Part shown: positions 1 to 64,000 of the stretch, one piece after another
Position numbering within the stretch: position 1 is the stretch's first letter
How the letters are laid out: every line of letters begins with the position of its first letter
Source: Blastococcus sp. VKM Ac-2987
Lineage (GTDB): Bacteria; Actinomycetota; Actinomycetes; Mycobacteriales; Geodermatophilaceae
DNA: 64,000 nucleotides
NCBI RefSeq assembly: GCF_026967805.1
Contig: NZ_JAPVBG010000003.1
Span: forward strand, 310,001-374,000
Direction: 5' to 3'
Translations under genes and position numbers: made by a program
The notes under the pieces: generated by a model
What the model saw: only the letters and a program-made list of their open reading frames with translations
Told to the model about the DNA's origin: nothing
Databases searched by the model: none

Positions 1-12
1 CAGAGGGAAACA

Positions 13-47
13 CATGTCCGTTCCCGGCCGGACGGTCGGCGGACATG
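13..47. repeat. Inverted repeat upstream of the first ATP-grasp gene
   Basis: Two 8-nt arms, CATGTCCG at 13-20 and CGGACATG at 40-47, are perfect reverse complements around a GC-rich spacer. It may be the terminator of a gene lying left of the window or an operator/leader hairpin of the gene that starts at 76. The sequence does not decide between these. Confidence 0.35.
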
Positions 48-75
48 CCGGCGTTCCCCGCAGGAGGACTTCCCG

Positions 76-969
76 ATGCCCCGTAGTCGGCTGAATGCAG
101 CCTTGCGTTCGCGCTTGCAGCCCGCGCACCGCCGGATCGCCGGGCTCCTGCCGCCGACCGCCCGGCGGCGGTACCTCTACCTGGCCGGTCACCACCGCCT
201 GCCGCGGCTGCGGGATCCGCGGACGTTCACCGAGAAGGTCAACTGGCGCATCCTGCGGGACCGCCGGCCCGAGCTGGCGTGGACGTGCGACAAGCTGGCG
301 ATGAAGGAGTACGCGGCCCGCGTCCAGCAGGAGGCGGGTGTGGCCGTGCCCGAGACGCTGTGGTCGGGGGAGGACCTGGGGGCCGTGGCCGGTCGCGCGT
401 TCGACCGGGCCTGGGTGCTCAAGCCCAACCACCGGAGCGGCCTGGTGCGCTTCGGGGCCGCCGCGCAGCCGATGGATGCCCCGACGGTAGCGGCGACGCG
501 GGACTGGCTGGGCGACGACCAGAGCGTGCTGCTGGGGGAGTGGGCCTACAGCCAGGCCCGGCAGTTGTTCCTCGTCGAGGAGGACATCGCCGGGGCCGGT
601 CCGCTGGACGACTACAAGTTCTTCGTCTTCCACGGGGAGGTCGCCGCGATCCAGGTCGATCGAGGCAGGTTCACCAGGCAGCACGTGCGCAACTACTACT
701 CACCCGAGTGGGAGCCCATCACCGTCCAGAAGACGGTGCCGAGCGGCCCGCCGACCGTGGCGCCGGGCAACCTGGCCGCCATGCTGCACGCGGCGGAGGT
801 CCTCGGGCGCTCCTTCGACTTCATGCGGGTCGACCTGTACAGCACGGGGGACACGGTCTGGTTCGGCGAGCTCACGCCGTACCCGGGCGGGGGCGTCACG
901 CGGTTCGAGCCCCCCGAGTTCGACTCGTGGCTCGGCGAGCGGTGGTCCCTGCCGACGCTGTCCCGCTGA
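76..969 (+). CDS. TupA-like ATP-grasp protein, copy 1
   Basis: 297 aa. It matches the TupA-type ATP-grasp family, named after a teichuronopeptide biosynthesis protein of alkaliphilic Bacillus; such genes usually sit in polysaccharide or cell-surface polymer clusters. Family landmarks are FTEKVNWRIL (51-60), CDKLAMKEYA (71-80), a nucleotide-binding VLKPNHRSG around K116, DDYKF at 178-182, and an acidic metal-binding end RVDLY (251-255) with FGELT (263-267). There is no signal peptide or TM segment, so it is cytoplasmic. AGGAGG lies about 9 nt before the ATG. It is paralogous to the gene at 2948, with a 158-bp stretch of complete nucleotide identity (214-371). The expected chemistry is ATP-dependent ligation of a carboxylate to an amine; the substrate is unknown. 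Confidence 0.85.
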   Translation: MPRSRLNAALRSRLQPAHRRIAGLLPPTARRRYLYLAGHHRLPRLRDPRTFTEKVNWRILRDRRPELAWTCDKLAMKEYAARVQQEAGVAVPETLWSGEDLGAVAGRAFDRAWVLKPNHRSGLVRFGAAAQPMDAPTVAATRDWLGDDQSVLLGEWAYSQARQLFLVEEDIAGAGPLDDYKFFVFHGEVAAIQVDRGRFTRQHVRNYYSPEWEPITVQKTVPSGPPTVAPGNLAAMLHAAEVLGRSFDFMRVDLYSTGDTVWFGELTPYPGGGVTRFEPPEFDSWLGERWSLPTLSR

Positions 970-996
970 GTCCCAGCGGCGGGCGACGGCGGGGTG

Positions 997-1011
997 GCCG
1001 GACCGTCCGGC
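997..1011. terminator. Short hairpin between convergent genes
   Basis: GCCGGA (997-1002) and TCCGGC (1006-1011) form a 6-bp stem with a 3-nt loop in the 43-bp gap between the converging ends of the ATP-grasp and PP-loop genes. It has no T-tract. It may act as a bidirectional terminator, but the stem is short for this genome. Confidence 0.35.
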
Positions 1012-1012
1012 G

Positions 1013-1753
1013 TCAGCGCCGGCGCAGCACGTCCAGCGCCGCGGCGGGCTCCCGCACCGCCTTCGCGGCCTTGCGCAAAAGGTCGCGGACCGCGACCAGG
1101 ACGGGGTTGGCGAAGCGGACCCCCTCGCGGTGCGTCAGCCGGCAGGGACGGCACCGCCCGCACGGCCTGCCGAGCAGCGGGCGGAAGCAGAACCAGCGCA
1201 GCAGGAGCAGGTCCAGGAAGCCGGCGGACCGGGCGGCCTCCCGCATCTCGTCCTTGGTCAGGTGGATGACGGGGAACGACCAGAACCGGAAGAGCTCCGA
1301 CTCCGGTGATCCGTTCAGCACGCCCGGCTCGGCGAAGATCCTGCGCTGCCAGTCGCTGAGGCCGGACTCGTAGCGCTCGATGCAGAGCTCGACGCCGGAC
1401 CACCCGAGCGCTCCAGCCGGGCCGCTGAGCCACACGTACTGGGTGCCCATCGACGTCTCCCGGCGCAGGCCTTCCCCGATCGCCGCGTCCTGCGGCGCCG
1501 GCGGGTGATCGCTCGCCAGGACCACGCGGGTCGGGGCCAGGAGGGACGGGTCCGCCAGCCGGGCGAGCAGCCCCGCGCGCATGGCCGCCATGGCGCGCAG
1601 CTCGAAGAGCGTGCTGGGCCGGCCGGTGTCGATCACGTAGATCGGCTGCACGGGGCGCCGCTCGACGAGCAGCAGGTGCATCAACCGGAACGAGGAGTCC
1701 CAGCCGCCGGTCCACAGGAGCTGCACGCGATCGGTGTCAGGTCGTCCGGTCAT
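1013..1753 (-). CDS. PP-loop ATPase, QueC-like (adenine nucleotide alpha-hydrolase fold)
   Basis: 246 aa. The N-terminus carries a modified PP-loop, WTGGWDSSFRL, at about residues 14-24, the pyrophosphate-binding signature of the N-type ATP pyrophosphatases (QueC, asparagine synthetase, TilS). A C-terminal CGRCRPC cluster resembles the zinc site of QueC-type enzymes. The family activates a carboxylate or amide by adenylation. No queC/D/E/F partner is adjacent, so a role in queuosine or preQ0 synthesis is not supported by context. The gene sits between two ATP-grasp ligases, so a shared amide-forming pathway is possible (inference). TAGCAT lies 8 nt upstream of the ATG, which suggests leaderless transcription. 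Confidence 0.7.
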   Translation of the reverse strand: MTGRPDTDRVQLLWTGGWDSSFRLMHLLLVERRPVQPIYVIDTGRPSTLFELRAMAAMRAGLLARLADPSLLAPTRVVLASDHPPAPQDAAIGEGLRRETSMGTQYVWLSGPAGALGWSGVELCIERYESGLSDWQRRIFAEPGVLNGSPESELFRFWSFPVIHLTKDEMREAARSAGFLDLLLLRWFCFRPLLGRPCGRCRPCRLTHREGVRFANPVLVAVRDLLRKAAKAVREPAAALDVLRRR

Positions 1754-1761
1754 GCGGCGCG

Positions 1762-1767
1762 ATGCTA
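1762..1767 (-). promoter_or_regulatory. Putative -10 element of the PP-loop gene
   Basis: TAGCAT on the minus strand is separated by 8 nt from the ATG at 1753. This fits the actinobacterial TANNNT -10 element of a leaderless transcript. There is no recognisable Shine-Dalgarno sequence in the spacer. Confidence 0.5.
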
Positions 1768-1924
1768 CGCAGACGACCTGTCCACCCGGTCGACGGCGAC
1801 GGATGCGCCAGGCCGTCCGGGTCGGGAACCCGCAGCTGAGCAGGCCCGGGCCCCTGGAGTTCAGCTACGGTTGGTCCATTGAGGCCTACCCAAAAGGACT
1901 CGCGAGGGGTAGGAGACGGTTCCG

Positions 1925-2692
1925 ATGGTGCCGACCGGCAACACCCGGCGATTGATCATCGCGCTCAGCGCGGCTGCCGTCGTCATCAACATCGTGAGCT
2001 TCGTGCTGCGGCTGATCGCCACCGATCCGGCGAACGCGGCCGAGCTCGAGAGCGGGATGCGGCAGCCGGTGTTCTTCGGGTACCAGGGCCTCCTGCGCAT
2101 CTTCAGCGTCGACCAGGAGGCCAACCTGGCGTCCTGGCTGTCCGCGACGATGCTCCTGCTCTCCGCCCTGGTCGTCTGGGGCATCGCGGCGGACCGGCGG
2201 GCCGCGGGGGACAGGTGGTGGCGGCACTGGGGGTTCCTCGCCGTGACCTTCGCCTACCTCTCCGCCGACGAGGCGGCCCGGCTGCACGAGTCGGCCGAGG
2301 TGGTGGTCGACTCGGTGATCGATGCCGGCGGGATCTTCTCGTTCGGCTGGATCCTGGTCGCAGCACCCGTCGTCGTCGCGTTCGCGCTGACCTACCTCGG
2401 CTTCCTGCGGGCACTGCCCGCGCCGATCGGCCGTCTCGTCGTGATCGCCGCCGTGCTCTACGTCGGCGGGGCGATGGGCGTGGAGGCGCTCGGTGGTCTG
2501 GCCTACGACCTCGCCGGGGGCCAGAAGGGGAGCCTGGCGTTCGTCGTGGCGTCGTCGATCGAGGAGTCGCTGGAGATGGCCGGCGCGATCGTCTTCCTGG
2601 CCGCGATGATCTCGATGTCCCGGCGGACCGTCCGGGCCGTGGGCCGACCGGCCGACCTGGCGGAGCAGCGGTCGGGCACCTCGCCGTCCTGA
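1925..2692 (+). CDS. Multipass membrane protein of unknown function
   Basis: 255 aa with about six hydrophobic segments, near residues 10-31, 70-88, 97-112, 138-160, 170-190 and 205-222. The second half contains two charged motifs at or within the membrane: SADEAARLHE after TM3 and SIEESLEMAG just before the last TM. Intramembrane D/E and H residues of this sort can bind metal or heme, but that is inference. I do not recognise a named family. A purine-rich GGTAGGAG lies about 8 nt before the ATG. The gene is divergent from the PP-loop ATPase and codirectional with the second ATP-grasp gene. The very C-terminus is short and cytosolic. Confidence 0.75.
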   Translation: MVPTGNTRRLIIALSAAAVVINIVSFVLRLIATDPANAAELESGMRQPVFFGYQGLLRIFSVDQEANLASWLSATMLLLSALVVWGIAADRRAAGDRWWRHWGFLAVTFAYLSADEAARLHESAEVVVDSVIDAGGIFSFGWILVAAPVVVAFALTYLGFLRALPAPIGRLVVIAAVLYVGGAMGVEALGGLAYDLAGGQKGSLAFVVASSIEESLEMAGAIVFLAAMISMSRRTVRAVGRPADLAEQRSGTSPS

Positions 2693-2947
2693 CCTCCTGA
2701 GCGGGCCCGGGGGAGCGGCGCGGATCGCGCACGCACGTGCGGGGCGCGGCAGGTTCTCGGCCGAGCAGCGCCACCGGCAGCGGAAGCCGCTCCTGCCGGT
2801 ACGGATCGCCCGCCCGGCGGCACATCTCCCTCGACGGAGGGGTTACGGAACGTGTCGTGCCACGTAGTCTCGCCCCGGCTGCGGACCGTCTGCGTCGGCC
2901 ACGGCCAGGAGATCGCCGGACCGGCCGGCGGCGGCACAGAAGGACCG

Positions 2948-3904
2948 ATGATGCCCCGGAGCCAGCTGAACGCGGTCCTCCGTTCGACCCTGCAGCCCGC
3001 GCACCGCCGGATCGCCGGTCTGCTGCCGCCGACCGCCCGGCGGCGGTACCTGTACCTGGCCGGTCACCACCGCCTGCCGCGGCTGAGTGATCCGCGGACG
3101 TTCACCGAGAAGGTCAACTGGCGCATCCTGCGGGACCGCCGGCCCGAGCTGGCGTGGACGTGCGACAAGCTGGCGATGAAGGAGTACGCGGCCCGCGTCC
3201 AGCAGGAGGCGGGTGTGGCCGTGCCCGAGACGCTGTGGTCGGGGGACGACCTGGGCGCGGTGGCCGGTCGCGCGTTCGACCGGGCCTGGGTGCTCAAGCC
3301 GAACCACCGGAGCGGCCTGGTGCGCTTCGGGGCATCGTCGGACGTGATCGACGCCGCGACCGTGGCGGCGACGCGGGACTGGCTGCGGGACGACCAGAGC
3401 GTGCTGCTGGGGGAGTGGGCGTACAGCCAGGCCCGCCACCTGTTCCTCGTCGAGGAGGACATCGCCGGGGGCGGCGGCCCGCTGGACGACTACAAGTTCC
3501 TGGTCTTCCACGGGGAGGTCGCCGCCGTACAGGTGGACCGGGGCAGGTTCACGAGCAACCACACGCGCAGCTACTACACCCCCGACTGGGAGCACGTCCC
3601 CGTCCAGCTCGTCGTGCCGAGCGGGCCGCCGACCGCGGCCCCGGCCAACCTGGCCGCCATGCTGCACGCGGCGGAGGTGCTCGCCCGGCCCTTCGACTTC
3701 ATGCGGGTCGACCTGTACAGCACGGGTGACGCCGTCTGGTTCGGCGAGCTCACGCCGTACCCGAGCGGCGGCGTCATGCGGTACGAGCCGCGCTCGTTCG
3801 ACGAGTGGCTCGGGGACCGCTGGTCGCTGCCGACGTCGTCCGACCCGGCGGCGGGCGGCCAGCGCGCGCTCAGCGTGGTCCCGGGAGCACCCGGACCACG
3901 CTGA
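2948..3904 (+). CDS. TupA-like ATP-grasp protein, copy 2
   Basis: 318 aa from the ATG at 2948 (a second ATG follows at 2951). The start was chosen by alignment with copy 1 and by an AGAAGGA Shine-Dalgarno at about 2938-2944. An upstream in-frame start at 2852 would add 32 poorly supported residues. All family landmarks of copy 1 are present: FTEKVNWRIL, CDKLAMKEYA, VLKPNHRSG, DDYKF, RVDLY and FGELT. The C-terminus is about 20 residues longer than copy 1 because the reading frame runs into the downstream terminator hairpin before the TGA. The 255 bp upstream (2693-2947) hold no other gene. Function is as for copy 1; the two may act on different acceptors or be redundant. Confidence 0.85.
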   Translation: MMPRSQLNAVLRSTLQPAHRRIAGLLPPTARRRYLYLAGHHRLPRLSDPRTFTEKVNWRILRDRRPELAWTCDKLAMKEYAARVQQEAGVAVPETLWSGDDLGAVAGRAFDRAWVLKPNHRSGLVRFGASSDVIDAATVAATRDWLRDDQSVLLGEWAYSQARHLFLVEEDIAGGGGPLDDYKFLVFHGEVAAVQVDRGRFTSNHTRSYYTPDWEHVPVQLVVPSGPPTAAPANLAAMLHAAEVLARPFDFMRVDLYSTGDAVWFGELTPYPSGGVMRYEPRSFDEWLGDRWSLPTSSDPAAGGQRALSVVPGAPGPR

Positions 3905-3910
3905 GCGCGC
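3864..3910. terminator. Bidirectional terminator overlapping the end of ATP-grasp copy 2
   Basis: The left arm (3864-3884) and right arm (3891-3910) pair over 18 bp without mismatch (GCGCGCTCAGCGTGGTCC with its complement) plus a further CCGG after a 1-nt bulge. It lies between the converging ATP-grasp gene and treY. The stop codon at 3902-3904 is inside the right arm, so the last residues of the protein are encoded by the hairpin itself. Confidence 0.75.
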
Positions 3911-3931
3911 ACTCGACGTGCGGGCGGCTGC

Positions 3932-6265
3932 TCAGTCGCGGACGAGCAGCGCCACCGGCAGCCGGGTGAGCAGCCTGTCCAGGGCGACCCCGGCGACGTC
4001 GGAGACCGCGCGCCCGCCGGTGAACAGGTCGCGCCAGGCGCCGTTGGGCAGCTGCAGCGCGGTGTCCCCCCAGCCGTCGGCGGCCAGGCGGGCCGGCAGC
4101 CGGGTCGCGACGACGACGACGCCCCCGCGGTCGTAGGCGATCACCTGCTCCGCGGCCGACCCGATCACCCCGACGGGCTCGTAGCCGGTGAACCACTCGG
4201 GGTGGTCCCGCCGGGCCCGCAGCGTGCGGGAGGTGACCAGCAGCTTGGCCGCCCCGGTCTCGTCGACGGCCGGCACCTCACCGCCGTCCAGGGAGGCCAG
4301 CAGCGTGCGGCGCAGCGCGTAGTCGACCGGCCGGCGGTTGTCCGGGTCGACCAGGGAGAAGTCCCACAGCTCGGTGCCCTGGTAGACGTCGGGGACGCCG
4401 GGCATCGTCAGCTGCAGCAGCTTCTGGCTCAGCGAGTTCGACCAGCCCAGCGGGGCGATCCGGGTGACGAAGGCGTCGATCTCGGCGGTCGTCGCCGGGT
4501 CGTCGAACGCGGCGTCGACCAGCGCGTGCAGCTGCTCCTCGAACTCCTGCACCGGGTTGGTCCAGGTCGTCGAGGTCCCCGCCTCGCGGGCGGCCTTCTC
4601 CACGTAGGCGTGCGCCCGCTCGGGCGACAGCGGCCACGCCCCGACGAGGTTCTGCCAGACCAGGTGGGCCAGCGACCGGTCGGCCAGCGGGTGCCGGCCC
4701 AGCCAGCCCCGCACCAGCTGCGCCCACTCGGTGGGGATCTCGGCGAGCACCGCCAGCCGGGCGCGGACGTCCTCGCTGCGCTTGGTGTCGTGCGTGGAGA
4801 GCGTCGTCATCCCCTGCGGGTACCGCGCCAGCCGGCGAGCCTGCGCCTCGTGGAACTCGGCCACGGTGCTGCCGAAGCGCGCCGGGTCGCCGCCCACCTC
4901 GTTGAGCGCGACGAACCGCGCCCACCGGTAGTAGGCGCTGTCCTCGACGCCCTTGGCCATGACCGGGCCGCTGGTCTGCTCGAAGCGGGTGGCCGCCTCG
5001 GTACCGGCCTGCGACAGCACCGGGTGCAGCGCGTCCAGGGCCGGGACGAGGTCCGGTCGGCGCTCCCGGACGGCCGCCACCGTGGCGTCGAGGTGCTCGC
5101 GGCCGTCAGGCAGGTAGCTGCGGTAGACGCCGAAGGTGGCGAGCAGCTCGGCCAGCGCCTCGGTCTGCTGCGCGCGGTCGATGCCGGGCAGCTCGCCGAT
5201 GACGCGGACCAGCCGGGCCACCTCGGAGCCGAGCATGCCGTCGGTGACCTCGCGCTTGCAGGTCCGCACCAGCTGCGCGTAGTCGACCGGCCCGCCGGTG
5301 AGCTCGGTGTCCAGCGCGGTGAGCGCGGCCTCGCCGGCCGGGTCGACGAGCACCTCGTCGACCTCGGCGAGCGCGTCGTAGCCGGTCGTCCCGGCCGTCG
5401 CCCAGCTGTCGGGCAGGTCCTCGCCCGGCTCGAGGATCTTCTCGACGACGGTCCAGCGGTTCTCCGACGCCTCGGCCAGGCGGTCGAGGTAGCCCTTCGG
5501 GTCGGCCAGCCCGTCCGGGTGGTCGATCCGCAGCCCGTCGACGGCGCCGTCGTGCACGAACCGCAGCACCAGCTCGTGGGTCGCGTCGAAGATCGCGGGG
5601 TCCTCGACCCGCAGGCCGGCGAGGGTGTTGATCGCGAAGAACCGGCGGTAGTTCAGGTCGGAGTCGGCGCGCCGCCAGTCGACCAGCTCGTAGTGCTGGC
5701 GGGCGTGCACGTCCTGCGGCGTCCCCTGCTCGGTGCCGGGTGCGATCGGGAAGCGGTTGTCGTAGTAGCGCAGCTCGCCGTCCACCACCTCCAGCTTCGC
5801 GACGTCGTCGCCGGACCCGAGCACGGGGATGCGGACCTTGCCGCCGCCGAACTCCCAGTCGATGTCGAACGCCGCCGCGTGCGCGGAGCCCCGGCCGTGC
5901 TGCAGGACGTCCCACCACCACGGGGCCGCCGATGGGTCGTCGACGCCCATGTGGTTGGGCACCAGGTCCAGCACCAGGCCCAGGCCGTGCTCGTGCAGCG
6001 CGGCGACGAACCGGTCGAAGCCGGCCTGGCCGCCGCGGGCCTCGTCGACGTGCGCGTGGTCGACGGTGTCGTAGCCGTGCGTGCTGCCCTCCGCCGAGCG
6101 GAGCAGGGGGGAGGAGTACGCGTGCGTCACACCGAGGTCGGCGAGGTACCCCGCGACGTCGGCGGCGTCCTGCAGCGGGAAGCCGGCGTGCACCTGCAGC
6201 CGGTACGTCGCCGCGGGGGTCCCGCGGCGGCGTTCGCTCCCGGGGACCTGGATCGGCTGCGTCAC
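3932..6265 (-). CDS. treY: Malto-oligosyltrehalose synthase
   Basis: 777 aa, the normal size for TreY. This GH13 enzyme converts the reducing-end alpha-1,4 bond of a maltodextrin to alpha,alpha-1,1, giving maltooligosyltrehalose. N-terminal TYRLQ and HGYDTVDH are typical. Catalytic residues are the nucleophile D248 in GLRIDHPDG, the acid/base E275 in VVEKILEP, and D493 in STHDTKRSEDVRARL. It starts inside the end of glgX (ATGA overlap, 6262-6265), so the two are translationally coupled. TreZ, which releases trehalose, usually accompanies this pair but does not follow; the next gene is convergent and unrelated. Cytoplasmic; the pathway supports osmotic and desiccation tolerance. Confidence 0.96.
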   Translation of the reverse strand: MTQPIQVPGSERRRGTPAATYRLQVHAGFPLQDAADVAGYLADLGVTHAYSSPLLRSAEGSTHGYDTVDHAHVDEARGGQAGFDRFVAALHEHGLGLVLDLVPNHMGVDDPSAAPWWWDVLQHGRGSAHAAAFDIDWEFGGGKVRIPVLGSGDDVAKLEVVDGELRYYDNRFPIAPGTEQGTPQDVHARQHYELVDWRRADSDLNYRRFFAINTLAGLRVEDPAIFDATHELVLRFVHDGAVDGLRIDHPDGLADPKGYLDRLAEASENRWTVVEKILEPGEDLPDSWATAGTTGYDALAEVDEVLVDPAGEAALTALDTELTGGPVDYAQLVRTCKREVTDGMLGSEVARLVRVIGELPGIDRAQQTEALAELLATFGVYRSYLPDGREHLDATVAAVRERRPDLVPALDALHPVLSQAGTEAATRFEQTSGPVMAKGVEDSAYYRWARFVALNEVGGDPARFGSTVAEFHEAQARRLARYPQGMTTLSTHDTKRSEDVRARLAVLAEIPTEWAQLVRGWLGRHPLADRSLAHLVWQNLVGAWPLSPERAHAYVEKAAREAGTSTTWTNPVQEFEEQLHALVDAAFDDPATTAEIDAFVTRIAPLGWSNSLSQKLLQLTMPGVPDVYQGTELWDFSLVDPDNRRPVDYALRRTLLASLDGGEVPAVDETGAAKLLVTSRTLRARRDHPEWFTGYEPVGVIGSAAEQVIAYDRGGVVVVATRLPARLAADGWGDTALQLPNGAWRDLFTGGRAVSDVAGVALDRLLTRLPVALLVRD

Positions 6266-8373
6266 TGGGCGGGACCGGTCAGGACGATGATCGAGCGGCC
6301 CTGCACGGTGACGGTCTCACCGGGCTTGACCTCGACCGGCTCCACCTCGTTCATCTCGGCGGTGTCGAGCACCGTCGTCCAGCTGCGCGAGTAGTCGTCG
6401 CTGGGCAGGGCGAAGTCGATCGGCTCGTGCGAGGCGTTGAACGCCAGGTAGAAGTGGTCGTCCTTGACGTACTCGCCGCGCTCGTCGGTCTCCCGGATGC
6501 CGACGCCGTTGAGGTAGACGGCCAGCGACTTGGCGTAGGCGGCGTCCCAGTCCTCGTCGGCCATCTCCTCGCCGGAGGGGGCCAGCCAGGCGATGTCGGG
6601 CACCGGGTCGCCCAGGCCGCGGCGGACCGGCCGGCCGTGGAAGAACCGGCGACGACGGAACGTCGGGTGGTCGCAGCGGAGCTTGGTCACCTTCTTGGTG
6701 AACTCGAGCAGCCCCTCGTCCACGTTCTCCCAGTCGATCCAGGTGAGCTCGGAGTCCTGGCAGTAGCCGTTGTTGTTGCCGCCCTGGCTACGGCCCAGCT
6801 CGTCGCCGTGCAGCAGCATCGGCACGCCCTGGCTCAGCATGATCGTGGCGATGAAGTTGCGCCGCTGCTGCGCCCGCAGCTGCAGGATCTCCGGGTCGTC
6901 GGTCTCGCCCTCCACGCCGTGGTTCCAGCTGCGGTTGTGGCTCTCGCCGTCGTTGTTGCCCTCGCCGTTGGCCTCGTTGTGCTTCTCGTTGTAGGAGACG
7001 AGGTCGTTGAGGGTGAAGCCGTCGTGCGCGGTGACGAAGTTGATGCTCGCGAACGGACGCCGTCCCGAGTGCTGGTACAGGTCGGAGGACCCGGAGATCC
7101 GGTCGGCGAACTCGCCGATGGTGCCGCCCTCGCCGCGCCAGAAGTCGCGCACCGTGTCGCGGTACTTGCCGTTCCACTCCGTCCACAGCGCGGGGAAGTT
7201 GCCCACCTGGTAGCCGCCCTCGCCGACGTCCCACGGCTCGGCGATCAGCTTCACCTGGCTGACCACCGGGTCCTGGTGCACGAGGTCGAAGAACGTGGAC
7301 AGCCGGTCGACGGCGTGCAGCTCGCGGGCCAGCGCGGAGGCGAGGTCGAAGCGGAACCCGTCGACGTGCATCTCGGTGACCCAGTAGCGGAGCGAGTCCA
7401 TGATCAGCTGCAGCGACTGCGGCGTCCGGACGTTGAGCGTGTTCCCGGTACCGGTGAAGTCCATGTAGTACCGCTCGTCGCCCTCCACGAGCTTGTAGTA
7501 CGTGCGGTTGTCGATGCCGCGGAAGGACAGCGTGGGGCCGTTGTGGTTGCCCTCGGCGGTGTGGTTGTAGACGACGTCGAGGATGACCTCGATGCCCGCC
7601 TCGTGCAGCGCGCGCACCATGGCCTTGAACTCCTGGACCTGCTGGCCCGCCGAGGTGTCGCTGGCGTACTCGTTGTGCGGGGCGAAGAAGCCGATCGTGT
7701 TGTAGCCCCAGTAGTTGCGCAGGCCCTTCTGCTGCAGCGTGTCGTCCTGGACGAACTGGTGCACCGGCAGCAGCTCGATCGCCGTGATGCCCATGTCGGT
7801 GAGGTGCTCGATCGTGGCCGGGTGGGCCACGCCGGCGTACGTGCCGCGCAGCTCCTCCGGGATGCGGGGATTGGTCATCGTCAAGCCCTTGACGTGGGCC
7901 TCGTAGATGACCGTCTTGTTGTACGGCGTCCTCGGCGGGCGGTCCACGCCCCAGTCGAAGTAGGGGCTGACCACGACGGACTTCGGCATGTGCGGCGCCG
8001 AGTCCTCGTCGTTGCGTTCCTTGGTCTCGAAGTCGTAGCCGAAGCACGCCTGGGCCCAGTCGATCTGGCCGTCGACCGCCTTCGCGTAGGGGTCCAGCAG
8101 CAGCTTGTTCGGGTTGCACCGGAGCCCATGGGCCGGGTCGTAGGGGCCGTGCACTCGGAAGCCGTACTTCTGGCCGGCATGGATCCCCGGCAGGAAGGCG
8201 TGCCACACGTAGCCGTCCATCTCCGGCAGCCGGATGCGCTCCTCGTTCCCCTGCTCGTCGAACAGGCACAGCTCGACCTTCTCGGCCACCTCGCTGAAGA
8301 TGGCGAAGTTGGTGCCGGTGCCGTCGTACGTGGCGCCGAGAGGGTAGGCGTTTCCGGGCCACACCTGGGTCAT
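6262..8373 (-). CDS. glgX: Glycogen debranching enzyme GlgX/TreX
   Basis: 703 aa, the expected length. It has an N-terminal CBM48-like domain (about 5-110), a GH13 barrel and a C-terminal beta domain. Catalytic residues visible are the nucleophile D343 in VDGFRFDLA, the acid/base E379 in LIAEPWDVG, and D451 in VTAHDGFTL. It hydrolyses alpha-1,6 branches of glycogen to release linear maltodextrins, the substrate of the TreY encoded immediately downstream, so it fits the TreX role. AGGAGG lies about 11 nt upstream of the ATG. It is divergent from uvrB across a 500-bp gap. Confidence 0.95.
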   Translation of the reverse strand: MTQVWPGNAYPLGATYDGTGTNFAIFSEVAEKVELCLFDEQGNEERIRLPEMDGYVWHAFLPGIHAGQKYGFRVHGPYDPAHGLRCNPNKLLLDPYAKAVDGQIDWAQACFGYDFETKERNDEDSAPHMPKSVVVSPYFDWGVDRPPRTPYNKTVIYEAHVKGLTMTNPRIPEELRGTYAGVAHPATIEHLTDMGITAIELLPVHQFVQDDTLQQKGLRNYWGYNTIGFFAPHNEYASDTSAGQQVQEFKAMVRALHEAGIEVILDVVYNHTAEGNHNGPTLSFRGIDNRTYYKLVEGDERYYMDFTGTGNTLNVRTPQSLQLIMDSLRYWVTEMHVDGFRFDLASALARELHAVDRLSTFFDLVHQDPVVSQVKLIAEPWDVGEGGYQVGNFPALWTEWNGKYRDTVRDFWRGEGGTIGEFADRISGSSDLYQHSGRRPFASINFVTAHDGFTLNDLVSYNEKHNEANGEGNNDGESHNRSWNHGVEGETDDPEILQLRAQQRRNFIATIMLSQGVPMLLHGDELGRSQGGNNNGYCQDSELTWIDWENVDEGLLEFTKKVTKLRCDHPTFRRRRFFHGRPVRRGLGDPVPDIAWLAPSGEEMADEDWDAAYAKSLAVYLNGVGIRETDERGEYVKDDHFYLAFNASHEPIDFALPSDDYSRSWTTVLDTAEMNEVEPVEVKPGETVTVQGRSIIVLTGPAQ

Positions 8374-8874
8374 GTTGGGCTGTTCCTCCTGCGCAGGGCG
8401 CCCCGGGCCGGGGGCGGGTGACCCGGTACATGCTTACGCAGCCGGGTCGGGACGGGCGTCGGGACCCCGTTGCCCGCCCCGGCGGTCCGCCACACCTCCG
8501 CGGCGTGTGAGACGTACCGCGAACCCGCCGCGCCCGCCGGGGGGACCGGACCCGTGGTCGACGACGCCCCCCGCGGCGGGCCGCGGGGGGCGTCGTGCGC
8601 AGGTCCGGCCTCGGTGCCACCGGTCGGCCCGGCCGGAGGTCCGCGGGCGTCGCACCCCTCCGGGGGCCGGGACCGGCGCGCCGGGTCCGACCTCGCCCGG
8701 GGAACCCGGGTGGCGCTGGTCCTCGGCGTGGACCGCTCCTGCGACCCGGCACGCTAGGGCGGTCGCGGCCGGGAGACAAGTACCCGCCCTGCCGCTCCTC
8801 CCGCCGGTGCCCCAGTGGTCGCCGGCCGGCGCTCGCGACGCGTCCTGTCACACCCGCGACGTACCGTCGACGGC
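8374..8874. other. Intergenic region between divergent glgX and uvrB
   Basis: About 500 bp with no convincing coding sequence; the short open frames here lack ribosome binding sites and family features. The only strong structure is the 16-bp hairpin at 8561-8596. The promoters of both flanking genes must lie here, but I could not place them with confidence. Confidence 0.5.
8561..8596. terminator. Orphan terminator-like hairpin in a divergent intergenic region
   Basis: A perfect 16-bp stem: arms 8561-8576 (ACGACGCCCCCCGCGG) and 8581-8596, with a 4-nt CGGG loop. It matches the class of hairpins that end genes elsewhere in this window. A terminator is unexpected between two divergent genes, so it may close a short unannotated transcript on either strand. 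Confidence 0.55.
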
Positions 8875-10992
<2,118 letters not shown>

Positions 10993-11088
10993 TCCGGCGG
11001 AGCGGCACGCGGCCCGGCCACACCTGGCCCGGCCGCGCCCCGGTGGTGCAGCGGGTGCGCGGGCCGGCGGAAGCCCGGAAGGCGACGC

Positions 11089-11104
11089 ACGTCACAGCTG
11101 ACGT
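11089..11104. promoter_or_regulatory. Palindrome upstream of the secreted hydrolase
   Basis: ACGTCA (11089-11094) and TGACGT (11099-11104) are perfect complements with a 4-nt spacer, 38 bp before the GTG of the hydrolase gene. The position and symmetry suit a repressor operator; the regulator is unknown. Confidence 0.3.
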
Positions 11105-11141
11105 ACGTTCGCGGCACATCCCCCGGTCGAGAGGCTCCCGC

Positions 11142-12725
11142 GTGCCCCCGTTGCGTTCCCGGCGTACGAGCGGCGGCCTGACCGCCGCCACGATCGCGCT
11201 CACCGCTGCCCTGTCCCTCACCGCCGGCCCCGCGCTGGCCGGACCCGTCCGCCCCGGGCTGCCCGAGGAGGCGCCCGGTCGCGAGGGCCCCCCGCTGTCG
11301 TCGGCCATCACCGCCGTCGAGGCGACGACCAGCCCGCTGCGCGTCGGGGACCGGACGTGGCAGCGCACCACCGGGGTGGTGCACGGCGTGGTGGACCCGC
11401 GCGAGCAGGTCGCCGGGCTGGCCGACCTCGTCATGGACGACGAGGGCTACCGCTACAGCGCGGAGTTCGAGCTCATCGCACCGCCCGGGGCCGGCGTGCA
11501 GGACGTCGTGCTCGTCGAGGCGGAGAACCGCGGCCGCCCCGCCGTCCTGCTCTCCCTGGAGCAGTTCGCCCTCGGGACGGACGCGCGGAACCCGACCGCC
11601 GCCGTCTACCCCGACGGCCTGGGCCTCGGCTTCCTGGCCGAGCAGGAGATGTCCTACGCCCGCGTGCAGTGGGAGACCGGCATCGCCGCCGGCGTGCCCG
11701 CCACCGCCCAGGGCGTCGGCGAGGTCATCGTGCGCGACTTCGGTCGCCTGCTGGAGCAGCCGGCCGCCCGTCCCACCGGCGCCCCGGCCCTGCCGTCCTA
11801 CCGGTCGTCGGTCCTCGCCGGCATCAGCCAGAGCGCGTGGTTCGTGAACACCTTCGTGGCCGAGGGCTTCAACGTCGACGACCGCACCGGCCGGGGGGTC
11901 TACGACGCCGCCCTCGCCGTCTCCGGCGCCGGGAACTGGCTGGCGATCAACCAGCTCGCCGGCGACGCGCCCCAGCGGCCCTATGTCCTGGAGGACGGCG
12001 TCCCGCTCCGCCGCGACGAGATCCTGACGCGCCGGACCAGCGACCCGCTGTTCGTCGACGTCGCCACCTACACCGACTACTACCGCCTGCGCGCCAGCCT
12101 CACCGCCGAGCGCGGCCACGCGCGGGGCGGTGGGCGCTACGACTGGCCGGCACCGCACGCGGGGCTCGGCTTCGCCGACGCGCTGGTGTTCGGCGCCCTC
12201 GGGTGCAACGGCGGGACCGTCGTGGCGCGCAACCCCCTGACCTACGACCCGTACCTGCGCACCCTGGTGGCCGATCTCGCCGCGATCGTTCCCCCCGGCG
12301 GGGCGGACCGCGGGCGGCTGCCCGAGCCGGCGGTCTTCCAGCTCCGGCCCGCGCCGGCGGACGACCCGGCCGCCTTCAACGGCCTCCCCGGCGTGCAGCT
12401 CGCCGTCCCCGTCGTGGATCGGGACACCGCGATGCCGCGCGGCGGCGTGCGGTTCCCCGACGCCGTCGTCCCGCTGGGCCGGCCGGTGCCGGTCGCGCTG
12501 TCGCCGGTCGGCACGTCGTCGATCACCGACGTGTGCGGCAACTGGGGCGGGTGGCAGCCGTTCACCGCCGAGGAGCTGCAGGCCCGGTACGGCACGGTCG
12601 AGGGCTACCTGGTGCGCTACGCCGCCGCCGTCGACCAGCAGATCCGGGCCGGCTACCTCGCCGCCGCCGAGCGCGAGCGGATGCTGGCCGGCGCCCGCGC
12701 GGCGTACCTGGCCGCCACGGCCTGA
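11142..12725 (+). CDS. Secreted alpha/beta-hydrolase domain protein (Abhydrolase_10-like)
   Basis: 527 aa from the GTG at 11142, chosen because it puts a clean Sec signal peptide at the N-terminus: basic RSRRTS, then a hydrophobic run about residues 12-36, then an AxA-type site before GPVRPG. A GAGAGG lies about 8 nt upstream. The body resembles the large actinobacterial alpha/beta hydrolase family with a GISQSA nucleophile elbow at mid-protein and conserved LGCNGGT later. The substrate is unknown; these are annotated as esterase- or lyase-like hydrolases. It is likely exported or surface-attached. It follows uvrB by 149 bp as a separate unit and ends before a hairpin terminator. Confidence 0.75.
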   Translation: MPPLRSRRTSGGLTAATIALTAALSLTAGPALAGPVRPGLPEEAPGREGPPLSSAITAVEATTSPLRVGDRTWQRTTGVVHGVVDPREQVAGLADLVMDDEGYRYSAEFELIAPPGAGVQDVVLVEAENRGRPAVLLSLEQFALGTDARNPTAAVYPDGLGLGFLAEQEMSYARVQWETGIAAGVPATAQGVGEVIVRDFGRLLEQPAARPTGAPALPSYRSSVLAGISQSAWFVNTFVAEGFNVDDRTGRGVYDAALAVSGAGNWLAINQLAGDAPQRPYVLEDGVPLRRDEILTRRTSDPLFVDVATYTDYYRLRASLTAERGHARGGGRYDWPAPHAGLGFADALVFGALGCNGGTVVARNPLTYDPYLRTLVADLAAIVPPGGADRGRLPEPAVFQLRPAPADDPAAFNGLPGVQLAVPVVDRDTAMPRGGVRFPDAVVPLGRPVPVALSPVGTSSITDVCGNWGGWQPFTAEELQARYGTVEGYLVRYAAAVDQQIRAGYLAAAERERMLAGARAAYLAATA

Positions 12726-12730
12726 CAGCG

Positions 12731-12767
12731 GCCCGGCCGCCCGGCGACGATGCCGGTGCGGCCGGGC
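12731..12767 (+). terminator. Terminator after the secreted hydrolase
   Basis: GCCCGGCCGC (12731-12740) and GCGGCCGGGC (12758-12767) form a perfect 10-bp stem just after the stop codon; the loop can pair further. No T-tract, as for the other hairpins here. Confidence 0.6.
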
Positions 12768-12892
12768 ACCCCGCCGCTGCCCGGCTGCCCCGGGGTTGTT
12801 TCTCGGGGATCGGGGAACTCCTCGGGATCCCGGGGCGTTGACCCCTCGAACCACACGGGACGTGCGGGCGATGTCGTCTGCACGGCTCCGGG

Positions 12893-12996
12893 TTCGTGGA
12901 GGGGAGTATCCCGACGCGACCGGGTCGTCATTACGGGATCCTCTGCGGTCCCCGGCCCGTCGGCCGCCCGTCCGGGCGGTGGGAGAGACCTCCGGC
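12893..12996 (+). promoter_or_regulatory. yybP-ykoY manganese riboswitch 1
   Basis: The leader contains the conserved landmarks of the yybP-ykoY aptamer: GGAGGGGAGTA near the 5' end (12898-12908), GTCGTCATTACGG in the middle (12924-12936), and GGTGGGAGAGACCTCCGG closing it (12978-12995). In characterised members these loops bind Mn2+. A small stem, AACTG/CAGTT (about 12999-13016), follows and sits just before the GGAGG of the terC gene. Regulation is therefore probably at translation initiation or by leader folding (inference). Confidence 0.9.
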
Positions 12997-13031
12997 CAAA
13001 CTGACAACCGCCAGTTCACCGGAGGCTTTTC

Positions 13032-14204
13032 TTGGACGTCCCGTTCTGGGTGTGGGCGATCACGGTCACCGCGATCGTCGCCATGCTCGCTTTCGACTTC
13101 TTCGGCCACGTGCGCACACCGCACGCGCCGTCGCTGCGTGAGTCCGCGATCTGGTCGGCGGTCTACGTCGCGCTCGCGGTCGTCTTCGGGATCCTGATCT
13201 GGATCTTCTACGGCGCCACGTTCGGCGGTGAGTACTTCGCCGGCTACATCACCGAGAAGAGCCTGTCGGTCGACAACCTCTTCGTGTTCGTCATCATCAT
13301 GGCGAGCTTCGGGGTGCCCCGGGAGCTGCAGCAGAAGGTGCTGCTGTTCGGCATCGCCTTCGCGCTGGCCCTGCGCACGGTCTTCATCGCCGTCGGCGCC
13401 GCCGCCATCGCCAACTTCAGCTGGGTGTTCTACCTCTTCGGCGCCATCCTCATCTACACCGCGTGGGTGCAGGCCCGCAGCGGGGGGCACAGCGAGGAGG
13501 AGGACTACAAGGAGAACGCCGTCCTGCGGTTCGCGCGCAAGCGGCTGCGCACCACGGACGAGTACCACTCCGACCGGATGACCGTGAAGCAGCAGGGGAA
13601 GCGCTACCTGACGCCCCTGTCGATCGCGCTGATCGCCATCGGCACGGCCGACGTCATCTTCGCCGTCGACTCGATCCCGGCGATCTTCGGCCTCACCCAG
13701 GAGACCTTCCTGGTCTTCGCCGCGAACGCCTTCTCGCTGCTCGGGCTGCGGCAGCTGTTCTTCCTCATCGACGGGCTGCTCGACCGGCTGGTGTACCTGG
13801 CCTACGGCCTGGCCGTGATCCTCGGCTTCATCGGGATCAAGCTCGTCATCCACGCGCTGCACACCAACGAGCTGTCGTTCCTCAACGGCGGCGAGCACAT
13901 CACGCTCATCCCCGAGGTGCCGACCTGGCTGTCGCTCTCGGTCATCCTGGTCACCCTCGTGGTGACGACGGTGGCCAGCCTGGCGCGGAGCCGGCGGGAC
14001 CGGGAGGAGCACGCGCGCCTGCGGGCGGAGTCCGCGATCCCGGAGGCGCCGGCCGGGCTGGCCGCCGAGGAGCGGCCGGCGGGTGCCGACCCGGCGGTCC
14101 GGACCGACGCCACCCCCGACCCGCTCGGCCGCGGCGTGGGCGACGGCGGTCGAGCCGCGGACGACGGGACGGCGCGCCGGGCGGACGGATCGCTCCGGCG
14201 GTAG
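13032..14204 (+). CDS. TerC family integral membrane protein (Mn2+ transporter-like), copy 1
   Basis: 390 aa from a TTG start at 13032, 6 nt after GGAGG (13021-13025); no ATG or GTG fits better. It has seven to eight TM helices. The family's intramembrane acidic motifs are present: SVDNLFVFVIIM (D81) and ADVIFAVDSIPAIFGLT (D207, D213). TerC/Alx/MeeF proteins move Mn2+ out of the cytoplasm, in some bacteria to load secreted enzymes. The C-terminal 60 residues are a hydrophilic, low-complexity cytosolic tail. Control by the manganese riboswitch directly upstream strongly supports a manganese role over tellurite resistance. Confidence 0.92.
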   Translation: MDVPFWVWAITVTAIVAMLAFDFFGHVRTPHAPSLRESAIWSAVYVALAVVFGILIWIFYGATFGGEYFAGYITEKSLSVDNLFVFVIIMASFGVPRELQQKVLLFGIAFALALRTVFIAVGAAAIANFSWVFYLFGAILIYTAWVQARSGGHSEEEDYKENAVLRFARKRLRTTDEYHSDRMTVKQQGKRYLTPLSIALIAIGTADVIFAVDSIPAIFGLTQETFLVFAANAFSLLGLRQLFFLIDGLLDRLVYLAYGLAVILGFIGIKLVIHALHTNELSFLNGGEHITLIPEVPTWLSLSVILVTLVVTTVASLARSRRDREEHARLRAESAIPEAPAGLAAEERPAGADPAVRTDATPDPLGRGVGDGGRAADDGTARRADGSLRR

Positions 14205-14285
14205 ACGGCGGTGCGCCGGGGTACGGTGTGCGCCACGTACCCCGGTGCTCGCAGTCGACGGCGCCTGCACGGCGACGGGGTCGCA

Positions 14286-14392
14286 CGATGGAGGGGAGTA
14301 TCCCCCCGCGGCAGTGTCGTCATCACGAGATCCCACGATCTCCGGTGCTGCCGGTCGCCGGCCCTGGGCCGGCGGTGGGAGAGACCTCCGGT
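14286..14392 (+). promoter_or_regulatory. yybP-ykoY manganese riboswitch 2
   Basis: It repeats the landmarks of the first element: GATGGAGGGGAGTATCC (14288-14304), GTGTCGTCATCACGAGATC (14314-14332) and GGTGGGAGAGACCTCCGG (14374-14391). The conserved loops match copy 1 while the connecting helices differ in sequence. That is the pattern expected of two real aptamers under selection, not of a plain duplication. Confidence 0.9.
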
Positions 14393-14424
14393 GCCGACGC
14401 CTGCCTCCGGAGGAACTCGCCCGC

Positions 14425-15525
14425 ATGGAACTCCCCGCCTGGTTCGAGATCGCGACGTTCGTGGGGCTCACCGTCCTGCTGCTCGCCGACCTCGCGATCG
14501 TCGCCCGCCGCCCGCACGAGCCCTCCATCAAGGAGGCGAGCCTCTGGGTCAGCTTCTACGTCAGCCTGGCGCTGATCTTCGGCGTCCTCATGCTGGCGTT
14601 CACGAACGGCACCTACGCCACGGAGTTCTACGCCGGCTGGCTCACCGAGTACTCGCTCTCGGTCGACAACCTCTTCGTCTTCGTGATCATCATGGCCCGC
14701 TTCCAGGTGCCGCGGAAGTTCCAGCAGGAAGCGCTGATGATCGGCATCATCATCGCGCTCGTCCTGCGCGGGATCTTCATCCTGATCGGTGCCGTGGTCA
14801 TCGAGCGGTTCGTGTGGGTCTTCTACATCTTCGGCATCTTCCTGATCTACACCGCGATCAACCTCGTCAAGCACCGCGGCGAGGACGAGGACTACGAGGA
14901 GAACGCCTTCATCCGGCGGATGCGCAAGGTCCTGCCGATCACGAAGGACTACCACGGCGCGAAGATCCGGGTGACCGAGAACGGCAAGAAGATGTGGACG
15001 CCGATGATCGTGGTGATCCTCGCGCTCGGCACCACGGACCTGATCTTCGCGCTGGACAGCATCCCGGCCATCTTCGGGCTCACCCGCGAGCCGTTCATCG
15101 TCTTCACGGCCAACGTCTTCGCCCTCATGGGGCTGCGCCAGCTGTACTTCCTGCTCGGTGGCCTGCTGAAGCGGCTGGTGTACCTCTCCCTGGGGCTCGC
15201 CGTCATCCTGGCCTTCATCGGCGTCAAGCTGATCCTCGAGGCGCTGCACGAGAACCAGCTGCCGTTCGCCGGTGAGCGCGAGCCCCTCGAGAGCATCCCC
15301 GAGATCCCGATCTGGCTCTCGCTCTCCATCATCCTGGGCGTGCTCGTGGTCGCCACGGTGGCCAGCCTGGTGAAGACCCGCGGCCAGTTCGCCACGGCCG
15401 GTCCGCCGGACGTCGACACCGAGACGGCGAAGTCCGTCCCGACCGGCGGCCCCGAGGCCGCGGCCGCGGCCGAGGCGCGGATCGCCGAGCAGAACGACCC
15501 CGGCAAGAGCGCCGGCCAGCGCTGA
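14425..15525 (+). CDS. TerC family integral membrane protein (Mn2+ transporter-like), copy 2
   Basis: 366 aa from the ATG at 14425, with CCGGAGG about 10 nt upstream; the frame is open further 5' but runs through the riboswitch. Same architecture as copy 1, with SVDNLFVFVIIM (D81) and TTDLIFALDSIPAIFGLT (D205, D211). A charged cytosolic loop, EDEDYEEN, sits between TM4 and TM5. Identity to copy 1 is strong in the membrane core and absent in the tails, so the duplication is old. It lies 220 bp behind copy 1 and has its own riboswitch, so the two can be tuned separately. Confidence 0.92.
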   Translation: MELPAWFEIATFVGLTVLLLADLAIVARRPHEPSIKEASLWVSFYVSLALIFGVLMLAFTNGTYATEFYAGWLTEYSLSVDNLFVFVIIMARFQVPRKFQQEALMIGIIIALVLRGIFILIGAVVIERFVWVFYIFGIFLIYTAINLVKHRGEDEDYEENAFIRRMRKVLPITKDYHGAKIRVTENGKKMWTPMIVVILALGTTDLIFALDSIPAIFGLTREPFIVFTANVFALMGLRQLYFLLGGLLKRLVYLSLGLAVILAFIGVKLILEALHENQLPFAGEREPLESIPEIPIWLSLSIILGVLVVATVASLVKTRGQFATAGPPDVDTETAKSVPTGGPEAAAAAEARIAEQNDPGKSAGQR

Positions 15526-15528
15526 GGC

Positions 15529-15554
15529 CCGCCGCCCCCGCACGGGGGCGGCGG
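15529..15554 (+). terminator. Terminator after the second terC
   Basis: A perfect 11-bp stem, CCGCCGCCCCC (15529-15539) with GGGGGCGGCGG (15544-15554) and a 4-nt loop, starts right after the stop codon. Confidence 0.75.
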
Positions 15555-15573
15555 ACCCGCCGGGCAGCTCGGC

Positions 15574-15579
15574 TAGCGT
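15574..15579 (+). promoter_or_regulatory. Putative -10 element of the S9 peptidase gene
   Basis: TAGCGT with a 7-nt gap to the ATG at 15587. The predicted start of transcription would coincide with the start codon (leaderless). There is no Shine-Dalgarno between them. Confidence 0.5.
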
Positions 15580-15586
15580 CGCCGGC

Positions 15587-17578
15587 ATGCGGCCGACCGA
15601 CCTCGCGCTCCTGCGCGTCCCCGGGACGCCGGCGATCTCACCGGACGGACGCATGGCGGTCGTGGCCGTCGGCTGGCCCGACCTCGAGGCGGACGAGTAC
15701 CGCAGCCAGCTGTGGGCGGTCCCGACCGACGGCGCGGCCCCGGCCCGGCCCCTGACCTCCGGTCACCGGGACACCGATCCGGTGTTCTCCCCGGACGGGC
15801 GGTGGCTGGCCTACCGGGGTGCCGAGGCCGGGGGCCGCCCGCAGCTGCGGGTGCTGCCCGCAGCCGGGGGCGCCCCGCGCCGGCTGACCGACCACCCGCT
15901 GGGCGCCGGAGCGCCGGTCTGGTCGCCGGACTCGCGCCGGCTGGCCTACGTCGCCCGGGTGCCCGAGCACGGCCGCTACGGCACCGTGCCCGGCGTCGAC
16001 GCGGCCGCCGAGCCACCCCGCCTGATCACCACGCTGGCGTACCGGCTGGACGGCGTGGGGTTCCTGCACGACCGGCCCGGCCAGGTCTTCGTCGTCGCGC
16101 TGCCGGCGGACTTCGCCGACGACGCCGCCCCGCAGCCGCGGCCGGCCCAGGTGACCAGCGGCGACGCCGACTGCACCGACGTCACCTGGCGCCCCGACGG
16201 CACCGAGCTGGCGTTCGTCTCGGCGCGGCACGAGCGGGCCGGCCGCGACCTGGTCCGCGACGTGCACGCCGTCCAGCCCGACGGCACCGGCCTGCGCCGG
16301 CTCACGGGGTCCCGCGCCGACTGCGCGCACCCCGCGTACACCCCCGACGGCTCGTCGCTCGTGGTCACCGCCGTCCCCGACCGGGGCCCCGACGGGCTCG
16401 ACGTCGTCGCCCGGCAGGCGGTGCCCTGCCGGCTGCCCGCCGAGGGCGGGCCGCTCGTGCCGCTGCTCGACCCCGAGCTGCACCAGCGCGGGGACGCCAC
16501 GGCGGCGACCGTGCTGGCCGACGACGCCGTGCTGGTGGGCGTGGAGCGGCGGGGCACGGTCGAGCTGCTCCGCGTGCCCCTGGACGGCGGCGCGCCCGAG
16601 ACGCTCGTCGAGGGGCCGTTCGCGGTCCGGGGGATCGCGGCCGCCGCGGGGGTCGTCGTCGCCACCGTCGCGCACGACCGGTCGGCGGGGGAGCTGCTTG
16701 CCCTCACCGACGGCGGGCGCCGGCTGCTCACCGGGTTCGGCCGCGAGCTGGGTGCGACCGGCCGGCTGTTCCCGGCGCAGGAGCGCACGGCTCCCGCGCC
16801 GGACGGCTACCCGGTGCACGGGTGGGTGACCACGCCGCCGGGGCCGGGCCCGCACCCGGTTCTCCTGACCCTGCACGGCGGGCCGTTCCGCCAGTACGAC
16901 CGGGGCCTGCTCGACGAGACGCAGGTGTACGTCTCGGCGGGCTACGCGGTGGTGCAGTGCAACCCGCGAGGCTCGTCGGGCTACGGCGCCGAGCACGGTC
17001 GTGCGATCCGCGGTGCATGGGGCGGGCCGGACGCCGACGACGTCCTCGCGTTCCTCGACGCGGCACTGAGCGACCCGGCGCTCGACGCGGACCGGGTGGG
17101 CATCGCGGGCGGCTCCTACGGCGGGTACCTGGTGGCCCGGCTCATCGCCCGCACCGACCGGTTCGCCGCCGCCGTGGTGGAGCGGGCGGTCACCGACCCG
17201 GCCAGCTTCACCGGCACCTCCGACGTCGGCTGGTACCTGACCGACCAGTACCTCGGCACCGATCCGGAGCGGCTGGCCGCGCAGAGCGCGCTGGCGCAGG
17301 CCGGGTCGATCAGCACGCCGACCCTGGTCGTCCACGCGGAGGACGACCGGCGGACGCCCCTGGAGCAGGGCCAGCGGCTCTACGTGGAGCTGGCGCGTCG
17401 GGGTGTGCCGACCGAGCTGCTGCTGTTCCCGGGGGAGGGGCACGACCTCCCGCGCACCGGCCGGCCGAGGCACCGGCTGGCGCGCTTCGAGCACCTCCTG
17501 CGGTGGTGGGGGCGGTGGCTCCCCACGACCGCACCGGGTGCCTCCGCGCTGACGGTGGGTGAACTAGGCCCACCCTGA
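15587..17578 (+). CDS. S9 family prolyl oligopeptidase-like serine peptidase
   Basis: 663 aa. The N-terminal half is a beta-propeller built of TolB/WD-like repeats; five copies of an xSPDGxxLAY-type motif are visible (for example FSPDGRWLAY, WSPDSRRLAYV, WRPDGTELAFV). The C-terminal alpha/beta-hydrolase domain (about 400-655) has the nucleophile S510 in GGSYGGY, the acid in HAEDDRRTP (D586/D587) and H619 in GEGHDL. No signal peptide, so it is probably a cytosolic oligopeptidase or acylaminoacyl-peptidase. It is monocistronic, preceded by a terminator and a leaderless-type promoter. Confidence 0.9.
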   Translation: MRPTDLALLRVPGTPAISPDGRMAVVAVGWPDLEADEYRSQLWAVPTDGAAPARPLTSGHRDTDPVFSPDGRWLAYRGAEAGGRPQLRVLPAAGGAPRRLTDHPLGAGAPVWSPDSRRLAYVARVPEHGRYGTVPGVDAAAEPPRLITTLAYRLDGVGFLHDRPGQVFVVALPADFADDAAPQPRPAQVTSGDADCTDVTWRPDGTELAFVSARHERAGRDLVRDVHAVQPDGTGLRRLTGSRADCAHPAYTPDGSSLVVTAVPDRGPDGLDVVARQAVPCRLPAEGGPLVPLLDPELHQRGDATAATVLADDAVLVGVERRGTVELLRVPLDGGAPETLVEGPFAVRGIAAAAGVVVATVAHDRSAGELLALTDGGRRLLTGFGRELGATGRLFPAQERTAPAPDGYPVHGWVTTPPGPGPHPVLLTLHGGPFRQYDRGLLDETQVYVSAGYAVVQCNPRGSSGYGAEHGRAIRGAWGGPDADDVLAFLDAALSDPALDADRVGIAGGSYGGYLVARLIARTDRFAAAVVERAVTDPASFTGTSDVGWYLTDQYLGTDPERLAAQSALAQAGSISTPTLVVHAEDDRRTPLEQGQRLYVELARRGVPTELLLFPGEGHDLPRTGRPRHRLARFEHLLRWWGRWLPTTAPGASALTVGELGPP

Positions 17579-17602
17579 GTCATTCGTCATCGCTCTGCGT
17601 GT

Positions 17603-17618
17603 CGTGACTCGCATCACA
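17603..17618. promoter_or_regulatory. Crp-like palindrome upstream of the M28 peptidase
   Basis: CGTGA-N6-TCACA matches nine of ten defined positions of the actinobacterial Crp/GlxR consensus TGTGA-N6-TCACA. It lies about 186 bp before the GTG of the secreted M28 peptidase and 25 bp after the S9 gene. cAMP- or Crp-type control is inferred from the motif alone. Confidence 0.45.
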
Positions 17619-17803
17619 GCAAACGCGCAGGTCGGCACCGGCGGGTCGTCCGGAGCCAGGGCCGCCCACCGGGCGCGTGGAACCGCCCCGGCCGCTCGAC
17701 CGCCTATGCAACCCGGGTCGCGGGGGCGAGGGTCCCGGTGTCGACAACGGTGTCGACTGCCGGCGGCCACCCCGCCGGCGAGCACCGATCGAAGGGATCG
17801 AGC

Positions 17804-19453
17804 GTGAGCCAACGACGGACCGCGTCCGCACGACGGACGGCGGCTCGAACGATCGCCCTGGGCAGCGGCGCACTGCTGTTCGCCCTGGCGATGCCCACCA
17901 CCGCCATCGCCGCACCGCGCGACTCGTGCGACCGCCGGCACAACATCACCTACGCCAAGCTGCTCGAGTGCGTGGACCTCGAGGACGTGCTCGAGCACCA
18001 GCGCGCCTTCCAGAAGATCGCCGACAACAGCGACGACCCGGACTACCCGGGCAGCCGCGCGGCGGGCACGGACGGCTATGCCGACAGCGTGGAGTACGTC
18101 GCGGGCATGCTGCGGGACGCCCGCCTGGACGTCACGCTGGATCCGGTCGAGGTCACGGTGAACTTCCCCGCCGAGCTGCGGCAGCTCACCCCGGTGGCGG
18201 CCGAGTACGAGACCGGGGTCTTCACCGGGAGCGGCTCGGGCGAGGTGGAGGGGACCGTGGTCCCCGTCGACATCAACCTGACGGATCCGGCCGCCTCCAC
18301 GAGCGGCTGCGAGGCGGAGGACTTCGCCGGCGTGGACTGGAGCGGCAACGCGGACATCGCGCTGGTCCAGCGCGGCTTCTGCAACTTCGGGGACAAGGCC
18401 CTCAACGCCGATGAAGCCGGAGCGGAGGCCGTGGTCATCTTCAACCAGGGCAACGGCGAGGACCGGATGGAGCTGATCGTCGCCAACGCGGCCACCCTGG
18501 GCGACGGCAGGACGGTCACGCACAGCATCCCCGTGGTGGGCGCCAGCTTCGCGCAGGGCGTGGCCCTCGCGGAGGAAGGCGCGACCGCCTACGTGAACGT
18601 GCTCCCGGCGGAGACGCGCACGGACTACAACGTGATCGCCGAGGTGCGGGGCCGGGACAAGGACAACGTCGTCATGGCCGGCGCGCACCTCGACAGCGTC
18701 ACCGAGGGCGCCGGCATCAACGACAACGGCTCGGGGTCGGCGGCCCTGCTCGAGACGGCGCTGTCGATGGCCAGCATGAAGCCGCACAACACCTTGCGGT
18801 TCGCGTGGTGGGCCGCGGAGGAGCAGGGGCTGGTCGGCTCGGCGAGCTACGTGGAGAAGCTGTCCCAGGCCGAGCGGGACCGCATCGCCCTCTACCTGAA
18901 CTACGACATGGTCGGCTCGCCGAACTACGTCCAGATGGTCTACGACGCCGACCAGTCGACCTGGGAGGCGCCGGTGGTCATCCCCGAGGGCTCCACGGCC
19001 ATCGAGGACCTCTTCGAGTCGTACTACACCTCGATCGGTGTGCCGTACGACGACGCCGAGTACTCCGGGCGCAGCGACTACCAGGCGTTCATCGAGGCCG
19101 GCATCCCCTCCGGTGGTCTGTTCACCGGCGCGGAGGTCGTGAAGACGCCGGAGCAGGCGACGATCTGGGGCGGCACCGCGGGTGAGTCGTTCGACCCGTG
19201 CTACCACCAGGCCTGCGACGACATCGACAACCTCGCCCTGGACGCGCTGGACGTCAACAGCGACGTCATGGCCTTCGCCATGCTCACCTACGCCTTCTCC
19301 ACGGAGTCGGTGAACGGCGTGAAGGGCCGGCCGGTCCCCGGGCCGGCGTTCGAGCTGCCGGCCCCGGCGGGCGCGCGGGGCACGTTCGCGGAGGCCGCCG
19401 GCGGCGGTGGCCTGGAGCACGACCACGGTCACGACCACGACACCACGGGCTGA
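17804..19453 (+). CDS. Secreted M28 family zinc aminopeptidase with PA domain and His-Asp tail
   Basis: 549 aa from the GTG at 17804, 6 nt after a GAAGGGA ribosome binding site. It has a twin-basic, hydrophobic signal peptide (about 1-37, ending AIAA). A protease-associated domain follows at about 165-215 (EDFAGVDWSGNADIALVQRG region). The M28 catalytic domain has zinc ligands H295 (AGAHLD), D307 (NDNGSG), E340 of the E339-E340 pair (AAEEQG), D368 (NYDMVG) and H468 (YHQACDD). This matches secreted aminopeptidases of the Streptomyces griseus/aminopeptidase S kind. The protein ends with EHDHGHDHDTTG, a plausible metal-binding tail that is not usual for the family. Exported; role in peptide scavenging. 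Confidence 0.9.
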   Translation: MSQRRTASARRTAARTIALGSGALLFALAMPTTAIAAPRDSCDRRHNITYAKLLECVDLEDVLEHQRAFQKIADNSDDPDYPGSRAAGTDGYADSVEYVAGMLRDARLDVTLDPVEVTVNFPAELRQLTPVAAEYETGVFTGSGSGEVEGTVVPVDINLTDPAASTSGCEAEDFAGVDWSGNADIALVQRGFCNFGDKALNADEAGAEAVVIFNQGNGEDRMELIVANAATLGDGRTVTHSIPVVGASFAQGVALAEEGATAYVNVLPAETRTDYNVIAEVRGRDKDNVVMAGAHLDSVTEGAGINDNGSGSAALLETALSMASMKPHNTLRFAWWAAEEQGLVGSASYVEKLSQAERDRIALYLNYDMVGSPNYVQMVYDADQSTWEAPVVIPEGSTAIEDLFESYYTSIGVPYDDAEYSGRSDYQAFIEAGIPSGGLFTGAEVVKTPEQATIWGGTAGESFDPCYHQACDDIDNLALDALDVNSDVMAFAMLTYAFSTESVNGVKGRPVPGPAFELPAPAGARGTFAEAAGGGGLEHDHGHDHDTTG

Positions 19454-19508
19454 CCGCTGACGGTGGCGCGGCCGCACCGGCCGCGCCACCGTCGGACCCC
19501 GACCGTTC

Positions 19509-19551
19509 GAGCCGCCGTCGGCGTTCCCGCGGGGAACGCCGACGGCGGCTC
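19509..19551. terminator. Bidirectional terminator, perfect 20-bp stem
   Basis: Arms 19509-19528 and 19532-19551 are perfect complements over 20 bp with a GCG loop. It lies between the converging M28 peptidase and acetyltransferase genes and can serve both. Confidence 0.8.
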
Positions 19552-19556
19552 GTCGG

Positions 19557-20147
19557 CTACCGGGGCTCGTCCAGGCGGCGGACGACGCGCGCCGGGTTGC
19601 CGACCGCGACCACGTCGGCCGGCAGGTCGCGGGTCACGACGGCGCCAGCGCCGACGACGGTGTTCGCGCCGATGGTCACGCCGGCCAGCACGATGGCACC
19701 GCCGCCCAGCCAGACGTTGTCGCCGATGACGATGGGCAGCGCGGCCTCCCACTTCTGCCGCCGCGGTTCCGCCTCGACGGGATGGGTGGGCGTCAGCAGC
19801 TGCACGTTCGGCCCGATCTGCACGTCGTCGCCGATGGTGATGGGTGCGACGTCGAGGGCCACCAGGCCGTAGTACGCGAAGCAGCGGGCACCGATCGAGA
19901 GGTGGCGGCCGTAGTCGACCCGCAGCGGCGGCCGGATCTCGGTGCCCTCGCCGACCGAGGCCAGCAGCTCGGCCAGCAGCCGCCGGCGCAGCGGCCCCTG
20001 CCGCGCCGACGTCGCGTTGTACGCGTCGGCGAGGTCCAGGGCGCGCGCGCCCAGCTCACCGAGCTCGGGGTCGTCGGCGAGGTAGAGCTCGCCGGCCAGC
20101 ATCCGCTCCCGCATCGAGCGGCCGTCGTCCTCCGGTGCGGTCGTCAC
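19557..20147 (-). CDS. Sugar O-acetyltransferase (maltose/galactoside acetyltransferase type)
   Basis: 196 aa, the usual length of the Maa/LacA/NodL family. The N-terminal helical segment (ERMLAGELYLADDPEL, about 14-29) is the Mac domain. It is followed by left-handed beta-helix hexapeptide repeats (about 70-190; IGDDVQIGPNV, IGDNVWLGGGA, IGANTVVGAGA). The catalytic histidine is in LLTPTHPVE. It transfers acetyl from acetyl-CoA to a sugar hydroxyl. The physiological acceptor cannot be told from the sequence. The gene stands alone; its only link to the sugar-related operon nearby is position. Confidence 0.9.
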   Translation of the reverse strand: MTTAPEDDGRSMRERMLAGELYLADDPELGELGARALDLADAYNATSARQGPLRRRLLAELLASVGEGTEIRPPLRVDYGRHLSIGARCFAYYGLVALDVAPITIGDDVQIGPNVQLLTPTHPVEAEPRRQKWEAALPIVIGDNVWLGGGAIVLAGVTIGANTVVGAGAVVTRDLPADVVAVGNPARVVRRLDEPR

Positions 20148-20241
20148 GCGCCGGACCTACGCAGCCGCACGCTCGGCCGGCGGGCGGCGCGGGATCGCCG
20201 TTCCCGTCCCGGGAAGAGGTGTCGAACCGGCCGCTGGGGCC

Positions 20242-20247
20242 TAGCGT
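20242..20247 (+). promoter_or_regulatory. Putative -10 element of the small acidic protein gene
   Basis: TAGCGT with 7 nt to the ATG at 20255, the same hexamer and spacing as in front of the S9 peptidase. Suggests a leaderless transcript. Confidence 0.5.
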
Positions 20248-20254
20248 GCGCAGG

Positions 20255-20536
20255 ATGGCGCTCATCTACCCGGTCCGGATCGACTCCCCGGAACCTGACG
20301 ACGACTCACCCCCGGAATTCTCCGAGCTCGCGGCGGACCTGTCGGACAACTGGCTGGTCGAGGTGGACCTCGGCGAGGACGGCGACGACGCCTGCTTCGG
20401 CCCGCTGACCCCGCGGGCCGCGTGGGACCTGGCGCTCGGCGTCGACGAGCGGCAGCCGGAGTGGACGGTGTCGGTGCTGCCGCTGCACGTCCCCGGCACC
20501 GCCGACGAGCTGGTCGCCCTCTTCACCGAGGACTGA
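20255..20536 (+). CDS. Small acidic protein of unknown function
   Basis: 93 aa, strongly acidic (DSPEPDDDSPPE, DLGEDGDD), with no signal peptide, TM segment or cysteine pair. The ATG at 20255 follows a TAGCGT -10 element; a longer frame upstream (from 19844) runs across the acetyltransferase promoter and is rejected. It has typical high-GC third positions and a clean stop followed by a palindrome terminator, which supports it as a real gene. I do not recognise a family. It is a separate unit from the glycosyltransferase operon behind it. Confidence 0.65.
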   Translation: MALIYPVRIDSPEPDDDSPPEFSELAADLSDNWLVEVDLGEDGDDACFGPLTPRAAWDLALGVDERQPEWTVSVLPLHVPGTADELVALFTED

Positions 20537-20543
20537 CACGCGG

Positions 20544-20569
20544 CGACCCGGACGGCGCCGTCCGGGTCG
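20544..20569 (+). terminator. 26-bp perfect palindrome after the small acidic gene
   Basis: CGACCCGGACGGC (20544-20556) is immediately followed by its exact complement (20557-20569), 8 bp after the stop codon. Folded as RNA it makes a strong hairpin that would insulate the following operon. Confidence 0.65.
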
Positions 20570-20665
20570 GGCCGTCCCGAGCCGGCCCCCGCGCGGGCGC
20601 CGGGCGTCCCGGGGATGAGGGCTCTCTCATCCGCGGCTCACCGGGATGCCACCGGCGCGGGGAAC

Positions 20666-20677
20666 GGTGAGGTCACC
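20666..20677. promoter_or_regulatory. Candidate operator before the glycosyltransferase operon
   Basis: GGTGA-N2-TCACC, perfect 5-bp half sites, 44 bp upstream of the first ATG. The 2-nt spacing does not fit the Crp palindromes elsewhere in the window. The regulator is unknown. Confidence 0.25.
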
Positions 20678-20720
20678 CACTCGACACCGGACGTCCACGT
20701 CCTCGTCGCCGGAGGACCTC

Positions 20721-22010
20721 ATGTCGCTGCCGCTCCACCGTTCCCGTCCCGCCCCGGTCCCATCGCGGCAGCGGCGGGTCGCGTTCTACTCGCACGACAC
20801 CCAGGGCCTCGGGCACACGCGCCGCAACATCGCGCTGGCCGCCGCGCTGGTGGCGGCCGACCCCCGCACGGACGTGCTCCTGCTGACCGGGAACCCGGAG
20901 GCGGCGATGCTGCCGCTGCCGCCGCGCACCGACGTCCTCACCCTGCCGACCATCCGCAAGACCGGGGACGGCGACTACGCCTCCCGGGCGCTGGTCAGCC
21001 CGCTCGAGGTGGTGCTCGACGTCCGGGCACGCATCCTGGACGCCGCGCTCGGTTCCTTCGCGCCGGACCTGCTGGTGGTGGACAAGGTCGCCGCCGGGAT
21101 CCGCGGCGAGCTGCTGCCGGCGCTGAGCACGCTGCGCGAGCTGGGCGGCACCCGTGTCGTGCTCGGCCTGCGCGAGGTGCTGGACCGCCCGGAGGTGGCG
21201 ATCGACGAGTGGGCGCGGTCGGCCACCACCGAGGTCCTCACCGACTACTACGACGCGGTGTGGGTCTACGGCGATCCCGGCGTCTACGACCCGGTCGTCG
21301 AGTACCGCCTGCCGCCCGAGGTGGCGGCCATGGTCGAGCACACCGGGTACCTCGGTCACGGCCGCGGCACCGCCGTCCGCCCGCGCACCCGTCCGACCGC
21401 CCGCGTCGCCCCGCCCGCCGGGCCCTACGTCCTCTGCATGGTGGGCGGCGGGCAGGACGGTCAGGAGCTGGCCCGGGCCTTCGCCGCGGCACCGCTCCCC
21501 GACGGCCACCGCGGCGTGCTGCTCACCGGCCCGTTCATGCAGCGGTCCGTGCGCGACGCCGTCACGGCGGCCGCCGCGGCCGGCGACCGCCTGACCGTCC
21601 TGGACTTCGTGCCCGACAGCGAGGAGTTCATCGCCGGCGCGGCCGCCGTGGTGTCGATGGGCGGCTACAACAGCGTCTGCGAGGTGCTGGCCGCCGGCAG
21701 CCGGGCGCTCGTGGTCCCCCGGGTGAGCCCCCGGGCGGAGCAGCTGCTGCGGGCCGAGCGGCTGGCCGCGCGCGGCCTGCTCGACTACTGCCACCCGGCC
21801 GGGCTGACCAGCGCCGTGCTCGGCGCGTGGCTGGCCGCCGCGGTCAGCACGCCCGCGCCGCCCGGGACCCCGGTCGACCTGGACGGGTTGCAGCGCGTCC
21901 CCTCCCTGGCCGACCGCCTGCTGGGCACGCAGCCCGCCCCCGCCCAGGGGCAGCCGGCCGGCGGCGACGTCCGCGTCGCGCCGAGGGGAGCCGACCGTGC
22001 AGCGGCCTGA
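20721..22010 (+). CDS. MurG-like (family 28 type) glycosyltransferase
   Basis: 429 aa from the ATG at 20721, with GGAGG 5 nt upstream; the frame is open 75 nt further 5' without a ribosome site. The N-terminal HDTQGLGHTRRN (about 25-36) corresponds to the glycine-rich acceptor loop of GT-B enzymes of the MurG/UGT type. The C-terminal donor site is SMGGYNSVCEVLAAG followed by PRVSPRAEQ. It resembles the uncharacterised predicted glycosyltransferases of the COG4671 kind. It is the first gene of a six-gene operon; the next gene starts inside its 3' end. Cytoplasmic or membrane-associated. Donor and acceptor sugars are unknown. Confidence 0.85.
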   Translation: MSLPLHRSRPAPVPSRQRRVAFYSHDTQGLGHTRRNIALAAALVAADPRTDVLLLTGNPEAAMLPLPPRTDVLTLPTIRKTGDGDYASRALVSPLEVVLDVRARILDAALGSFAPDLLVVDKVAAGIRGELLPALSTLRELGGTRVVLGLREVLDRPEVAIDEWARSATTEVLTDYYDAVWVYGDPGVYDPVVEYRLPPEVAAMVEHTGYLGHGRGTAVRPRTRPTARVAPPAGPYVLCMVGGGQDGQELARAFAAAPLPDGHRGVLLTGPFMQRSVRDAVTAAAAAGDRLTVLDFVPDSEEFIAGAAAVVSMGGYNSVCEVLAAGSRALVVPRVSPRAEQLLRAERLAARGLLDYCHPAGLTSAVLGAWLAAAVSTPAPPGTPVDLDGLQRVPSLADRLLGTQPAPAQGQPAGGDVRVAPRGADRAAA

Positions 22011-23268
22011 CCCGGTAGTCCCCGCGCCCCGGGTCGGCTACGTGCTGAAGATGTACCCCCGCTTCTCCGAGACCTTCGTGGTCACCGAGCTGCTCGCCCA
22101 CCAGGAGCGCGGTCTCGATCTCACGGTGTTCTCCCTGCGGCCACCGGCCGACGGCCGCTTCCACGAGTCGCTGGCCCGCCTGCGGACGCCGGTCACCTAC
22201 CTGCGCTCGTCGAGCATCCGCGCCGACGACCTGTGGACGGCGTTCCGGGACGCCCGCGCCGAGCTGCCCGAGCTGGCCCGGCACGCCGACGAGCTGTGGG
22301 ACGCCGACGCCCGCGACGCCGTGCAGGCGGTGGAGCTGGCGCTGGCCGCCCGCGCCGCGGGGATCACGCACCTGCACGCCCACTTCGCGTCGGTCGCCAC
22401 CACGGTCGCCCGGCTCGCCGCCCGGCTGGCGGGGATCACGTACTCCTTCACCGCCCACGCGAAGGACATCTTCCACAGCGAGGTCAGCGACGACGACCTG
22501 CGCGTCAAGCTCGCCGACGCCGCCGACGTCGTCACGATCAGCAACTACAACCTCGGCCACCTGCGCGCACGCTTCGGGCCCGCGGCCGACGGGGTCCGGC
22601 GGGTCTACAACGGCCTCGACCTGGCGGCCTTCCCGCACACCTCGCCGGCGGACCGCCCGCCGGTGGTGGCCGCGGTCGGCCGGTTCGTGGAGAAGAAGGG
22701 GTTCGGGGACCTGCTGGAGGCCGTCGCGCTGCTCCGCGCCCGCGGGCGGGACGTCTCGGTGCAGCTGGTGGGCACCGGCCCGCTGGGGCCCGAGCTGGCC
22801 GCCCGGCTCGACCGCCTGGGGCTCCGGGACGCCGTCACGATGACCGGGGCGCTGACCCAGGAGGAGGTGCGGGCGGTGGTCGGCGCGGCCGCCGCGTTCG
22901 CCGCGCCCTGCGTCGTCGGCGCCGACGGGAACCGGGACGGGCTGCCCACCGTGCTGCTGGAGGCGATGGCGCTCGGGACGCCGTGCGTCGCGACGCCGGT
23001 GACCGGCATCCCCGAGGTCCTGCGGCACGAGGAGACCGGCCTCCTGGTGCCCGAGCGCGATCCGGGGGCCCTCGCGGCCGCCCTCGACCGGCTGCTGGGG
23101 GATGCCGGCCTGCGCACCCGCCTGGCGACGGCCGCCCGGCAGCGCATCGAGGCGGACTTCGACGCCCGCCGGCAGGCGGCCGGCGTGGCGGCCGGCTTCC
23201 CGCCGCCTGCGCCCGCCGCCCCGGCCGGCGCGCCGGCGGAGCGGCCGCGCGCCGGGGTGGCCGGCTGA
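21997..23268 (+). CDS. Family 4 glycosyltransferase, first of two
   Basis: 423 aa from a GTG that overlaps the previous gene by 14 nt. GT-B fold: N-terminal MYPRFSETFVVTELL (the PRxSETFV motif common in GT4 enzymes of exopolysaccharide clusters), HLHAHFAS, and FTAHAKDIF. The C-terminal donor domain has VGRFVEKKGF and the retaining-GT4 EX7E-type region DGLPTVLLEAMALGTP. It uses a nucleotide sugar, probably on a lipid- or sugar-linked acceptor. Its stop overlaps the next start (ATG at 23268 shares the A of TGA), so it is translationally coupled. Confidence 0.88.
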   Translation: MQRPDPVVPAPRVGYVLKMYPRFSETFVVTELLAHQERGLDLTVFSLRPPADGRFHESLARLRTPVTYLRSSSIRADDLWTAFRDARAELPELARHADELWDADARDAVQAVELALAARAAGITHLHAHFASVATTVARLAARLAGITYSFTAHAKDIFHSEVSDDDLRVKLADAADVVTISNYNLGHLRARFGPAADGVRRVYNGLDLAAFPHTSPADRPPVVAAVGRFVEKKGFGDLLEAVALLRARGRDVSVQLVGTGPLGPELAARLDRLGLRDAVTMTGALTQEEVRAVVGAAAAFAAPCVVGADGNRDGLPTVLLEAMALGTPCVATPVTGIPEVLRHEETGLLVPERDPGALAAALDRLLGDAGLRTRLATAARQRIEADFDARRQAAGVAAGFPPPAPAAPAGAPAERPRAGVAG

Positions 23269-24452
23269 TGCGCGTCGCCGTCGTCTGCACCGACCCCGGC
23301 ATCCCGGTCATCGGCCGCAAGGGCGCCTCGGTGCACCTGCAGGCGGTGCTGCGCGTGCTGGTCGCCGACGGGCACGAGGTGCACCTTCTCAGCCCCCGCC
23401 CGGGCGGCGCACCACCGGCCGGCGTCCGGCTGCACGGCCTGCCGCCGGTCACCGGGAGGGACGGCGACCGGGAGCGCTCCGCGCAGGCCTGCGACGCCGC
23501 GGTCGGTGCCTGCCTCGACCGGATCGGCCCCGACCTCGTCTACGAGCGGTACTCCCTGTGGGGTCGCACGGCGACCGCGTGGGCGCAGGCCGCCGGCGTG
23601 CCCAGCGTGCTGGAGGTCAACGCGCCGCTGCCCCGGGAGCAGGCCACCCACCGGTCCCTGGCCGACCGCGCGGGGGCCGAGGCCGTCGCCGGCGCGGCCC
23701 TCTCCGCGGCGACGGCCGTCGTGTGCGTCAGCGACGCGGTCGCCGACTGGGCCCGGTCGAGGTCCGGCCGCCCCGACCGGGTGCACACCGAGCCCAACGG
23801 CGTCGACGTCGACCGGGTGCGGCCGGCCGCGGGCCCGGTGACCCCGGCGTCGGGAACACCGTTCACGGTCGGCTTCGTCGGCACCCTCAAGCTGTGGCAC
23901 GGCGTGGAGACGCTGGTCGAAGCCGTCGCCGCGCTGACGGCGCAGGACCCGACCTGGCGGCTGCTGCTGGTGGGCGACGGGCCGACGGCGACCGCGCTGC
24001 TCGCCCGCGCGGCCGAGCTCGGCGTCGCGGTCGAGGCGACCGGCTCGCTGCCGCCGGAGGACGTGCCGGCCCAGCTGCACCGGATGGACGTCGGCGTGGC
24101 GCCCTATCCCGCCGACGCGGACAGCTACTTCTCCCCGCTGAAGGTGTACGAGTACCTCGCCGCCGGGCTCCCGGTCGTCGCCAGCCGGGTCGGGCAGCTG
24201 CCGGCCGTCCTCGGCAGCGGTCCCGGCGGGCGGCCGCTGGGCGTGCTCGTCCCGCCCGGCGACGCCGTGGCGCTGGCCGCTGCGCTGGTGTCGCTCCGCG
24301 GGGACCCGGACGCCCGGACCCGGCTGCGCGCCGACGGGCGCGCCGCCGCGGTGGCCAGGCACGCGTGGCGGGACGTCGTCCGCCGCTCGCTGGCGCACGC
24401 GCTGGGGACGCCGGCGGGACCGGTGCGGGCGGTGCCCGGGGGGCCGCGGTGA
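23268..24452 (+). CDS. Family 4 glycosyltransferase, second of two
   Basis: 394 aa. N-terminal GRKGASVHLQAVLRVL is the acceptor-loop region of GT4 enzymes. LVYERYSLWG and the mid-protein VEPNGVD-type linker (TEPNGVDVDRV) follow. The donor domain has VGFVGTLKLWHGV and SPLKVYEYLAAGLPVVAS. It differs from the preceding GT4 throughout, so it probably forms a different linkage. It overlaps the ABC transporter gene by 4 nt (GTGA, 24449-24452). No hydrophobic membrane anchor is apparent. Confidence 0.88.
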   Translation: MRVAVVCTDPGIPVIGRKGASVHLQAVLRVLVADGHEVHLLSPRPGGAPPAGVRLHGLPPVTGRDGDRERSAQACDAAVGACLDRIGPDLVYERYSLWGRTATAWAQAAGVPSVLEVNAPLPREQATHRSLADRAGAEAVAGAALSAATAVVCVSDAVADWARSRSGRPDRVHTEPNGVDVDRVRPAAGPVTPASGTPFTVGFVGTLKLWHGVETLVEAVAALTAQDPTWRLLLVGDGPTATALLARAAELGVAVEATGSLPPEDVPAQLHRMDVGVAPYPADADSYFSPLKVYEYLAAGLPVVASRVGQLPAVLGSGPGGRPLGVLVPPGDAVALAAALVSLRGDPDARTRLRADGRAAAVARHAWRDVVRRSLAHALGTPAGPVRAVPGGPR

Positions 24453-26335
24453 GGGCCGTCCGGGCGATCCGCCGGGACCGGCCGACCGGCCTGCGCTCGG
24501 CGGTGCCGGGGCTGCGACGCACGCTGCGCCGCTTCGCCCCGCACGTGCGCAGCCAGCGCGGCCTGCTGGTCCTGGGCCTGCTCGCGCTGCTCGTCGAGGT
24601 GGCGATGCGGCTGCTCGAGCCCTGGCCCCTGGCGTGGGTCATCGACGCGGTCGTGGTCGCCGCCGGCGCCGACCTCTCCGTCGCGCCGCCCGACAACCTG
24701 GGCGCCGTGCTGGTGGTCGCCTCCGTCGCCGTCTTCGGGGTCATCGCGCTGCGGGCGCTGGCCTCGTTCGCCATGACGCTCTGCTTCGCGCTGGCCGGGA
24801 ACCGGGTGCTCACCCGGGTCCGGAGCGAGCTGTACGCCCACCTCAACCGGCTGTCGATGGGGTACCACGACCGCGCCCGGACCGGTGACCTGGTCACCCG
24901 CGTCACGGGGGACGTCGGCCGGCTGCAGGAGGCGACGGTGACCGCGGCGCTGCCGCTGTTCGGCAACGTCGTCACCCTGCTCGGGATGCTCGTGGTCATC
25001 GCCGTGCTCAACCTGCAGCTGGCGCTGGTCGTGCTCCTGGTGTTCCCGATCTTCGGGCTGGTCAGCGTGCGGCTGACCCGGCGGATCAGCGGTGTCTCGC
25101 GGACCCAGCGCACGGCCGAGGGGGCGCTGGCCTCGCTGGCCACGGAGTCGCTCGGCGCGATGACCGTCGTGCAGAGCTACTCCCTGGAGGCGCGCATGCA
25201 GGAGCGCTTCAGCGGCAGCAACGAGCGCAGCCTGCGCGACGGCGTGCAGGCCAAGCGGCTCTCCGCCGGCCTGGAACGCAGCACCGACGTCCTCGTCGGC
25301 CTGGCCACCGGCGTCGTCCTCTACGTCGGTGCCCGGCAGGTCCTCGCCGGCGACCTCACCCCCGGCGAGCTCACCGTGTTCCTCACCTACCTGAAGACGG
25401 CGTTCAAGCCGATGCGCGACATCGCCAAGTACACCGGCCGGATCTCCAAGGCGGCCGCGTCGGGGGAGCGCATCGTCGACGTCCTGGAGGTCGAGCCGCA
25501 GCTGCGGGACGCCCCGTGGGCGCGCCCGTGCCCCGCGCTCCTGGGCTACGTCGAGTTCGACGACGTCCACCTCGCCTACGAGCCGGGGCACCCGGTGCTG
25601 CGCGGGCTGAGCGCGCGCGTCCGGCCGGGGGAGCGGATCGCCGTCGTGGGCCCCTCGGGCGCCGGGAAGTCCACCCTGGTCTCGCTGCTCTCCCGCCTGC
25701 GCGACCCCGACTCCGGCACCGTCTCCTTCGACGGGCACGACCTGCGCGACCTCACCGTCGCGTCGGTGCGCGCGCAGGTGTCGATCGTGCTGCAGGAGAG
25801 CGTGCTGTTCGCCGCTCCGGTGCGGGAGAACATCGCGCTGGGGGTCGACCGGGAGGTGACGCAGGAGGAGATCGAGGCGGCCGCCCGGCTCGCCGGCGCG
25901 CACGACTTCGTGACCCTGCTGCCGCAGGGCTACGACACGGTGGTCGGCGAGCGCGGCTCGACGCTCTCCGGGGGGCAGCGCCAGCGGATCGCCATCGCCC
26001 GCGCCGCGTTGCGCGACGCCCCGATCGTGGTCCTCGACGAGGCGCTCACCGGGCTCGACGAGGACACCGAGGCCGAGGTCACCGCGGCGCTGGCCCGGCT
26101 GACCCGCGGGCGCACCACGTTCGTGATCACCCACGACCTCGCCGCCGCCCGGAACGCCGACCGGGTGCTCTGGATGGAGGACGGCCGGATCGTCCGCGCC
26201 GGCCGGCCCGAGGAGATCCTGCCGCCCGGCCCGGTCGCGCTGCCGGCGGTTCCGCCCCCGGCCGTCCCGGTCCGCGGCGTGCCGGCGGAGCGGCCGCCGG
26301 CCCGTCCCGAGGAGTTCCCCCGTGCGGCCCGCTGA
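24449..26335 (+). CDS. ABC exporter, fused permease and ATPase (half-transporter)
   Basis: 628 aa from a GTG in the 4-nt overlap. A type IV exporter: six TM helices (about 30-330), then the nucleotide-binding domain with Walker A GPSGAGKST (K407), a Q-loop QESVLF, signature LSGGQRQR (506-513), Walker B IVVLDEAL and the H-loop ITHDLA. As a half-transporter it should work as a homodimer. The family exports lipids, glycolipids, peptides or drugs. Here, between glycosyltransferases and kinases, it most likely exports or flips the product of the operon (inference). The first 25 residues are basic. Confidence 0.92.
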   Translation: MRAVRAIRRDRPTGLRSAVPGLRRTLRRFAPHVRSQRGLLVLGLLALLVEVAMRLLEPWPLAWVIDAVVVAAGADLSVAPPDNLGAVLVVASVAVFGVIALRALASFAMTLCFALAGNRVLTRVRSELYAHLNRLSMGYHDRARTGDLVTRVTGDVGRLQEATVTAALPLFGNVVTLLGMLVVIAVLNLQLALVVLLVFPIFGLVSVRLTRRISGVSRTQRTAEGALASLATESLGAMTVVQSYSLEARMQERFSGSNERSLRDGVQAKRLSAGLERSTDVLVGLATGVVLYVGARQVLAGDLTPGELTVFLTYLKTAFKPMRDIAKYTGRISKAAASGERIVDVLEVEPQLRDAPWARPCPALLGYVEFDDVHLAYEPGHPVLRGLSARVRPGERIAVVGPSGAGKSTLVSLLSRLRDPDSGTVSFDGHDLRDLTVASVRAQVSIVLQESVLFAAPVRENIALGVDREVTQEEIEAAARLAGAHDFVTLLPQGYDTVVGERGSTLSGGQRQRIAIARAALRDAPIVVLDEALTGLDEDTEAEVTAALARLTRGRTTFVITHDLAAARNADRVLWMEDGRIVRAGRPEEILPPGPVALPAVPPPAVPVRGVPAERPPARPEEFPRAAR

Positions 26336-27536
26336 CGCCGATCTCGCCGCCCGCGACCGGGCCCTCCCGGGTCTGCCGGTGCTGCTGGACGACGACCTGC
26401 TGGCCGGCTGGCTGGCCGGGCGCGGCCTCGGACCGGGGCGACGCCGCTACCTCCGGTACAAGCCCGGCACGAGCTGCGTCCTCGGCCTGGAGCTGCGCAC
26501 CGGCGGGGGCCCGGTCCCGGCGGTGCTCGGCGCCTGGTCCGCCGACAGCTCGCCCAAGCTCGGCAAGACCCGCCTCCGCGCCTCGAGCGGGACGGTCCTC
26601 GCGGTCGACGAGGGCAGCCACCTGCTGCTCACCACCGGCGAGGCCGACCGCGACCTGCCGGCGATCGCCGCGCTGGCCGGGCGGGGCGGCCCGGCTGCGG
26701 TCCTGGCGCCGCTGCTCCCGGGGTGGCCGCTCGACGCGGCCACGGTCCGGGTGCTGCGCTACAAGCCCGCCCGCCGGTGGGTCGGCATCCTCGCCCCGGC
26801 CGGCCGGGACCCGCTGCTGCTGCGCGTCCACCGGCCGGCGGTCAGCGCGGAGCTGCTGGCCGCGCTCACCGCGTTCGGGACGGCCCGGGTGCGCACCCCG
26901 GGGGTCGTCGCCGCCGACGTCGGCCTGGGTCTGACGGTCATGGAATGGCTGCCCGGGCAGGCGCTGAGCGACCTCCCGGCCGGCGACCGGGGGCACCTCC
27001 TCCGGCCGACGGGCCGGGTGCTCGCCCAGCTGCACCAGCACCCGGCACCCGGGCTGCGCCCGCGCCGCTCCGGTGCGGCGGCGGAGAGCGCGCGGGCGGC
27101 CGCCACCCTCGTGGCGCGGCTGCTCCCGGCCCAGGCCGGCCGGGCGCTCGGGCTGGCGGAGGCCATCGGCAGGCAGCTGCGGCCGCCGTCCGGGCTGCGG
27201 GTCTCCCACGGCGACTTCTCGGCCGACCAGGTGGTCGTCGGTCCGGACGGCCCCGCGCTCGCCGACCTCGACGAGGTGGCCCTCGACGACCCCGCCGTCG
27301 ACCTCGGGTCGATGACCGCCAGCGCGCGCCTCGACGGCACCGGGCACGACGGCGACGTCGGCCCCGTGCTCGCCGGCTACGCGACCACCCGGCCCCTTCC
27401 CCCCGCGCGGCAGCTGGCCGCTCACACGGCCGCCGCGCTGCTGCGCCGGGCGCCCGAGCCCTTCCGGCTGGCCGCCCCCTCGTGGGAGGCGGGTGTGGTC
27501 CGCGCGCTGGACGCGGCCGAGGAGGTCCTGCCGTGA
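26322..27536 (+). CDS. Kinase-fold phosphotransferase (APH/choline kinase type), first
   Basis: 404 aa from a GTG 14 nt inside the ABC gene. The C-terminal lobe has the catalytic loop HGDFSADQ (D298) and the metal-binding DLDE (D317), as in aminoglycoside phosphotransferases and choline kinases. The N-terminal half is unusual: an LRYKP-plus-V strand motif occurs twice, YLRYKPGTSCVLGLEL at about 43-58 and VLRYKPARRWVGIL at about 144-157. This suggests a duplicated N-lobe. It probably phosphorylates a hydroxyl on a sugar or small molecule. Antibiotic resistance is possible but not favoured by the context. Confidence 0.8.
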   Translation: MRPADADLAARDRALPGLPVLLDDDLLAGWLAGRGLGPGRRRYLRYKPGTSCVLGLELRTGGGPVPAVLGAWSADSSPKLGKTRLRASSGTVLAVDEGSHLLLTTGEADRDLPAIAALAGRGGPAAVLAPLLPGWPLDAATVRVLRYKPARRWVGILAPAGRDPLLLRVHRPAVSAELLAALTAFGTARVRTPGVVAADVGLGLTVMEWLPGQALSDLPAGDRGHLLRPTGRVLAQLHQHPAPGLRPRRSGAAAESARAAATLVARLLPAQAGRALGLAEAIGRQLRPPSGLRVSHGDFSADQVVVGPDGPALADLDEVALDDPAVDLGSMTASARLDGTGHDGDVGPVLAGYATTRPLPPARQLAAHTAAALLRRAPEPFRLAAPSWEAGVVRALDAAEEVLP

Positions 27537-28585
27537 GCGGTGCGGACGGCGGGGGAGCGGCCGCCCGGCTGGCCACCGCCGGCGCCGACGTCGGGAGCCG
27601 GGGCGGTCGGCTGCTGCGGGCCTGGCCGCGCAGCCCGGAGCACCTGCTGCTGGAGATCGCCCTGGGCGGGGCGCCGACCGCCGGGCAGTGGTTCGCGGAC
27701 CCGGACCGGGCCCGGGCGGTCGCCTCGGCGACGGTCGGCGCGACCGTGCGCGGCCGGCTCGTGCTGCAGCCGCGGGGCGCCGACCGCCGGCTGCGCGGCC
27801 TCGGCGACCTGCTCGCCGCACCGGGCGCCGCGCTGCTGGCCCACCGTCCGGAGCGGCGCGCGGTGCTGCGCCACCCCGGACCCGGCGGGGCGACGGTCTA
27901 CACCAAGGTGGTGCGGCCGGACCGGCTGCCGGACCTGCTCCTCGCCGCCGAGCGGGTGACCGGGCTGCCCGTGCGCACGCCCCGGCTGATCGGCTCCGAC
28001 CCCCGGCTCGGCCGCCTGACCACGGCGGCGCTCCCGGGCCGGCCGCTGCACGAGTTGCTGGGCTCGCCCGCCGCGGTCCCGGCCTGCCGGGCCCTGGGGG
28101 CCGCCCTCGCGGCGCTCCACGCGGCGCCGGTGCCGCCGGGCACGCCGGTGCACGACGCGGCGGCCGAGGTGGCGGTGCTCCGCCGGTGGTCGGAGCTGGC
28201 CCGCACGTGGGGTGCGGCGGACATCGCCGGCGTCGAGGAGGCGGCCGGTGCACTGGCGGCCGGGCCGGCCGGGCGGCCGGTGCTCCTCCACCGCGACCTG
28301 CACGACCGGCAGGTCCTCGTGGCCGGTGACGGCTCCGTCGGGCTGCTCGACCTCGACCTGCTCGCGGCGGGCGAGCCGGCGCTCGACCTGGCCAACCTGC
28401 TCGTCCACCTGGAGCTGCGCGAGCGGCAGGGCCTCCTCCGGGACGCGGCGGTGCTGCGGGAGGCGGTGCTCGAGGGGTACCGGCCCTCCGGCGCCACGCT
28501 CGACCGGGTGCCCGCCCACGCGGCGGCGACCCGGCTCCGGCTCGCCGCGGTGTACGCCTTCCGCCCCGGCGCACCGGTCAGCTGA
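27533..28585 (+). CDS. Kinase-fold phosphotransferase (APH type), second
   Basis: 350 aa from a GTG in a 4-nt overlap with the first kinase. The catalytic loop is HRDLHDRQ (D255) and the metal-binding motif LLDLDLLAAGEPALDLANLL (D273/D275). As in its neighbour, about 100 residues precede the apparent N-lobe; they look like a decayed extra lobe. The two kinases are only distantly similar, so they may phosphorylate different intermediates, or one may be regulatory. It is the last gene of the operon; the next gene is convergent 27 bp away. Confidence 0.8.
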   Translation: MSGADGGGAAARLATAGADVGSRGGRLLRAWPRSPEHLLLEIALGGAPTAGQWFADPDRARAVASATVGATVRGRLVLQPRGADRRLRGLGDLLAAPGAALLAHRPERRAVLRHPGPGGATVYTKVVRPDRLPDLLLAAERVTGLPVRTPRLIGSDPRLGRLTTAALPGRPLHELLGSPAAVPACRALGAALAALHAAPVPPGTPVHDAAAEVAVLRRWSELARTWGAADIAGVEEAAGALAAGPAGRPVLLHRDLHDRQVLVAGDGSVGLLDLDLLAAGEPALDLANLLVHLELRERQGLLRDAAVLREAVLEGYRPSGATLDRVPAHAAATRLRLAAVYAFRPGAPVS

Positions 28586-28612
28586 CGCTGCGTGGCTGCC
28601 CGGTCCGGCCGG

Positions 28613-29278
28613 TCACCAGCCGCGCTCGCGCCACTCCGCGAGGTGCGGGCGCTCGGCGCCGATGGTCGTGTCGCTGCCGTGCCCGGGGTAGACCCACGCC
28701 TCGTCGGGCAGGACGGCGAACAGCCGCTGCTCGACGTCGTCGACCAGGCTGGCGAAGTCCTCCGCCGACCACGTCTTCCCGACCCCGCCGGGGAAGAGGC
28801 TGTCGCCGGTGAAGACGTGCACGCCGGCGTCGCCGGGGCCGCGCCAGACCAGCGCGATGCTCCCCGGGGTGTGCCCGCGCAGGTGCACCACCTCGAGCAC
28901 CTGCGCGCCGACGGTCACCGGATCGCCGTGCTCCACCGGCCGCTGCACCGGCACCGGGAGCTCGGCGGCGTCGGCCGGGTGGGCGACGGTGACCGCGCCG
29001 GTCTCCCGGACGACGTCGGGCAGGGCCCGGTGGTGGTCCCAGTGGCGGTGGGTGGTGACGACGGTGCGCAGGTCGGTGCCCCCGATGAGCGCGCGCAGCG
29101 TCTCCGGCTCCGCCGCGGCGTCGACCAGCAGCGCCTCGCCGGTGGCCGTGCAGCGCAGCAGGTAGGCGTTGTTCGCCATCTCGCTCACCGCCACCTTGGT
29201 GATGGTCAGCCCGGGCAGCTCGCGCACGTCGGCGGGACCACCCACCGCGACGTCCCCGGTGTAGGTAGAGGTGCTCAT
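28613..29278 (-). CDS. MBL-fold metallo-hydrolase (glyoxalase II-like)
   Basis: 221 aa. The zinc-binding motif THRHWDHH (about 75-82) has one substitution from the strict THxHxDH pattern that keeps the key H and D residues. Later ligands are the H of RGHTPGS, FTGDSLF and YPGHGSDTT. The C-terminal IGAERPHLAEW fits the hydroxyacylglutathione-hydrolase-like group common in actinobacteria. It probably hydrolyses a thioester or lactone. GGAG lies 6 nt before the ATG. Divergent from the amidase gene across 47 bp. Confidence 0.88.
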   Translation of the reverse strand: MSTSTYTGDVAVGGPADVRELPGLTITKVAVSEMANNAYLLRCTATGEALLVDAAAEPETLRALIGGTDLRTVVTTHRHWDHHRALPDVVRETGAVTVAHPADAAELPVPVQRPVEHGDPVTVGAQVLEVVHLRGHTPGSIALVWRGPGDAGVHVFTGDSLFPGGVGKTWSAEDFASLVDDVEQRLFAVLPDEAWVYPGHGSDTTIGAERPHLAEWRERGW

Positions 29279-29313
29279 CCGGACTCCGTTCGGAAAGTGT
29301 CGGCGGCCGCCGT

Positions 29314-29319
29314 TACGGT
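29314..29319 (+). promoter_or_regulatory. Putative -10 element of the amidase gene
   Basis: TACGGT with 6 nt to the ATG at 29326; a leaderless arrangement like those in front of the S9 peptidase and uvrC. Confidence 0.45.
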
Positions 29320-29325
29320 CCAGGT

Positions 29326-30774
29326 ATGGACGCTAGCGGAGGTGTCGGCACTGCTCAGGGCGGAGCGGGGGGCGGTGCGCGGGACGGCGGGCCGATCGTC
29401 GGCCTGACGGCCACCGAGATCGCCACCCGGGTCCGGGCGGGGGAGCTGACGGCCGTCGAGGTGGTGCGCGCCCACCTCGACCACATCGAGGCGGTCGACG
29501 CCCGCGTCGGGGCCTTCCGCGTCGTCCGGCGCGAGGCGGCGCTGGCCGAGGCCGCGGCGGTCGACGCCAGCCTGACCCGGTTCGCGCTGCCGCTGGCCGG
29601 CGTCCCGGTGGCGATCAAGGACAACGTGCAGGTGGCGGGGGAGACCTGCACCGACGGCTCGCCCGGCCGCCGGTCCGAGCCGGAGCGGAAGGACCACGCC
29701 GTGGTCACCCGGCTGCGCAAGGCCGGGGCGGTGATCGTCGGGATCACCCGCGCACCCGAGCTCTGCCTCTACGCCGCCACCGACGGGCCCGGCACGGTCA
29801 CCCGCAACCCCTGGGACACCGCCCTCTCGCCCGCGGGCAGCTCCGGCGGCAGCGCGGCGGCGGTCGCGTCCGGGTCGGTGCCGGTGGCGCACGGCAACGA
29901 CGGCATGGGCTCGCTCCGGCTGCCCGCCGCGGCCTGCGGTCTGGTCACCCTGAAGCCCGGCGTCGGCGTCGTCCCCGGCGGCATCGGCGCGAACGACTGG
30001 TCGGGCATGGCCGTCAACGGGGCGCTGGCCACCACCGTGGCCGACCTGGCCGTCGCGCACGCCGTCCTCGCCGGCGAGCAGCCGGCCCCGCCGGCCGATC
30101 CCGGGCGCCCGCTGCGCATCGCCGTCAGCACCCGGTCGCCCGTCCCCGGCCTCGGTGGCGACGCCCCCGTCCGCGCCGCGGTCGACGCCGTGGTGGCGCA
30201 GCTGCGCGCCGCCGGGCACACCGTCGTCCGCCGGACGCCGCCGATCACCCCGGCGGCCGCCTTCGGCGCGGTGGTGCGCTGGATGGCCGGTGCGGAGGAC
30301 GATGCCGAGTTCCTCGGCATCCCGCGGGCCGAGCTGCAGGCCCGCAGCCGCACCCATGCCCGGATGGGCCGGGTGGTGCGCCGCCTCGGGCTCGTGCGGC
30401 CGCGCACCCAGGAGCGCTTCCGCGAGCGGATGATCGGGTTCTTCGACGACGTCGACCTGCTGCTCACGCCGGTCACCACCGGCCCGCCGCTGCCCGCCCG
30501 GCCGTGGCACGAGCGGTCCTTCCTCGCCAACCTCACGGCCAACGCCCGGTGGGCGCCCTGGACGGCGGCCTGGAACCTGGCCGGGATCCCGGCCGCGGTG
30601 CTCCCGGCCGGCACCCGGCCGGGCGGGCTGCCGGTACCGGTCCAGTTCGTCGGCCCGCCCGGCGCCGAGGGGCTACTACTCTGGATCGCCGGAGAGCTCG
30701 AGGCGCGGCAGCCGTGGCGGCGGTACGCGCCGGTCTTCGACCCGACCGGGCCGGCGGCCGCGACCACCGCCTGA
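29326..30774 (+). CDS. Amidase signature family hydrolase
   Basis: 482 aa. The Ser-cisSer-Lys triad is visible: K98 in VAIKDNV, the cis-Ser in SPAGSSGGSAAA (S172/S173), and the nucleophile S196 in GNDGMGSLRLPAA. The usual GSDTGGSIR stretch is here changed to GNDGMGSLR. The family hydrolyses amides from indoleacetamide to aryl amides, so the substrate is uncertain; a GatA role is unlikely since no gatB/C is nearby. The first 25 residues (glycine-rich) may not be part of the fold. Single-gene unit. Confidence 0.88.
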   Translation: MDASGGVGTAQGGAGGGARDGGPIVGLTATEIATRVRAGELTAVEVVRAHLDHIEAVDARVGAFRVVRREAALAEAAAVDASLTRFALPLAGVPVAIKDNVQVAGETCTDGSPGRRSEPERKDHAVVTRLRKAGAVIVGITRAPELCLYAATDGPGTVTRNPWDTALSPAGSSGGSAAAVASGSVPVAHGNDGMGSLRLPAAACGLVTLKPGVGVVPGGIGANDWSGMAVNGALATTVADLAVAHAVLAGEQPAPPADPGRPLRIAVSTRSPVPGLGGDAPVRAAVDAVVAQLRAAGHTVVRRTPPITPAAAFGAVVRWMAGAEDDAEFLGIPRAELQARSRTHARMGRVVRRLGLVRPRTQERFRERMIGFFDDVDLLLTPVTTGPPLPARPWHERSFLANLTANARWAPWTAAWNLAGIPAAVLPAGTRPGGLPVPVQFVGPPGAEGLLLWIAGELEARQPWRRYAPVFDPTGPAAATTA

Positions 30775-30954
30775 TCGGTCCCGACCACGGCCGCACCGCC
30801 GCCGGGACCGGGCGCAGCTCACATCTCCCGGCGGACGACCCCCGGTCGCCGGCGCGTTGCACCGGGTGGCTGCGACCGGAGCAGGACGGCCGCCGAGCAC
30901 AGCACCATCCGCACATCCACCCGGTGACATCCACCAGAGACCGACAGGGATCAC

Positions 30955-33852
<2,898 letters not shown>

Positions 33853-33865
33853 CCCACCGGCGTCC

Positions 33866-33903
33866 ACGACGGCCCGCGCCCCGCTGGGGACGCGGGCCGT
33901 CGT
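33866..33903 (+). terminator. Terminator after uvrA
   Basis: A perfect 13-bp stem, ACGACGGCCCGCG (33866-33878) with its complement (33891-33903). The loop itself holds CCCC/GGGG pairing. Confidence 0.8.
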
Positions 33904-33997
33904 CGCGCGGACCCGGCGACGGGCGGCGGCGAACGGGTGCGGGAGAGGTCCTCGGCAGCAGGGGTTGAGACGGAGGCGTTCCTCGTCGTATGGTCCC

Positions 33998-34013
33998 TGT
34001 GACCGATGTCACG
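33998..34013. promoter_or_regulatory. Crp-like palindrome upstream of a small membrane protein
   Basis: TGTGA-N6-TCACG, nine of ten positions of the actinobacterial Crp consensus, 47 bp before the ATG at 34061. It is placed where a Crp-type factor could activate or block the promoter. Confidence 0.5.
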
Positions 34014-34060
34014 TACAGGCTTCCGGGCGGCGTGACGGAGTCCCTCGGAGGAGGACAGCG

Positions 34061-34351
34061 ATGAGCGCGCTCACGCCTGACTGCGACCCAGACCTCTCCA
34101 ACTGCGGCTCGCCCGTGGGCAGCGGAACCGGCAGCATCCGCTCCAACATCGTCGTGCTGGCGCTGCTGGCCGCCTCGTTCTCGGTCGCCAGCGGCGAGGC
34201 CTCGGGCACCGTGGCGTTCATGTCCGGCGGGGTGGCGATCGCGTCCGCGCTGGTGCTCGGGCGCCGCTGCCTCCGGCTCGGCCAGCGGCTCGCGTCCAGC
34301 GCCGGCGCGCACGCGCCGTGGGCGCTGCACCGCTCGCGACCGGCCGGCTGA
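34061..34351 (+). CDS. Small two-TM membrane protein of unknown function
   Basis: 96 aa from the ATG at 34061, after a very strong GGAGGAGG site; in-frame sequence upstream lacks one. A short N-terminus with two cysteines (C8, C15) precedes two hydrophobic segments (about 28-46 and 51-67) and a basic C-terminal tail. Topology suggests both ends on the same side. I recognise no family. It lies alone between uvrA and uvrC, with its own terminator downstream and a Crp-like palindrome upstream. Confidence 0.7.
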   Translation: MSALTPDCDPDLSNCGSPVGSGTGSIRSNIVVLALLAASFSVASGEASGTVAFMSGGVAIASALVLGRRCLRLGQRLASSAGAHAPWALHRSRPAG

Positions 34352-34384
34352 CGCCGCCGCGGCCGATCGGCTGATCCGTCTCCG

Positions 34385-34408
34385 GGACGCCCGGTGCGCC
34401 GGGCGTCC
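34385..34408 (+). terminator. Terminator after the small membrane protein
   Basis: GGACGCCCGG (34385-34394) and CCGGGCGTCC (34399-34408), a 10-bp perfect stem with a TGCG loop. Confidence 0.75.
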
Positions 34409-34471
34409 TGGTGGCATGCCCGACGCGACCCGGGGCCCCTGGGGCCACTGGGTCGGACGGGTCCCGGCGGC

Positions 34472-34501
34472 TGACGTCGTGTCGGTGGGCCGACCTAGGG
34501 T
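34472..34501 (+). promoter_or_regulatory. Putative promoter of uvrC
   Basis: TGACGT (34472-34477) as a partial -35 and TAGGGT (34496-34501) as a -10, 18 bp apart. The ATG at 34508 follows by only 6 nt, and those 6 nt are GGAGGC. The transcript may start at or just before the start codon. Confidence 0.45.
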
Positions 34502-34507
34502 GGAGGC

Positions 34508-36541
34508 ATGGCCGATCCGTCCACGTACCGCCCGGCGGTCGGCTCCATCCCGGAGAGCCCCGGTGTCTACCGGTTCCGCGACCCGAACGGCCGGGTCATC
34601 TACGTCGGCAAGGCCAAGAGCCTCCGGCAGCGCCTGAACAGCTACTTCGCCGACGTGGCCGGGCTGCACCCGCGCACCCGCCAGATGGTGACGACGGCGT
34701 CGAGCGTCGAGTGGACGGTCGTGGGCACCGAGGTCGAGGCGCTGCAGCTCGAGTACAACTGGATCAAGGAGTTCGACCCCCGGTTCAACGTCCGCTACCG
34801 CGACGACAAGAGCTACCCGTCGCTGGCCGTGACGCTGAACGAGGAGTACCCCCGGCTGCAGGTCATGCGCGGGCCCAAGAAGAAGGGCGTGCGCTACTTC
34901 GGGCCCTACGCCCACGCCTGGGCGATCCGGGAGACCCTCGACACGCTGACCCGCGTCTTCCCGGCCCGCACCTGCTCCACCGGCGTCTTCAAGCGCGCCG
35001 GTCAGATCGGCCGCCCCTGCCTGCTCGGCTACATCGGCAAGTGCGCCGCCCCGTGCGTGGGCCGGGTGAGCGCAGAGGAGCACCGGGGGATCGTCGACGA
35101 CTTCTGCGACTTCATGGCCGGCCGCACCGACGCGATGATCCGGCGGCTCGAGCGGGAGATGGCCGAGGCCGCGCAGGCGATGGAGTACGAGAAGGCCGCC
35201 CGGCTGCGGGACGACATCGGCGCGCTGAAGCGGGCCATGGAGAAGCAGGCCGTCGTCCTCGGCGACGGCACCGACGCCGACGTCGTCGCCTTCGCGCAGG
35301 ACGACCTGGAGGCGGCCGTCCAGGTCTTCCACGTCCGCGGCGGGCGGGTGCGCGGCCAGCGCGGCTGGATCATCGACAAGGTCGAGGAGGTCACCACCGG
35401 GGAGCTGGTGGAGCAGTTCCTCCTCCAGGTCTACGGCGGCGTGGACGAGCAGACCGGGTCGGGCGAGGCGGGGGAGGCCGTGCCCCGCGAGGTGCTGGTG
35501 CCCGAGCTGCCCGACGACGCCGACGTCTACGTCGAGCTGCTGGAGGAGCTGCGCGGCGGCCGGGTGTCGCTGCGGGTGCCCCAGCGCGGGGACAAGCGGA
35601 GCCTGATGGAGACCGTGGAGCGCAACGCCAAGGAGGCGTTCGCCCGGCACCGGGTGAAGCGGTCCAGCGACCTCACCGCCCGCTCGCTGGCGCTCTCGGA
35701 GCTCCAGGAGGCCCTCGAGCTCCCCGACGCCCCGCTGCGGATCGAGTGCATGGACATCAGCCACGTCCAGGGCACGAACGTGGTGGCGTCGATGGTGGTC
35801 TTCGAGGACGGCCTGGCGAAGAAGTCCGACTACCGGCGCTTCTCCGTCACCGAGGGGACCGACGACACCTCCGCCATGGCGGAGGTGGTGCGCCGCCGGT
35901 TCGCCCGCCACCTCAAGGAGGAGGCCGACCGCAGGGACGAGCAGGGCCTCGCGGCCGAGGAGGGGCGGCCGCGCCGGTTCGCGTACCCGCCGAACCTGCT
36001 CGTCGTCGACGGCGGTGCCCCGCAGGTGGCCGCGGCCGCGCGGTCGCTGGAGGAGCTCGGGATCGTCGACGTCGCCGTCTGCGGGCTGGCCAAGCGCATG
36101 GAGGAGGTGTGGCTGCCGGGGGAGAGCGACCCGGTCATCCTCCCGCGCACCTCCGAGGCGCTGTACCTGCTGCAGCGGGTGCGCGACGAGGCCCACCGCT
36201 TCGCCATCACCTACCACCGGCAGAAGCGTTCCACCGGCATGCTGGTCTCGCTGCTGGACGACGTCCCCGGGCTCGGGGAGGCGCGGCGGAAGGCGCTGAT
36301 GAAGCAGTTCGGGTCGCTCAAGCGGCTGCGTGCGGCGACGGTGGAGGAACTCATGGCGGTGCCGGGGATCGGGCGGCGGACGGCGGAGGCGGTGCAGTCG
36401 GCGGTCGCCGAGCCGGTCCGGGGGGCGCAGGACGCACCGCCGGAGGTGGCGACCTCGCTGTCGCCGCCGGGCCCGGCCGAGCAGGCCGGCCCGCGCGCGG
36501 GGTCCGGCGACACCGCCGAGGTCGGCCGGGTGGCCTCGTGA
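34508..36541 (+). CDS. uvrC: Excinuclease ABC subunit C
   Basis: 677 aa. UvrC makes both incisions in nucleotide excision repair. The N-terminal GIY-YIG nuclease is visible as GVY (19-21) and IYVG (31-34), followed by a cysteine-containing region ([15 protein letters not shown]). A UVR domain lies near 210-240. The RNase H-like endonuclease domain starts around [23 protein letters not shown] (split here as residues about 413-436). The C-terminal helix-hairpin-helix pair is [19 protein letters not shown] and [12 protein letters not shown]. Its stop overlaps rapZ by 4 nt. Confidence 0.96.
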
Positions 36542-37548
36542 CCGCGGGTACCGACCTGGGGGCCGACGCCACGGCCGACGCCGGCGGGGGCGACCAGGGC
36601 GCCGGACCCGCGCCGGGGGCCGGGCAGTCCGCCGTCGCCGGTCCGCAGAACGGCGTGTCCCCGGCGCTCGACCCCGCGAGCACCGAGACGCAGCCGCTGG
36701 AGGTCGTCGTCGTCACCGGGCTCTCCGGGGCCGGCAAGAACAGCGCCGGCCGGGTGCTCGAGGACCTCGGCTGGTTCGTCGTCGACAACCTGCCGCCGGC
36801 GCTGCTGCTGCCGATGGTGGAGCTCGGCGCCCGGGGCGACCTGCGCCGGTTCGCCGCGGTGGTCGACGTCCGCAGCCGTGCCTTCTCCAGCGACCTGGAG
36901 GAGGCCATCCGGGTCCTGTCCGCGGCCGGGCACCGGCCCCGCGTGGTCTACGTGCACGCCCGGGACGAGGTCCTGGTGCGCCGGTACGAGTCCAACCGGC
37001 GGGAGCACCCCCTCCAGGGCAGCGGCACCCTGACCGACGGGATCACCGAGGAGCGCGCGCTGCTCACCGGCATCGCCGGCGAGGCCGACCTGTGGGTCGA
37101 CACCAGCGACCTGAACGTCCACCAACTGCGGGCCACGCTGGAGAACGCGTTCGCCCGCGACGGTCGCACCCCGCCGCTCACCGCGACGGTGATGAGCTTC
37201 GGCTTCAAGTACGGCCTGCCCCTGGACGCCGACCTGGTCGTCGACGCGCGCTTCCTGCCCAACCCGCACTGGGTCCCGGAGCTGCGGGAGCACACCGGCC
37301 GCGACGCCGACGTCCGCGACTACGTGCTCGGGCAGGACGACGCCGCCGACTTCCTCGACCGCTACTCCGAGGTGCTGCGGCTGCTGCTGCCCGGGTACCG
37401 GCGGGAGGGCAAGCGGTACCTGACGCTGGCGGTCGGCTGCACCGGGGGCAAGCACCGCAGCGTCGCCATCGCGGAGGAGTTCGCCCGGCGGCTGGACGCC
37501 GAGGGCATCGCCGCCGTGGCCCGGCACCGCGACCTGGGCCGCGAGTAG
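36538..37548 (+). CDS. rapZ: RapZ/YvcJ-type nucleotide-binding protein
   Basis: 336 aa from a GTG in a 4-nt overlap with uvrC. The first 52 residues are a low-complexity Gly/Ala/Asp stretch not conserved in the family. The core then begins with the P-loop [10 protein letters not shown] (61-70), in which the usual Ser/Thr after Lys is N68. The C-terminal domain has the conserved [20 protein letters not shown]. In enterobacteria RapZ controls GlcN6P synthase through small RNAs; in Gram-positives the RNA role is unproven. The conserved uvrC-rapZ-yvcK-whiA order supports the assignment. Confidence 0.93.
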
Positions 37549-38517
37549 ATGGGCGGCACGACGTCCCCGGGGCGGGCGCCCCGGGTGGTCGCCTTCGGTG
37601 GCGGCCACGGCCTCGCCGCGGCGCTGGCCGCCTGGCGCCGCATCACCTCCGAGCTCACCGCCGTGGTGACCGTCGCCGACGACGGCGGCTCGTCCGGGCG
37701 CATCCGCCGGGAGATGCCGGTCCTGCCGCCCGGCGACCTGCGGATGGCCCTCGCCGCCCTCGCCGGTGACGCGGAGCGGGAGCAGACCCTCGCCGCGCTC
37801 TTCCAGCACCGCTTCGGCGGCAGCGGCGTGCTGGCCGGGCACCCGGTCGGCAACCTGCTGCTCACCGGCCTCGCCGAGATGCACGGCGGGGACACCGTGC
37901 GCGCCCTCGACGAGCTCGGCGCGCTGATCGGGGCCTGCGGGCGGGTGCTGCCCATGGCCGACGAACCGCTCGACCTCGTCGCGCGCGTGGAGACCGCCGA
38001 CCCCGACGACCCCGCCCGGGTGCGCACCATCCGGGGGCAGGTCGCGATCGCGGCGACCCCGGGGCGGGTGCGGCAGATCCGCCTGGCGCCGGCCGACCCC
38101 GTGGTGCACCCGGCCGTCCTCGAGGCGATCGCGGCGGCCGACGTGGTCTCGCTGGGCCCCGGTTCCTGGTACACCTCGGTGCTGCCACACCTGCTCGTGC
38201 CCCGGCTGCGCGCCGCACTGACCGCGTCGCGCGCCCGGGTGGTGGTGGTGCTGAACCTGGAACCACAGCCCGGTGAGACCGACGGCTTCTCCCCGGAGGA
38301 GCATCTGGCCGTGCTGCAGGCGCATCTGAACGGAGTGGCGTTGCACACCGTGATCGCGAACGTGGAATCGGTGGTTGACCGCCGTGGTCTCCTTGACGCA
38401 GTCAACGGGTGCGGTGCCGAGCTCCTGCTGGCGCCGGTGGCCGAGCCGGACGGCGCGCCGCGGCACGACCCCGTGCGGCTGTCCGCGGCGTTGGCCTCCG
38501 TGGTCGGGGTGCGGTGA
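37549..38517 (+). CDS. yvcK: YvcK/CofD-family gluconeogenesis factor
   Basis: 322 aa; its ATG directly abuts the rapZ stop. Nucleotide-sugar-binding family landmarks: VAFGGGHGLAAAL at 14-26, VADDGGSSGRIRRE, PPGDLRMALAAL, and NLLLTGLAEM. YvcK proteins bind UDP-GlcNAc-type sugars and are needed for growth on gluconeogenic carbon and for cell-wall precursor balance. The CofD fold is shared with F420 biosynthesis, but context places this one in the YvcK group. Part of the uvrC-rapZ-yvcK unit; whiA follows after 134 bp. Confidence 0.93.
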   Translation: MGGTTSPGRAPRVVAFGGGHGLAAALAAWRRITSELTAVVTVADDGGSSGRIRREMPVLPPGDLRMALAALAGDAEREQTLAALFQHRFGGSGVLAGHPVGNLLLTGLAEMHGGDTVRALDELGALIGACGRVLPMADEPLDLVARVETADPDDPARVRTIRGQVAIAATPGRVRQIRLAPADPVVHPAVLEAIAAADVVSLGPGSWYTSVLPHLLVPRLRAALTASRARVVVVLNLEPQPGETDGFSPEEHLAVLQAHLNGVALHTVIANVESVVDRRGLLDAVNGCGAELLLAPVAEPDGAPRHDPVRLSAALASVVGVR

Positions 38518-38602
38518 ACGAGTAGAGGTGTGCGAGCGGATACCGGGCGTACGGCCGGCTGGCCGGCACGAGGGGGAAAGGGGACGGCGTACATGACGCT
38601 GA

Positions 38603-40897
<2,295 letters not shown>

Positions 40898-40899
40898 CG

Positions 40900-42093
40900 A
40901 TGCGCTCTCTCGACGACCTCCTCGCCGAGGGCGTCTCGGGTCGGCGCGTGCTGCTGCGCGCCGACCTGAACGTCCCGCTGGACAAGACGACCGGCACCAT
41001 CACCGACGACGGCCGGATCCGCGCCAGCCTGCCCACGCTGCAGGCCCTGCGCGAGGCCGGCGCCCGCGTGGTCGTGGCCGCCCACCTGGGCCGGCCCAAG
41101 GGCACGCTCGACCCGAAGTCCTCCCTCGCGCCGGTCGCCGCGCGCCTGGGAGAGCTGCTGGGGACGACGGTGCCGCTGGCGGCCGACGTCGCCGGTGACG
41201 ACGCGCGGGCCAAGGCCGCCGCCCTCGGCGACGGCGACGTCCTCCTGCTGGAGAACGTCCGCTTCGAGGCCGCGGAGACGTCCAAGGACGACGCCGAGCG
41301 GGCCGGGCTGGCCGAGCGGCTGGCCGCCCTCGCCGACGTGTACGTCGACGACGCCTTCGGTGCGGTGCACCGCGCCCACGCCTCGGTGTTCGACGTCGCC
41401 GAGCGCCTCCCGCACGCGGCCGGCCGGCTGGTCGCCCGCGAGCTGGAGGTGCTCACCCGGCTGACCACCGAGCCCGCGCGGCCCTACGTGGTAGTGCTCG
41501 GCGGCTCGAAGGTGAGCGACAAGCTCGCGGTCATCGAGGCGCTGCTGCCCAAGGTCGACCGGCTGCTCGTCGGCGGGGGCATGTGCTTCACCTTCCTCGC
41601 CGCCCAGGGCCACGGGGTGGGCAACTCGCTGCTGGAGGCCGACCAGGTGGACACCTGCCGCCGGCTGCTGGCCGAGGCCGGCGACCGGATCGTGCTGCCG
41701 GTCGACGTCGTCTGCGCCCCCGAGTTCAGCGCGGAGGCGGAGACCTCGGTCGTCGACGCGACCGAGATCCCCGACGGGCAGATGGGCCTGGACGTCGGCC
41801 CGCGCACCGTCGAGGTCTTCGGGTCGATCCTCGGCGACGCCCGCACCGTGTTCTGGAACGGCCCGATGGGCGTCTTCGAGCTCGCCCCTTTCCAGGCCGG
41901 CACCCGCGGCGTGGCCCAGGCGGTCGGCGCGGTGGACGGCCTGTCGGTCGTCGGGGGCGGTGACTCGGCGGCGGCGGTCCGCGTCCTGGGTCTCGACGAG
42001 GACGCCTACGGGCACATCAGCACCGGTGGCGGTGCGTCGCTGGAGTACCTCGAGGGCCGGGACCTGCCGGGCCTCGCGGTCCTGGCCGACTGA
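40900..42093 (+). CDS. pgk: Phosphoglycerate kinase
   Basis: 397 aa from the ATG two bases behind the gap stop. N-terminal [13 protein letters not shown] binds 3-phosphoglycerate. [12 protein letters not shown] is the second substrate-binding segment. [13 protein letters not shown] and GNGPMGVFE (as WNGPMGVFE) line the nucleotide site, and [10 protein letters not shown] closes the C-terminal domain. It transfers phosphate from 1,3-bisphosphoglycerate to ADP. Translational coupling with gap is likely given the spacing. tpiA follows after 13 bp. Confidence 0.97.
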
Positions 42094-42106
42094 GCGAGGA
42101 GCCGAC

Positions 42107-42916
<810 letters not shown>

Positions 42917-42919
42917 ACC

Positions 42920-42960
42920 CTGCTGCCCCCCCGGCCGGACACGGGGAGGGCGGGCAGCAG
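42920..42960 (+). terminator. Hairpin between tpiA and the solute-binding protein gene
   Basis: CTGCTGCCC (42920-42928) and GGGCAGCAG (42952-42960) pair perfectly over 9 bp. The right arm ends at the base before the next GTG, so any ribosome site for that gene is buried in the stem. It may end the glycolytic transcript and also restrain translation of the next gene. Confidence 0.55.
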
Positions 42961-44736
42961 GTGGAGCAGCAGATCCGGGAGCGGCCGGCCGACCGGCTCC
43001 CGCCGTGGGCGCGCGGCTGGTCCTGGCGGCGAGTCCTCGCTGCTGCAGCCGTGATCGTGCTGGTGCTCGTCGTCGCCGTCAGCTGTCTGGGCAGCGGTGG
43101 CGGGCGGGCCGACGTCCCGGTGCTGGCCGACGGGCCCGACGCCGGCGTCGACGGTGTCCGCTCCCCGTCGGACGAGCGCGGTGGCACGTTGCGCGTCGTC
43201 GCCCCCGCCGTCGACAGCCTCGACCCGCAGCGGTCCTACCTGCCCGGGGTGTGGAACCTGATGCGCCTCTACACCCGCACGCTCGTCACGTTCGACGCGG
43301 CGCCCGGCGCCACCGGTGAGCTGGTGCCGGACCTCGCGACCGACCTGGGCGCCGTGTCGGACGACGGTCTCACCTGGACCTACACCCTGCGCGAGGGCAT
43401 CCGCTTCGAGAACGGCCGGCCGATCACCAGCGGTGACGTGAAGTACGGCATCCAGCGGTCGTTCGCCTCCGACGTGATCGTCGGCGGGCCCACCTACCTG
43501 GTGGACCTCCTGGACGACCCGGCCAACCCCTACCCGGGCCCCTACTCGACCGAGGAGGACGACCCCGTCCTCAGCTCGATCGAGACGCCGGACGAGCGCA
43601 CGATCGTCTTCCGGTTGCGCTCGCCGCAGCCGGACCTGCCCTACGTCCTCGCCCTGCCGTCCAGCAGCCCGGTGCCGGCGGAGGCCGACACCCGGGGCGA
43701 GTACGGCGCCGATCCGGTGTCCTCCGGCCCGTACGCGATCACCTCGGTCGACCCGGAGACCGGCATCGTGCTGGAGCGCAACCCGGAGTGGGACCCGGCG
43801 ACCGACGAGGTCCGGACCGCGCTGCCCGACCGGGTGGAGGTCCGCACCGGGCTCTCCGGTCTGGCCCGCGACCAGGCGCTGCTGGCCGGCTCCGCCGACC
43901 TGGACGTCTCCGGCACGGGCGTGCAGGCGGCGACGACCGCCCGGCTGGCCGCCGAGGACGGCGCCGCCCTGCTGGACCGGGTGGACGACGTGACGACCGG
44001 TGCGGTGCGCCTGCTCGCGCTGCCCACCGACGTGGCGCCCATGGACGACCCCGCCTGCCGGGCGGCCGTGGTCGCGGCCATCGACCGGCGCGCGGTCCAG
44101 TCGGCCCTCGGTGGTGCGGTCGACGCCGTCCGCAGCACGCAGCTGTGGCCGCGGGCACTCGGGGGAGGTCCCGGGGGGGCCGACGCGGAGCCGGATCCCG
44201 AGGCGGCCCGGGCCGCGCTGGCCGACTGCGGCCGCCCGGACGGCTTCGCCACCGTCCTCGCGGTGCCCGACGTGCGCAGCAGCGTCGACGTCGCCGACGA
44301 GATCGCCGCCCAGCTCGCCGCGGTGGACATCGACGTCGAGGTCCGCCCGCTGGATCCCGCCACCTTCTACGCCACCGACGTGGGCAACCCCGGCAACGTC
44401 GCGGCCAACGGCTACGGGCTGGTGCTCGCCACCCGCACCGCCGACTTCCCGACGGCCGGGTCCTTCCTGGGGCCGCTGGTCGACGGCCGCAGCGTCGCCC
44501 GGGTGGGCAACCCGAACTACGCGCGGTTGGACGACCCGGAGATCAACGCCCTGGTCGACCAGGCCCGGGCCGGCGACGCCGACTGGGCGCAGGTCGCCGA
44601 CGCGGCCCGGGCGAGCGGGGCCTACGTCCCGCTCGCGGAGACCCGCATCCAGCTGGTCTCGGGGCAGCGGCTGCGCAACGGCGTGGTGATGCGCCCGTAC
44701 GACGGTTACGACGTCGCCACCGCCGGGGTCCGCTGA
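42961..44736 (+). CDS. ABC transporter family 5 solute-binding protein (orphan)
   Basis: 591 aa from the GTG at 42961. The N-terminus has about 23 hydrophilic residues, then a hydrophobic segment (24-41) and C42 in VVAVSC, a possible but imperfect lipobox; alternatively it is a simple anchor. The body is a family 5 extracellular binding protein of the oligopeptide/nickel type (RGGTLRVVAPAVDSLDPQR, TYTLREGIRFENGRPITSGD, each part of the mature domain). No permease or ATPase genes are adjacent. It interrupts the usual tpiA-secG adjacency. The last three codons and the stop are part of an 83-bp tandem repeat. Confidence 0.85.
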   Translation: MEQQIRERPADRLPPWARGWSWRRVLAAAAVIVLVLVVAVSCLGSGGGRADVPVLADGPDAGVDGVRSPSDERGGTLRVVAPAVDSLDPQRSYLPGVWNLMRLYTRTLVTFDAAPGATGELVPDLATDLGAVSDDGLTWTYTLREGIRFENGRPITSGDVKYGIQRSFASDVIVGGPTYLVDLLDDPANPYPGPYSTEEDDPVLSSIETPDERTIVFRLRSPQPDLPYVLALPSSSPVPAEADTRGEYGADPVSSGPYAITSVDPETGIVLERNPEWDPATDEVRTALPDRVEVRTGLSGLARDQALLAGSADLDVSGTGVQAATTARLAAEDGAALLDRVDDVTTGAVRLLALPTDVAPMDDPACRAAVVAAIDRRAVQSALGGAVDAVRSTQLWPRALGGGPGGADAEPDPEAARAALADCGRPDGFATVLAVPDVRSSVDVADEIAAQLAAVDIDVEVRPLDPATFYATDVGNPGNVAANGYGLVLATRTADFPTAGSFLGPLVDGRSVARVGNPNYARLDDPEINALVDQARAGDADWAQVADAARASGAYVPLAETRIQLVSGQRLRNGVVMRPYDGYDVATAGVR

Positions 44737-44905
44737 CAGCCCCGGGAGCATCGCAGCGAGCGCCGGCGAGCGAGGAGCGGACCGGGGCGCGGAAGCGGAC
44801 AGGTCACAGGGTCCGCTGACAGCCCCGGGAGCATCGCAGCGAGCGCCGGCGAGCGAGGAGCGGACCGGGGCGCGGAAGCGGACAGGTCACAGGGTCCGCT
44901 GACAG
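44728..44905 (+). repeat. 83-bp tandem repeat, two full units and a partial third
   Basis: Unit 1 is 44728-44810, unit 2 44811-44893, and a partial third unit (GTCCGCTGACAG) is 44894-44905. I see no difference between the two full units. Unit 1 begins with the last sense codons and stop of the solute-binding protein gene, so the duplication copies the end of that gene plus 74 bp beyond it. Each unit contains a GCGAGCG-CCG-GCGAGCG internal repeat. It ends just before the secG promoter. Confidence 0.95.
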
Positions 44906-44925
44906 GTCCGGGCGGGGACGTCGGT

Positions 44926-44931
44926 TAGGCT
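44926..44931 (+). promoter_or_regulatory. Putative -10 element of secG
   Basis: TAGGCT about 53 bp before the secG ATG. CTGACA, a fair -35, ends 21 bp upstream and belongs to the partial third repeat unit, so the duplication may have touched the promoter. Confidence 0.4.
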
Positions 44932-44983
44932 CGGGACGAGAGCTGGCGTCCGTCGCCGGTCGTCGAGCCTTCCGGAGAGGTCC

Positions 44984-45220
44984 ATGGAGCTGGTGCTCAA
45001 CGTGCTGCTGATCCTCAGCAGCCTGCTCCTCATCGTGCTCATCCTGCTGCATCGAGGCAAGGGTGGCGGTCTGTCGTCGATGTTCGGCGGTGCGGCGTCC
45101 TCGTCGCTGTCCGGGTCGTCGGTGGTCGAGAAGAACCTCAACCGCCTGACCGTCTTCACCGCGATGATCTGGACGGTCTGCATCGTGGGCCTGGGCATCC
45201 TGATCAAGGTCCAGGCCTGA
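44984..45220 (+). CDS. secG: Preprotein translocase subunit SecG
   Basis: 78 aa, the usual actinobacterial size. Two TM helices (about 3-22 and 52-74) flank a conserved glycine/serine-rich cytosolic loop beginning RGKGGGLSSMFGG. SecG sits beside SecY-SecE and improves preprotein translocation. GGAGAGG lies 6 nt before the ATG. The tpiA-secG-rbpA order is conserved in actinobacteria apart from the inserted binding-protein gene. Confidence 0.95.
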   Translation: MELVLNVLLILSSLLLIVLILLHRGKGGGLSSMFGGAASSSLSGSSVVEKNLNRLTVFTAMIWTVCIVGLGILIKVQA

Positions 45221-45284
45221 GCCCAGCTCCGCCTGATCGGAGATCCGGCGCACAAACGTGACCGGAGAGAGTCCCGTTTCGCCC

Positions 45285-45290
45285 TAGACT
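45285..45290 (+). promoter_or_regulatory. Putative -10 element of rbpA
   Basis: TAGACT, 54 bp before the GTG of rbpA. No convincing -35 element could be placed. Confidence 0.4.
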
Positions 45291-45344
45291 GCCCGCGCGG
45301 CGGTCGGCGCTGCCGCGACCTGGACCGATGATCAGGGGGCACAC

Positions 45345-45689
45345 GTGGTGGCTGGTGGGAACGCGATCCGGGGGACCCGGGTCGGTGCGGGTCCGATAGG
45401 CGAGGTCGAGCGCGGCGAGTCGGCACCACGGCGGCGCATCCCGTTCTGGTGCGCCAACGGGCACGAGACGCGCGTGGTGCTCGCGAGCGAGGCCGAGGTC
45501 CCGGAGTTCTGGGACTGCCCGCGGTGCGGGCTGCCGGCCGGGCAGGACGAGGCCGCGCCGCCGCCGGCGCCGCGCATCGAGCCCTACAAGACGCACCTGG
45601 CCTACGTGCGCGAACGGCGCACCGACGCCGACGGCGACGCGCTCCTCCAGGAGGCGCTGGACCGGCTGCGCGTCCGCCGCGGCGGCTGA
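45345..45689 (+). CDS. rbpA: RNA polymerase-binding protein RbpA
   Basis: 114 aa from the GTG at 45345. RbpA is an actinobacterial protein that binds sigma-A-type factors and stabilises the open promoter complex. The N-terminal AIRGTRVGAG matches the tail that reaches the active site. The core has a zinc knuckle with C36 and H40 (WCANGH) and C58 and C61 (DCPRC), as in the zinc-binding Streptomyces form. The C-terminal sigma-interaction helix begins at KTHLAYVRERR. Convergent with pgl. Confidence 0.93.
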   Translation: MVAGGNAIRGTRVGAGPIGEVERGESAPRRRIPFWCANGHETRVVLASEAEVPEFWDCPRCGLPAGQDEAAPPPAPRIEPYKTHLAYVRERRTDADGDALLQEALDRLRVRRGG

Positions 45690-45745
45690 TCCCCGCGTCC
45701 GCCGCAGCGGGGCTGATCCCCGCGAACGCCGCGGCGCCGGGGGCG

Positions 45746-46546
45746 TCAGCTCCCGGGGCGGGGCAGCTCGGCGGCCGCGGCGGCGTCGAGCAACCACCGC
45801 GTCGCCCGGGCACCGTGCACGCCGGCAGCCGGTAGCTCCTGCGGGCCGGCGCCGGCCAGCGCCCGGGCGACGGCGGGTGCCTTGCCCTCGCCCGAGACCA
45901 GCAGCCAGATCTCCTCGGCGCTGTTGATCGCGGTGAACCCGAGGCTGATCCGGGTCGGCGGTGGCTTGGGGCAGTCGCGGACCGCGAGCACGGGGCGCTC
46001 GTCCCGGGCGGCGGGGGAGTCCGGGAAGATCGAGGCGGTGTGCCCCTCCGGGCCCATGCCGAGCAGCAGCAGGTCGAGCCGGGGCAGGTCGTGCCCCTCC
46101 GGAGCCGCCGCGGCGAGCTGCTGGGCGTACCAGGCGGCGGCGTCCTCGGGCTCGGCGAAGCCGCCGTCGGACGCCGGCATCGCGTGCACCCGCTCCGGCG
46201 GGACGCCCACAGCGTCCAGCAGTGCCGTCCGGGCCTGCTTCTCGTTCCGCTCGGCGTCGTCGGCCGGCACGAACCGCTCGTCGCCCCACCAGACGTCCAC
46301 CGCGGTCCAGTCGACGGTCTCCCGCACCGGCTCGGCGGCGAGGCCGGCGACCCGTTCGAGGACGGCGATGCCGATGCTCCCGCCGGTCAGGACCACGGCG
46401 GCGGTGCCGTGCACGGCCTGCGCCGCGGCGAGCCGGGCGACGAGCGCCTCGGCGGCCGCGCGGGCCAGCCGGTCGGCGTCGGGCTCGATGACGACGTCGG
46501 GGACGGGCGCTGCGTCGGCGGAGCGCTCGCCGGGGGAGATGGTCAC
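45746..46546 (-). CDS. pgl: 6-phosphogluconolactonase
   Basis: 266 aa. DevB/SolA-type enzyme that hydrolyses 6-phosphogluconolactone in the oxidative pentose phosphate pathway. Landmarks: VVLTGGSIGIAVLE, VDVWWGDERFVP, ERNEKQARTALLD, LLLGMGPEGHTASIFP with its catalytic histidine. It is the last gene of the zwf-opcA-pgl unit and starts inside opcA (ATGA overlap, 46543-46546). Confidence 0.95.
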   Translation of the reverse strand: MTISPGERSADAAPVPDVVIEPDADRLARAAAEALVARLAAAQAVHGTAAVVLTGGSIGIAVLERVAGLAAEPVRETVDWTAVDVWWGDERFVPADDAERNEKQARTALLDAVGVPPERVHAMPASDGGFAEPEDAAAWYAQQLAAAAPEGHDLPRLDLLLLGMGPEGHTASIFPDSPAARDERPVLAVRDCPKPPPTRISLGFTAINSAEEIWLLVSGEGKAPAVARALAGAGPQELPAAGVHGARATRWLLDAAAAAELPRPGS

Positions 46547-47619
46547 GAGGTCAGGGCTCCTTCGCCGGTGGTCGGGTCCGGCTCGCCGGCGGCATCATCC
46601 GCCGCGTCGCCGTCGCCGTCGCCGTCCTGGGCGGCGGGGTCGAACCACACGAGCTTGCGGACCGAGGAGCGCTCGGACAGCCCGTCCAGGCCCGTGGCGG
46701 CCTCCAGGGCCTCGCTGTAGGGCTCGTCGGGATCCAGCCGGCGCAGCTCCTCGCTCAGCAGGTCACCGAGCGGGCGCTCGGCCAGGGCGACGGTCGAGTC
46801 GGGCCGGAAGGGCTGCGAGATGACGGCGCCGCCGCGGCGATCGGCCCGGATCTCCACCTCCTCGTCCTGGTCCAGCGACAGCTTGACGGCGGCCACGCCG
46901 CTCGGCCCGGGCGTGCGGGACGCCTCGGTGATGTCGACGCTGCAGCCGGTGCGGGAGGACAGCCACCCGGCGAGCAGCCGTGCGGTCGCGTTGTGCGGGT
47001 CGCCCTCGATCGAGCCGCCGCGCACGCGGACGGAGTCCCCGCGCCGTCCGGCGACCGAGTCCAGGGTGGAGGTCAACGCCGAGCGCCAGCCGGTGGTGCG
47101 CGTCCAGGCCAGGTCGGAGTCGCCGGGGGCGTAGTCGTCGGCGCGCACCCGCAGGCAGTCCAACGGGTCCTCGGCCAGCGAGCTGTCCGTGATCCGCCGG
47201 TCGGCCAGGACGCCCAGCGCGTCCCGGGCGATGCGCTCGGGCGGCGCCCCGTGCCACCAGGTGACCACGGGTGCGTCGGCAGCCAGCAGCGGCAGCACGA
47301 CCGACTCGGCGTGCAGCGCCAGCCGGCCGTACATGCGCATGACGACGGCCTCGCCGGGGCCGAGCCGGCCACCGATCTGCACCTCGGCGTCCAGCCGGGG
47401 GCCGGGGGCGTCGATCTGCCGTCGCACCACGACGAGCACCCGGCAGGGGTGCATCTCCGCGGCGTGCGTCGCCGCCTCCTCCGCCTCGGTCACCCGGCTC
47501 TCCTCGGCGACGACGACCAGCGTCAGCGCCACCCCGGAGAGCACCGCACCCCCGGTGCGCCGCTGGGCGGCCAGTTCCTTCACCACGGCCGAACCGGTGG
47601 TGTCCCACAGCGTTGTCAC
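46543..47619 (-). CDS. opcA: Glucose-6-phosphate dehydrogenase assembly protein OpcA
   Basis: 358 aa from a GTG at 47619, with GGAGG 7 nt upstream on the minus strand; a longer frame runs back into zwf without a ribosome site and was rejected. OpcA assembles or activates glucose-6-phosphate dehydrogenase in cyanobacteria and actinobacteria. N-terminal LWDTTGSAVVKELAAQR and central VVTWWHGAPPERIA are family features. The C-terminal 30 residues are acidic and low in complexity. It lies directly downstream of zwf and overlaps pgl, as is common. Confidence 0.94.
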   Translation of the reverse strand: MTTLWDTTGSAVVKELAAQRRTGGAVLSGVALTLVVVAEESRVTEAEEAATHAAEMHPCRVLVVVRRQIDAPGPRLDAEVQIGGRLGPGEAVVMRMYGRLALHAESVVLPLLAADAPVVTWWHGAPPERIARDALGVLADRRITDSSLAEDPLDCLRVRADDYAPGDSDLAWTRTTGWRSALTSTLDSVAGRRGDSVRVRGGSIEGDPHNATARLLAGWLSSRTGCSVDITEASRTPGPSGVAAVKLSLDQDEEVEIRADRRGGAVISQPFRPDSTVALAERPLGDLLSEELRRLDPDEPYSEALEAATGLDGLSERSSVRKLVWFDPAAQDGDGDGDAADDAAGEPDPTTGEGALTS

Positions 47620-47659
47620 GACTGTTCCTCCGATCGACGGGGGTGCGGGGGTGCGGGCC

Positions 47660-49177
47660 TCACGGTCGCCGCCAGCGACGGCCCTCGGCCGCGAGCATCT
47701 CGTCGGCGGCCCGGGGGCCCCACTCGCCGGCGCGGTAGGGCTGCGGCTCGGTGTCCCGCCAGAACTCCTCCAGCGGGTCGATGACCGCCCAGGAGGCCTC
47801 GACCTCGGCGTTGCGGGGGAAGAGGGTGGCGTCGCCCAGGAGGACGTCGAGCAGCAGGCGCTCGTAGGCCTCGGGGCTGGACTCGGTGAATTGCTCCCCG
47901 TACAGGAAGTCCATGGAGACGTCACGGACCTCCATGACGCTGCCCGGCACCTTCGACCCGAACTTGAGGGTGACCCCCTCGTCCGGTTGCACGCGCACCA
48001 CCAGCTGGTTGTTGCCCAGCTCCTGGGTGTCGGTGTCGGCGAAGGGCAGGTGCGGGGCGCGCTTGAACACCAGCGCGATCTCGGTGACCCGGCGGGGGAG
48101 CCGCTTGCCGGTGCGGAGGTAGAACGGCACCCCGGCCCAGCGGCGGGTCTCGACGCCCAGGCGCACCGCGGCGTAGGTCTCCGTCGTCGACCCCGGGTCG
48201 ACGCCGTCCTCCTGCCGGTAGCCGGGGGCGCGCTGCCCGGCCAGCCAACCCGGCTGGTACTGCCCGCGCACGGCGTAGGCGCCCAGGTCCTCGGGCAGCG
48301 AGATCGCCCGCAGCACCTTGAGCTTCTCGGTCCGGATCTCCTCGGCGGAGAACTCGACCGGTTCCTCCATCGCGGTCAGCGCCAGCAGCTGCAGCAGGTG
48401 GTTCTGCAGCACGTCGCGGGCCGCCCCGGTCTCCTCGTAGAACCCGGCCCGGCCGCCGATGCCGACGTCCTCGGCCATGGTGATCTGCACCGAGTCGACG
48501 TGGTGGCCGTTCCAGACCGGCTCGAACAGCTCGTTGGCGAACCGCAGCGCCATCAGGTTCTGGACGGTCTCCTTGCCCAGGTAGTGGTCGATGCGGAAGA
48601 CGTCCTCGGCGCTGAACACCGAGTCGACCAGCTCGTTGAGCTCGCGGCTGGACGCCAGGTCGGTGCCGAACGGCTTCTCCACCACCACCCGGCGCCAGCG
48701 GCCGGGGGTGTTCTCCGCCATGCCGGTCCGCTGCATCTGCTTGAGCACGGTCGGGAACATCGCCGGGGGGATCGACAGGTAGAACGCCGCGTTGCCGCCG
48801 ATGCCGTGGCTGCCCTCGAGCTCGGAGAGCGCGCCGGCGAGCTCGTCGAAGGCATTGTCGTCGTCGAAGGAGCCCTGGACGAAGTGCACGCTGCCGGCCA
48901 GCCGCTCCCAGACCTCCTCCCGCCACGGGGTGCGCGCGTGCTGGCGGGCCGAGTCGCGCGCCAGCTCGGCGAACTCGGTGTCGCCCCAGTCGCGGCGGGC
49001 GAAGCCCAGCAGCGCGAAGTTGGTGGGCAGCAGCCCGCGGTTGGCGAGGTCGTAGACCGCCGGCAGGAGCTTCTTGCGGGCCAGGTCCCCGGTGATCCCG
49101 AAGACCACCAGGGCGCAGGGCTCGGGCACCCGGGGCAGCCGCCGGTCCCGCGGGTCGCGCAGCGGGTTGGCGGTCAT
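47660..49177 (-). CDS. zwf: Glucose-6-phosphate dehydrogenase
   Basis: 505 aa. The NADP-binding GITGDLARKKLLP is at 27-39. RIDHYLGKE is the substrate-binding and catalytic segment, followed by the C-terminal beta domain. It oxidises glucose-6-phosphate to 6-phosphogluconolactone. The ATG at 49177 starts a typical N-terminus. It heads the zwf-opcA-pgl unit, separated from pgi by a strong hairpin, so it may be transcribed partly on its own. Confidence 0.96.
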   Translation of the reverse strand: MTANPLRDPRDRRLPRVPEPCALVVFGITGDLARKKLLPAVYDLANRGLLPTNFALLGFARRDWGDTEFAELARDSARQHARTPWREEVWERLAGSVHFVQGSFDDDNAFDELAGALSELEGSHGIGGNAAFYLSIPPAMFPTVLKQMQRTGMAENTPGRWRRVVVEKPFGTDLASSRELNELVDSVFSAEDVFRIDHYLGKETVQNLMALRFANELFEPVWNGHHVDSVQITMAEDVGIGGRAGFYEETGAARDVLQNHLLQLLALTAMEEPVEFSAEEIRTEKLKVLRAISLPEDLGAYAVRGQYQPGWLAGQRAPGYRQEDGVDPGSTTETYAAVRLGVETRRWAGVPFYLRTGKRLPRRVTEIALVFKRAPHLPFADTDTQELGNNQLVVRVQPDEGVTLKFGSKVPGSVMEVRDVSMDFLYGEQFTESSPEAYERLLLDVLLGDATLFPRNAEVEASWAVIDPLEEFWRDTEPQPYRAGEWGPRAADEMLAAEGRRWRRP

Positions 49178-49230
49178 CGCTGGCCGCGCAGCGGGGGGAG
49201 GGTCATCGTCCGTCCTCGTGGTCGGAGTGA

Positions 49231-49263
49231 CCCGCCGTCCGGCCCGAGGGGCCGGACGGCGGG
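49231..49263 (-). terminator. Terminator between pgi and zwf
   Basis: A perfect 15-bp stem (49231-49245 with 49249-49263) and a GAG loop, between the pgi stop and the zwf start on the minus strand. It would end or attenuate the tkt-tal-pgi transcript. Confidence 0.75.
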
Positions 49264-49315
49264 CCGGGACAGGCGCGGATCGGGAGGCGGTCCTCCCGGC
49301 CGGGTGCCCCGGGGT

Positions 49316-50920
49316 TCAGCAGTTCAGGGCGGTGAGCACCTGGCCGATGCCCGCCGCCCGGTCGGTGAGGTGCAGGTGCAGCAGCGGCCGCTCCCGGTCG
49401 GCGAGCGCCTTGCGGTCGCCCGCCGCCTGGGCGGCCTGCAGGGTGCCGAACGTGTACGTCTGCTCGGGCACCGGGAGGTCCTCGCCCACCGCGCCGGTCA
49501 CCTGCAGGAAGGCGCCGACCTGCGGGCCGCCCTTGTGGTACTGGCCGGTGGAGTGCAGGAAGCGCGGCCCCCACCCGAACGTCACCGCGTGCTCGGTCCG
49601 CCGGGCGAGCGCGAGCCGCAGGTCGGCGGTGCGTGCGTCGCCGAGCCGGTCGAGGTACGCCATGACGGCCAGGTAGCCGCGGGGCGGGATCGACGCCAGG
49701 AGTGCGTCCAGCGCCAGGGAGAGCCCGTCGTGGGACGAGAGGTCCACCCCGTCGAGGACCGTCGCGTTGCCCCGGATCTCGACCGCACCGATCGTCGCCA
49801 CCGGCTGCTCGTCCGGCAGCCCGGCGGAGAGGATCGCCGAGGTGTTCTCCTTGCTCTCGGTCACGTTGGGCTGGTCGAAGGGATTGATCCCCAGCACCCG
49901 CCCGGCGACGGCGGTGGCGTACTCCCACCCCAGGAACTGGGCACCGAGCGGGCCGGTCACGCAGATGGACGGCCGGTGCGCGGGCGCCTGACCACCCACG
50001 AGGGCGAACAGCACGTCGGGGGCGTCGGCCCCCGGCGCCTCCGGCGACTCCAGCACCAGCGGCAGGATGCCGCGGCCCTCCTTGCCGGTGGACTCGGCGA
50101 TCAGCTGCTCGGCCCAGTCGCCGAAACCCTGGATCGGCGTCTCGCCGGCGTCGGCGAGGGCCAGCTTGTCCCGGCCGGTGCGGAAGCCCGCGCCCAGGGC
50201 GATGCCCAGCTCCATGGCGGCGTTGCCCGGATCGGCGAGCCGCTCGGCGAGCGTCTCGGCGTCGTCGACCAGGGCGGCCACGTCGGCCCCGGCCAGCGCG
50301 GAGGGCACCAGGCCGAAAGCGGACAGGGCGCTGTACCGGCCGCCGACGGTCGGGTCGGCCAGGAACACCGCGCGGGCGCCCATGGCCGCGGCCGTGTCGG
50401 CCAGGGGCGAGCCGGGGTCGGTGACGACGACGAACCGCGCGCCGATCCGGCCCTCGTCCAGGCCCGCCCGGGCGAAGGCGGCGACGAAGGCCCGGCGCTG
50501 GCTCTCGGTCTCCACGGTGCCGCCGGACTTGGAGCTGACCACCACGACGGTCCGCTCCAGGTCGGTCATGGCCGCCAGGAGCTGCCCCGGATCGGTGGTG
50601 TCGAGCACGACCAGGGGCACGCCGGCCGTGCGGCAGATGACCTCGGGCGCGAGCGAGGAGCCACCCATGCCGCAGAGCACGATCCGGTCCAGCCCCTCGG
50701 CGACCAGCTGGGCGCGGAGCTCGGCGAGCTGGGCGACCAGCGACCGCGACGTGGCCGGCAGGTCCAGCCAGCCCAGCCGGACCGCGGCCTCGCTCTCGGC
50801 GTCGGGACCCCACAGCGTGGCGTCCTTGCGGACGAGCCGCGCGGCGACGTCGTCCTGCTGGAGCTGGCCCCGTACCGGCTCCGGGACCTCCAGGCCGGTG
50901 GAGCTGAAGCCCAAGGTCAC
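49316..50920 (-). CDS. pgi: Glucose-6-phosphate isomerase
   Basis: 534 aa from a GTG at 50920 in a 4-nt overlap with tal; the open frame is longer upstream but lies across tal. Sugar-phosphate-binding segments [11 protein letters not shown] and [10 protein letters not shown] are visible, as is [12 protein letters not shown]. The catalytic glutamate and histidine segments follow in the C-terminal half. It interconverts glucose-6-phosphate and fructose-6-phosphate. The tal-pgi coupling places it with the non-oxidative pentose phosphate genes. Confidence 0.95.
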
Positions 50921-52017
50921 GCCTTGTCCTCCAGCTCGGTGCGCACCGACTCGGTCAGCTCGTCCCAGGAGTCGACGAACTTCTGCACGCCCTCGGTCTC
51001 GAGGACGCGGAACACGTCGTCGAGGTCGACGCCGGCGTCGCGCACCGACTGCATGACGGCGGCCGCCTCGTCGTAGGACTTCTGCACCGGCGTCCCGGGG
51101 CTGCCGTGGTCGGCGTAGGCCATCATCGTCTTCTCCGGCATGGTGTTGACCGTGCCCGGCGCGATGAGCTCGCTGATGTACATCGTGTCGGAGTAGGCGG
51201 GGTCCTTCACCCCGGTCGAGGCCCACAGCGGCCGCTGCCGCGCCGCGCCCTGCGCCTCCAGGGCCTGCCAGCGGTCGGAGGAGAAGACCTCCTCGTAGGC
51301 CTGGTAGGCCAGCTGGGCGTTGGCCACGCCCGCCTTCCCCTTCAGCGACGCGTCGGCGCCGGCCGCGTCGAGGCGCTTGTCGATCTCGCTGTCCACCCGG
51401 GAGACGAAGAACGAGGCCACCGACGCGATGCCCTCGAGCGAGCCGCCCTCGGCCACCCGCTTCTCCAGACCCGCGAGGTAGGCCTCCATGACGGCGCGGT
51501 AGCGCTCGAGGCTGAAGATCAGGGTGACGTTGACGCTGATGCCGTTGGCGATCGTCTCGGTGATCGCCGGCAGGCCGGCCTCGGTGGCCGGGATCTTGAT
51601 GTAGAGGTTGGGGCGGTCGACCAGCCACCACAGGTGCGCGGCCTCCGCGGCCGTGGCGTCGGTGTCGTTGGCCAGGCCGGGCGCCACCTCCAGGGAGACC
51701 CGCCCGTCACCGGGCTGGCGCTCGGCCACCGGCCGCAGCAGGTCGCAGGCGTCGCGGACGTCGGCGGCGGTGATCGTGCGCAGCGCCTCCTCCACGCTCA
51801 CCCGGCGGGTCGCCATCGCGTGCAGCTGGTCGTCGTAGGACTTCGAGCCGCTGATCGCCGCGGCGAAGATGCTCGGGTTGGTGGTGACGCCGACGACGGA
51901 GTGCTCGTCGACCAGGGACTGGAGGTTGCCGCTGCGGATGCGGTCGCGCGAGAGGTCGTCGAGCCAGACGGCGACCCCCGCGGACGACAGCTCGGCCAGG
52001 TTCTCGTTCTGTGCCAT
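50917..52017 (-). CDS. tal: Transaldolase
   Basis: 366 aa from the ATG at 52017; the frame is open further across tkt but the family starts here ([10 protein letters not shown]). It carries three-carbon units between sugar phosphates. The Schiff-base lysine is K141 in [18 protein letters not shown] (43-51) and the later [14 protein letters not shown] are conserved. It is of the long actinobacterial type that is sometimes fused to pgi; here the two are separate genes with a 4-nt overlap. Confidence 0.95.
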
Positions 52018-52061
52018 GACGGATGCCTTTCGGGCTGGAGGGATGGTCGGCAGCGCTCGGC

Positions 52062-54275
<2,214 letters not shown>

Positions 54276-54550
54276 CTGGTGGGTTCTCCCTCGAGTAGGC
54301 CTGACGTCGTGCCCGGGCCGGCGGCCGGCCGCCGACGGGCCGGTCCAGGGGCACGGGCGTGACGACGTCGTCCGTCCGCCCCTACCCGCTGCACCCCCGG
54401 CAGCAACGTGATCAACCCTAGTCATCGCAGGTCATGCCGTGCGGCTGCCGGGAAACGGCCCGGGGCTACAGTGGGGGCGTTCCGCCCCCCGGTTCGAAGG
54501 GATCCCGTGGTGCCCTGCTGCCCGCGCGCGACCGCGCACGAGGGCACCCG

Positions 54551-55483
54551 GTGACGGCGCTGTCCGAGCGCCCCGCCGCCTCCGCTGCTCGTCTCACCAC
54601 CCGCCTGCGTGCCCGGGTCGGTGCCTACGTCGGCCTCACCAAGCCGCGCATCATCGAGCTGCTGCTCATCACCACCCTCCCGGCGATGATCGTGGCGGCG
54701 CGCGGGTGGCCCTCCTGGGGGCTGCTGGCCGCCACGATGGTCGGCGGCACGCTCGCCGCCGGTGCGGCCAACGTCTTCAACTGCTGGTACGACCGCGACA
54801 TCGACCGGCTGATGCGCCGGACCGAGCGCCGGGCCCTGGTGACCGGCGAGGTCAGCGCGCGGAACGCCTTCACGTTCGGCGTCGTCCTGACGGTGCTCGC
54901 CATCGGCCTCCTGGCGCTCACGACGACCCCGCTGGCCGCCGCCCTCGCCGCGGGGGCGATCTTCTACTACGCAGTCATCTACACGGCGGTGCTCAAGCGG
55001 CGCACCCGGCACAGCACCCTGTTCGGCGGGGTGCCCGGGGCCGCGCCGGTGCTCATCGGCTGGGCCGCCGTCACCGGCTCGCTCGCCTGGCCGGCGTGGA
55101 TCTTCTTCGGCGTCGTCTTCTGCTGGCAGCTGCCGCACTTCTGGGCGCTGGCCATGCGCTTCCGCGAGGACTACGCGCGCGCCGACGTCCCGATGCTGCC
55201 GGTCGTCGCCTCCGAGCTGTCCGTGGGCCGGCAGACCGTCGTCTGGACCTGGCTCACGGTGGCGGTCTCCCTGCTGCTCGCCCCGCTCGGCGGCGAGTAC
55301 GGCATCGGCTGGGCGTACACGGTGCCGGCCGCGGCCCTCGGCGCGTGGTTCCTGGTCGAGGCGCACCGGCTGCTCGCCCGCATCCAGCGCGGGGCCGAGA
55401 CCCGGCCGATGCAGCTGTTCCACGTCTCGATCTCCTACATGGCGCTGCTGTCGGTCGCGATCATCGTCGACGTCTTCGTCTGA
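54551..55483 (+). CDS. ctaB: Protoheme IX farnesyltransferase (heme O synthase)
   Basis: 310 aa from the GTG at 54551, after GAGGG; an in-frame ATG at 54434 would add 39 unsupported residues. It has seven to nine TM helices. The prenyl-diphosphate-binding motif NCWYDRDIDRLMRRT (two aspartates) and the loop YTAVLKRRTRHST are characteristic of the UbiA/CtaB family. It farnesylates heme B to heme O for cytochrome oxidase. The partner heme A synthase is encoded convergently 360 bp away. Confidence 0.95.
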   Translation: MTALSERPAASAARLTTRLRARVGAYVGLTKPRIIELLLITTLPAMIVAARGWPSWGLLAATMVGGTLAAGAANVFNCWYDRDIDRLMRRTERRALVTGEVSARNAFTFGVVLTVLAIGLLALTTTPLAAALAAGAIFYYAVIYTAVLKRRTRHSTLFGGVPGAAPVLIGWAAVTGSLAWPAWIFFGVVFCWQLPHFWALAMRFREDYARADVPMLPVVASELSVGRQTVVWTWLTVAVSLLLAPLGGEYGIGWAYTVPAAALGAWFLVEAHRLLARIQRGAETRPMQLFHVSISYMALLSVAIIVDVFV

Positions 55484-55493
55484 GCGGCACGCC

Positions 55494-55823
55494 GTGCGGC
55501 GGGAGCTCCCCGGCGGGGACTGGGACGCCCTCGGGATGGGCACGCTGGCCGGCCCGGACGGCCGGACCTACCGGCGCCGCGCGACCCGCCTGACCCGCCA
55601 CGAGGTCGAGCCGCTGGTCGAGTCCGGCTGCCCGGTGGCGACGTACCTGCCCGGTGGCCGCGTCGTCTGGCACGACGAGGACGACGCCTGGCCGGCGTGG
55701 GCCGACGCCCGCACGGCGCTCACCACCGGCGACGCGCCGGGGGCGGGTGGGCAGTCGGTCACCGCGAGCCGCTGGGCGTCGCCCGCCGGGGCGGTCGCCG
55801 TCGTGCTCGCCTGGCGGGGCTGA
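55494..55823 (+). CDS. Small protein of unknown function downstream of ctaB
   Basis: 109 aa from a GTG 10 bp behind ctaB, so likely cotranscribed. It is soluble, with no signal or TM segment. Features are an N-terminal RRELPGGDWDALG, a region rich in Arg (YRRRATRLTRHE) and aromatic-acidic WHDEDDAWPAW near the middle. I do not recognise a family. Coding potential is supported by its tight spacing on both sides (20 bp to the convergent ctaA end). Confidence 0.6.
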   Translation: MRRELPGGDWDALGMGTLAGPDGRTYRRRATRLTRHEVEPLVESGCPVATYLPGGRVVWHDEDDAWPAWADARTALTTGDAPGAGGQSVTASRWASPAGAVAVVLAWRG

Positions 55824-55843
55824 CCGCCCGCGCCGGGTCCGGG

Positions 55844-56770
55844 TCAGCCGGCGGCGACGGCCGGCTCGGCGGGGGTGGCCAGCGGCAGCTCGGACGCCGG
55901 CCCGCGGACCGACCACACCAGGCGGGCGGTGAACGCAGCGATCAGCACGGCGCCCAGCATGTGCAGCAGCACCAGCAGGACCGGGAGACCGGTGAAGTAC
56001 TGCACGTAGCCGACGACGCCCTGCGCCAGCTGCACGACCAGCAGGTCGCGCGCGGCCCGGCGGACCCGGCCGGGGGAGTCGGTCGCGTAGACGGCGACCA
56101 GCAGCGCCACGGTGAGCCCGACGAGCAGGAAGACGGCGTCGGCGTGCAGGTGGCTGACGAGCTCGGGGTCCAGCCCGGTGCGCCCGGCCTCGAGATCGCC
56201 GCTGTGCGGGCCGCTGCCGGTGACCACGGTGCCCATGACGAGCACCAGCGCGGTGACCGCGGCGATCGCGCCGACGAGCAGGCGGAACGGCCGGGCCAGC
56301 AGCGGTTCCCCGACCCCGGGCTCGCGCGACCGCAGCCACAGCACGGTGGTCAGCGCGACCAGGGCCATGGAGACGAGGAAGTGCGCGGCGACGGTCCACG
56401 GGTTCAGGCCGGTGAGGACGGTGACGCCCCCGAGCGCGCCCTGCGCGGGGATCCCGAGGAATGCGGCCACGGCCAGGGGGCGCAGGTCGCGGCGTGGGGA
56501 GCGCACCACCACGACGACGAGCGCGACGGCCAGGACGGCGAGGACGAAGGTCAGCAGCCGGTTGCCGAACTCGACCACGCCGTGGATGCCCATCTCCGGC
56601 GTCGTCACGAAGCTCTCGGTGGTGCACCGGGGCCAGGTCGGGCAGCCGAGGCCGGATCCGGTCAGGCGGACGACGCCCCCGGTCAGCACGATCGCCCCGT
56701 TGGCCACCACGTTGGCGAAGGCGACCCGCGAGATGGTCGTCGCGGAGAAGGAAGCGGGCAGGACCGGCAC
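55844..56770 (-). CDS. ctaA: Heme A synthase (COX15/CtaA family)
   Basis: 308 aa from a GTG at 56770. It has eight TM helices. The N-terminal TGSGLGCPTWPRC holds the cysteine pair of the first extracytoplasmic loop found in CtaA. Membrane histidines occur in TVAAHFLVSM, VSHLHADAVF and VLLHMLGAVL; the first heme-ligand position reads EFGNRLL, lacking a histidine there. It oxidises the heme O methyl group to give heme A. TAGCAT lies 6 nt before the start, so the mRNA may be leaderless. Confidence 0.93.
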   Translation of the reverse strand: MPVLPASFSATTISRVAFANVVANGAIVLTGGVVRLTGSGLGCPTWPRCTTESFVTTPEMGIHGVVEFGNRLLTFVLAVLAVALVVVVVRSPRRDLRPLAVAAFLGIPAQGALGGVTVLTGLNPWTVAAHFLVSMALVALTTVLWLRSREPGVGEPLLARPFRLLVGAIAAVTALVLVMGTVVTGSGPHSGDLEAGRTGLDPELVSHLHADAVFLLVGLTVALLVAVYATDSPGRVRRAARDLLVVQLAQGVVGYVQYFTGLPVLLVLLHMLGAVLIAAFTARLVWSVRGPASELPLATPAEPAVAAG

Positions 56771-56776
56771 GCCACG

Positions 56777-56782
56777 ATGCTA
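56777..56782 (-). promoter_or_regulatory. Putative -10 element of ctaA
   Basis: TAGCAT on the minus strand, 6 nt before the GTG; the same hexamer as in front of the PP-loop gene. Confidence 0.5.
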
Positions 56783-56846
56783 GGCGGTCGCGCGGGCAGA
56801 TCCGGCGCGCGCGGCAACCCGGTGGGGGGCGCGACCGCGCCGGGGC

Positions 56847-56862
56847 GGTGAGCCTGGTCACG
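56847..56862. promoter_or_regulatory. Crp-like palindrome between ctaA and sufR
   Basis: GGTGA-N6-TCACG: the GTGA/TCAC core is perfect, 8 of 10 positions overall. Its centre is about 43 bp upstream of the start expected from the sufR -10 element, a usual activator position, and about 84 bp from the ctaA start. Confidence 0.45.
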
Positions 56863-56885
56863 ACGGGTCCGCAGGCGGCCGTTCT

Positions 56886-56891
56886 TAGGAT
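56886..56891 (+). promoter_or_regulatory. Putative -10 element of the suf operon
   Basis: TAGGAT, 42 bp before the sufR GTG. Downstream of it, ACAC-TC-GTGT (56923-56932) is a short inverted repeat right before the start codon that could be a SufR operator. Confidence 0.4.
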
Positions 56892-56933
56892 GACCTTGCT
56901 TGCAGGGTGCCCGAAATAGGACACACTCGTGTT

Positions 56934-57800
56934 GTGGAATCCATCGCGGCGCACCCCCGGCCGTCGGCGACCGCCGACGACGGGCGCACCCGCGACCGCG
57001 TCTCCGCCCTCCTCCTCGAGCACGGCCCGCAGACCGCCACCGAGCTCGCCGGGCGGCTGGGCATCTCCCCGGCCGCCGTCCGCCGGCACCTCGACGCCCT
57101 GCTGGCCACCGGCCGGGTCGAGGAGCGGGCGGCAGGCCACGGCGGTACCGGGGCGCACCGCGGCCGCGGCCGCCCGGCCCGTCACTTCCACCTCACCGAC
57201 GCCGGCCGCTCGGCCTTCCCGCACGCCTACGACGACCTGGCGCTGACCGCCCTGCGGTACGTCGCCGCCGCCGGCGGGCCCGACGCGGTCCGGGCCGTCG
57301 CCGAGCAGCAGCTCGCCGGTCTCGAGCGGCGCGCCTCCTCGGCCGTGGAGGAGGCGGTCCGCGCCCGCTCCGGGCAGCCGGTCGACCGCGCGCAGGCCCT
57401 CGCCGGCGCTCTCACCGCCGAGGGCTACGCTGCCACGGCCTCGGCGCTCTCCGGCGGCGGGCAGCTGTGCCAGCACCACTGCCCGGTCGCGCACGTCGCG
57501 GCGGAGTTCCCCCAGCTGTGCGAGGCGGAGACCGCGGTGATCGGCCGGCTCGTGGGCACCCACGTGCAGCGGCTGGCCACCATCGCCCACGGCGACGGGA
57601 TCTGCACCACCCACATCCCGGGACCGCTGGTGCCCGGGAACCGTCCCGGCGGCAGCCGGGACTCCACCCGCGCGGGGAACAGAACAGCCCCCGCGCGCCC
57701 TGTACCCGGTGAGCGAGGAGCGTCCCGGCCCGGCCGGGCACGCACCGCACCGTCCAGCACCACCACCCCCACGAACGACCGGGAGAGGACGCCCGCATGA
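56934..57800 (+). CDS. sufR: SufR, iron-sulfur-sensing repressor of the suf operon
   Basis: 288 aa from the GTG at 56934 (an in-frame GTG at 56907 is possible). The N-terminal winged helix-turn-helix spans about 20-90 ([20 protein letters not shown]). The C-terminal cluster-binding cysteines are C179 and C183 (GQLCQHHC), C196 (PQLCEAE) and C224 (GDGICTTH). In relatives loss of the cluster releases the repressor from the suf promoter. After residue 235 comes a 50-residue, Arg/Thr/Pro-rich low-complexity tail not typical of SufR. It ends in an ATGA overlap with sufB. Confidence 0.9.
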
Positions 57801-59236
57801 CCAGCACCCAGCAGCCGGTGGCCACGCCGCTGACGCAGGACGAGCAGATCGACCAGCTCGGCCGGTACGAGTACGGCTGGGCGGACGCCGACGTCGCCGG
57901 TGCCTCGGCCCGCCGCGGTGTCGACGAGGACGTCGTCCGCGACATCTCCGCCCGCAAGAGCGAGCCCGAGTGGATGCTCGAGCGCCGCCTCAAGGCCCTC
58001 AAGCTGTTCGGCCGCAAGCCGATGCCCGACTGGGGCTCGGACCTCTCCGGCATCGACTTCCAGAACATCAAGTACTTCGTGCGCTCCACCGAGGCCCAGG
58101 CCGCCTCGTGGGAGGACCTGCCCGACGACATCAAGAACACCTACGACCGGCTCGGCATCCCCGAGGCCGAGAAGCAGCGCCTGGTGTCCGGTGTCGCCGC
58201 GCAGTACGAGTCCGAGGTCGTCTACCACCAGATCCAGAAGGAGCTGGAGGACCAGGGCGTGCTCTTCCTGGACACCGACTCCGCGCTCAAGGAGCACCCG
58301 GAGATCTTCCAGGAGTACTTCGGCTCGGTGATCCCCTCCGGCGACAACAAGTTCGCCGCGCTGAACACCGCCGTCTGGTCGGGTGGCTCGTTCATCTACG
58401 TGCCGCCGGGCGTGCACGTCGAGATCCCGCTGCAGGCCTACTTCCGGATCAACACCGAGAACATGGGCCAGTTCGAGCGGACGCTGATCATCGTCGACGA
58501 GGGCGCCTACGTGCACTACGTCGAGGGCTGCACCGCGCCGATCTACAAGAGCGACTCGCTGCACTCCGCGGTCGTCGAGATCATCGTCAAGAAGAACGCG
58601 CGCTGCCGGTACACGACCATCCAGAACTGGTCGAACAACGTCTACAACCTGGTCACCAAGCGGGCCGTGGCCCACGAGGGCGCGACCATGGAGTGGGTCG
58701 ACGGCAACCTCGGCTCCAAGGTGACGATGAAGTACCCGGCGGTCTGGATGACCGGCGAGCACGCCAAGGGCGAGGTGCTCTCGATCGCGTTCGCCGGCGA
58801 GGGCCAGCACCAGGACGCCGGCGCCAAGATGGTGCACGCCGCTCCGCACACCTCCTCGACGATCGTGTCGAAGTCGGTGGCCCGCGGCGGTGGCCGCACC
58901 TCCTACCGCGGCCTGGTCCAGGTCGACGAGGGCGCCTACGGCTCGAAGTCGACGGTGAAGTGCGACGCGCTCCTGGTCGACACGATCAGCCGCTCGGACA
59001 CCTACCCCTACGTCGACGTCCGCGAGGACGACGTCTCCATGGGGCACGAGGCGACCGTCTCCCGCGTCAGCGAGGACCAGCTCTTCTACCTGATGAGCCG
59101 TGGCCTCTCCGAGGACGAGGCCATGGCCATGGTGGTGCGCGGGTTCGTCGAGCCGATCGCCCGCGAGCTGCCCATGGAGTACGCCCTCGAGCTGAACCGG
59201 CTCATCGAACTGCAGATGGAAGGTGCCGTCGGCTGA
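57797..59236 (+). CDS. sufB: Fe-S cluster assembly protein SufB
   Basis: 479 aa. Scaffold subunit of the SufBC2D complex. Conserved SufB segments are [31 protein letters not shown], and [14 protein letters not shown], with a C-terminal [19 protein letters not shown]. The right-handed parallel beta-helix carries the residues that hold the nascent cluster. GGGAGAGGAC lies about 7 nt upstream of its ATG inside the sufR tail. It shares one base with sufD (TGATG). Confidence 0.97.
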
Positions 59237-60552
59237 TGTCGACCGAGAACACCAGCACGACCGACCTCACCACCCAGCCGGCGACCCTCGCCTCGGAGCT
59301 CTTCGCCCCGGGCGTGGGCGCGCAGGCCGGGCCCCCGACGACACCGGCGTCCGACACCGGCACCGCCGGTGACGTGCAGCCCGGTGCGCACTCGCACGGT
59401 GGTCCGACGCCGACCGGCTCGCCCGCGGAGCGGTTCACCTCCACCGACCCGGACGCCTTCGGCGTGCCCACCGGGCGCGAGGAGACGTGGCGCTTCACGC
59501 CGATGAAGCGGGTGCGCGCTCTGCTCGACGGTGCGCCGTCGGACGCCTCCCTGACCTGGACCAGCGACCTGCCCGAGGGCGTCGAGCTGACCAGCGTCGA
59601 GGCCGGCGACCCGCTGCTCAAGGAGCTGCCGGAGCCGGTGGACCGGCTGGCGGCCCTCGCCCGGCAGCGTAGCGGCGGCGCCGCCGTCGTCCGCGTGCCC
59701 GCCGAGGCGCAGCTGGACCGCCCGGTCACCCTCGGCCTGGCCGGCACCGGCGCGGACGAGGTCGTCTGGGGCCAGCTGGTCGTCCAGGTCGGCGCGTTCG
59801 CCAAGGCGACCGTCGTGCTGGACCACACCGGCCTGGCCCGGTACGCCGGGGGCGTCACCGTGCTCGTCGGCGACAGCGCGCAGGTGACCCTGGTGTCCGT
59901 GCAGGACTGGGCGCCGGGTGCGGTCCACGGCGGGCAGTACGACGCCGTCGTCGGCCGGGACGCGACCTTCAAGCAGGTCGTGGTGACCCTCGGCGGCGAC
60001 CTGGTCCGCCTGGTCAGCAACGTGCAGTACGCCGGTCCCGGCGGCTCCGCGGAGCTCTTCGGCGTCTACTTCGCCGACGAGACCCAGCACCAGGAGCACC
60101 GGCTCTGGGTCGACCACGCGGTGCCCAACTGCACCAGCAACGTGCTCTACAAGGGCGCGCTGCAGGGCGAGGACGCCCGCACGGTCTGGATCGGCGACGT
60201 CCGCATCCGCCCGGCGGCCACCGGCACCGAGACCTACGAGCTGAACCGGAACCTGGTGCTCACCGACGGCGCCCGCGCCGACTCGGTGCCCAATCTGGAG
60301 ATCGAGACCGGCGAGATCGTCGGCGCCGGCCACGCCAGCGCCACCGGCCGGTTCGACGACGAGCAGCTGTTCTACCTCTGCTCGCGCGGCATCGACGCCG
60401 AGACCGCCCGCCGGCTGGTGGTGCGCGGCTTCTTCGCCGACGTCGTCCAGCACATCGGCGTGGACGAGCTGCAGGACCGGCTGATGGGCTCCATCGACAC
60501 CCGTCTCGGTGCGCTGCCCGGCCTCGACGAGCAGCCGGTCGAGGTGGCCTGA
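59236..60552 (+). CDS. sufD: Fe-S cluster assembly protein SufD
   Basis: 438 aa from the ATG that overlaps the sufB stop. About 75 low-complexity residues (Thr/Ala/Gly, with HSHGG) precede the family core, which begins at GREETWRFTPM. The beta-helix core ends in TGRFDDEQLFYLCSRGID, as in other SufD proteins. SufD pairs with SufB on the SufC dimer and helps iron entry. Immediately followed by the Rieske gene (2-bp gap). Confidence 0.95.
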   Translation: MSTENTSTTDLTTQPATLASELFAPGVGAQAGPPTTPASDTGTAGDVQPGAHSHGGPTPTGSPAERFTSTDPDAFGVPTGREETWRFTPMKRVRALLDGAPSDASLTWTSDLPEGVELTSVEAGDPLLKELPEPVDRLAALARQRSGGAAVVRVPAEAQLDRPVTLGLAGTGADEVVWGQLVVQVGAFAKATVVLDHTGLARYAGGVTVLVGDSAQVTLVSVQDWAPGAVHGGQYDAVVGRDATFKQVVVTLGGDLVRLVSNVQYAGPGGSAELFGVYFADETQHQEHRLWVDHAVPNCTSNVLYKGALQGEDARTVWIGDVRIRPAATGTETYELNRNLVLTDGARADSVPNLEIETGEIVGAGHASATGRFDDEQLFYLCSRGIDAETARRLVVRGFFADVVQHIGVDELQDRLMGSIDTRLGALPGLDEQPVEVA

Positions 60553-60554
60553 CC

Positions 60555-60908
60555 ATGGCTTTCGAGCGGGTCTGCGCCCTCTCCGACATCAAGGAGATGG
60601 GCTCGCTGCGGGTCGAGCTGCCCGACATCGACATCGCGGTCGTCCGGTTCGAGGGCGCCGTCTACGCGCTCGAGGACCGGTGTTCGCACGCCGACGTGCC
60701 CCTGACCGACGGCGACGTCGAGACCTTCGACGGTGCGCCGACCATCGAGTGCTTCCTGCACGGGTCGTGCTTCGACCTGCGCACCGGCGAACCCACCAAC
60801 CTGCCGGCCACCGAGCCGGTGTCCGTCTACCCCGTGCGCGTGGAAGGGGAGGACGTGCTCGTCGACACCGAAGCCGACGGCCGCCTGCCCCTCCCGTCCG
60901 GCAACTGA
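60555..60908 (+). CDS. Rieske-type ferredoxin in the suf operon
   Basis: 117 aa. A single Rieske domain with the [2Fe-2S] ligands C43 and H45 (RCSHAD) and C66 and H69 (CFLHGS). It is annotated in relatives as a non-heme iron oxygenase ferredoxin subunit, but no oxygenase is present. Its place between sufD and sufC is a usual actinobacterial arrangement and suggests electron supply to cluster assembly, or a convenient client protein (inference). Confidence 0.92.
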   Translation: MAFERVCALSDIKEMGSLRVELPDIDIAVVRFEGAVYALEDRCSHADVPLTDGDVETFDGAPTIECFLHGSCFDLRTGEPTNLPATEPVSVYPVRVEGEDVLVDTEADGRLPLPSGN

Positions 60909-60923
60909 GGAGCGAGAAGAGAA

Positions 60924-61697
60924 GTGTCCGTTCTGGAGATCCGCGACCTGCACGTCACGGTCGGCGAGGGTGACGACACCAAGGAGATCCTCCGCGGCGT
61001 CGACCTCACCGTCCGTTCCGGCGAGACCCACGCGATCATGGGGCCCAACGGGTCGGGCAAGTCCACCCTGGCCTACTCGATCGCCGGCCACCCCAAGTAC
61101 ACGATCACCGGGGGCACCGTCACCCTCGACGGCGAGGACGTCCTCGCGATGAGCGTCGACGAGCGCGCCCGCGCCGGCCTCTTCCTCGCCATGCAGTACC
61201 CGGTCGAGGTGCCCGGCGTCTCGGTGTCGAACTTCCTGCGCACCGCCGCCACCGCCATCAAGGGCGAGGCGCCCAAGCTCCGCACCTGGGTCAAGGACGT
61301 CAAGACCGAGATGGCCGGCCTGGAGATGGACTCGGCGTTCGCCGAGCGCAACGTCAACGAGGGCTTCTCCGGCGGTGAGAAGAAGCGCCACGAGATCCTG
61401 CAGATGCGGCTGCTCAAGCCGGCCATCGCGATCCTCGACGAGACCGACTCCGGCCTCGACGTCGACGCCCTGCGCGTGGTGTCCGAGGGTGTGAACCGCA
61501 GCCGCGAGGACGGCGACGTCGGCGTGCTGCTGATCACGCACTACACCCGGATCCTGAAGTACATCAAGCCCGATTTCGTGCACGTGTTCGTCGCCGGCAA
61601 GGTCGTCGACGAGGGCGGACCGGAGCTGGCGGCCAAGCTCGAGGACGAGGGCTACGCGTCCTACGTCAAAGCGTCCGCGGAGGTCAGCACGTCATGA
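60924..61697 (+). CDS. sufC: Fe-S cluster assembly ATPase SufC
   Basis: 257 aa from the GTG at 60924, with GAGGAGCGAGAAG upstream. ABC-type ATPase with Walker A MGPNGSGKST, the SufC-specific signature FSGGEKKRHEILQM, Walker B IAILDETDSGLD, and the H-loop LLITHYTR. It drives conformational change in SufBC2D. It is soluble and is not a transporter. It overlaps sufS by 4 nt (ATGA). Confidence 0.97.
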   Translation: MSVLEIRDLHVTVGEGDDTKEILRGVDLTVRSGETHAIMGPNGSGKSTLAYSIAGHPKYTITGGTVTLDGEDVLAMSVDERARAGLFLAMQYPVEVPGVSVSNFLRTAATAIKGEAPKLRTWVKDVKTEMAGLEMDSAFAERNVNEGFSGGEKKRHEILQMRLLKPAIAILDETDSGLDVDALRVVSEGVNRSREDGDVGVLLITHYTRILKYIKPDFVHVFVAGKVVDEGGPELAAKLEDEGYASYVKASAEVSTS

Positions 61698-63007
61698 CCC
61701 AGACCGTCTCGCGTCCCGGAGCCGGGGCGCAGCAGGTGCCCCTGCCCCTGGACGTCGAGGCGATCCGGGCGGACTTCCCGATCCTGACGCGCACCGTCCG
61801 CGACGGGAAGCGGCTGGTCTACCTGGACTCGGGGGCCACGTCGCAGAAGCCGCGCTCGGTGCTGGACGCCGAGCGCTGGTTCTACGAGAACATCAACGCC
61901 GCGCCGCACCGGGGAGCCCACCAGCTCGCCGAGGAGGCGACCGCCGCCTACGAGGAGGCCCGGGCGAAGATCGGCGCGTTCCTCGGTGCCCCCGAGAACG
62001 AGATCGTCTTCACCCGCAACACCACCGAGGCGATCAACCTCGTGGCGTACGCGCTCTCCAACGCCGTCACGGCGAAGGAGCCGGAGTTCCGCACCTACGC
62101 CGTCGGCCAGGGTGACGAGATCGTGGTCACCGAGATGGAGCACCACGCCGACCTCCTGCCGTGGCAGCAGCTGTGCGAGCGCACCGGGGCGACCCTGCGC
62201 TGGCTCGGGCTGACCGACGAGGGGCGGCTGGACCTGTCGGACCTGGACACGGTGGTCAACGAGCGCACCAAGCTGGTCGCGGTCACCCAGCAGTCGAACA
62301 TCCTCGGCACGATCAACCCGCTCGAGGAGATCGTTGCGCGCGCTCACGCGGTGGGTGCGCTCGTGCTGGTCGACGGCGCGCAGTCGGTGCCGCACCAGCC
62401 GGTCGACGTCACCGCGCTGGGCGCGGACTTCCTGGTGTTCTCCGGGCACAAGATGCTCGGTCCCACCGGCGTCGGCGTGCTGTGGGGCCGCTACGAGGTG
62501 CTCGACAAGCTGCCGCCCTTCCTCACCGGTGGCTCGATGATCGAGGTCGTGCGGATGGAGGCCAGCACCTTCATGCCGCCGCCACAGCGCTTCGAGGCCG
62601 GCGTGCCGATGACCGCCCAGGTGATCGGGCTCGGTGCCGCTGTCGACTACCTCCAGGCCCTCGGCATGGACAAGGTCGAGGAGCACGAGAAGGTGCTGAC
62701 CGGCTACGCGCTGGCCAAGCTCGCCGAGATCCCCGGCGTGACCGTGATCGGCCCGCCCGACACCGTCGCCCGCGGCGGGGCGATCTCCTTCACCGTCGAG
62801 GACATCCACCCGCACGACGTGGGGCAGGTGCTCGACGACCTGGGCATCGCCGTCCGCGTGGGGCATCACTGCGCCTGGCCGGTGGTGCGCCGCTACGGCG
62901 TCCCGGCGACCACCCGGGCCACGTTCTACGTGCACACCGGGTACGACGACGTCGACGCGCTGGCGGACGGAATTCGGCAGGCCCAGAAGTTCTTCGGAAC
63001 GGTGTGA
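61694..63007 (+). CDS. sufS: Cysteine desulfurase SufS
   Basis: 437 aa. Fold type I PLP enzyme of group II. The PLP lysine is K253 in SGHKMLGPTG. The catalytic cysteine is C393 in GHHCAWP. N-terminal YLDSGATSQKP and APHRGAHQLAEEAT are conserved. It takes sulfur from cysteine and passes it to SufU, encoded next. Translationally coupled to sufC. Confidence 0.97.
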   Translation: MTQTVSRPGAGAQQVPLPLDVEAIRADFPILTRTVRDGKRLVYLDSGATSQKPRSVLDAERWFYENINAAPHRGAHQLAEEATAAYEEARAKIGAFLGAPENEIVFTRNTTEAINLVAYALSNAVTAKEPEFRTYAVGQGDEIVVTEMEHHADLLPWQQLCERTGATLRWLGLTDEGRLDLSDLDTVVNERTKLVAVTQQSNILGTINPLEEIVARAHAVGALVLVDGAQSVPHQPVDVTALGADFLVFSGHKMLGPTGVGVLWGRYEVLDKLPPFLTGGSMIEVVRMEASTFMPPPQRFEAGVPMTAQVIGLGAAVDYLQALGMDKVEEHEKVLTGYALAKLAEIPGVTVIGPPDTVARGGAISFTVEDIHPHDVGQVLDDLGIAVRVGHHCAWPVVRRYGVPATTRATFYVHTGYDDVDALADGIRQAQKFFGTV

Positions 63008-63035
63008 GGTCCGCGCACATGAATCTGGCCATCTG

Positions 63036-63503
63036 ATGCAGCTCGAGTCGATGTACCAGGAGATCATCCTGGACCACTACAAGAACCCGCACGGGCGCGG
63101 CCTGCGCGACCCGTTCGACGCCGAGGTCCACCACGTCAACCCGACCTGCGGGGACGAGGTGACCCTGCGCGTGAAGCTCGACGGCGAGACGGTCGCCGAC
63201 GTGTCCTACGAGGGCATGGGCTGCTCGATCAGCCAGGCGTCGGTCTCCGCGATGTACGACCTGGTGGTCGGGAAGCGCGTGACCGAGGCGCTGGAGACCG
63301 GCGAGCACTTCATGACCCTCATGCAGGCCAAGGGCGACCCCGCGGTGGCCGAGAAGCTCGAGGACGAGCTGGAGGACGCCGTGGCGTTCGCCGGGGTGTC
63401 CAAGTACCCGGCGCGGATCAAGTGCGCGCTGATGAGCTGGATGGCCCTCAAGGACGCGTCCGCCCGGGCTCTGTCCGCCCACCAGACCGGAGGCAGCAAC
63501 TGA
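63036..63503 (+). CDS. sufU: SufU, sulfur-transfer partner of SufS
   Basis: 155 aa. IscU-like fold with the SufU zinc ligands C38 and D40 (NPTCGDE), C63 (GMGCSIS) and C130 (ARIKCAL), plus the roughly 20-residue insertion before the last cysteine that separates SufU from IscU. It accepts sulfur from SufS for the SufBCD scaffold. Starts 28 bp behind sufS; its stop overlaps the next ATG. Confidence 0.95.
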   Translation: MQLESMYQEIILDHYKNPHGRGLRDPFDAEVHHVNPTCGDEVTLRVKLDGETVADVSYEGMGCSISQASVSAMYDLVVGKRVTEALETGEHFMTLMQAKGDPAVAEKLEDELEDAVAFAGVSKYPARIKCALMSWMALKDASARALSAHQTGGSN

Positions 63504-63907
63504 TGAGCGAGACCACCGAGAACGCCACTCCCGCCACCGACGGGGCGCCCGGCGACCTGCCGGCCTACAAGTCGGCGCTGCTCGAGGACCTCGAAGAGGC
63601 CATGCGCGACGTCGTGGACCCCGAGCTCGGCGTGAACGTCGTCGACCTGGGCCTGGTCTACGGCCTGGACGTCGACGACAGCAACGGGGACAGCAGCGTC
63701 GCGATCATCGACATGACGCTGACCTCGGCGGCCTGCCCGCTGACCGACGTCATCGAGGACCAGGCGCGCCAGGCGCTCACCGGTGGCCCCGGCCCCGGCC
63801 TGGTCGACGACATCCGGATCAACTGGGTCTGGATGCCGCCGTGGGGCCCCGACAAGATCACCGACGACGGCCGCGAGCAGCTGCGCGCCCTCGGCTTCCG
63901 CGTCTGA
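63503..63907 (+). CDS. MIP18/DUF59 family metal-sulfur cluster assembly factor (SufT-like)
   Basis: 134 aa from the ATG that overlaps the sufU stop. Conserved DUF59 features are VVDPELGVNVVDLGLVY, MTLTSAACPLTD with its cysteine, and WVWMPPWGPDKI near the end. Members help cluster maturation or transfer to clients. The N-terminal 25 residues are low-complexity. Last gene of the suf operon, followed by a long inverted repeat. Confidence 0.93.
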   Translation: MSETTENATPATDGAPGDLPAYKSALLEDLEEAMRDVVDPELGVNVVDLGLVYGLDVDDSNGDSSVAIIDMTLTSAACPLTDVIEDQARQALTGGPGPGLVDDIRINWVWMPPWGPDKITDDGREQLRALGFRV

Positions 63908-63953
63908 GCCGGCGTCCCCGCCTCCCGCGGGGCGCCAGGTAGCACCGATCGAT

Positions 63954-64000
63954 GTCCCCGAGACGGACGCTCCGACGTACGGAGTGTCCGGCCCGGGGAC
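63954..64000 (+). terminator. Imperfect inverted repeat at the end of the suf operon
   Basis: Arms 63954-63973 and 63981-64000 match at 17 of 20 positions (one mismatch can wobble) with a 7-nt loop. It begins 46 bp behind the last stop codon and reaches the window edge. It is probably the operon terminator. Confidence 0.6.

Follow-up and report, generated by a model that had tools for sequence, protein, structure and literature searches.

Gene layout and insertion site

A six-gene cassette lies at positions 20721–28585 of the window, the 64,000-nucleotide stretch of the Blastococcus sp. VKM Ac-2987 genome that was analyzed. It encodes three glycosyltransferases (G1, G2, and G3), a half ABC exporter (G4), and two kinases (G5 and G6), all on the forward strand. 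An ORF check of the window confirmed the six ORFs, which contain no internal stops and have a third-codon G+C of 0.96–0.98. The G1/G2, G2/G3, G3/G4, G4/G5, and G5/G6 junctions overlap by 14, 1, 4, 14, and 4 nt, respectively, as an earlier note on this DNA had described. The coordinates in that note span the genes, but the inserted segment that carries the whole cassette is slightly larger (20545–28606, ~8.06 kb, no strand assigned). In three genomes of the same genus, the site is cleanly empty. In one (L156), window positions 20544 and 28607 map to bases 7793 and 7798, and in the other two subjects (L157 and L158) 8 and 6 bases separate the conserved flanks. A promoter and terminator scan found none, and a repeat scan of 20200–28900 found just short degenerate coding-type repeats among the families listed.

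Distribution and gene fusions

Cassette relatives were found in Actinomycetota, Pseudomonadota, Planctomycetota, and one Chloroflexota bin. Loci were fetched with G5 alone, and genes 1-2-3-4 are contiguous and in order upstream of G5 in 61 of the 80 loci. In 56 of those 61, G1–G4 are followed by two kinase calls or by one kinase ORF longer than 600 aa. The conserved G1-G2-G3-G4 order is far above chance, and the scattering of the genes in relatives that the earlier note had named as a refutation of its proposal did not materialize. The exceptions among the 80 loci include L028, which lacks G4; L039, where a G5-like kinase stands alone in complete flanking sequence; and L082, which has a partial G5 with G4 missing before it. 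Genes of the relatives were called by a codon-composition script that missed some ORF-visible genes (G3 in L027, L041, and L085; G2 in L059) and over-extended G1 in L063 and L095; annotated genes were used for the low-GC locus L099, which the caller handled poorly. Divergence is correlated between the genes (r 0.73–0.86 in 10 pairs). The cassette is present in 18 of 5426 E. coli genomes and is plasmid-borne in all 18. The Celeribacter G1 matched 275 plasmid records, five of which were examined, and it matched no phage record. The window G5 gave no match against plasmid records.

Cassette genes are also found fused. A G1-G2 fusion (L043, 831 aa) and a G3-G4 fusion (L065, 1043 aa) occur in one metagenome bin each, and G4 is fused to G5 in L140 and L143 (973 and 968 aa). 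Judged by the presence of both kinase motifs, 32 of 33 ORFs longer than 600 aa are G5-G6 fusions. A planctomycete (L034) provides one case of G6 fused to a sulfotransferase (PF13469). The fusions at junctions 1-2, 3-4, 4-5, and 5-6 indicate that the cassette enzymes probably act together, and the earlier description of the genes as one coupled unit is supported.

Glycosyltransferases and exporter

G1 (20721–22010, 429 aa) is a GT28/MurG-like glycosyltransferase. Its GT28 C-terminal domain (PF04101, 1.4e-5) scores 25.7 bits against a Pfam cut-off of 22, and MurG (1f0k) is matched with an E value of 1.2e-4 in a PDB sequence search and of 1.3e-9 with the family profile. The "MurG-like" label given earlier therefore applies, if weakly. 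Mean column identity in the G1 family is 42% over 49 rows. G2 (21997–23268, 423 aa) is an EpsE/WcaL-like GT4 glycosyltransferase (PF13692, 1e-35) that reaches 193.1 bits with the EpsE exopolysaccharide GT4 model (NF041876), below the cut-off of 400. G3 (23268–24452, 394 aa) is a second GT4 enzyme (PF13692, 5e-26; PF13439, 2e-20). The G2 and G3 family alignments hold 35 and 32 rows, and the two profiles match PimA/PimB and MshA-type enzymes, among others.

G4 (24449–26335, 628 aa) is an MsbA-type half ABC exporter (PF00664, 5e-49; PF00005, 3e-32) that would work as a dimer. Its best-scoring models are MsbA-type exporters, and the family profile scores 494 bits against Sav1866 (2hyd). The score with the MsbA lipid A exporter model (TIGR02203) is 399.7 bits, below the cut-off of 602. 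ABC_membrane and ABC_tran lie on one 628-aa chain, so G4 is not built from separate subunits as Wzm/Wzt and KpsMT are. Known anti-phage defense was considered and rejected: at E ≤ 0.001, PADLOC gave only ATPase-type matches for G4 (mad3 and mad8) and none for the other five proteins.

Kinases

G5 (26322–27536) has an extra N-terminal domain (residues ~1–110) followed by an APH/ELK kinase domain (~110–404) with the motif HGDFSADQ...DxD. G6 (27533–28585) has the same layout, with the motif HRDLHDRQ...DxD and a VAIK-type Lys125. Both belong to the APH family by Pfam. Modeling of the kinases had been suggested earlier as a check, and comparison of the predicted structures with the PDB assigns both the APH fold, with fold lists that cover mainly residues ~110–404 of G5 and 80–350 of G6. 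His296, Asp298, Gln303, and Asp315 of G5 are kept in 47 of 47 rows, and the HGDFSADQ motif is present in 46 of 46 cases. The HxDxxxxQ pattern with the Mg-binding Gln of maltokinase is common to G5 and G6. Maltokinase Gln310, the equivalent of G5 Gln303, binds Mg (PMC4306142). At the VAIK-type position, G5 has Lys in 26 of 46 rows and Arg in 20, including the window copy, so that weak kinase activity or a regulatory role is possible for G5.

The kinase of the E. coli plasmid copy is annotated as an aminoglycoside phosphotransferase, but the cassette genes so named are unlikely to be resistance genes. A rival idea is that phosphorylation is a tag that protects the producer from a small secreted glycoside. 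The kinases would inactivate the toxic sugar compound inside the cell, the exporter would remove the phosphorylated form, and activation would follow outside. Streptomycin 6-phosphate is a precedent for a phosphorylated export form that is activated outside. The APH fold is used for self-resistance, two loci encode a G5-exporter fusion, and the cassette provides for three transfer steps only, all of which fit this scheme. We nevertheless judge it quite unlikely. The six genes encode no aminocyclitol, PKS, or NRPS domains, no phosphatase recurs among the neighbor clusters or the 25 commonest of 155 neighbor families, the gene set is near-constant over four phyla, and the porin and UDP-glucose dehydrogenase neighbors point to a polysaccharide.

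The kinases could instead form a salvage arm that makes sugar 1-phosphates for nucleotide sugars and leaves the product untouched. The maltokinase-like Mg-binding Gln is consistent with such a role, and maltokinase is the top Foldseek match for G5, although at a low TM-score (0.48/0.44); it is not among the 50 VIA rows listed for G5 or the 50 rows listed for G6. This role appears very unlikely, given that neither the operon nor the 25 commonest neighbor families include a nucleotidyltransferase and that both kinases have known fusion partners, the exporter for G5 and a sulfotransferase for G6. Of the two roles offered earlier for the kinases, the addition of phosphate is favored by these fusions, whereas the charging of sugars is disfavored by an operon without a pyrophosphorylase.

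Recurrent neighbors

The Pfam tally of neighbors covered 124 of the 132 nearest genes and left out eight. AlgE-family proteins account for 8 of the 124; their cluster, assigned by Pfam on one member, occurs in 12 loci and sits at position +1 or +2 in 11. The porin is found beside Gram-negative copies. The L045 and L099 proteins score 136.3 and 84.1 bits with the alginate export porin family (PF13372, cut-off 25.2), a family that also takes in porins not known to transport polysaccharide. UDP-sugar dehydrogenases make up 6 of the 124 and lie at the edge of some copies. The nearest solved relative of the L099 enzyme is the UDP-glucose 6-dehydrogenase 3phl (E 9e-153), and the L093 enzyme matches the UDP-glucose type 4a7p with E 1e-94, compared to 5e-55 for GDP-mannose dehydrogenase. 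Both tested enzymes are thus UDP-glucose 6-dehydrogenases, of two different types. Genome-wide, UDP-glucose dehydrogenase is present in 15 of 18 cassette genomes compared to 285 of 396 genomes of the phylum, which is not a clear enrichment. Genome content therefore does not support dependence on UDP-glucuronic acid, and adjacency alone remains. Histidine kinase and response regulator clusters of a two-component system occur in 27 and 28 loci. A scan of neighbors of the window copy turned up no dehydrogenase, porin, or two-component system.

These neighbors bear on whether the product is a glycolipid. G1 would then glycosylate a membrane lipid as other GT28 enzymes do, G2 and G3 would extend it, and the MsbA-type exporter would flip it; the GT28 domain of G1, the best-scoring models of G4, and the PimA/PimB and MshA-type matches of G2 and G3 all agree with this route. 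We consider it unlikely, in that the AlgE-family porin beside the Gram-negative copies has no obvious lipid role and the 25 commonest neighbor families include no lipid-modifying gene. The earlier note put forward a small molecule or glycolipid; the AlgE-family porin and UDP-glucose dehydrogenase neighbors favor a water-soluble anionic glycan over a membrane glycolipid.

Proposed function

From gene content, gene order, fusions, neighbors, the insertion, and the predicted folds and active-site residues of the kinases, we infer a model that covers the complex, the donor, the target of the kinases, the coupling to export, and the nature of the product. The six genes would form a self-contained cassette for the assembly and export of a glycan, and it would move horizontally; we judge this reading slightly more likely than not. 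G1, G2, and G3, as cytoplasmic GT-B glycosyltransferases, would assemble an oligo- or polysaccharide, with UDP-glucuronic acid probably one donor, and the anionic glycan would possibly include glucuronic acid. G4 would move the glycan over the inner membrane, and the AlgE-family porin adjoining many Gram-negative copies would provide the outer-membrane step. G5 and G6 would be small-molecule-type kinases that dock on the exporter and add phosphate to the glycan ahead of its export or in the course of it, and the secreted product would thus be an anionic phosphoglycan. The G5-exporter and G6-sulfotransferase fusions favor decoration of the glycan by the kinases at export. The two-component system that often adjoins the cassette probably controls it.

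The earlier outline of a glycan made in three transfer steps and then exported is supported. Its claim that the cassette has no Wzx flippase, polymerase, PKS, or NRPS agrees with the domains of the six genes, which are only GT, ABC, and APH; Wzx and Wzy are also missing from the 25 commonest neighbor families. By Pfam, none of the six genes encodes an initiating phosphoglycosyltransferase. This counts against the model, as do the missing polymerase, the lack of a clear dehydrogenase enrichment, the window copy's lack of the recurrent neighbors, the Arg in many G5 rows, and the deviating loci.

A bolder form of the model, which we offer tentatively and with some doubt, is that the three glycosyltransferases, the MsbA-type transporter, and the two maltokinase-like kinases form one physical complex in which exporter-bound kinases phosphorylate the nascent glycan and thereby drive or license its export, and that the product is a new class of secreted phosphoglycan spread over at least four phyla by mobile DNA. 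If the proposed cassette function is right, it would add a polysaccharide export route apart from Wzx/Wzy, Wzm/Wzt, and synthase-dependent export, with small-molecule-type kinases built into the exporter. It would also give a function to genes annotated as aminoglycoside phosphotransferases, and it would mean that soil actinobacteria, marine Rhodobacteraceae, and some enterobacteria secrete an anionic glycan that has so far gone unseen.

Comparison with known systems

The earlier note knew of no characterized pathway with exactly this set, and we found no described counterpart in the open-access literature, a scope that makes this weak evidence of absence. A close kinase comparison is mycobacterial maltokinase (Mak), in which an APH/ELK kinase is likewise preceded by an extra N-terminal domain whose strands follow a similar order. 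Mak also has HGDxxxxQ with the Gln as Mg ligand (PMC4306142) and, like the cassette kinases, is found fused to a partner enzyme. The Mak of the same genome reads HGDLHLGQ, and HGDFSADQ of G5 conforms to the same pattern. The cassette kinases have DxD whereas Mak has DFE, and the Mak cap (PF18085), although it matches at two sites of this genome, has no match in G5 or G6 at E ≤ 0.01. The model of the class V lanthipeptide kinase LxmK (NF038156) gives 35.1 bits for G5 and 26.8 for G6 against a cut-off of 315, and no lanthipeptide gene is among the six.

The ABC flippases for lipids and lipid-linked oligosaccharides, MsbA and PglK, share the half-transporter architecture of G4. However, G4 falls below the cut-offs of both (602 and 1000, respectively), and unlike them it is linked to two kinases. 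Rhizobial and Azospirillum plasmid polysaccharide-type clusters (L100–L102) resemble the cassette in having adjacent G1 and G2 homologues, a further glycosyltransferase, and a single-polypeptide ABC exporter; L100 and L101 carry a nucleotide sugar dehydrogenase, and L100 also a polysaccharide lyase. They differ in having no G5/G6-type kinase among annotated or called genes, additional transporters, and an exporter much longer than G4, which in L102 includes a cNMP-binding domain; L101 and L102 also encode a deacetylase. Alginate-type synthase-dependent export shares the AlgE-family porin with several Gram-negative copies, but its inner-membrane step is carried out by a synthase, whereas the cassette has an ABC exporter.

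Gene content and insertion site of the cassette

The six open reading frames claimed by the earlier note (G1–G6, window 20721–28585) were found, all on the forward strand, and its overlaps of 14, 1, 4, 14, and 4 nt at the successive junctions were confirmed. Third-position G+C in the six reading frames is of the coding type (0.96–0.98). Pfam assigns a GT28 C-terminal domain to G1, GT4 domains to G2 and G3, the membrane and ATPase domains of a half exporter to G4, and APH kinase domains to G5 and G6. Among the matches listed, no NCBIfam model reached its own cut-off against G1–G6.

The flanks are chromosomal. The genes uvrB, a TerC gene, two peptidases, and an acetyltransferase gene precede the block, and a metallo-hydrolase, an amidase, uvrA, uvrC, a CofD/YvcK gene, whiA, and pgk follow it. 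Three genomes of the same genus lack the block from an otherwise collinear stretch. In the first (L156), window positions 20544 and 28607 correspond to bases 7793 and 7798, and in the other two (L157 and L158) the flanks are separated by 8 and 6 bases, respectively. The cassette is therefore precisely inserted and spans about 8.06 kb (20545–28606). The block region is likewise unaligned in a genome from another genus of the family (L159), where the left flank is less similar, and a G5 search of 22 other same-genus genomes gave nothing better than E = 1e-4 (one match at 5e-4). The G+C content of the cassette is 0.76–0.81 in 2-kb steps, slightly higher than most of its surroundings. The left edge of the insert coincides with a perfect 26-nt GC-rich palindrome (20544–20569), which the empty sites printed lack; it may act as a terminator or mark an end of the insertion.

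Conservation of gene order

GTDB species genomes were scanned with G5 alone as bait, so the neighboring genes are independent evidence. The scan returned 134 relatives and 80 loci. The gene order is conserved: by our own gene calls, G1-G2-G3-G4 are contiguous in 61 of the 80 loci. Next in these come a single kinase ORF of >600 aa (29 loci), separate G5 and G6 (23), G5 and two G6 (3), G5 and a long G6 ORF (L034), only a called G5 (3), or no called kinase, yet with kinase ORFs visible (2). The remaining 19 loci comprise 10 with a contig end at the start (L020, L021, L023, L024, L030, L040, L053, L075, L094, and L098), four gene-calling misses with visible ORFs (L027, L041, L059, and L085), two fusions (L043 and L065), and three exceptions. 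The exceptions are L039, which has a single G5-like kinase and complete flanks, L028, where G4 was not found at the locus, and L082, which has a partial G5 without G4 ahead of it. The order is G1-G2-G3-G6-G4-G5 in L141, a locus outside the 80. Two G6-type kinases stand in tandem in L066, L074, and L087 of the Arthrobacter group.

Fusions and co-divergence

Single-protein fusions exist for four of the five cassette junctions: G1-G2 (L043, 831 aa), G3-G4 (L065, 1043 aa), G4-G5 (L140, 973 aa; L143, 968 aa), and G5-G6, recognized by the presence of both kinase motifs in 32 of the 33 ORFs of >600 aa. The L043 and L065 fusions come from one bin each and may be sequencing errors; those of G4-G5 and G5-G6 are recurrent. 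The 33rd ORF, from a planctomycete (L034:11310–13451), joins a G6 kinase to a sulfotransferase domain. On a plain reading, the fused junctions mean that neighboring cassette proteins touch or act one after another. G6 of L041 has a VanZ-like C terminus.

Pairwise distances of G1–G5 are correlated in all 10 gene pairs (r 0.73–0.86, partly due to shared species history), and none of 1000 label shuffles gave values as high.

Genes beside the cassette

Within six genes of the cassette, clustering revealed response regulators at 28 loci, histidine kinases at 27 (17 at position −1), alginate-export-family porins at 12 (11 at +1 or +2), and UDP-sugar dehydrogenases at 7. A Pfam tally covering 124 of the 132 nearest neighbors is led by HATPase_c (19 occurrences), followed by Alginate_exp (8), UDP-sugar dehydrogenase (6), and Response_reg (5); the rest of the top 25 of 155 families occur at most three times each, barring extra domains of the same proteins. 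The Escherichia coli copy and one Arthrobacter copy each adjoin a dehydrogenase, and the two enzymes look like UDP-glucose 6-dehydrogenases of different types, which suggests that a UDP-GlcA supply was recruited separately by different copies. Genome-wide counts argue against a UDP-GlcA link: UDP-glucose dehydrogenase is present in 15 of 18 cassette genomes and in 285 of 396 genomes of the phylum sample, which is no clear excess.

Distribution and mobility

Record titles place the cassette in Actinomycetota, Pseudomonadota, Planctomycetota, and one Chloroflexota bin. Of 396 evenly sampled Actinomycetota genomes, 18, the window's own included, have a strong G1 match (E below 1e-70). All 17 others have a G5 profile match (E ≤ 1e-10), on the same contig in 13; the overall figure is 90 of 396 genomes at this threshold, which lets in other APH-type kinases. 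In the G1 tree, the window copy groups with copies from Promicromonosporaceae (support 98/95; 60% identity to L027). Pseudomonadota and Planctomycetota each form one group. This topology points to a mixed history of long-term inheritance within phyla and local mobility.

Plasmid records matching a cassette G1 number 275. Among 5426 E. coli genomes, 18 carry the complete cassette together with porin and dehydrogenase, exclusively on plasmids, in copies at least 99% identical to that on NZ_CP012501.1 (L099), where the six genes are followed by the porin and then the dehydrogenase. This plasmid is typed as conjugative, and the stretch also holds an IS630 transposase and an annotated heat-stable enterotoxin gene.

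Proposed mechanism

The three soluble GT-B transferases G1–G3 would assemble a glycan, the MsbA-type exporter G4 would transport it, and G5 and G6, docked at the exporter, would phosphorylate it. In Gram-negatives, the AlgE-family porin would provide the outward passage. Both the export step and a glycan as the predicted product are well supported by families and neighbors. Phosphate is probably placed on the glycan, because G5 is fused to the exporter and G6 to a sulfotransferase, which would target the same glycan as G6. Adjacency of the dehydrogenase suggests that the glycan may contain glucuronic acid.

Relation to known systems

Sister kinases with the motif HGD(F/L)(Y/H)xAQ occur in the window's own genome (L134:9641–10915) and in L135–L138, with the cassette glycosyltransferases absent. 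In L134–L137, the sister kinase lies near a paired histidine kinase and response regulator belonging to the families found beside the cassette. A match to the maltokinase cap PF18085 lies about 3 kb ahead of the window (near contig position 306731; L163), in a frame that showed no kinase part; the complete maltokinase of this genome is encoded at another locus (L164).

Plasmid clusters of rhizobia and Azospirillum (L100–L102) resemble the cassette in having G1 and G2 homologues, another glycosyltransferase, and an ABC exporter. Their exporter is long (880–1050 aa, with a cNMP-binding domain in L102), a polysaccharide lyase, a deacetylase, or a nucleotide sugar dehydrogenase lies close by, and no G5/G6-type kinase was found in them. 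We know of no function for this cluster type. No account of a counterpart to the cassette turned up in searches of open-access full texts, and subscription papers may hold one. The component families are already known; what is new is their combination and its coupling to kinases.
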